From positions 1-26,553 of IMG/VR virus record IMGVR_UViG_3300030389_003603: DNA of 26,553 nucleotides; one strand, written 5' to 3'. The stretch comes from a virus. This document shows, in pieces, positions 1-26,553 of this stretch. Under the pieces are notes generated by a model. It did no database searches. It was not told where the DNA came from and saw only the letters and a program-made list of their open reading frames with translations. Made by a program: the position numbers and the translations under genes. Positions within the stretch are counted from its first letter, which is position 1. Each line of letters starts with the position of its first letter.

Positions 1-1501
1 AATACAAGTAAGCATTTACTCTGGCTTGTGCCCAAGCAGTTGGACTCTTTATTCTTGGACTATGAGAGGTGTTAAATGCACCAAGTCCTCTTTGAAATAC
101 TGCTTTAAGTTGTCCTACTGTAGTACCATAGCCTAATTTCTTTTTGTATCTTTTATTAAAGTCATCTGCTTTTTTCTGTAAGGCTGCTAAATCTTTTTGA
201 GATACCTTTGCACCTCTTGAAGTAGAAGCATCTCCTTTAGCTGTACCTTTCCCTTTTGGTTTTGGGTTTGGTGTTCCAGACTTAGGTGCTTTTGGACTTT
301 TTCTTACCCCTCCTCTTGGGCCTATCTCAGCAAGTTCTTCTGCTGACATCTTTACACATTTACCCTTTTTATTTTTTTTAAAACCTTTTGGACATTTATA
401 TCTCATATCTACGCTGTGCTTTTCACAGGGCATATACCATGTCTTACCATCTAAATCATGTGTATGAAAAAGTTTACAACCTATATCTTTTGCTATTTCA
501 AGAGCTTTTTCAAGAGTATTATAAGCTAATCTATCATTAATAATAGCAAAAGTATCATCTATTACTTGAGTTTCTAACTGTTCTAAATCTTCATAACCTA
601 ATGACTTAAGTTTAGAGTTTACATATCTTTTCATAGACAGACCTCCCCAAGCTAAGTAAGCTATAGTACCACAAGCAGACTTGTCTTTCTCATCATAATA
701 AACCTCAGCTCTTTCAAGATATGACCTGACTCTTACTAAAACTTGTTCTGAGAGTTTTGCTTTTTTACTTATCTGTCTTGCCCTTACTTTCCCTACCTGA
801 GTCATACATTTGTTTCCTACCTCCTTGTTGTACTCAATGGCTTTTTTTGCATTGTTTACAGCAGAGTCAGGATAATCATTATAGCTTACAAGAGCAACTC
901 TTTTTGCAGAGAGAAGTTCTTTGAGTTCTTGTACTAACAACTCATCTTCATACTCTGCAAGTTCACTTTTTAAACCTCTGTCTTGAGGAGACTCTAATTT
1001 GTCAGCAAAGTAGCCTTCTATAGAAAATCCTTTTACTTTTTTTGTCTTGACAAAGTTTTCCCATACCTCATCATCTAAAACTTTCATAGCAACCATCCAT
1101 GTTCCCTCAGGCATATCTAAACCATAGTTTTTAGATTTGTCATTTTCTCCTTCTACTATCCAGCTCTCAACTACAGACATTCCTTTTAGTTTGAGTTGGT
1201 GTTCTAAGGTTGCATTGTTTTGATTGCCTCTTATAAAAAATAACTCACTTGCTTTTTTTACTGTGGACTTCGAGAAGTATATATAATATTCTTTATCTCT
1301 TGACTTTCTAAAAATAGGTTTGTTGGGAATAAGAGCAGGTCCAAGAAGAATTTTTTTCTCTTTGTCTACTTCTGCAAATTCTATTTTTTGTTTACTAAGA
1401 GCAACAAAGTCCTCATCTATTGCTGGTTTATCTACTATTGAAATAGCCTCTATTCCGAGAGACTCATCATTTTCATCTATAAAAAGTTCTATAATATCCA
1501 T
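1..1501 (-). CDS. XkdF-like prohead protease, multidomain (3' end outside the window)
   Basis: Likely the capsid maturation protease that trims scaffold and capsid during head assembly. About 500 codons are visible, open to the left edge. Residues ~55-165 match the XkdF-like putative serine protease family (Peptidase_S78_2): EHQLKLKGMSVVESWIVEG gives candidate catalytic His101 and Ser113, followed by the PEGTWMVAMKV and VKGFSIEGYF motifs. Residues ~205-300 form a second domain with NNAKKAIEYN, CMTQVGKVRARQ and CGTIAYLAWGG. A CPKGFKKNKKGKC Cys pair and a Lys/Pro linker come next. The visible C-terminus (RGLGAFNTSHSPRIKSP, WAQARVNAYLY) resembles a DUF5824-type domain. The ATG lies 31 nt after the tape-measure stop. 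Family assignment comes from remembered motifs; the protease domain is the firm part. Confidence 0.85.
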   Translation of the reverse strand, partial: MDIIELFIDENDESLGIEAISIVDKPAIDEDFVALSKQKIEFAEVDKEKKILLGPALIPNKPIFRKSRDKEYYIYFSKSTVKKASELFFIRGNQNNATLEHQLKLKGMSVVESWIVEGENDKSKNYGLDMPEGTWMVAMKVLDDEVWENFVKTKKVKGFSIEGYFADKLESPQDRGLKSELAEYEDELLVQELKELLSAKRVALVSYNDYPDSAVNNAKKAIEYNKEVGNKCMTQVGKVRARQISKKAKLSEQVLVRVRSYLERAEVYYDEKDKSACGTIAYLAWGGLSMKRYVNSKLKSLGYEDLEQLETQVIDDTFAIINDRLAYNTLEKALEIAKDIGCKLFHTHDLDGKTWYMPCEKHSVDMRYKCPKGFKKNKKGKCVKMSAEELAEIGPRGGVRKSPKAPKSGTPNPKPKGKGTAKGDASTSRGAKVSQKDLAALQKKADDFNKRYKKKLGYGTTVGQLKAVFQRGLGAFNTSHSPRIKSPTAWAQARVNAYLY

Positions 1502-1532
1502 GTATATATAATATAAATTTTATCCTTTTGTT

Positions 1533-3146
1533 TTAAATTGAAGCATCATCTTCTATAGACCTGTCAAGTGCTTGTTGAGTTGATACATCTTGAGATGTTA
1601 CAAAAGCCTTAATAGGTCTGTCTTGTTGGGCACCTATTGTTTCAGCTAATTGGTTTTCAGGTGCAGCACCAACTATATTAAATGCAGGGGGAGGAGTTCC
1701 ACCTCCACCGCCTATATCACCGCCACCTGCTGAGGGAGTAGATGAACTTACAACACTTTTTGCAGCACTTGCTGCTGATTTAACTGCTGACAATATTCCT
1801 GCTGCTTGAGCCGCAAAGGCAATAAGTAAAGGTACATTTTGTGGAAATCCTACTTTAGCTGTTTCAGCAGCACCTTGAGCAGTTGCTACTCCACTTTCAG
1901 AGGACTTCATTGTTATTCTTGCAAGAGTTGCTTTAGCTTGTGCTATTTGTTCTTTTATAATTCTTTTTTGTTGAGCTATAAATAAAACCTTTTCCATTTT
2001 CTCTTGCATACCTATAGAGGCTGCTATACCTAAAAGTTTTTCTTCTCTTTGCTTTTTTTCTTGTTCTTTTATTTCTTTTTCTTTTTCTGCATTTTCTACA
2101 GCTAACTCTCCTGCCTCTCTCTCAAGAGATATTCTGTTTATTAACTGCTCACTTCTAAATCCTTCTATTTGTGCAAGTATTCCTTCTTTTTCAGCTTTGG
2201 CATCTAATAGAGCTATTTGGTTTTCATCATTTGCATTTTTGTCAAACTGAGCCTGAGCTGCATCTATAACAGCTTGAGCATTTGCTAACATTAATTTTTC
2301 CTGTTCATCTAAGACTTTTGCTAAATCTTCATTTGCTTTTATTCTTTCTGCTATTGTTAAAGTTTCATCATCTCTTATCTGTCTTAGCTTTTCTGCCTCT
2401 CTGTCTTTTTGTTCTAAGATGATTCTGTTTTGTGCTATACCTATTTCTGCTGCTCTGTTTAGTTCTACTGTATTTTTTGCAGCTTGTATTGTGCTTTTAG
2501 CATAATTTACTATACTTCCTGTTGTTTTCTTTATAACTTGTTCTACCTCTGCTGTTTCTTCTTTATTACCAACTAACACTTCTCCTAAATTTGTAAAAGC
2601 CTCTGAGGCTGTTTCTGCTGCTCCAGCAAAATCTCCTTTAAAAACTTTTAACAAAGCAGAGCCTAATCCACCTATACCCTGAACAAGATTTTTTATTCTT
2701 GCAATTAATTCTACCCCTATTAAAAAAGAAAACCTTGTAATAGATTGAATTATTGAACTACCAAATATTGAGTCTATAAAACCAGAGGCAGTATTTATAT
2801 TTTTATTTAAAAAATTAAAGAAATCATTAAAGGCTAAAGATAATGACTCAAATACAGTATTGAATGTATTAGTAACTTTTTGGTTTTGTTGGAATACCTC
2901 TGTAAGTTTTGCAAAAGCAGCAATAGCTAAACCTATACCAGCAGCTTTAAGAGCATTACCAAGTCCTTTAATACCTCTGCTTGTTTTTTCTACAGCAGTA
3001 TTGAGTCCTTTAAAACCTTTAGCTGCTTTGGTGTTTGTAGTTGCAACCTCAGAATTAAACTTTTCAATGCCTTGTGCTAAGTCATCAACAGCTTTTGTAG
3101 CTGCTCCTGTTTTAATATCGATTTCAGCATTTATTACTTTTGCCAT
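1533..3146 (-). CDS. Tail tape measure protein
   Basis: Sets tail length and is threaded through the tail tube. The 537-residue protein has the usual pattern: an N-terminal helical region, a hydrophobic Ala/Gly segment (GNALKAAGIGLAIAAFAKL, ~62-82), then a long charged coiled coil (~235-400) rich in Glu, Lys, Gln and Ala. A second Ala-rich hydrophobic stretch follows (~435-465), then a flexible Gly/Pro linker (GGGDIGGGGGTPPP, ~473-487). It is short for the family, which predicts a short tail, or only part of the measuring function. It overlaps the upstream 49-aa ORF by 13 nt and precedes the prohead protease. The call rests on composition and position in the tail operon, not on a conserved motif. 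Confidence 0.75.
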   Translation of the reverse strand: MAKVINAEIDIKTGAATKAVDDLAQGIEKFNSEVATTNTKAAKGFKGLNTAVEKTSRGIKGLGNALKAAGIGLAIAAFAKLTEVFQQNQKVTNTFNTVFESLSLAFNDFFNFLNKNINTASGFIDSIFGSSIIQSITRFSFLIGVELIARIKNLVQGIGGLGSALLKVFKGDFAGAAETASEAFTNLGEVLVGNKEETAEVEQVIKKTTGSIVNYAKSTIQAAKNTVELNRAAEIGIAQNRIILEQKDREAEKLRQIRDDETLTIAERIKANEDLAKVLDEQEKLMLANAQAVIDAAQAQFDKNANDENQIALLDAKAEKEGILAQIEGFRSEQLINRISLEREAGELAVENAEKEKEIKEQEKKQREEKLLGIAASIGMQEKMEKVLFIAQQKRIIKEQIAQAKATLARITMKSSESGVATAQGAAETAKVGFPQNVPLLIAFAAQAAGILSAVKSAASAAKSVVSSSTPSAGGGDIGGGGGTPPPAFNIVGAAPENQLAETIGAQQDRPIKAFVTSQDVSTQQALDRSIEDDASI

Positions 3147-3283
3147 AACTCTCTTTTAAATTGTTGGTAAGCCTCAACAAGACTATTTGGGAATTTATAC
3201 TTACCTAAAGCAATATCTGTATACTCTCCTCCTTTTTTAGCTTCTTTAGCTATCTCTAATAAATTAATAATATTTTCTATCAT
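3134..3283 (-). CDS. Small conserved-looking tail-operon protein, 49 aa
   Basis: A 49-residue ORF starts at ATG 3283, 3 nt after the stop of the 1113-aa tail gene, and ends 13 nt inside the tape-measure gene. It starts MIENIINLLEIAKEAKKGGE and continues with ALGKYKFPNSLVEAYQQFKR. It is a small, charged, probably helical protein with no signal peptide or membrane segment. Without it a 140-nt gap would be left in a packed operon, and the tight coupling on both sides supports translation. Function is unknown. A role as a small tail accessory or chaperone is only a positional guess. Confidence 0.65.
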   Translation of the reverse strand: MIENIINLLEIAKEAKKGGEYTDIALGKYKFPNSLVEAYQQFKRELWQK

Positions 3284-3286
3284 TTG

Positions 3287-6200
3287 TTAATAAAATAATC
3301 TTTTCTCTGTAATTATACCATTCACCAATCTTGCAGATACTCCTGTACTTCTTGAATAATCTCCATCTAAAGCAAATCCATAAAAAGCATAAAAACCATC
3401 AGGAGCTAAAGTAATACCAGAAGCAGCCACAGAATTTAAAACATTAGATACAGTATATAAACTAAATCCTTCTGCTCTTAATGGAAATACAAACTGACTA
3501 CTACTTGTTCTATTTGAAAATACTAAAGTTGGTGCTGTATTTTTGTTTAGTTTAGCATCACTCTCAGCAGTATCTCTTGAAGTAGCACTATATCCTGTTC
3601 TTTTACTTGGTAAAATATGTTTAGCATTTACTCCTATTTTAATATTGGAGAGATAACCTAAGAAACCTCCAAAATATTGATTTGTTTTAGTTTGTGTAAA
3701 TGTACCTGAGCTACCAGCTACAACTACAGGAACAGTTTTAGAATAAAATGTAGCACCTTCTCCTGTAAGGTTTTGTAAATCTACTACTGTACCATCTCCA
3801 TGAGTAATTCTAATATCTACAACTTCTGTAGTTGCATCCTTAGTGTATTCTCTTACATCTGTTGTAGAGGTAAGGGTAATAGTTTGTGCAGTATGACCTA
3901 CAAATGTAGGACTCAAAAAGTCTCCTGTGTCATAAGAGCTATCTGTATTTGTTCTTCCATAGAACCTGTAATAAACAAAACTATTAGAAAGACCACTCAC
4001 AGAATGTTGCACCTCTTTACCTGCTGTAAATTTATCTGTCTGTGAGGGTGTAAAGGGTACATAAGTAACATTAGAAGCTGTTTTTAAGCTATCTATTGCA
4101 GTAGCTCCTGTGAATTGTTCGACATCATTTCTTGCATTTGTAGAAAAGAAGAATCCATACTCTGCAATCTGTGATAAATTACCTATACTACCTAAAGCAC
4201 TAACTTTAAACTTCATAAAAACTACAGATGAAGTAGCTGTTGTAGGTGTTTGGAATATTAATGTAGGAGGAGTTACTACAAGTGCTTCTCCTTGTATCTG
4301 TTGTACAGGATTGTTTTTAGGTTGTTCTGACTGAGGTATAGCCTCTCCTGCACTAATTATGTTCAGTCCTTCAAAATTACATTGTTGGTCTGCTGTAATT
4401 GACCCTATATCTGCTCTTATGTTTGTTCTGTCTGCTGTAAGTTCACAAGATGTCCTTCCATCTAAATCCTCTTGCACTTCATTTTTTAAGAATCTTGAGG
4501 GTATTATACCTGTAGTTTCTTTTTGTGTGTTTATAAGTTCTAAATTACTTACAAGAGTCTCAAAGTTTGTAGTAATTTTATTTATTTTGTATTTTCTGTT
4601 AAATATTATAAGTATATCTGCAAGAGATAAATTTAAAAGTGTACCATAGCTTAAATATGCTTTTACTTTTGTAAGCCTTCTGTTTAAATCAAAAACTTCT
4701 TCTATATATGTTTTGTAATATTTCTCAAATAATGTTGTTTCAAATGGTACTAAAGCAAACTCATTTACCTCACCATTAAAATGTATATTATCAGAGGAGT
4801 CTACAGTTTTACCATCTACTGTCTTTTCTTTTGTTAGGTTTATAGAGTTGCTTGGTATAAAATAACTTGATATAGAAGATACACTACCTTCTAAATCTAT
4901 TATACTTAAAGCAGTACCTGAGGAAAGTACAGGATAAAATAGTAAAGGCTTACCTAAATATGGAGACTGTCCATCATCTACACTCCATCCCCATTGTATA
5001 TTAGTTTCAGCTCCTCCATTTACATCTAATAACTTCTCAAACTTATGATGCTCAAAAGGTATTTCTACTTTATACACACTACCATCTAAAACATTATCAG
5101 GAGGACTTGGATGCTGAGTTGCATCATAGTCTACAGAACCCCACTTTTTATAGAATTGTCTTTCATGGTTTATAGAAAAGAAACTTTCTCTGCCTTGATA
5201 ATCAAAACTAATCTGTCTGTAAGGCATGACTGTATCTACCATACTTGACTCTTTGTCTAAGTCTAAAGTAATGTCATAAGAGTTTGCACTTGAGGCATAG
5301 AAGTCATCAAGAGTTGTTATTTTAATTGTCTTATCGTTTTGTATAAATGCTGTAAGATTGAACATTTTAAATATACCTGTTAGAAAATCCATAATAGGCA
5401 TCTCAGGTATATATCTTTCAAAGTCCATTGTAACATCTGTACCTACACTTGCTGTACAACTAAAATCCCTTGATACTGTTGTAGTACCAAGTCCTAATAC
5501 TTTCCTTTGGAAAGCTACCCTTGCCTCAAGTGTAAATGTACCAGAACCACTTGAAGTAATAGCAAAAGAATAAATTCCTTTAGGTAGGATTAAAGCAGAC
5601 TCTATGTCTGTTTGAGTGCCTGATAAATTCTCATAAGTCTTAAATACCTCTCCATCTTTGTATAAGTAAACTGTATATTTTTGACTTCCTGAGGGTGTAA
5701 CTTTAAATGATAATCTTCTTTCTCTACTTCTTTCTTTTTTACCTGCATTTCTTGAGGGAGACTCAAAACTATTTCTATCTACATTTACAACAGTAGTAAG
5801 TCCACTTATATGAGTGTAGTTTGTAAAAGACTCTATTTTGTTTTGGTCTTGAAAAAGCTCTCCTGATTTATTATGAAGCCACATATATAACCCTGAAAGA
5901 TTTGGGTTTAGGTCATAAAAGAAATCTGTAGAAAAACTAAATCCTTGAGGTTTAAAATATTGCTTTTCTATTGCTCTGATTATAGCATATACATTAAGAG
6001 CTGGTTTTAATTGACCAAGTTCAAGACCATGATTGCCTCCTGAGTGATATACATTAGCAAGAGTTGTTGTATTAGCTGCTGTACTTGCAGAGTTATAAAT
6101 CAGTCTTTGTGTATGTGTTATTATAGGAAATACTATAGCATCTTTAAATACTTCATCATCTACTGTAATATCAATAGGGGTGTTTAAGGCACTTTTTATA

Positions 6201-6628
6201 TTTGTACTATTATATTGAAAGGTAAACTCTCTAAGTAAATTTAGTGAACCAATGTTGGTATTTGCTACAAGGTCTTTTAGATTTACTGTATTACCAAAAA
6301 AAACTATTCTATAAGTATGAGGTTTATTATTTTTAAGAGTTGCTCCTTTTAACTTTATTTTACCAATCTTAAAAGGTTGGTAATTTAAATGTAAAACTGC
6401 ATCTATTTTTTGTCTTGCATCTAAACCATCAATAATATCTTGGTTGTAGAAATGCTGGAAAACTCTATTGTTGTTTTTGGAGGCAGGTACACTAAACTGT
6501 CTTGTAAACTCAGTAAATATCTTTGCAATATCTCTAACATCTTGTATACTTTGTGTGAGTGTAATACTTTCATCTTCAAACAATTCTACTTGCTGACCAT
6601 CTACAAAAAGCTGTAAACTTACTTTCAT
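3287..6628 (-). CDS. Large tail/baseplate protein with fibronectin-like C-terminal region
   Basis: At 1113 aa this is the largest protein in the window, probably a tail-tip or baseplate component near the tape measure. The N-terminus (FTRQFSVPASKNNNRVFQHF at ~42-61, then DGLDARQKIDA, PFKIGKIKLKG and a TYRIVFFGNTVNLKDL segment) resembles a tail-protein family common in Bacteroidota phages. A central beta-rich region runs to ~residue 715. After a spacer with DGRTSCEL, residues ~800-900 look like a fibronectin-type fold (IAEYGFFFSTN, SVSGLSNSFVYYRFYGRTN), often used for surface contact. The C-terminus (~900-1113) is Ser/Thr-rich. It overlaps the preceding gene by 1 nt. The structural role is inferred from family memory and position; the exact baseplate position is not determinable. 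Confidence 0.7.
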   Translation of the reverse strand: MKVSLQLFVDGQQVELFEDESITLTQSIQDVRDIAKIFTEFTRQFSVPASKNNNRVFQHFYNQDIIDGLDARQKIDAVLHLNYQPFKIGKIKLKGATLKNNKPHTYRIVFFGNTVNLKDLVANTNIGSLNLLREFTFQYNSTNIKSALNTPIDITVDDEVFKDAIVFPIITHTQRLIYNSASTAANTTTLANVYHSGGNHGLELGQLKPALNVYAIIRAIEKQYFKPQGFSFSTDFFYDLNPNLSGLYMWLHNKSGELFQDQNKIESFTNYTHISGLTTVVNVDRNSFESPSRNAGKKERSRERRLSFKVTPSGSQKYTVYLYKDGEVFKTYENLSGTQTDIESALILPKGIYSFAITSSGSGTFTLEARVAFQRKVLGLGTTTVSRDFSCTASVGTDVTMDFERYIPEMPIMDFLTGIFKMFNLTAFIQNDKTIKITTLDDFYASSANSYDITLDLDKESSMVDTVMPYRQISFDYQGRESFFSINHERQFYKKWGSVDYDATQHPSPPDNVLDGSVYKVEIPFEHHKFEKLLDVNGGAETNIQWGWSVDDGQSPYLGKPLLFYPVLSSGTALSIIDLEGSVSSISSYFIPSNSINLTKEKTVDGKTVDSSDNIHFNGEVNEFALVPFETTLFEKYYKTYIEEVFDLNRRLTKVKAYLSYGTLLNLSLADILIIFNRKYKINKITTNFETLVSNLELINTQKETTGIIPSRFLKNEVQEDLDGRTSCELTADRTNIRADIGSITADQQCNFEGLNIISAGEAIPQSEQPKNNPVQQIQGEALVVTPPTLIFQTPTTATSSVVFMKFKVSALGSIGNLSQIAEYGFFFSTNARNDVEQFTGATAIDSLKTASNVTYVPFTPSQTDKFTAGKEVQHSVSGLSNSFVYYRFYGRTNTDSSYDTGDFLSPTFVGHTAQTITLTSTTDVREYTKDATTEVVDIRITHGDGTVVDLQNLTGEGATFYSKTVPVVVAGSSGTFTQTKTNQYFGGFLGYLSNIKIGVNAKHILPSKRTGYSATSRDTAESDAKLNKNTAPTLVFSNRTSSSQFVFPLRAEGFSLYTVSNVLNSVAASGITLAPDGFYAFYGFALDGDYSRSTGVSARLVNGIITEKRLFY

Positions 6629-7620
6629 TATCTGACATTGTTTATCTTGTTAAAGGCAAAGTCAAAGTCTACTGTATAGTTAATTAGTTTGTCATTGAGA
6701 CTTGTTTTATGAGTAAATGATTTTGTCTTAGGAATAATTGGAAGGGTCTTACTTTCATATCTTATAAATACATTCTCAGATATAAACAGTTCTTCTACTG
6801 CTTCTTTTAAATCCTCAGGTATAAAACCTGTATTGAGCTGTATACTACTTTGAGCATTGACATTAAATCTTTCTTTTTGTCCTTCATAAGTATTATAAGT
6901 AACAGCACTTGTACTAACAGTATTTCTTTTAAAACTTTCATCTCCTGTAACATTAAAAGTCTCTACTGATTTCTTAAAGAAGTATAAGTCTTGAAAAGCT
7001 CCATGCTTGTTCACAAATGTTACTTTATAGGGAGTAAATTTATCAGGACATTCTGTAGATACTGTTATTGTTTTTTTAGTTGTACCTCCACTATCTTTGA
7101 CAAGTATAGTAGAACTGTTTGCAGGTATAGTAACATATTGTATCTTTTGATTTGAGTTTCCATTGTCTGTAATAGAAGTAGAGCTACTATCTATAACAAC
7201 ACTTCCTGTACTCGCTGCATATACAGGTAATTTACCAGCAGTATCTTTAGGAAGTACAATATTAGAAGAAGTAATAAGGTCATATATATTACCTTGAGGG
7301 TTTATCTCATCTTCAAAATATCCATAAGCATCAAAAGCTAAATAAGTATTTGTAACAGGATTACCAAAACTAAAAACTGTATCATCTTCATCAAATAAAT
7401 TTGCTATTGTAGTAACCCAAACTGTACTTGAGATATAGTCATTGTTAAAGCTAATAGTTATAAAATCTCTTACCATTTCTGCTATTTCAAATATTATTTT
7501 TGATTGACCTTTAATTATCTCTTTTTGTAGAGTAAATTTTAAATCACTTGCTGAGTAACTTCCAGAAGTTCCTGTATAAATATATATTTCTAATGTAACT
7601 GATTTAAGTGTTGCTGCCAT
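6628..7620 (-). CDS. Tail/baseplate structural protein, 330 aa
   Basis: A beta-rich, Ser/Thr/Asn-rich protein of 330 residues without signal peptide or membrane segment. It begins MAATLKSVTLEIYIYTGT. A mid-region (~135-190) is low-complexity (SSSTSITDNGNSNQ). The C-terminal third (DKFTPYKVTFVNKHGAFQDL, then LYFFKKSVETFNV and a final NYTVDFDFAFNKINNV) resembles tail proteins found next to the 1113-aa family in Bacteroidota phages. It lies between the repeat-rich tail protein and the large tail protein, with 1-nt spacing or overlap, so the three are translationally linked. A distal-tail or baseplate ring role is plausible by position but has no diagnostic motif. Confidence 0.55.
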   Translation of the reverse strand: MAATLKSVTLEIYIYTGTSGSYSASDLKFTLQKEIIKGQSKIIFEIAEMVRDFITISFNNDYISSTVWVTTIANLFDEDDTVFSFGNPVTNTYLAFDAYGYFEDEINPQGNIYDLITSSNIVLPKDTAGKLPVYAASTGSVVIDSSSTSITDNGNSNQKIQYVTIPANSSTILVKDSGGTTKKTITVSTECPDKFTPYKVTFVNKHGAFQDLYFFKKSVETFNVTGDESFKRNTVSTSAVTYNTYEGQKERFNVNAQSSIQLNTGFIPEDLKEAVEELFISENVFIRYESKTLPIIPKTKSFTHKTSLNDKLINYTVDFDFAFNKINNVR

Positions 7621-7621
7621 A

Positions 7622-9172
7622 TTATTGTAATTGTCTACCTGAACCTATACCCCCTGAACTACAGTTCCAAGACCAAACCTCATTAATTATACCATCTCCT
7701 ATTCTCCAAATAAAGAAACTATTAAATTGAGTAGAATTTAAAGCTCTTTGTGTTATAAATGTTTTATCTTCAAAATGACTTACTACAAAATACAAGTCTC
7801 TACCTAAAAATGGTCCTTCTGCTAATCCTGTACTTTGGTTGGCATAACAGATAGATTTGCCTTTTGCAGTTATTACATTTGAATCTACAAGAACCTTATA
7901 AGTTCTTTCATAATTAAATCCTCCTTGACAGAAACTATCTTCATCTGACTCTCTGTTAGGACTAAGATACCACTCATTTGAACCACAAGTATCAGTAGCA
8001 GGGTTTTGTATAAGTGATAATCCACTTGAATCAGGACAAGTAATTGCAGAATCACTTGAATACTCTCCAGCAGGAGGAGTAACTTCAAAAGATATATTTC
8101 TTGTAACTGCTGAGGATACTTCATCGAATTTCTTATTAGTACTTCCTACAATAGTATAATCAGTTATAGTTCCAACTGCTGCTGTTCCTACAATGACATC
8201 ACCTCCTCTTGATACACCTTGACCTGATAAACCTGCTATATCGCAAGTAAATGTTGGTAATCCTGTACCTGCTTGAGATATTACTTGTGGACAAACAATA
8301 GTAGCTCCTGAATTTGAAAAACCAGCTCCTACTGTTATGTTAAAATATACTGTTACATTCTGAGCTGCTGAACCTGAATTTGCTGATAGACTTGTTATTG
8401 TTGGAGAGCCACTTGCATCTAAAGAAAAAGAAGCTATAGTGCCTGTTGAAAGAGATGGAAGTGTAACTACTCCTGCTGCTGTAGCTGAACCTCCTTGTAA
8501 ATCTACTGCTGTAACTCCTGAACTTGCTGAACATCCAAGAGCATCAGATACTGTTATAGTAACAGGTACTCTTTGAATTGCTGTACAAGTATTAACTCCA
8601 TTGTCATTTGCTCTTACATAAGCATTACCAGACCCTCCTGATACGCCTGAGGTTAAAATAAGATTTGTACCACTTACAACTGCATTGAATAAAGCAGGGT
8701 CATGATTTACAACTGCATACTTAGTAGCACTATTAAATTTAGTAGTAAGGTCAATAGTTACTGTATTTCCTCCTGAGGCTATTGTTTGAGTTGAGATACT
8801 TCCATTTAAAGTAGGACCACCTGTACAAGAAGGAGTAGAACCTGAGGTTACTTTAGCTATTTGTGTTGCTGTAGCTGTACAGGTAAATGTACCACTTGAG
8901 CTATTAGAAAATCCTGAAGGTATTTGAATAACAACTGATATAGTTCTTAAGGTATCTGTACTTACTGTAGCAAACTTACCATTTGCAAAATCTCCAGCAG
9001 AACTTGTAAAACTTTTAAATACTCCTCTCTCTACATTTGGTTCTGTAACTATACCTTCTTGGTCTACAGCAAAACCTGTAAGATTTGCTACTGTACAATC
9101 AAATGCTACAGTCGGTGCAGTAGGTGTACTGTAATTTATATAAAAAGGACTCCTTGCGTTTATCTTACTCAT
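7622..9172 (-). CDS. Ig-like/beta-repeat tail protein, 516 aa
   Basis: A 516-residue virion protein rich in Ser, Thr, Gly and Ala. Three related segments of about 80 residues each start with a short Cys-containing strand (FDCTVANLTGFAV, LGCSASSGVTAV, FTCDIAGLSGQGV). Two end in similar strands (PSGFSNSSSGTFTCTA and GAGFSNSGATIVCPQ), and the third ends in a weaker version (PAGEYSSDSAITCP). Between repeats 1 and 2 is a cadherin/Ig-like segment (STQTIASGGNTVTIDLTTKF). The C-terminus changes character (SFFIWRIGDGIINEVWSWNC) and may be the particle-attachment or terminal domain. ATGA coupling links it to the preceding tail-completion-like gene. It could be the major tail tube protein with Ig decoration, or a tail fibre; position before the baseplate genes does not decide this. 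Confidence 0.6.
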   Translation of the reverse strand: MSKINARSPFYINYSTPTAPTVAFDCTVANLTGFAVDQEGIVTEPNVERGVFKSFTSSAGDFANGKFATVSTDTLRTISVVIQIPSGFSNSSSGTFTCTATATQIAKVTSGSTPSCTGGPTLNGSISTQTIASGGNTVTIDLTTKFNSATKYAVVNHDPALFNAVVSGTNLILTSGVSGGSGNAYVRANDNGVNTCTAIQRVPVTITVSDALGCSASSGVTAVDLQGGSATAAGVVTLPSLSTGTIASFSLDASGSPTITSLSANSGSAAQNVTVYFNITVGAGFSNSGATIVCPQVISQAGTGLPTFTCDIAGLSGQGVSRGGDVIVGTAAVGTITDYTIVGSTNKKFDEVSSAVTRNISFEVTPPAGEYSSDSAITCPDSSGLSLIQNPATDTCGSNEWYLSPNRESDEDSFCQGGFNYERTYKVLVDSNVITAKGKSICYANQSTGLAEGPFLGRDLYFVVSHFEDKTFITQRALNSTQFNSFFIWRIGDGIINEVWSWNCSSGGIGSGRQLQ

Positions 9173-9711
9173 GTCAAATTAGTTTCTTCTAAAAAATTAT
9201 CAAAGTCAAGCTCAAATGCATCTATAAACTCCTCAGGTAATTTAAGGTAATTATCCATAAAGGGTCTTGTAAAGAAGCTACTTGCTCTTAGTCCTTTCTC
9301 ATATATACTTTTTGCTATCAAGTATCTTAGACTCTTTCTTGATATAAACCTTCCCTGAGCATCTCTTATGCCATCTAAATTCTTTTTAACCATCCACTTA
9401 TCTAATGATTGTGGTCTTATTGTTTTAAATCTACCTGAAAAAGCAAATCTACTATTTCTACTTTGTGAGTATGTGCTTTTGCTCCCTTTTACACCCTCAT
9501 CTTGATATGAACCATATTCAAGCATTGAGAATTGCAAACTAAATCCTTCAGGTTTTTTATTTAAGGTATAACCTAAACTACCATCTAAGTTACCTGAGCT
9601 GTTACCTGTTATAAATCTATTGTTTCTATTTCTTCTAAGATTTCCCTTTGCTTGTTTTATAACACTATCAGCAAACTTCTCTAATATCTTTTTTACTTCT
9701 TTATATTCCAT
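9169..9711 (-). CDS. Tail completion / head-tail joining-like protein, 180 aa
   Basis: A basic 180-aa protein starting MEYKEVKKILEKFADSVIKQ. Features that recall HK97-gp10-like joining proteins are an N-terminal helix of this kind, a short LEYGSYQDEGVKGSKS segment, and a central basic strand with FKTIRPQSLDKWMVKK. A closing FFTRPFMDNYLKLPEEF segment is also present. It is coupled to the upstream 152-aa gene by a TAATG 1-nt overlap and to the next gene by ATGA. In siphovirus-like operons this position is held by proteins that close the head-tail junction or tail terminator. The assignment is from architecture and context only. Confidence 0.5.
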   Translation of the reverse strand: MEYKEVKKILEKFADSVIKQAKGNLRRNRNNRFITGNSSGNLDGSLGYTLNKKPEGFSLQFSMLEYGSYQDEGVKGSKSTYSQSRNSRFAFSGRFKTIRPQSLDKWMVKKNLDGIRDAQGRFISRKSLRYLIAKSIYEKGLRASSFFTRPFMDNYLKLPEEFIDAFELDFDNFLEETNLT

Positions 9712-10169
9712 TAGCTACAGACTGTCATTTCATTTTGTAATAATATGTTAAATGTTGCAGTCCATCCTGCTAACTTGTTTTCAAACCTATCTACAAAAGG
9801 CTCACAACTTACATCTTCTGCAATCTGAAATTTATTTACATATAGGTCTCCTCTTTGAAATTTATTAAGAACTCTTGTAAGGACTGCAAGTTGAGTATTG
9901 AGTATGTCCTGCTCATTGTCATTACCTACAAATATATCACTAACCTCATCCTTACTTATATCTACTATGTCCATACAGACAATAGAAGTATTGAAAGTGA
10001 TTATCTTTTCTCCTACTGTAGCATTATTTACAATTAAGTGAGCTAAAGGAAAGATAGTCTGTTTACCTAAGTCTACATCTGAAAGCTCACCAAAGGTAAC
10101 AGTCTTGACAAAAGGCTCTGCTGCAAGAGCTGTCTTAATTTGATTTGTTACATCATAGAAGGCTTTCAT
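9711..10169 (-). CDS. Tail terminator/minor tail-like protein, 152 aa
   Basis: A 152-residue cytosolic protein with alternating strands and helices. It starts MKAFYDVTNQIKTALAAEPF, then has FGELSDVDLGKQTIFPLAHL and a C-terminal GWTATFNILLQNEMTVC. The layout (N-terminal helix, strand, long middle helix DILNTQLAVLTRVLNKFQRG, final strand) resembles phage tail-terminator or completion proteins. Its ATG overlaps the stop of the chaperone -1 frame (ATGA at 10166-10169), so ribosomes ending the frameshift product would be well placed to start here. Its stop overlaps the next gene by 1 nt (TAATG). No catalytic motif is visible. Confidence 0.5.
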   Translation of the reverse strand: MKAFYDVTNQIKTALAAEPFVKTVTFGELSDVDLGKQTIFPLAHLIVNNATVGEKIITFNTSIVCMDIVDISKDEVSDIFVGNDNEQDILNTQLAVLTRVLNKFQRGDLYVNKFQIAEDVSCEPFVDRFENKLAGWTATFNILLQNEMTVCS

Positions 10170-10315
10170 TTTTTAATTCTTTTTAATTCTATTTCTGTCT
10201 TTTCTTTTTCAAAGGATAAATACATTAGGCATTGATGGAAATTTAGTTTGGTAACCATGTCATACTTGGTAACATCTCCCTGAGCCAATCCATAGATTGA
10301 CTGATACCAACCCCA
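10166..10315 (-). CDS. -1 frame C-terminal extension of the tail assembly chaperone (made by frameshifting)
   Basis: These 49 codons lie in the -1 frame relative to the 220-aa ORF and have no good start of their own near their N-terminal end. The peptide opens WGWYQSIYGLAQGDVTKYD and continues MVTKLNFHQCLMYLSFEKEK, ending IELKRIKK. It is rich in Trp/Tyr/Gly and ends in a charged helix, unlike a random shadow frame. An internal ATG (10258) could give a 30-aa product but would lose the aromatic motif. A -1 slip on A AAA AAT (10315-10321) joins it to residue 197 of the upstream ORF, giving a 246-aa fusion like lambda gpG-gpGT. The stop TGA overlaps the next ATG. The slip itself is inferred; the open frame and heptamer are seen. 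Confidence 0.7.
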   Translation of the reverse strand, partial: WGWYQSIYGLAQGDVTKYDMVTKLNFHQCLMYLSFEKEKTEIELKRIKK

Positions 10316-10905
10316 TTTTTTTCCAAAGTTTGCCTTTGCTCCATAGTCAAGTTGTCCTCCATCTCTTTGCTCAAATAACTCAGGGTAGTTTGCAACAACT
10401 CCTCTTGTAAAAGATAAAAAAAAACCAGCGAACCCATCGCTACATCTAAAGGCATCTGCTTCATAAGCTCAGGGTTTTCCTCTGCTGTATATTCTTCTAT
10501 TTGGTATCTATTATCTTTTTTAAACTTGACAGGTCTGTATAAGACTGTCATAGCTTTGTGCATATTCTGCCAATCTTTTATATTGTTGTCTATGTCTATG
10601 TATTCTCCTAAAGTCATATCATCCAGCTTAGGGATAAATCCATACTCTACTCCATCCATTATAAAGGTGTTTATTAGTGGAGTCTTAGATTTAAAACTTT
10701 TATTAAGTTCTTTTATAATCTTTTGGACATAGGTAAATTTGACAGTTGCTATATCTTTTAGAGGAAGGTTGCAGAATATCTCTACCATCTTTTGAAGAAG
10801 AAAGTTAGAACCTTGATTTTCCTCTGTATTGATTTTTTCAAATTTTTGGTATTGTTCTAAAGTCATCTCTGAGAGACTTTCAGGAACAGGTATTTTAATC
10901 TTCAT
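10243..10905 (-). CDS. Tail assembly chaperone, zero-frame product (220 aa)
   Basis: First gene of the tail operon after a strong terminator. The 220-aa acidic protein is helical and cytosolic: MKIKIPVPESLSEMTLEQYQ at the start, a GVEYGFIPKLDDMTLGEYID segment (85-104), KQMPLDVAMGSLVFFYLLQE (149-168), then a charged tail. Proteins with this N-terminus are common in Bacteroidota phage tail operons. As in lambda G/GT, most ribosomes would finish here at residue 220 and a minority would slip at residues 196-197 to add the -1 domain. The last ~24 zero-frame residues (NGVGISQSMDWLREMLPSMT) are the shadow of that domain. Chaperone function is inferred from the frameshift layout and location; the tape measure is not immediately next, which is unusual. 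Confidence 0.65.
   Translation of the reverse strand: MKIKIPVPESLSEMTLEQYQKFEKINTEENQGSNFLLQKMVEIFCNLPLKDIATVKFTYVQKIIKELNKSFKSKTPLINTFIMDGVEYGFIPKLDDMTLGEYIDIDNNIKDWQNMHKAMTVLYRPVKFKKDNRYQIEEYTAEENPELMKQMPLDVAMGSLVFFYLLQEELLQTTLSYLSKEMEDNLTMEQRQTLEKNGVGISQSMDWLREMLPSMTWLPN
10284..10301 (-). promoter_or_regulatory. Hairpin downstream of the slippery site
   Basis: On the transcript, GUCAAUC and GAUUGGC pair over 7 bp (one G-U) around the loop UAUG. The stem begins 13 nt after the slippery heptamer. An outer 6-bp pairing, UUGGUA (10310-10305) with UACCAA (10271-10266), would enclose it and start 4 nt after the heptamer. Such structures can pause ribosomes and stimulate frameshifting. Stability was not calculated. 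Confidence 0.4.
10315..10321 (-). promoter_or_regulatory. Slippery heptamer A AAA AAT for -1 frameshifting
   Basis: In the zero frame the codons AAA (Lys196) and AAU (Asn197) of the chaperone ORF follow an A, giving the X XXY YYZ pattern A AAA AAU inside a run of seven A. It sits exactly where the aromatic -1 frame (WGWY) begins. A second candidate, T TTT TTT at 10417-10423 (Phe162-Phe163), is also in zero-frame register and would give a longer -1 product. The A-run is preferred because the zero frame between the two sites (LTMEQRQTLEK) still reads like normal protein. Confidence 0.6.
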
Positions 10906-10915
10906 ACTTATATAA

Positions 10916-10945
10916 TAAAATTACTAAGAATTTGTATAAAACAAA
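10916..10945 (-). promoter_or_regulatory. Weak candidate Bacteroidota-type promoter for the tail operon
   Basis: TTTG (10945-10942) and TAATTTTA (10923-10916) are separated by 18 nt. They resemble the -33 TTTG and -7 TAnnTTTG elements of Flavobacterium promoters, with one mismatch in the -7 element. The TTTG overlaps the T-run of the preceding terminator, and transcription would start a few bases before the chaperone ATG at 10905. The sequence is short and AT-rich, so a chance match is possible. Confidence 0.3.
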
Positions 10946-10968
10946 AAACCCCCAATCTCTTGAGGGTT
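10938..10968 (-). terminator. Rho-independent terminator after the packaging operon
   Basis: The transcript forms AACCCUCAA-GAGA-UUGGGGGUU, a 9-bp stem with one G-U pair and a GNRA tetraloop, followed by UUUUGUUUU. It starts 4 nt after the stop of the MARRVEIPLW gene and ends before the chaperone gene, separating the packaging and tail transcription units. This is among the clearest terminators in the window. Confidence 0.85.
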
Positions 10969-10972
10969 CTTA

Positions 10973-11269
10973 TTATTCAAATGAAAAATGTTTTCTCTTG
11001 TAATTTGCTCCATAAGGCTGATTGAATTTCTTTTTATGATTTTCATACAGCCACTCATAGACCTCATCTATCTTTTTTGCTATTTCATACTTTCCTTTTT
11101 TTGTTTGTTTAAATATTAACTCTCCTTGTTTAAATTGACCTTTGATTTCAATTTCAAGTCTTACTTCTGCTCTTGGACCTTTAGAAAGTGCTACAGGATA
11201 AACTCTTATAAAGTTATCCCAACATCTAACTTTTTTCTTCCATAATGGAATCTCTACTCTACGAGCCAT
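10973..11269 (-). CDS. Small basic hypothetical protein, 98 aa
   Basis: A basic 98-aa protein starting MARRVEIPLWKKKVRCWDNF, with a central beta-like LSKGPRAEVRLEIEIKGQF and a Lys-rich helix near the end (KKIDEVYEWLYENHKKKF). The frame stays open upstream to 11398, but the ATG at 11269 is chosen. The region above it encodes the 45-aa membrane protein in another frame, with a proper ATGA-coupled start. No recognised family. It is the last gene before the terminator at 10938-10968. Basic charge and position by the terminase could suit nucleic-acid binding, but this is a guess. Confidence 0.6.
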   Translation of the reverse strand: MARRVEIPLWKKKVRCWDNFIRVYPVALSKGPRAEVRLEIEIKGQFKQGELIFKQTKKGKYEIAKKIDEVYEWLYENHKKKFNQPYGANYKRKHFSFE

Positions 11270-11391
11270 CTTATTACAGTAGTTAAACCTATTATACCAA
11301 GATAAGTATAAAGCATTAAAAAGCAAAACCCAAGAAATACTTTTCTTAGGTTTTTTTTGTTTTGTTTTTCTGTAATTGTTTTTATTTTCAT
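11254..11391 (-). CDS. Small single-pass membrane protein, 45 aa
   Basis: ATG 11391 overlaps the stop of the preceding 64-aa gene as ATGA. The ORF runs 45 codons to TAG 11254, overlapping the next gene by 16 nt in a different frame. The N-terminus is strongly basic (MKIKTITEKQNKKNLRKV), followed by one hydrophobic helix (FLGFCFLMLYTYLGIIGL, ~19-36) and a short TTVIRWLVE end. The positive-inside N-terminus and a single helix suggest an inner-membrane protein. Function is unknown. The ATGA coupling and the clear membrane pattern favour this frame over the competing N-terminal extension of the 98-aa gene. Confidence 0.55.
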   Translation of the reverse strand: MKIKTITEKQNKKNLRKVFLGFCFLMLYTYLGIIGLTTVIRWLVE

Positions 11392-11582
11392 ATATCAAAA
11401 TGTTTCATTATATTATTTGTTATCCCTTGATTCAAACTTATTAAGTCTTGAGTATCTACTAATGTTTTATATTCCTCTGCTTCTTCTACAGTAGGGAAGT
11501 CTCTATAACCTCCTCTATATTGTCCATCTTTCCAATGGACTCTAAAGTAACCTGTAATTAATTCTTCTATTGTTGTTTTCAT
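11388..11582 (-). CDS. Small hypothetical protein, 64 aa
   Basis: ATG 11582 starts MKTTIEELITGYFRVHWKDG, followed by YRDFPTVEEAEEYKTLVDT and a short end IMKHFDI. An upstream in-frame ATG at 11606 lies inside the terminator stem at 11595-11615, so the later start is chosen. The protein is acidic, soluble and lacks Cys clusters, signal or membrane segments. It is coupled by ATGA to the 45-aa membrane gene. No family recognised. Confidence 0.55.
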   Translation of the reverse strand: MKTTIEELITGYFRVHWKDGQYRGGYRDFPTVEEAEEYKTLVDTQDLISLNQGITNNIMKHFDI

Positions 11583-11594
11583 AATTATTAAATT

Positions 11595-11615
11595 AAAAAG
11601 GGACATATTTGCCCC
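11595..11615 (-). terminator. Weak intrinsic terminator between two small genes
   Basis: The transcript has GGGGC-AAAUAU-GUCCC (5 bp with one G-U) followed by UUUUU. It begins 6 nt after the stop of the 30-aa ORF and ends 12 nt before the ATG of the 64-aa gene, leaving no space for a separate promoter. It may be a partial attenuator. Confidence 0.45.
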
Positions 11616-11621
11616 TGTTTG

Positions 11622-11714
11622 TTAGTTGTTTTTTCTGTCTAAAAGGTTTCCGTTTTCATCAACACCAAAATGTTGCTCTAATTTTTCAATCCAAAATGGG
11701 TCTAATTTTTTCAT
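11622..11714 (-). CDS. Micro-ORF, 30 aa, after the large terminase
   Basis: A 30-residue ORF reads MKKLDPFWIEKLEQHFGVDE then NGNLLDRKNN. It has an ATG start, an amphipathic helix at the N-terminus and an acidic turn. It fills the space between the large terminase and the terminator at 11595-11615, whose stem begins 6 nt after its stop. That spacing is typical for the last gene before a terminator. There is no visible family. The short length leaves chance possible. Confidence 0.45.
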   Translation of the reverse strand: MKKLDPFWIEKLEQHFGVDENGNLLDRKNN

Positions 11715-11740
11715 AATATAATTGTTTTATGATGTAAATG

Positions 11741-11757
11741 TAATAAACATTTTATTA
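11741..11757. repeat. Short inverted repeat TAATAAA-CAT-TTTATTA
   Basis: Perfect 7-bp arms around a 3-base centre lie in the 52-bp gap between the large terminase stop and the 30-aa micro-ORF. It is fully AT in the arms, so it would be a weak hairpin. It could be an operator half-site pair or chance in an AT-rich gap. Confidence 0.3.
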
Positions 11758-11766
11758 ACAACCAAA

Positions 11767-12936
11767 TCAATAAATAAAATACTGACCTTTGTGTGGGTTT
11801 TCTAATACATCTGTAAATACATATCTGGCTGCATCTATACAGTCAGGATGCTCTCCCTCAGGCTTTTGCAGGGTGTTACCTTCTTTATCTTTAGACCACA
11901 CATAGCCTTGTAGCTCTCTTTTGAGGTTCTTACTTCTTTGAGTTATATATATTTCATTCTGATTTATAAGATTGATACCATAGATAACAGAGTCTCTACC
12001 TTTAGTACAAGGAAAGATATTATGACCATACTGAGAAAGTTCAGATATACTCTTTGGTTCTGCTGAGTCTGCTATTATGTTTTCTTTGATATTATGCTGA
12101 TTTAGATACCTGCTTATGTCTCTATTTAACATTCCTGTTTTATACAGGACCTCATCAAATATGTAAGCATCATTCCACTTATAAAGTGCAATTAAGGTTG
12201 TTGGGTCTACACTATATCCAAAATCCATGCCATAGCTAAGTAATTTAGCCTCTACAGGTATATTATCTATTTCTTTCCAATCAGATATACAAGCTCCTTC
12301 AAGACTACCTGTAAGACCATCCAAATAAACTCTACAATAGTTTTTCCAAAAAGTTGAGGTCTTAGCTTTTACTCTTGCTTTCTCCAGCTCCTTGACTATT
12401 GCCTTAGATAAGTTTTCATTATCTCTATAGGTAAGAGTAATATAATCTGTATCAGGCTGACCTATCAGTTCTTTATCTACCCAAAACCTATTGACAGGAT
12501 TATAGTCAAGCCATATATCTCCAGAGGTTCTTACAGCTAATTCTTGATAGCTGCTAAAGCTACAGTTGTTACACTCATTCATAAATAGGTCTGTTCTTCT
12601 TGCCCCTTTGAGTTTTTCTGGCATATCTGTTGAAAAGAACTCTATATAGCTTCCATTGCTAAAAGTGTACTTTAGAAGGCTTCTATTGAACTTACTCTCA
12701 TCAAACCTACCAAGACCTTGCATGATACTTAGAAAGTCTTTTAGAGAGCCTCTCCTTAAACTTGGTATAGTAGAAGCTACTACACTTATTTCCTTTCCTT
12801 TGTTCTTTATGGCATCATTTATTAGAATAAGAAGTATACCTATAGTCTTACCAGCAGAGGTACCTCCTCTGATAATTTTTATTCTTTGTTTTAACTCTCT
12901 GAGTTTATTTACTGCTGTAGTTTTCTTAGGTAGCAT
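11767..12936 (-). CDS. terL: Terminase large subunit (TerL)
   Basis: DNA-packaging motor that pumps DNA into the prohead with ATP and cuts it. The 389-aa length is usual for the PBSX-like/Terminase_3 type. Walker A is RGGTSAGKT (~23-31); Walker B and the catalytic Glu are in TDLFMNECN (115-123, E121). A coupling motif GDIWLDYNP follows (~139-147). The nuclease domain shows acidic residues at D238 (SYGMDFGYSVDP), D290 (IIADSAEP) and D365 or D368 (HPDCIDAARYVF). The gene follows the PP-loop enzyme gene by 9 nt and is the third gene after the small terminase. Start ATG has no Shine-Dalgarno, as elsewhere here. Nothing is missing. Confidence 0.95.
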   Translation of the reverse strand: MLPKKTTAVNKLRELKQRIKIIRGGTSAGKTIGILLILINDAIKNKGKEISVVASTIPSLRRGSLKDFLSIMQGLGRFDESKFNRSLLKYTFSNGSYIEFFSTDMPEKLKGARRTDLFMNECNNCSFSSYQELAVRTSGDIWLDYNPVNRFWVDKELIGQPDTDYITLTYRDNENLSKAIVKELEKARVKAKTSTFWKNYCRVYLDGLTGSLEGACISDWKEIDNIPVEAKLLSYGMDFGYSVDPTTLIALYKWNDAYIFDEVLYKTGMLNRDISRYLNQHNIKENIIADSAEPKSISELSQYGHNIFPCTKGRDSVIYGINLINQNEIYITQRSKNLKRELQGYVWSKDKEGNTLQKPEGEHPDCIDAARYVFTDVLENPHKGQYFIY

Positions 12937-12945
12937 TATTGAAAT

Positions 12946-13794
12946 TTATATACCACAATAGCCAGAATCACATTCATTAAAATCATCATCAAACAATTCA
13001 GATTGTAAACTCCAACTTTTAATGTCATTAAAAGATAAGTTCTTGTCTTTATACCAAACATCTTTATTATGTTTTATTCTTTCTTTTGAAGCAAACCATT
13101 CTAATTTATTTTTATGTTGTTCCCACATCTTTCTTATAAGTAATGGGTTTTTATGAAAACACCCTACACAATTATTCATCCAAGCAAATCTGACAGGTTT
13201 GTCTATCCAATATTTCTCTATATTATCTTTATATATATTGTCTTTTATTAATGGGAAGATTGGCTTTTGCCATTCTATAAAACCCCACTTGTTTCTTGTT
13301 TTTCTTTTTCCTACTACTGCTTTCATTTCTAAAAAACCATTATTGTTTGTTTTTTCAGAAGTTCTTTTAGCTCTTGACATTTCATTTGCCCTAAAGCCTA
13401 ATCTAAACTTACAGGGTTTTTTAACTGTCTTTCTCCACCAATCAAACATAGGCTGCATTTTCATTTGTGTTGTACAGTATCTTCTTAAAGGGTCTGGTAA
13501 AGTTCCTGCACTCTCCAAAACCTTATCAAATGTTTTACCTGTAACCCAAGTTATCTTTCTGCCTATGTATTGTTCTAAGTCTAACATAGTATAAATAATC
13601 ATATCATCTTCTGCAGTTGCAATAAATGGTGCTTGTATTCTATCTTCTACTTCTTGTCTTATTTTCTTGTCAGGAAATTTAGATGGTTTATGTTCTATCC
13701 TTACAAGTGCAAATACATCATAGTCCGCAGGATAATTTGCAGCTATATATGAGGAGGTCTTACCTCCACTTAAAGAATTTACTTTAATCAACAA
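12946..13794 (-). CDS. PP-loop / PAPS-reductase-like enzyme with Cys cluster
   Basis: Adenine-nucleotide alpha-hydrolase superfamily, which activates substrates by adenylation. The signature SGGKTSS (9-15) is the PP-loop. RRYCTTQMKMQP (105-115) carries Cys107, and NNCVGCFHKNP (207-217) has a CxxC pair (Cys209, Cys212). The C-terminus CDSGYC adds Cys275 and Cys280. A single Cys plus a CxxC is compatible with a three- or four-Cys iron-sulfur site, as in sulfur-transfer relatives (TtcA/TtuA, DndC, PAPS reductase). The 282-aa gene is wedged between small and large terminase, overlapping the former by 11 nt. Possible roles are sulfur modification of DNA or tRNA, or reductive sulfur metabolism. Substrate is unknown; the superfamily call is firm. 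Confidence 0.75.
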   Translation of the reverse strand: MLIKVNSLSGGKTSSYIAANYPADYDVFALVRIEHKPSKFPDKKIRQEVEDRIQAPFIATAEDDMIIYTMLDLEQYIGRKITWVTGKTFDKVLESAGTLPDPLRRYCTTQMKMQPMFDWWRKTVKKPCKFRLGFRANEMSRAKRTSEKTNNNGFLEMKAVVGKRKTRNKWGFIEWQKPIFPLIKDNIYKDNIEKYWIDKPVRFAWMNNCVGCFHKNPLLIRKMWEQHKNKLEWFASKERIKHNKDVWYKDKNLSFNDIKSWSLQSELFDDDFNECDSGYCGI

Positions 13795-14014
13795 ATATTG
13801 GTATATCTTCTGTAAGTTGTATATTCTTATTCTCTACAGGTTTACCTGCATAATAATTTAGGTAGAGCTGCACAAACTTAAAGTCTCCTTCTTTGACTCC
13901 CTTTGCCAGAGCTTCTAAAGCATAGGGTTCTAATGGAGTAAGTTTCTCTATTAAAGAGACCTCATCTGATTTAGATTTTCTACCTGCTCCTTGTCTTTTA
14001 CCACCATGTTTCAT
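13784..14014 (-). CDS. Terminase small subunit-like protein, 76 aa
   Basis: Would recognise the packaging site and load the large subunit. The N-terminus MKHGGKRQGAGRKSKSDEV is the GGxRxGAGRK basic arm common in small terminases of Bacteroidota phages. It is followed by an acidic helix (SLIEKLTPLEPYALEALAKG) and a short DFKFVQLYLNYYAGKPVE segment. At 76 aa it is at the short end of the family and no separate helix-turn-helix is obvious. It heads the packaging operon, right after the candidate promoter and palindrome at 14026-14042, and overlaps the PP-loop gene by 11 nt. The call uses the arm motif plus the nearby large terminase. Confidence 0.7.
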   Translation of the reverse strand: MKHGGKRQGAGRKSKSDEVSLIEKLTPLEPYALEALAKGVKEGDFKFVQLYLNYYAGKPVENKNIQLTEDIPIFVD

Positions 14015-14025
14015 CTTGAAAAAAC

Positions 14026-14037
14026 TTGATTAATCAA
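14026..14037. promoter_or_regulatory. Candidate operator palindrome TTGATTAATCAA
   Basis: A perfect 12-bp palindrome overlaps the end of the TATATTTG -7-like element and covers the expected start of transcription, 12 bp before the small terminase ATG. A dimeric repressor bound here would block the promoter. Binding is inferred; the palindrome is seen. Confidence 0.45.
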
Positions 14038-14042
14038 ATATA
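14035..14042 (-). promoter_or_regulatory. Candidate -7 element TATATTTG for the packaging operon
   Basis: An exact match to the Bacteroidota TAnnTTTG element, located about 20 bp before the small terminase start. No clear TTG-type -33 element is visible at the usual distance, so a helper factor may be needed. It is placed sensibly, after the HNH gene. Confidence 0.45.
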
Positions 14043-14064
14043 TAATAAAAAAAATCCTTATTTG

Positions 14065-14484
14065 TTAAAATAACTTCCTTTGATTTATGTCTGTTTTTGG
14101 TTGCATATTCTCTTTATGGGTAACCCATCTTAAATTACTCACAAGATTATTAAATGAATTATTATCTATATGGTCAACATCTGTATATAACAGTTTATTG
14201 TAATTTTTTAAAAAGGTACAAGCAACTAATCTATTAACTCTAAATACTTTTTGTTTACCAAAAACTGTAAGATTAACTTTATTATATTTTTTATCAGCAG
14301 TAAGACTTTGAGATAAATATTTATTACTTTTTATGCTAAAAACTCTACCCATTCTATTTATCCTATAGTGAGGGTCTATTTGTTCAATAAAATCTTTTTT
14401 CCATTCCCAATGTTGAATAGGGAAAAATGTTGAAAGATGTTTATTTTCAGAGTCTGTAAATTGAAATTTTAACTGATTATTCAT
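14065..14484 (-). CDS. Free-standing HNH homing endonuclease
   Basis: A site-specific DNA endonuclease that promotes its own spread. The N-terminal NUMOD4-like part is at ~39-60 (PHYRINRMGRVFSIKSNKYL). The basic DNA-contact region is GKQKVFRVNRLVACTF (76-91). The HNH core is TDVDHIDNNSFNNLVSNLRW (101-120) with the DHxDNN and NLRWVT signatures, then HKENMQ. The 139-residue length is normal for the family. It sits between the methyltransferase and the packaging operon, is visibly richer in A+T codons than the tail genes, and looks like a mobile insertion. The start ATG at 14484 follows a 30-nt AT-rich spacer. All HNH motifs seem intact. Confidence 0.85.
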   Translation of the reverse strand: MNNQLKFQFTDSENKHLSTFFPIQHWEWKKDFIEQIDPHYRINRMGRVFSIKSNKYLSQSLTADKKYNKVNLTVFGKQKVFRVNRLVACTFLKNYNKLLYTDVDHIDNNSFNNLVSNLRWVTHKENMQPKTDINQRKLF

Positions 14485-14514
14485 ACAATAGATTTTTTAT
14501 TTTGAAAAAAAAAT

Positions 14515-15270
14515 TTAAAATAATCTTAATTGATTTTTGTATTTAGATAATCTTTTTTCTGCAATTTCGCAATATTGTTTAGAAATTTCACTACCTAAAT
14601 ATTTTCTGTTTAATAGTATTGATGCTTTAGCTGTTGTGCCTGTACCCATAAAAGGGTCATAAATCAAATCATCTTCTTTAGAAAAATAATTTATAAAATA
14701 TTTAGGTAACCAACTTCCAAAAGCAAAAGAATGTCCTTTATTTTCTTTATCATTATTTACAGGTTTTATAATACAATTTCTTATATAATCACCATTATAA
14801 TTACTAAAATTACAATAGTTATAAATTGACTTATTTGGTTCATCCTTTGATAAACAAAATATATATTCATATCCCTTTGAAACTCCTTTATCATTTATAC
14901 AACTTGGAGGATTTGTCTTAGCCCAAATAAATACCTCTTTAATATTGTCAGAATAATTTTCATACATATATTTTATTAAACCTTTATTACCTCTTATTTC
15001 TTGTATATTATAAAATATATGATACTTTGTTACTCTTAACAATTCATCAAGCCAATCACTTGTTTTTTGAAAATATTCTTCTTTTGGAAGATTGTCAGTA
15101 TATGTATCATAAGTAATATATTTATTTCTTTTTCCATTCTTTCTTCCTTTACCTATGTTGTAAGGAGGAGAAGTAACCACAACATCTACAAAATTGTCTT
15201 TCATCTTATTCATTAGAGTTAAACAATCTTCATTGTATATTTTATTATATGTCAAGTCATTTTTATTCAT
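14515..15270 (-). CDS. DNA methyltransferase (N6-adenine or N4-cytosine)
   Basis: Transfers a methyl group from S-adenosylmethionine to a DNA base, probably to protect phage DNA from host restriction. The 251-aa protein has catalytic motif IV as VVTSPPYNIG (31-40) near the N-terminus and the SAM-binding motif I DPFMGTGTT (204-213) near the C-terminus. This is the order of beta-type N6_N4 methyltransferases. TSPPY fits both N4-cytosine and N6-adenine enzymes, so the base is undecided. No restriction partner is visible, making it an orphan. It is coupled to the DnaA-domain gene by ATGA (4-nt overlap), and its codons are notably AT-rich. Target sequence cannot be predicted. Confidence 0.9.
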   Translation of the reverse strand: MNKNDLTYNKIYNEDCLTLMNKMKDNFVDVVVTSPPYNIGKGRKNGKRNKYITYDTYTDNLPKEEYFQKTSDWLDELLRVTKYHIFYNIQEIRGNKGLIKYMYENYSDNIKEVFIWAKTNPPSCINDKGVSKGYEYIFCLSKDEPNKSIYNYCNFSNYNGDYIRNCIIKPVNNDKENKGHSFAFGSWLPKYFINYFSKEDDLIYDPFMGTGTTAKASILLNRKYLGSEISKQYCEIAEKRLSKYKNQLRLF

Positions 15271-15701
15271 ACTTCTTTGTCATGGTACTTTACATGGAGA
15301 AAACTCTCATAGCTTTTCTTTAATTCTCTATAATGATGGAAAAGAGTTCTATGGTTCAAGAGTAACCTTGTATATTTCTTTCTGTAGTAAAGGTCAGGGT
15401 TAAGTATTTTTTCTACCTTTCCTGTCTTGACTGAGAGTATTTTATCAAGTCTATTAAATATCTTTAAATACTCAAGCTCATAATTTACTATTACCTCATC
15501 AAATATTTTAATATTATGAAGGACAGTTGCATGGTCTCTGCTTATTGCTTTTCCTATTTTATCTATGCTTTTTTTAGTATGTAACTTTGCAAGTTTACAA
15601 TATAGAACTCTACAGTATACATTGTCTCTCTCTCTGCTTTTTACGTTAAGTTTTCTTTTTGTATGTTTTTCAACAAGTTTTTTAATTTCTATTAGTTCCA
15701 T
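15267..15701 (-). CDS. DnaA domain IV-like DNA-binding protein
   Basis: A 144-aa protein whose region 22-70 resembles the C-terminal domain IV of the bacterial initiator DnaA, which reads DnaA boxes. It shows a basic start (KSRERDNVYCRVLYCKLAKL), then SIDKIGKAISRDHATVLHNI with the DHxTVLH signature (Asp56, His57, Thr59). The AAA+ ATPase domain of DnaA is absent. The rest (71-144) is a basic helical tail. It may bind the phage origin and recruit the DnaB-like helicase, or compete with host DnaA at host boxes. It overlaps the 53-aa gene by 10 nt and the methyltransferase by 4 nt. Domain recognition is good; the role is inferred. Confidence 0.8.
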   Translation of the reverse strand: MELIEIKKLVEKHTKRKLNVKSRERDNVYCRVLYCKLAKLHTKKSIDKIGKAISRDHATVLHNIKIFDEVIVNYELEYLKIFNRLDKILSVKTGKVEKILNPDLYYRKKYTRLLLNHRTLFHHYRELKKSYESFLHVKYHDKEV

Positions 15702-15853
15702 GTTTCATCTATTGCTTTTTTAATTCCTTGACAGGCTTCATATTCTTCTAAGTCAGAATAGTATTGAAGCACTTCTATCATTCTTTGTTTTGGATTTCCA
15801 TTTTGTATGTCTATAAGAGCTATTAAATAATACTCTTTTGCTTTGCGGTTCAT
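15692..15853 (-). CDS. Small soluble protein, 53 aa
   Basis: ATG 15853 overlaps the exonuclease stop as ATGA, and the stop lies 10 nt inside the DnaA-domain gene. It reads MNRKAKEYYLIALIDIQNGN then PKQRMIEVLQYYSDLEEYEA and CQGIKKAIDETWN. It is acidic and helical, with a helix-turn-helix-like spacing but no recognised family. Tight coupling at both ends and the fill of an otherwise 148-nt gap make it convincing as a gene. A partner role for the exonuclease or the DnaA-domain protein is only positional. Confidence 0.65.
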   Translation of the reverse strand: MNRKAKEYYLIALIDIQNGNPKQRMIEVLQYYSDLEEYEACQGIKKAIDETWN

Positions 15854-16644
15854 TTAGCATCTACCTCAAGTATATATTGGTCTAATATGTATTCTGTTTC
15901 TTCAAGTGTTTTTTTATAAAACATCTCTTTGTAAGCCTTTAGAGCAAGATTAAACTTAGTCTCTCCTCTGGATAAAACCTCAGGAGGAACATTAACTATT
16001 CCTACATCCCTGTTGTTTTTGTTCAAGGTAATAAATTTAAACTTATCTTTTTTAAACAACCTACAATATATAAAAGCCTGTAGGTCATAGTTCTTTTTGT
16101 CTACCTCCCATTTAGCAAAACTCTCAACAGGAGCAATAGTAGTTTTTAAATCATAGATACAATCTTTTGTAAGAATATCTGCCTTACCTCTTATAGCAAA
16201 CTCATCAAACATTCTAATCATAGGAACCTCTACATCTGCATCTTTCATAATTGACTGAATTGTTTCATTGTTTGCAAGTTTTCTTATAAGCCATTCTACA
16301 TAGTCTTTGTCCTTTTGTTTAAATACTCTATCAGCTCCATGCTCTGCAACTGCATCTTTATATACTTTAGCATTTGTTCTATCTGCCTCTACATAAATCT
16401 TTTTATAGAATTTATCAGGTTCTAAAAAACATTCATGAGTAAGTCTACCTATTCTTAGAGCATCTGTTTCTTTCTTAGGCTTCTTCATGTACTCTAATAG
16501 AGTGTTTGGACTATCTAATAAATTTCTAAGAAATGAGCTACCAAGAGCATTTGTTGATAAGACCCCATAGTAAAACTCCTCATCCATCATGTAGCCAAGT
16601 ATTTCTTCTGTTCTGTAAGGTTGGTTATTTAGTAAAGTAATCAT
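15850..16644 (-). CDS. PD-(D/E)XK exonuclease, ExoVIII/RecE-like
   Basis: Probably degrades one strand of linear duplex DNA to make 3' tails for annealing. The 264-aa protein has the PDDEXK_1/DUF3799-like motif set: GRLTHECFLEPD (66-77, His70), Glu139 in DADVEVPMIR, RGKADIL (152-158, Asp156), IYDLKTT (163-169, Asp165 and Lys167), and YDLQAFIYC (186-194, Gln189). The catalytic D-x-K and QxxxY elements look intact. No RecT-type annealase is visible nearby; the DUF3127 SSB-like gene at 19489 is the only single-strand-binding candidate. It is ATGA-coupled to the 53-aa gene. ExoVIII-like is the best match; RecB-type relatives cannot be excluded. Confidence 0.8.
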   Translation of the reverse strand: MITLLNNQPYRTEEILGYMMDEEFYYGVLSTNALGSSFLRNLLDSPNTLLEYMKKPKKETDALRIGRLTHECFLEPDKFYKKIYVEADRTNAKVYKDAVAEHGADRVFKQKDKDYVEWLIRKLANNETIQSIMKDADVEVPMIRMFDEFAIRGKADILTKDCIYDLKTTIAPVESFAKWEVDKKNYDLQAFIYCRLFKKDKFKFITLNKNNRDVGIVNVPPEVLSRGETKFNLALKAYKEMFYKKTLEETEYILDQYILEVDAK

Positions 16645-16691
16645 CTAAAAAATTGTTTTTATATATATATATTATTTTTATTCCTAAAGTG

Positions 16692-17027
16692 TTATTTGAT
16701 ACCCAATTCATTTTTTGTTTTAAGTTTTTGAATCTCTTGCAGAAGTTCATCAATTCTTTTTTCTGCCTTTCTTGCTCTTTCTATTGCTCTTATTTTTTGA
16801 CTTCTATAGTCATCTACTGTATCTGCAAAACTTAATCTCTCAAGTCCAAACTTGTTAGTTATAAATGTAATCTCAATAATAGCATCTCTGAATTTATTGA
16901 GTGTTTCATTTTCTGGTTTCTGTTTGGACCACTCTAAAATCTGTTCTTGAAGAAATAATAAATTAGATTGAAGTTTTAAATCTTCTATTGCTTCAAACTT
17001 TTTTCTCATGTAGGTTTCTTTTTCCAT
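16692..17027 (-). CDS. Coiled-coil hypothetical protein, 111 aa
   Basis: ATG 17027 is used because it overlaps the previous stop as TAATG, a pattern repeated in this genome; an ATG at 17039 would add four residues. The protein is helical throughout: MEKETYMRKKFEAIEDLKLQ, a middle NKFGLERLSFADTVDDYRSQ, then a Lys/Arg/Glu coiled coil at ~80-108 (RAIERARKAEKRIDELLQEI). No enzyme motif is present. Position between two nucleases suggests a structural or adaptor role in DNA metabolism. Function is unknown. Confidence 0.6.
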   Translation of the reverse strand: MEKETYMRKKFEAIEDLKLQSNLLFLQEQILEWSKQKPENETLNKFRDAIIEITFITNKFGLERLSFADTVDDYRSQKIRAIERARKAEKRIDELLQEIQKLKTKNELGIK

Positions 17028-17419
17028 TAAAATTTGCATTTATGACACTTCCATTTTACCCCTAATCTATTTATAAAATATACAAAATCATATTTTTTTT
17101 TTGGATATTGCCAATTATTTTTATGATACCAAGCTGTTACCTTACATTCTTCAAGAGGAATATTTACTGTATCATCTTTAAAATTATGTTCTACTTTTAT
17201 TGCTATACCATAGCCATTCCAGCTATCTACTATTCTTTCAAGTATTAATTTTTGTCCTGTAGGTATCCTGTTAAATTGTCTTTTAACTTCTCCCAGAATC
17301 AAAACTTTATTGTCAAATTCCAAAACGAAATCTATATCACTTGGGTGCATCTTACCATTTTGCACACCTGTAAAATCAATTACTTGTTTTACTTGGTTCC
17401 TATTTCTTATTAAACTCAC
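17027..17419 (-). CDS. Putative PD-(D/E)XK-fold nuclease, 130 aa
   Basis: The start is GTG, overlapping the previous TGA (GTGA). Residues 24-46 (MHPSDIDFVLEFDNKVLILG followed by EVK) give Asp28 or Asp30, then Glu44-x-Lys46, the restriction-endonuclease-like D-(x)n-ExK pattern. A basic patch RQFNRIPTGQKL follows. The C-terminus KCHKCKF has a CxxC that could bind zinc with partners elsewhere. It is compact (130 aa) and resembles small nuclease-fold proteins in Bacteroidota phages. Target could be branched or single-stranded DNA. The fold call is by motif only; specificity is not determinable. Confidence 0.55.
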   Translation of the reverse strand: MSLIRNRNQVKQVIDFTGVQNGKMHPSDIDFVLEFDNKVLILGEVKRQFNRIPTGQKLILERIVDSWNGYGIAIKVEHNFKDDTVNIPLEECKVTAWYHKNNWQYPKKKYDFVYFINRLGVKWKCHKCKF

Positions 17420-17856
17420 AAGTATTGATTTAATACTTTTTCAAGTTTTTTATGTACGTTATTATGAAAACAAGGTCCACAGGCTGTAATCTGTACTTTT
17501 TCTCCAAATACTCTATTGTATATTTCTACCATTCTTCTTTGTACATCTGGAGTAACTGTGTTAGCTCTTTTATTGTAATAGTCATAAAGATAATTAAACT
17601 CATCCTCCTCAAGACATTCAAGTTTTTGATAGGGAAATAATTTATTTAGCTTTTCTTGTTTTTCATCACAACCACAATTTGTTTTTGTAATCTCAGTAAC
17701 CTTCTCTACTACCTTTTTTATACCTGTAGCTTTTGTTATTTTCTCTACAGTATCTCCAAGACCTTTGCTTTGTTTCTCATGATTAGCTTTCCAAGTCTTG
17801 TAGGCTTTTGTTCTTTTGTCAGTCGGTATTTCTTCTTTTGTATTCTTTGTACTCAT
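17416..17856 (-). CDS. Conserved phage protein with Cys motifs, 146 aa
   Basis: It begins MSTKNTKEEIPTDKRTKAYK, followed by KGLGDTVEKITKATGIKKV and the motif TNCGCDEKQEKLNKLFPYQK (59-78). A second Cys pair is at ACGPCFHNNVHKKLEKV (125-141). CGC near residue 61 with CGPC plus His could form one zinc site. I recognise this general family from Bacteroidota phages but know no function. It overlaps the sigma-like gene by 38 nt and the nuclease gene by 4 nt, so it belongs to the same operon. A nucleic-acid-binding or structural zinc role is inferred from the Cys pattern only. Confidence 0.6.
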   Translation of the reverse strand: MSTKNTKEEIPTDKRTKAYKTWKANHEKQSKGLGDTVEKITKATGIKKVVEKVTEITKTNCGCDEKQEKLNKLFPYQKLECLEEDEFNYLYDYYNKRANTVTPDVQRRMVEIYNRVFGEKVQITACGPCFHNNVHKKLEKVLNQYL

Positions 17857-18358
17857 CTTTAAATATTTCTTTTAGTTCTGCTTTACATTTTTTTAAGGTG
17901 TGAAAAATACTGACCCAACTTATTTTAGTTTTGTCTGCAATCTTTCTAATACTCATTGGAGTGTCTCTATATATTTTAAATAGCTGTCTATCATACCATC
18001 TCCAACCTTCTATATGTTTGTCTATCTTTTGTGTAAAATTATGATAATTTATTTCTGCATCCATCTCATCAATGTTTGGTATTTGGAGGAACACTTGCTG
18101 GTCATCAATACTAATTTTGTGTACTTTGTTTTTAGCATTGACAAACTGTAGGAACATACTCCTAAGAACAATCCATATATACGCTTTATTAACTTTACCA
18201 TTATTTAAAACTTTTTCTTTATTAGAATATTTATATAGTGCCAAATAGCTCTGCTGAACTATGTCCTCATGGTAACTATTTTCTCCAAATGATTTAACTA
18301 TAGTAACCCACTCATTATGATGTTTCGCTACCTCAGCTAACCATTTTTTTCTTCCCAT
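17819..18358 (-). CDS. RNA polymerase sigma factor-like protein
   Basis: A 179-aa protein with the two DNA/core-binding parts of a small sigma-70 factor. A region 2-like segment is at ~28-70 (SYHEDIVQQSYLALYKYSNK then AYIWIVLRSMFLQFV). A region 4-like helix-turn-helix is at 133-163 (TPMSIRKIADKTKISWVSIF then HTLKKCKAELKE). No obvious acidic anti-sigma interface is seen. It may redirect host RNA polymerase to phage promoters such as those near 14042 or 20058. It overlaps the membrane gene and the 146-aa gene. It could instead be a sigma-derived DNA-binding protein without core binding; the helix-turn-helix is the strongest part. Confidence 0.7.
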   Translation of the reverse strand: MGRKKWLAEVAKHHNEWVTIVKSFGENSYHEDIVQQSYLALYKYSNKEKVLNNGKVNKAYIWIVLRSMFLQFVNAKNKVHKISIDDQQVFLQIPNIDEMDAEINYHNFTQKIDKHIEGWRWYDRQLFKIYRDTPMSIRKIADKTKISWVSIFHTLKKCKAELKEIFKDEYKEYKRRNTD

Positions 18359-18552
18359 TGTACTGTCATACTAATTATAAAAAAACAACATTGTAATGTA
18401 TATTCTCTTTCATTGTCATAATCAGTATAAGATAATAAAGCACCTGACATAAGACCAAGTATAGGAGCAAAGCCTACAGTAGCATTTTTATACATAGCTA
18501 TCATGTAGAATACTATACAAAGTATTAAAAGTATAAGTGCTGTAATCATCAT
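18337..18552 (-). CDS. Small membrane protein, 71 aa
   Basis: It has two strong hydrophobic helices: MMITALILLILCIVFYMIAM (1-20) and VGFAPILGLMSGALLSYTDY (26-45). A weaker third, LQCCFFIISMTVQ (53-65), precedes the charged end WEEKNG. The start ATG overlaps the helicase stop (ATGA). The 22-nt overlap with the sigma-like gene may couple them. Function unknown. A membrane protein inside a DNA-metabolism operon could serve superinfection exclusion or membrane anchoring, but nothing shows which. Confidence 0.6.
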   Translation of the reverse strand: MMITALILLILCIVFYMIAMYKNATVGFAPILGLMSGALLSYTDYDNEREYTLQCCFFIISMTVQWEEKNG

Positions 18553-19457
18553 ATCTTTATTTGTTTGGGTTGTTTATCGTTTAATATATCTAAGCCTTCA
18601 AATATAAAGCCTACATTGTCTATTGCCATTTTAAAACATAAAGGTTTATCAAAACTGGTTGGTCTACCATTGAGTTCAATTTCTTTTATTTTTAATACAT
18701 GAAGCTGAGTAAACATCCACTCTTGAGGATGAGCAATATACCTATGTATTGAAAGTATGTCATCAGACCTTGAGACCCACTTAGACCCACCTTCAATGTT
18801 TGCTCCATTAAGGGGAGTTGCTAAACCTTCATACTCATGACCTTTTGGATGGACCTGTCTTATAGATTGAGTGTTTGCATGAACATTTAGATATACAGAT
18901 ACCTTTTGCTTTTTAGCAAACATCCTAAACTCCGAAGCTACCTCATAGTCATACTCATGAGTTCCAACTGCTTTTACAAGTGTATGCTCTTTTTTAAGAG
19001 AGTTGTAAGGGTCTATTAATATACAATTATAATCCCAAGCATCTTTAATTGCTTTTGCTTCATTGAGTAAGTCTTTGTAATTATAAAGTCTTGAGTTGTC
19101 TATCAGTTTAAAATGGTTTTCTGCCCAAGAGATTGCATTACCTATTTTCATCTCTGAGGCTTGGTCTACTGTCTGACCCATTTTAAATTCTATTATCTTT
19201 CTCATAATACTTTCTGGAGTATTCTCAGAAGAAAACAATAAAAATCTAAGGTTGTGTTTAATAGCCCAAACTACAAAGAGATATATAATGAAAGTAGTCT
19301 TGCCTGTATTGGCATGACCTATGGTAAGAACAAAATTATTCTGTAAGTATCTATAGTGGTTGTCTATTCCCTCAATACCTATGGGGAGACCTTTTTTAAT
19401 TCTTCCATACTTGTAGTCTAATATCTTATCAAGTATTACTTTTCCTTGAACAATCAT
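18549..19457 (-). CDS. DnaB-like replicative helicase, RecA-fold core
   Basis: Unwinds DNA for replication. The 302-aa protein is a hexameric-helicase core without the DnaB N-terminal domain: Walker A GHANTGKTT (47-55), LLFSSENTPESIMRKI (73-88, DnaB-like post-Walker region), Walker B CILIDPYNSL (145-154, Asp149), and sensor-like YLNVHANTQSIRQV (189-202). No primase domain is fused, and no primase gene is visible nearby. The ATG directly follows the T-run of the terminator at 19458-19483, so it should depend on read-through from the upstream SSB-like gene. The protein could also be a KaiC/RecA-type ATPase. Helicase is the most likely reading. Confidence 0.85.
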   Translation of the reverse strand: MIVQGKVILDKILDYKYGRIKKGLPIGIEGIDNHYRYLQNNFVLTIGHANTGKTTFIIYLFVVWAIKHNLRFLLFSSENTPESIMRKIIEFKMGQTVDQASEMKIGNAISWAENHFKLIDNSRLYNYKDLLNEAKAIKDAWDYNCILIDPYNSLKKEHTLVKAVGTHEYDYEVASEFRMFAKKQKVSVYLNVHANTQSIRQVHPKGHEYEGLATPLNGANIEGGSKWVSRSDDILSIHRYIAHPQEWMFTQLHVLKIKEIELNGRPTSFDKPLCFKMAIDNVGFIFEGLDILNDKQPKQIKI

Positions 19458-19483
19458 AAAAAAAAAGGGGGAATAATCCCCCT
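19458..19483 (-). terminator. Rho-independent terminator abutting the helicase start codon
   Basis: The transcript forms A-GGGGG-AUUAUU-CCCCC-U followed by a run of U (U at 19466 down to 19458) that runs straight into the helicase ATG at 19457. It begins 6 nt after the stop of the SSB-like gene. It looks like an efficient terminator, so the helicase needs read-through or antitermination. Confidence 0.75.
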
Positions 19484-19488
19484 ATTTG

Positions 19489-19818
19489 TTAAAATGGTAA
19501 GTCTCCTGTCTCTACAGGTTGCCGAGATGGGTTCTGCTGTAAGTTAGAAACCTCTCCAAGCATTTCTGATATTTTCCAACCTTGTAGGTTTGTGTAATAC
19601 TTTCCTTTGTATTCGTTTCCTCTAACATTAAAAGAAACACTTACAAGGTCTCCATCACTAAAATTTGTTAGTTGATTAACTTTGTCATTGATAAAGTCTA
19701 ATTGTACTGTTTGAGGATATTTGTCATTTGTAGTTAATAACATACTCCTTTTTGTCAAGTTTTTGATTTGTTCTTCTTGACCAATCTTTTGAATTTTACC
19801 TTCTAATTTTAATTCCAT
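19489..19818 (-). CDS. DUF3127 single-stranded DNA-binding-like protein
   Basis: A 109-aa OB-fold type protein. It starts MELKLEGKIQKIGQEEQIKN, then has KRSMLLTTNDKYPQTVQLDF (23-42) and SDGDLVSVSFNVRGNEYKG (54-72), matching the DUF3127 pattern of Bacteroidota. GKYYTNLQGWKIS (72-84) follows. The C-terminus VETGDLPF resembles the acidic tail of SSB that binds partner proteins. It would coat single-stranded DNA made by the exonuclease and the helicase. It starts 2 nt after the 44-aa gene stop and ends before a terminator. It is likely the phage SSB equivalent, although DUF3127 biochemistry is not well established. Confidence 0.8.
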   Translation of the reverse strand: MELKLEGKIQKIGQEEQIKNLTKRSMLLTTNDKYPQTVQLDFINDKVNQLTNFSDGDLVSVSFNVRGNEYKGKYYTNLQGWKISEMLGEVSNLQQNPSRQPVETGDLPF

Positions 19819-19820
19819 AA

Positions 19821-19955
19821 TTACTGAGTTACATGTTGTTCTAATTTTGTAGCTACTTTTGTTAAGTCTTTAATTTCTACCTTGTCAGCTACTACAAGGT
19901 CTACTGCCATTTTTAGCGTAGATTGTCTAATGATGTACATTTGTGTTTTGTCCAT
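19821..19955 (-). CDS. Small conserved-looking protein, 44 aa
   Basis: ATG 19955 starts MDKTQMYIIRQSTLKMAVDL then VVADKVEIKDLTKVATKLEQ and HVTQ. The frame stays open upstream to 20015 via TTG, but that extension overlaps the coiled-coil ORF and reads as its shadow. Similar short proteins (RQSTLKMA... and a DLTK helix) occur before SSB genes in Bacteroidota phages. It is soluble, amphipathic and without Cys. It lies 2 nt before the SSB-like gene. The role could be SSB regulation or complex formation, but it is not established. Confidence 0.6.
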   Translation of the reverse strand: MDKTQMYIIRQSTLKMAVDLVVADKVEIKDLTKVATKLEQHVTQ

Positions 19956-20046
19956 AATAAAGTTGTTGTTTAAGTAGTTTGTTTTCTTGCTGGAGTTCTT
20001 TGTTCTCCCATTCAAGTTCTATTAATCTTTGATATAAGTTTTCCAT
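19927..20046 (-). CDS. Coiled-coil micro-protein, 39 aa
   Basis: ATG 20046 opens a 39-residue frame: MENLYQRLIELEWENKELQQ then ENKLLKQQLYYGQNTNVHH. Regular Leu/Ile spacing with E/Q/K at polar positions suggests a leucine-zipper-like coiled coil. It overlaps the next ATG (19955) by 29 nt. If the TATATTTG element at 20051-20058 is the promoter, transcription would start about at this ATG, making the message leaderless. If so, the 44-aa gene could be the first translated cistron instead. Reading frame quality is good but the start is uncertain. Confidence 0.5.
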   Translation of the reverse strand: MENLYQRLIELEWENKELQQENKLLKQQLYYGQNTNVHH

Positions 20047-20050
20047 ATTT

Positions 20051-20058
20051 CAAATATA
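20051..20058 (-). promoter_or_regulatory. Candidate -7 element TATATTTG for the DNA-metabolism operon
   Basis: Exact match to TAnnTTTG, placed between the terminator at 20074-20101 and the first gene of the next operon. The start of transcription would fall about at 20045. No TTG element is visible at the -33 distance. The position after a terminator strengthens the call. Confidence 0.5.
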
Positions 20059-20073
20059 GGAAAAAATGTTAAT

Positions 20074-20101
20074 AAAAAAAAGGAGGGTTTTTACACCCTC
20101 C
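20074..20101 (-). terminator. Rho-independent terminator after the lysis/NinG operon
   Basis: The transcript forms GGAGGGU-GUAAAA-ACCCUCC (7-bp stem, 6-nt loop) followed by eight U. It lies 28 nt after the NinG stop and before the next promoter candidate. It is a textbook intrinsic terminator and one of the clearest in the window. Confidence 0.85.
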
Positions 20102-20129
20102 AATCAAACAATTAAAAAACCAAACTTCA

Positions 20130-20504
20130 TCAAACAATGATTTTCTTTTTATAGAAATCTATAAGTTCTTGTAACTCAAAGATACTATGTTTTTTTGTTT
20201 CTTGGCTTTTAATGTAAAGTTTTTCTGATAACTCAACACCTAAAGCTCTACTGTATTCATATATACTTCCCTGATTGTATCTGTTACAGTACCTACATTG
20301 ACTGAATACATTCTGTTCATCATAGCGAGTTGCCATATATTTTCTTGACCTAAAATGTCCTGCATCCATTTCTTTCCAATGTAGTTTTTTATTACATGAA
20401 ATACATTTAGCAAATCCATTTTTATCAGCATCTCTTTTTCTTATGTACTCGCTAAAAATTCTATCCAGCTTTTTTATTAGTTTACTTCTTGTTACCTTAA
20501 CCAT
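20130..20504 (-). CDS. ninG: NinG/Rap recombination endonuclease
   Basis: NinG/Rap of lambda cuts branched recombination intermediates. The 124-aa protein has the family core: CISCNKKLHWKEMDAGHFRS (34-53), with zinc Cys34 and Cys37 and the HNH-like His50; then TRYDEQNVFSQCRYCNRYNQ (59-78) with Cys70 and Cys73, and GSIYEY. The N-terminal basic helix (VKVTRSKLIKKLDRIFSEYI) is normal. It overlaps the preceding 108-aa gene by 8 nt and is the last gene before the terminator at 20074-20101. Placement in the lysis operon and not with the exonuclease is unusual. It may resolve branches before packaging. Confidence 0.85.
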   Translation of the reverse strand: MVKVTRSKLIKKLDRIFSEYIRKRDADKNGFAKCISCNKKLHWKEMDAGHFRSRKYMATRYDEQNVFSQCRYCNRYNQGSIYEYSRALGVELSEKLYIKSQETKKHSIFELQELIDFYKKKIIV

Positions 20505-20823
20505 CCATCTGAAAAAGTAGAGACTTACCTAAAGACTCATCCATACTTTTAATTTGTTTATAAATATACTTACTATCAGATTTTACTTTAGTCTTTTCTC
20601 CTTTAGTTGAATCAATTCCTAAGTTTGTATACATTGTAGCATCAAGCATTAATAAAATATCTGTTTTTTCTTTTATTGTTTTGCCAAAATCTTTAATGAT
20701 TTTGTCAGATAAATCTCTGATAGTGGTATCTTCCATTTTATAATTAATTATTAAGTTAGACATATATCCCACTAACCCACCAAAGTTAGAAGGAATTTTT
20801 TTAAGATGTAAAATATTGTTCAT
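20497..20823 (-). CDS. Hypothetical protein, 108 aa
   Basis: The ORF starts MNNILHLKKIPSNFGGLVGY at ATG 20823; in-frame ATGs at 20763 (MSNLIINYKMEDTTIRDLSD) and 20736 are alternatives. The body is soluble and charged: KIIKDFGKTIKEKTDILLML then DATMYTNLGIDSTKGEKTKV and a C-terminal SMDESLGKSLLFQMDG. No family is recognised. It lies 12 nt after the 43-aa basic protein and overlaps NinG by 8 nt. The NinG neighbour hints at DNA processing, but nothing in the sequence confirms it. Confidence 0.55.
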   Translation of the reverse strand: MNNILHLKKIPSNFGGLVGYMSNLIINYKMEDTTIRDLSDKIIKDFGKTIKEKTDILLMLDATMYTNLGIDSTKGEKTKVKSDSKYIYKQIKSMDESLGKSLLFQMDG

Positions 20824-20835
20824 AATTTCTGAAAA

Positions 20836-20967
20836 TTATTTGCCTTGCCCTCTATAGAGCTTCTTGTAGGTCTTTGAATTTTTAAGTAGAGATGCTTTTT
20901 TAGAATGTCTACCCTTTCTTTTTATTTTTTTTTTCTCTCTAAAAACGAAAGTTGCTTGTCTTGCCAT
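20836..20967 (-). CDS. Small, very basic protein, 43 aa
   Basis: It reads MARQATFVFREKKKIKRKGR then HSKKASLLKNSKTYKKLYRG and QGK. It is very rich in Lys and Arg with no acidic patch. Basic proteins with a KGRHSKK...YRGQG pattern are found in Bacteroidota phages. The start ATG overlaps the stop of the 19-aa ORF (TAATG). It is probably nucleic-acid binding, for example DNA compaction in the capsid or ribosome contact. The motif recurrence is from memory; binding is inferred. Confidence 0.65.
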   Translation of the reverse strand: MARQATFVFREKKKIKRKGRHSKKASLLKNSKTYKKLYRGQGK

Positions 20968-21026
20968 TATCTAAAAGTAAAATAAATTAAACTTAATACC
21001 ACTAATACACAATGAGGACAAATCAT
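20967..21026 (-). CDS. CPHC membrane micro-peptide, 19 aa
   Basis: MICPHCVLVVLSLIYFTFR is the whole product. The ATG overlaps the holin stop (ATGA), and its stop overlaps the next ATG (TAATG), so it is coupled on both sides. A CPxC pair at residues 3-6 leads into a hydrophobic stretch long enough for one membrane helix, ending in Arg. It would be a tiny lysis-cassette membrane peptide or a spacer translated for coupling. The chance of such a double overlap without function is not negligible for so short a frame. Confidence 0.5.
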   Translation of the reverse strand: MICPHCVLVVLSLIYFTFR

Positions 21027-21400
21027 TTTGCTTTGTCTTTTATTTTTTCATAGGTCCTTAAACCACCTAAGCCTAACATACCCATTAGAACTGTAAATAA
21101 AGGTTCTGTTTCTAATACAGGAAATTCAGTATTTGGATATATAGTTTTAATAATTGGAAAGGCAACAAAATGATAAGCAAATGCAAGAGAGCATACCCAC
21201 CCAACAGAAGGACGCCAACCACTAACAAATAAGTTCCTATGTTGTGCTTCAATTTCATTGATTTTAGCTTGGATTTCAAGTATTGCATTTGGGTCAAGTT
21301 CTTTTCCTTTTATAGCTTCTCTGAGTTCTATTGCAAGACCTCCTATAGCTGACTTACCTTTGTTTCTTCCTGTAAGTAAATTAAGTAATGTTTTAATCAT
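21023..21400 (-). CDS. Holin, GTA-type 3-TM family-like
   Basis: Forms membrane lesions that let the endolysin reach the cell wall. The 125-aa protein begins MIKTLLNLLTGRNKGKSAIG, has an amphipathic helix (~37-57, ELDPNAILEIQAKINEIEAQ), then SGWRPSVGWVCSLAFAYHFV (60-79) extending to PIIKTIY, and TVLMGMLGLGGLRTYEKIKD (103-122). The WRP...GW start of the first helix and the GMLGLGGLRTYEK end match the Holin of 3TMs / gene-transfer-agent release family (GTA_holin_3TM). It starts 26 nt after the endolysin stop. Two clear helices are seen here; the third is uncertain. Confidence 0.8.
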   Translation of the reverse strand: MIKTLLNLLTGRNKGKSAIGGLAIELREAIKGKELDPNAILEIQAKINEIEAQHRNLFVSGWRPSVGWVCSLAFAYHFVAFPIIKTIYPNTEFPVLETEPLFTVLMGMLGLGGLRTYEKIKDKAK

Positions 21401-21426
21401 TTATAGTGCTTCCTACTGTATCAGTT

Positions 21427-21807
21427 TTAGTAAGTCCATATAACAGGTGAATTTTTCCATAAGTCGCTGGAGTCCACATGGATAAATGAGGAGGCAATTC
21501 CAATTCTTTTGAATCCTGCTTCTTGGAGTGCTGTAATGATAGTCCATCTATCTTTTGAGCTTTTGCAGACAATATCTGCTGCCTCTCCTTTAAGATGGCT
21601 TGAATTTGGACTCGCTGAATATCCTCTTGCACTAAGCGATTGATTGTAATTATCTGTTCTGAATCCAGAAGAAATTTTGAAGGGTATACCAGCAATCCCC
21701 CTTGCATTATCGAGCATTGAAAGAAAGTTGTTGTCCATATTAGCAGCACCAGAGTTAGGCAAATCTGGAGAGTCAAATTCTTCATATCTAAAATATTTAA
21801 GACTCAT
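21427..21807 (-). CDS. Endolysin, peptidase M15 (D-Ala-D-Ala carboxypeptidase-like)
   Basis: Cuts peptidoglycan stem peptides for host lysis. ATG 21807 is chosen because MSLKYFRYEEFDSPDLPNSG starts the family core and overlaps the preceding gene by only 11 nt; a start at 21855 would overlap it by 59. The Zn site is His71 and Asp78 in SSHLKGEAADI (69-79) and His110 in FIHVDSS (108-114). Conserved SSGFRTDNYN is at 46-55. No signal peptide is present, so the holin is needed for export. It sits between the 136-aa membrane protein and the GTA-type holin, a clear lysis cassette. Confidence 0.9.
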   Translation of the reverse strand: MSLKYFRYEEFDSPDLPNSGAANMDNNFLSMLDNARGIAGIPFKISSGFRTDNYNQSLSARGYSASPNSSHLKGEAADIVCKSSKDRWTIITALQEAGFKRIGIASSFIHVDSSDLWKNSPVIWTY

Positions 21808-22207
21808 CTTTACATTCGTTTTTACATCTGCATTTTCCTGACTTGCAGTCATCATAGGCGAGTGTTTTGTTTAATAGTAATCTATCTATTGTATCATCTT
21901 GTAATTTAATAAGCATACCTTCAAGCATATCCTTAGCACTTACAAGCATTTCTATTTTCATTTCTAAATTACTAATTTTTTTCTTAGCAGCTTCAAGGTC
22001 ATCTGGATTTCGACCACTTATGGATGCTATTACCATAGCTATTGATGCCGCAATCATGCCTATTATTGTGTTAACGATTTGAGAGTTTTTATCAGGTATC
22101 TCATATATTGTTAAATAAAACAAAATTACAACTACAAGAAAGAACACTAAAAGGCTACCAATATAGTGCCTTATATCTTTTGCTACTCCGTTGCTTGGCA
22201 TTTTCAT
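21797..22207 (-). CDS. Membrane/coiled-coil Cys-rich lysis-cassette protein, 136 aa
   Basis: Two membrane helices lie at ~15-34 (YIGSLLVFFLVVVILFYLTI) and 46-64 (TIIGMIAASIAMVIASISG). A helical coiled coil follows (EAAKKKISNLEMKIEMLVSA, ~72-91, to LLNKTL ~111-115). The C-terminus (DDCKSGKCRCKNECKDES) has four Cys in 12 residues (121, 126, 128, 132). Start ATG 22207 overlaps the 51-aa gene stop (ATGA); an ATG two codons later is possible. It may be an alternate holin, spanin-like anchor or antiholin. The Cys cluster could bind a metal or form disulfides and is unusual for a holin. Confidence 0.6.
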   Translation of the reverse strand: MKMPSNGVAKDIRHYIGSLLVFFLVVVILFYLTIYEIPDKNSQIVNTIIGMIAASIAMVIASISGRNPDDLEAAKKKISNLEMKIEMLVSAKDMLEGMLIKLQDDTIDRLLLNKTLAYDDCKSGKCRCKNECKDES

Positions 22208-22359
22208 TTCTTAAAAGATTTATATATGTTAAGTACTGTATAAACAAGAGTAGCTAATAATACTAAGAATTGAAGCAAAGAATTTATATCACTTATACTA
22301 AAAACTAAAGCAAAGAGACTTGCCGCATAGGTTGAAAATATCTTCATTGAATCATCCAT
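22204..22359 (-). CDS. Holin-like small membrane protein, 51 aa
   Basis: It reads MDDSMKIFSTYAASLFALVF then SISDINSLLQFLVLLATLVY and TVLNIYKSFKK. Two hydrophobic helices (~9-24 and 27-46) with an acidic start and a Lys-rich end resemble small class II holins. The stop overlaps the next ATG (ATGA). Located right after the tail-fibre gene and before the endolysin, it fits the start of a lysis cassette. A second holin candidate follows at 21023, so one could act as holin and the other as antiholin or accessory. It fills a gap that would otherwise seem empty. Confidence 0.65.
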   Translation of the reverse strand: MDDSMKIFSTYAASLFALVFSISDINSLLQFLVLLATLVYTVLNIYKSFKK

Positions 22360-22365
22360 TTCATT

Positions 22366-24723
22366 TTATTTAAATGCCATATATAAGTAAGTATTAGAAG
22401 AAAGGTTTACTGCTAGACTTGTATTAGTATTTATTTTAAAGCCTGTACTTACAAATGTTATTTGTCTATCTGAATGTTGTGATTCAATTGCATTATCGTT
22501 TGCCTCTAACATAAATCCGTTTGCCGCATCTCTTCTGTTATCAAAAATACACCAATCGTGTGCATTAGTAGTGTTTTTAATTATTACCCAAGATGGTTCA
22601 AAATCTGTTGGTATTATATCAGTAGATGCTTGACCACCATTATAAGTACCTATCTTACTATAACCTGCAACAGAATGCCAAAGATAAGCCACATAGGTTC
22701 CTGTAGTATTTGAGAAATAAGGATTAAATACAGTTGAAGTTGGGTCAGCAACAGGTGTTGGACTTGCCACAGAAAATGCACCTGTACTAAAACCACCACT
22801 TTTATAAGTACCATCTATATTTGCTTGTATTTGCCAATTATCATTTCCATTCCTTCTCTTTATTATTACTATATCAGGGGTTGAGGAAAGTCCATGACCT
22901 ACTGTATCACTTGTTACATTTCCATTTCCTGTTCCTGTATAGGTAACAATAGAGAATCCAGCAGCAGTATTCGCACTTACAGAACTATTTATGTTTGCAC
23001 CATCAGTATTTGAAACAGCAGTACCTCCACCTTTCCACACCCACGAAACAAAAGAATTATTATTTTTATTTGTTCCATTAGCACTTTTAACAAAAAAACC
23101 ATTAGCTTCAAATGAATCAATATAAATACCTGAACTATCTTCTGTAAAAGTACCATCACTAAAAATCTGTTTTGATACACCTCTGACAGAATCTGTCCAA
23201 ATATGACTTAAAGTACCATCTCTATCCTTTACCCAAACTAATCCACCACTTGTTTCTAAATCCATACCTACATTAGAAATATATTGATTTGCACCTGTAC
23301 CCTCATACAATACAGTTTTAAAGTCAGATGTATCTGTTTCAGGTTTTTCCTCAGAAAGTTGTGTTACTTGAGAACTTGAAAGCACAGTTGAAAATATGCG
23401 TACTTGGTCTAAATTTCCACTCCAATAGGAATCGTTGTTTATTTTTCTATAACCAAATGCAAGTTGATGACCACTTCCAGCTGTTGATGTTGTTGGATTA
23501 TGCCCATAATTATTATTATCTACTAAAGTACCATCTAAATATAAATAATAATGATTTGAATCATTTACCAAACATATATGATGCCACTGGTTATTAGTTG
23601 TAGACATATTAAGGGTTAAAGCAGATGAAGCTCCATTATCTCTTGCATCAATCACAACATCATCACCTCTGATTAAAATAGCAGAACCCCCTCCATCTTC
23701 TTCTCCAATTATTCTGCCTGTAGATGTTACATTTGTTGATTTTGCCCAACAAGAAATAGCAAAATTTGACCTATCAAATAATGATAGACTTGATATATCT
23801 ATCTTGCTATTACTACCATTAAATACTGCCGCTTGACCATAACGACCAAACCTGTATTCTATATTTGATTCAGTACCATCATAAGTACCTGAATGGCTAT
23901 CTTCTGCTGAATTGTCTAATTTGTAATAAGCAAGGTTTGTAACAGGGAAATCTACTATATCAGTTGTAGATGTATGTACACAAGCAGTTTCTGCGGCAAG
24001 TTGTCCTATTTCTGATGCAGTTAATGCTCTGTCAAATATTCTTAAATGGTCAATGTCAATGCTAAAAGGCTCTTGAAGTGCGTTATCAAAATAATGTCCT
24101 ATATAAAAACGATTAGGTGCAGCATCATCAACTCCTGCACTTGATGTTGCACTACCTACACTATAGCTCATTGTAGCTTTTGTGCCATTTATATATATAC
24201 CATTTCTAATACTATCTTCTAAAGTATCCCCCATACGCATAGCCAAGTGTATCCAAGAACCGTTTAATGATGTATCTATTAATGTGTGTGCTACAAGGGT
24301 ATTAGTGCCTGAAGTAGTACCTGTTCTTGTAAATAAATCTGCACTGTATTGTGAATCAGATGAACTGTAATTTATTCGCATAAAAGCAAATCTTCTACTG
24401 CCATCACGATTAAAATTAAACCTTGTGGAACCTGTGCCTACAAGTTTTGCCCAAAAAGAAACAGTTATACTTGAATAATTAAAGCCAATAGAAGTATTAG
24501 CCATCATAGAAGTGCTTTGTCCACCTCTCAAACCATTATTTATATATCCTCCTACTCCAAAAAAAACTGCTGTTGGTGTTAAATGATACTCATTTGCACT
24601 TTCATCACTTCCATCATAATCAAAAGTGTATAATGCCTTACCATTACCATCGCCAAACTTATCAGCAGTATCTGTAGTACAAACTGCTGCTCCTTCTGTA
24701 AATAATCTTTTGCCTAAACTCAT
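22366..24723 (-). CDS. Tail fibre/receptor-binding protein with two LamG domains and a DUF7483-like end
   Basis: A 785-aa virion protein. Two concanavalin-A/LamG-like domains are visible, at ~35-240 (SITVSFWAKL, WIHLAMRMGD, IDHLRIFDRALTASEIGQLA) and ~265-455 (NFAISCWAKS, WHHICLVNDSNHYYLYLDGT, LDQVRIFSTVLSSSQVTQLS). Both carry the paired beta-sandwich pattern used to bind sugars. Residues ~465-785 match the DUF7483-like family of marine phages (GGLVWVKDRDGTLSHIWTDS, NSFVSWVWKGGG, GHGLSSTPDIVIIKRRN, and YLYMAFK at the end). It likely binds host-surface glycans. A TAATG overlap couples it to the preceding assembly-like gene. The LamG folds are the strongest call. Confidence 0.8.
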   Translation of the reverse strand: MSLGKRLFTEGAAVCTTDTADKFGDGNGKALYTFDYDGSDESANEYHLTPTAVFFGVGGYINNGLRGGQSTSMMANTSIGFNYSSITVSFWAKLVGTGSTRFNFNRDGSRRFAFMRINYSSSDSQYSADLFTRTGTTSGTNTLVAHTLIDTSLNGSWIHLAMRMGDTLEDSIRNGIYINGTKATMSYSVGSATSSAGVDDAAPNRFYIGHYFDNALQEPFSIDIDHLRIFDRALTASEIGQLAAETACVHTSTTDIVDFPVTNLAYYKLDNSAEDSHSGTYDGTESNIEYRFGRYGQAAVFNGSNSKIDISSLSLFDRSNFAISCWAKSTNVTSTGRIIGEEDGGGSAILIRGDDVVIDARDNGASSALTLNMSTTNNQWHHICLVNDSNHYYLYLDGTLVDNNNYGHNPTTSTAGSGHQLAFGYRKINNDSYWSGNLDQVRIFSTVLSSSQVTQLSEEKPETDTSDFKTVLYEGTGANQYISNVGMDLETSGGLVWVKDRDGTLSHIWTDSVRGVSKQIFSDGTFTEDSSGIYIDSFEANGFFVKSANGTNKNNNSFVSWVWKGGGTAVSNTDGANINSSVSANTAAGFSIVTYTGTGNGNVTSDTVGHGLSSTPDIVIIKRRNGNDNWQIQANIDGTYKSGGFSTGAFSVASPTPVADPTSTVFNPYFSNTTGTYVAYLWHSVAGYSKIGTYNGGQASTDIIPTDFEPSWVIIKNTTNAHDWCIFDNRRDAANGFMLEANDNAIESQHSDRQITFVSTGFKINTNTSLAVNLSSNTYLYMAFK

Positions 24724-25271
24724 TAGTCAAGTTTTACAGGAAAAAAAGTAGTATTATAACTTAAAAGAGTTTCATATTTCTTTTTAGCATTTACCTCTTT
24801 TTTCTTTTTATCATACTCTGCTAATATTTTTGCTCTTTCTTCTTTTACATCATCATCAATAGCAATATCTCTTTCTGCTTTTCTTACTACTTGCCAATCT
24901 GTTGGTGATAATAATTTATTAGCTTTTGATTTTAAGTCTTTTATTAAGTCTGCTTTTTTAGTATCAACATCATAAACATTTTTTACTTCTCCTGTTTTTT
25001 TACCTTCTTCATCTACTACTTCATAAGTTGCTGAGAAATCAATGTCTGTTACTTTGCGAGTAAATACTTTCTTTTTACTATCCCATTCTATACCTCCTAT
25101 GTTTTGAGTTTGTGGATTGTAAGAAGGTTCAACTACATCATAAAACCCTTCTGACTCTAATGTCTTTTTATCTACATTTCTAAAGTTTATATAATGTCCT
25201 TTCTTACCATTCCAAGTAGAAGGTAATATAGGATAAGTAGTAATTCCGTTTTTTGTTTCTCTTGCTTTCAT
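24723..25271 (-). CDS. Phage_tail_APC-like tail assembly protein, 182 aa
   Basis: A soluble 182-aa protein. Residues ~107-160 (LIKDLKSKANKLLSPTDWQV then VRKAERDIAIDDDVKEERAK) match the Phage_tail_APC pattern of helix, TDW, basic ER, acidic linker and helix found in fibre-assembly proteins. The N-terminal part (~1-100) is beta-rich, including YPILPSTWNGKKGHYINFRN. It is placed immediately before the LamG fibre gene, so it may help that fibre trimerise or attach. Chaperone role is inferred from the domain match and position. Confidence 0.6.
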   Translation of the reverse strand: MKARETKNGITTYPILPSTWNGKKGHYINFRNVDKKTLESEGFYDVVEPSYNPQTQNIGGIEWDSKKKVFTRKVTDIDFSATYEVVDEEGKKTGEVKNVYDVDTKKADLIKDLKSKANKLLSPTDWQVVRKAERDIAIDDDVKEERAKILAEYDKKKKEVNAKKKYETLLSYNTTFFPVKLD

Positions 25272-25273
25272 AA

Positions 25274-25867
25274 TTAATCTGGATTTGAGTCTGGTGCAAA
25301 AGTATTTACAGTATAATTCACTATTGATGAGCCATCAACTTCTTTTACACAAACTAATACAATATGATTTGTTGCACTTGTATCTAAATTTGTACTTCCA
25401 ACTTTGTTAAAAGTAGTGCTTCCTAAACCTGTACCTCCTGCAAATGTTATTGCTGCACTTGATAAAGTTCCTGACAATACTAAATCAACAACTTGGTTTT
25501 GTTTCATATTGTTAAAAGTTATTGTAGAAGTGCCTATATTACCTGTACATAAAAATGTACTACCAGCAGAGCAATCAACACTAAAACTTCCTGTATCTGT
25601 TTTATCTACTTTGTTAGCATATCTATTAGCAAGTTCATCATGGTCCACAGCATTATCTGCTAACATAGCATTTTCAACTGCACCATTTGCAATAGTTAAA
25701 GCTCCTGCTGAAACAGTAGCATCTCCACTTATTGCAAGTGTGCTACCATTACCAAACAAGGAGTATATCTCATCTGTATTGGAATTTATAGAGGTGAAGG
25801 CTGTTCTTAGGGGGTCTCCATCCCCTGAATTAGCACCACTACCTGTATTTACATTTGTCTTTGCCAT
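25274..25867 (-). CDS. Tail-fibre-like structural protein, 197 aa
   Basis: A 197-aa Gly/Ser/Thr/Asn-rich protein with MAKTNVNTGSGANSGDGDPL at the start, an opening widespread in marine phage fibre and adhesin proteins. The middle (ALTIANGAVENAMLADNAVD then HDELANRYANKV) contains the LADNAV-type repeat of phage fibres. The end is a beta-rich jelly-roll-like segment (GSFSVDCSAGSTFLC, VVDLVLSGTLSSAAITFAGG). It is likely a short tail fibre or capsid decoration. It lies 3 nt from the next gene; no membrane or signal segment. Confidence 0.65.
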   Translation of the reverse strand: MAKTNVNTGSGANSGDGDPLRTAFTSINSNTDEIYSLFGNGSTLAISGDATVSAGALTIANGAVENAMLADNAVDHDELANRYANKVDKTDTGSFSVDCSAGSTFLCTGNIGTSTITFNNMKQNQVVDLVLSGTLSSAAITFAGGTGLGSTTFNKVGSTNLDTSATNHIVLVCVKEVDGSSIVNYTVNTFAPDSNPD

Positions 25868-25869
25868 AA

Positions 25870-26067
25870 TTAAATAAATTCTATATCTGCTGTTAAACTT
25901 GTTGTATCGGCACTATACAAGGTTGAATCTGCACTTATTGTAAATGTAGTCCAACAAGTAGGAGTTGAGTCATCATTTATTGCATTTGTGGTATAAACCT
26001 CATCTCCCCAAGAGCTGTTAGTTACCATCTCACAATAGACCTTACCCCAATTTATTGTATTTGCCAT
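25870..26067 (-). CDS. Small virion-like protein, 65 aa
   Basis: It begins MANTINWGKVYCEMVTNSSW, then GDEVYTTNAINDDSTPTCWT and a Thr/Ser/Asp-rich end (ISADSTLYSADTTSLTADIE). Short proteins starting MANTxNWGxxYC occur in marine phage structural operons. No signal, membrane segment or catalytic motif. It is probably a small capsid or tail-associated protein. It sits between the 34-aa micro-ORF and the fibre-like gene and is 2 nt from the latter. Confidence 0.65.
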   Translation of the reverse strand: MANTINWGKVYCEMVTNSSWGDEVYTTNAINDDSTPTCWTTFTISADSTLYSADTTSLTADIEFI

Positions 26068-26070
26068 ATA

Positions 26071-26175
26071 TTAATAATACTTTTTTTCTTTTTTTGTTAT
26101 ATATCCTTTTTTCAAAAACTCTTTTAGCTTTTGTATATTCTTGTCTTTATTTTTATAATTCTTTACAGTACCCAT
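26071..26175 (-). CDS. Lys-rich micro-ORF, 34 aa
   Basis: ATG 26175 lies 13 nt inside the upstream connector gene, and the stop is 3 nt before the next ATG at 26067. It reads MGTVKNYKNKDKNIQKLKEF then LKKGYITKKEKKYY. The LKEFLKKGYITKKE pattern resembles a small helix-turn motif. It accounts for the 95-nt gap between genes. The lysine richness follows from AT-rich DNA, so chance is possible. No family recognised. Confidence 0.4.
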   Translation of the reverse strand: MGTVKNYKNKDKNIQKLKEFLKKGYITKKEKKYY

Positions 26176-26553
26176 CCAGAGAATCCATAACTGTTTTTGT
26201 CAGGAAATACATCATCATTATTATTAGTAAAATACTCAGGGTATTTAGATGATGCTTCAAAACTCATAAAATCAATAAATCTATCTGTATAATACTGAGC
26301 TATATTTCTTTCTTTTTCTATTAAGAAGTCTACTTCATTCTTATCAGCGTTTATTGCATTTTCAGAGTTGTGCTTAAATATACCTTTGTTAGATATTGTA
26401 TAAGCTGCATAAGGAAGGAACTCTACAAGTGCCCAATGGCAGAGCATGGGTTTTATATAGGTGTTTACCAATGTCAAATAATTACCTGCAAGAGAAGAAC
26501 CCTCAATATCTGATTTAATTTTATCATATAGTTTAGAACCAAGATAGTTTTGA
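26163..26553 (-). CDS. Head-tail connector/adaptor-like protein (DUF6712-like), 5' end outside the window
   Basis: The frame is open to the right edge (QNYLGSKLYDKIKSDIEGSS... at the cut end), so the true start lies outside; the TTG at 26477 is probably internal. The visible 129 residues include LVNTYIKPMLCHWALVEFLP, then NKGIFKHNSENA and AQYYTDRFIDFM. This order of motifs (LLGxKLYDKI, Y..L...YIKPML, NKGxxxxNSE) resembles DUF6712-like proteins, predicted phage head-tail connectors of the gp6 type. The protein ends GFSGWVL. Family memory supports the fold; the connector role is by analogy. Confidence 0.7.
   Translation of the reverse strand, partial: QNYLGSKLYDKIKSDIEGSSLAGNYLTLVNTYIKPMLCHWALVEFLPYAAYTISNKGIFKHNSENAINADKNEVDFLIEKERNIAQYYTDRFIDFMSFEASSKYPEYFTNNNDDVFPDKNSYGFSGWVL

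Follow-up and report, generated by a model that had tools for sequence, protein, structure and literature searches.

A conserved nine-T run marks a probable programmed -1 frame switch in a tail-module gene of aquatic phages

The window, by which we mean the whole 26,553-nt stretch of viral DNA under study, contained a 220-codon open reading frame (ORF) on the minus strand, and two small ORFs separated it from the upstream gene for the large terminase subunit (Table 1). The original prediction had placed a second coding segment, WGWYQSIYGLAQGDVTKYD...MYLSFEKEK, across the final part of this ORF in the -1 frame, with a stop codon overlapping the start of the next gene by ATGA. The ORF, the segment, and the overlap were all present as described. 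A tape-measure-like gene was located about 7 kb downstream of the 220-codon gene (here termed the slip gene) and did not adjoin it. No tRNA genes and no Rfam matches were found.

Table 1. Features of the slip gene and its surroundings (positions are those of the window)
Feature	Position	Strand	Remarks
Zero-frame ORF, 220 aa (predicted short product)	10243..10905	minus	Residues 1-163 common, plus the 57-aa tail C0; conserved in relatives
Common N-terminal part (N), codons 1-163, last codons TTT TTT	10417..10905	minus	AlphaFold2 pLDDT about 78-94
T9 run, GTT TTT TTT TAT, probable slip site	10416..10424 (10424-10416)	minus	9 or 10 T in 380/380 distinct relatives
In-phase heptamer T TTT TTT inside the T9 run	10423-10417	minus	
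-1-frame extension (C1), 83 aa, LSFTRGVVANYPELFEQRD...KRIKK	10169..10417	minus	-1 frame in 494/494 relatives; alignments
C1 stop codon	10166-10168	minus	
Overlap, most likely dual-coding, 171 nt: C0 (YLLQEELL...TWLPN) and first part of C1	10246..10416	minus	Synonymous suppression, randomization
A AAA AAT heptamer of the original prediction, judged not to be the slip site	10315..10321	minus	In 57/191 relatives
Next gene, 152 aa, tail-completion-like position, ATGA overlap with C1 stop	9711..10169	minus	
Large terminase subunit, upstream	11767..12936	minus	Pfam PF04466 + PF17288
Tape-measure-like protein, 537 aa, same tail module (identity inferred)	1533..3146	minus	PHROG 21537 virion structural protein, E 1.5e-15

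Relatives of the slip gene were gathered by searching viral contigs and genome contigs; the queries were the proteins of the zero and -1 frames and several fusions. Of the 497 sequences examined, 494 had the -1 segment as well as the N-terminal part, and 380 of the sequences were distinct. The relatives were the best matches for each search, and the family is larger than the at least 494 members sampled here. Their identity reached down to about 21-25%. The counts of relatives given below are not independent observations, yet the total of about 44 substitutions per site in their 371-tip tree shows that they span a deep divergence. The gene neighborhood was strongly conserved. Among the matches listed, a terminase gene was found upstream on the same strand in 329 loci, and within 3 kb in 321 loci. 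A counterpart of the 152-aa gene followed in the same orientation in 397 loci, at a median of 2 nt past the C1 stop, and a 180-aa tail-completion-like gene lay downstream on the same strand in 298 loci.

The -1 segment had been taken for real, constrained protein, and the comparison bore this out. In all 494 of the scored relatives among the matches listed, the C1 segment was in the -1 frame relative to N, and its conservation was well beyond chance. Homologues with stops in the -1 frame, or with no conservation in that frame, did not occur, and no relative with a single continuous frame was found among the 494 loci. As for the point at which the frame changes, the alignment of C1 began at the T run, and its first residues (LxFxxR) and a YPELF motif were conserved. 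The run itself was 9 T long in 341 and 10 T long in 39 of the 380 distinct genes, and no gene had a run of 8 or fewer. In the relatives, the closest -1-frame stop lay only 5 nt upstream of the T run, and some relatives had a zero-frame stop 7, 16, or 25 codons past the heptamer. With a -1-frame stop so near before the run and an early zero-frame stop after it, the switch must occur at the T run. In one relative (L154), the zero frame ended 7 codons past the slip although C1 was intact, so the zero-frame tail appears to be dispensable there.

These results indicated that the gene very probably undergoes a programmed -1 frame switch at the T9 run and gives rise to two products. Without a slip, translation would yield the 220-aa protein; with a slip, it would yield a 246-aa fusion that has the same first 163 residues followed by the conserved C1 domain, which is predicted to be all-helical. 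As judged from the comparison of relatives, the position of the switch is well established. A conserved -1 frame transition, kept by selection, by which a gene among tail genes gains a C-terminal domain was strongly supported, and it was the originally proposed slip site that did not hold.

In the AlphaFold2 model that covered N, blocks of 10 residues had pLDDT values of about 78-94 as far as residue 170 or so, and a long predicted helix (residues 153-182) crossed the slip site. The zero-frame tail was of low confidence past about residue 180, which fits the finding that some relatives keep only a short zero-frame tail. The C1 domain was predicted to be all-helical with a mean pLDDT of 74. The AlphaFold2 models supported the dual-coding reading (see below) in part. 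Pfam and PDB sequence searches with N and C1 returned nothing useful and no relative of solved structure, and a Foldseek search of the PDB with the N model gave no significant match. The VIA-align matches were set aside; those for N were unspecific helix matches with Z below 7, and C1 gave a single row with Z 2.0. The zero-frame ORF corresponded to PHROG 32199, and C1 matched PHROG 38404 (15 of 53 members); both are families of unknown function.

We then looked at codon choice in and after the run. The codons for F162 and F163 were TTT in 199 of 199 genes (for seven sequences whose indexing was shifted, the heptamer served as the check), and the TTT:TTC ratio at conserved Phe positions elsewhere was 118:67 at F44 and 140:39 at F90. 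Between relatives, synonymous change was zero at the three slip codons and amounted to 0.33-0.72 of expectation over the 56 codons after the slip. It was back to 1.01 in codons 57-64, which lie just beyond the zero-frame stop. The extent of the suppression tracked the length of C0. Specifically, it ended near codon 57 in genes with a long C0, and it covered only the first 16 or so codons in a short-C0 clade of 14 genes in which the zero-frame stop came by codon 25. Both the conservation of the -1 frame and the synonymous-site suppression that had been anticipated for homologues were found, and the comparison showed selection on the T run itself as well as conservation of both frames.

The open zero frame was also longer than codon usage would give. 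When the synonymous codons of C1 were randomized by codon usage, the median distance to the end of the zero frame was 6 codons, against 57 in the real genes. A milder shuffle that kept each gene's own codons gave a weaker excess, with a median p of 0.08. Because of the suppression and the randomization results, the 171-nt overlap is most likely dual-coding in the main clade, and the slip gene would be a clear example of dual coding over a long stretch of one strand. We infer that both proteins are made.

If an RNA polymerase slipped at the run, it would insert one U at U9 and place the following codons in the -1 frame, and the resulting protein would be the same as that made by a ribosomal slip. 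With modest confidence, we favored RNA polymerase slippage at T9 over ribosomal -1 frameshifting because a run of at least nine T was kept even where the codon phase of the run shifted. In the 380 distinct genes, the run never fell below nine T, although seven T suffice for the heptamer. The base after the heptamer was not T in six genes; in all six, the preceding codon (codon A) was TTT and the run was exactly nine T long, as in CGG TTT TTT TTT GCT. Codon A was TTT in only 30 of the 365 other genes. The six phase-shifted genes corresponded to four parsimony events, or perhaps to just two, should one of the events have been spread by recombination. In five marine contigs (L283, L313, L284, L319, and L320), the T9 run was displaced by two bases against the codon frame (CGG/AGG TTTTTTTTT G), and its length was unchanged.

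Long T runs were rare around the slip gene. Runs of nine or more T did not occur in the 266 neighboring genes (slip gene excluded), in which about 11.5 were expected, and T7 and T8 runs were depleted in either codon phase. Slippage by bacterial polymerase is efficient at about nine A/T (PMC5009743, PMC1088944), and a homopolymer of at least nine A or T was present at the junction in 380 of 380 distinct genes. The junction was like those of Thermus thermophilus dnaX and Shigella mxiE, two cases of transcriptional slippage, in having a nine-A/T homopolymer at the known threshold. It differed in its setting, as such slippage is known from cellular, secretion-system, or IS genes and the slip gene is a phage tail gene.

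The alternative of ribosomal -1 frameshifting concerns the mechanism only. It supposes that the ribosome, unaided by an RNA stimulator, slips at the T run on U_UUU_UUU, in the scheme of lambda gpG/gpGT, and we consider it possible, if more tentative than polymerase slippage. An in-phase T TTT TTT lay within every nine-T run in all of the genes, and the characterized frameshifts in tail-assembly chaperone (TAC) genes are described as ribosomal (PMC5009743), with 6-7% frameshift in two tested TAC genes (PMC3711429). However, in E. coli the ribosome shifts much less readily on U_UUU_UUU than on A_AAA_AAG (PMC5009743), and the 380 distinct genes contained no other slippery heptamer at the junction, not even T TTT TTC. 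The nine-T length that persisted through changes in codon phase also argued against a ribosomal slip, with the reservations that amino acid constraints (an aliphatic codon before the run and the need for Leu/Phe in C1) partly explain the extra T's and that the phase-shifted genes may stand for few independent events.

The lack of a stimulatory structure was a further point against the ribosome. The original prediction had included pairing regions downstream of the slip site, and these were not recovered: no RNA stimulator was found up- or downstream of the run with a folding model of nested pairings, the mean folding z was about 0 around the run (12 windows), and the RNAalifold consensus of 75 relatives was empty. 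A downstream stem-loop or pseudoknot is common with -1 ribosomal frameshifting and is not an absolute requirement for it. As to the shift being ribosomal, as first proposed, the conservation of run length pointed at least as much to transcriptional slippage. Both mechanisms acting together, or something else, would account for the small remaining probability.

Polymerase slippage in a phage tail gene was not found in the literature searched. A mention of transcriptional slippage in a Campylobacter phage was set aside, as it concerns a methyltransferase. If polymerase slippage at T9 is correct, this would be, to our knowledge, the first phage tail-assembly gene to use RNA polymerase slippage where others use ribosomal frameshifting. 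The dnaX genes of E. coli and Thermus are known to swap ribosomal frameshifting and RNA polymerase slippage. The relatives described here would offer a large natural set in which to ask whether phages can make the same swap at one regulatory step. The full proposal, which we consider about evenly balanced, is that an aquatic phage family sets its tail-chaperone isoforms through programmed slippage by the host's RNA polymerase at a strictly kept T9 run that is followed by at least 50 dual-coding codons.

The two products would act as a TAC pair, like lambda gpG and gpGT. By analogy, N would be the part that binds the tape-measure protein, and recruitment of the tail-tube subunit would fall to C1. 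Such a role seemed likely. As in lambda gpG/gpGT and HK97-type TACs, one gene has two predicted products with a common N-terminal part. As in lambda, the -1 change would add a C-terminal domain, the context is that of tail genes, and the extension is missed by ordinary annotation. The frame arrangement that joins the two reading frames was conserved in 494 of 494 relatives, and a zero-frame X XXY YYZ heptamer, T TTT TTT within 9-10 T, was present at the junction in all of them. In contrast to lambda, which slips at GGGAAAG, the slip gene has a T9 run; it has 57 zero-frame codons past the slip that appear to be under selection themselves; and it shows no sequence match, does not lie beside the tape-measure gene, and possibly uses a transcriptional mechanism.

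It is also conceivable, but unlikely, that the frame transition is real and that the gene is not a TAC but encodes some other factor in two isoforms, such as one for head-tail functions or tail completion. No match to a TAC Pfam family was found. The gene was not situated between major tail protein and tape-measure genes, as is typical of TACs; it was located between terminase and tail-completion-like genes, far from the tape-measure-like gene. On the other hand, a common N-terminal part combined with a -1 shift in a tail module is the hallmark of TACs, and N had weak structural matches to the TAC-named protein ctCpR1 (E 0.018, TM about 0.4) and to a protein of Flavobacterium phage 6H. Because there was no TAC-family match, the fold match was weak, and the tape-measure-like gene lay about 7 kb away, we regard the pair as probably functioning in the manner of gpG/gpGT and do not file it as a member of the family. 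The parallel with gpG/gpGT drawn in the original prediction thus held for the architecture, and it did not extend to a sequence match with a TAC family or to a position directly before the tape-measure gene.

The phage 6H match was to a 191-aa gene (R9VW65; structural match to N, E 1e-3) that, like the slip gene, is followed by unannotated coding capacity in another frame, and it lies upstream of a putative tape-measure gene. It differed from the slip gene in that it had no T9 run, and its frame relation is possibly affected by sequencing errors. In the phage 6H genome (KC959568.1, 10052-10927, minus strand), about 300 nt after the 191-aa gene were unannotated, with the other frame open. It is possible that this stretch is a counterpart of C1, reached by a further frame change or separated by a sequencing error.

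The remaining explanations bear on the frame switch itself. One is that C1 is a separate small protein made by internal initiation, as gene 39 of phage P12024S (next to gene 38) is annotated, and not part of a fusion. About 40% of relatives had an ATG, GTG, or TTG before KWGW in the -1 frame, but 112 of 191 relatives had none there. The window was among the latter, as no such codon preceded WGW in its -1 frame, in agreement with the original view that the segment lacks a suitable start. In addition, C1 was conserved all the way to the T run, where its first codon lies, and synonymous change in the run was zero. We therefore regard internal initiation as very unlikely.

Even less probable is a -1 shift at A AAA AAT, the join given in the original prediction. 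The heptamer exists and is valid and in phase, but it was kept in only 57 of 191 relatives. The -1 frame was already open and conserved at the T9 run, about 100 nt upstream of A AAA AAT, and stayed so after it; this upstream part, which includes LxFxxR, YPELF, and LSFTRGVVANYPELFEQRDGGQLDYGAKANFGKK, was readable, conserved protein in every relative. Moreover, the relatives with a zero-frame stop 7-25 codons past the T run never reach the A AAA AAT heptamer in the zero frame. With the slip at T9 instead of A7, the junction peptide proposed with it (EK[N/K]WGWY) is also wrong, and the expected tryptic junction is QMPLDVAMGSLVFFLSFTR. A run length that is wrong through faulty assembly or sequencing, or decay of the gene, has a negligible chance of explaining the locus: homopolymers are error-prone and the zero frame ends early in one relative (L154), but the same run length and register recurred in 380 distinct, separately assembled sequences, which came from many metagenomes and also from two cultured phages and the genome of an isolate; this excludes a length error in either the A run or the T run, and both frames were under selection.

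The cultured Nonlabens (Persicivirga) phages P12024S and P12024L had the same T9 run and the same frames, and the isolate genome of Flagellimonas onchidii had the same run and frame arrangement. The phages that carry the slip gene formed a large aquatic family, mainly linked to Bacteroidota. Three close relatives were on contigs binned into metagenome-assembled genomes labeled Euryarchaeota (L172), Pseudooceanicola (L171), and Epsilonproteobacteria (L170), and the binning of these phage contigs may be wrong.

In P12024S and P12024L (JQ823122.1 and JQ823123.1), genes 38 and 39 are direct homologues of the slip gene with the T9 run in the same arrangement. They differ from it in being annotated as two unrelated hypothetical proteins and in having a zero-frame tail of only 25 codons. 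Judging from the conserved frames, genes 38 and 39 are the halves of one frame-shifted gene in each of these phages. PHROG 32199 and PHROG 38404 should therefore be linked. This would unite two families of hypothetical proteins in one gene product and correct the annotation in hundreds of phage genomes. No report of this T9 frameshift was found in the literature searched. Some viral proteins of 234-280 aa in BFVD, among them A0A516L611, A0A516L5A8, A0A6J7WJY4, and A0A6J5N0W0 (about 240-267 aa), matched both the N and C1 models, which suggests that they are distant relatives in which the fusion is encoded in a single frame.

Elsewhere in the window, a T10 run was present on the plus strand at 17093-17102 (A10 in the minus-strand ORF 17027-17419). 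It was considered as a second switch and rejected, as the run stays in frame inside an intact 130-aa ORF. Two other ORFs were noted by eye. A 282-aa ORF between the terminase genes (12946-13794) resembled PAPS-reductase-like phage proteins, and a 785-aa ORF (22366-24723) had repeated LamG-like (concanavalin-type) stretches and is likely to encode an adhesin or tail fiber.
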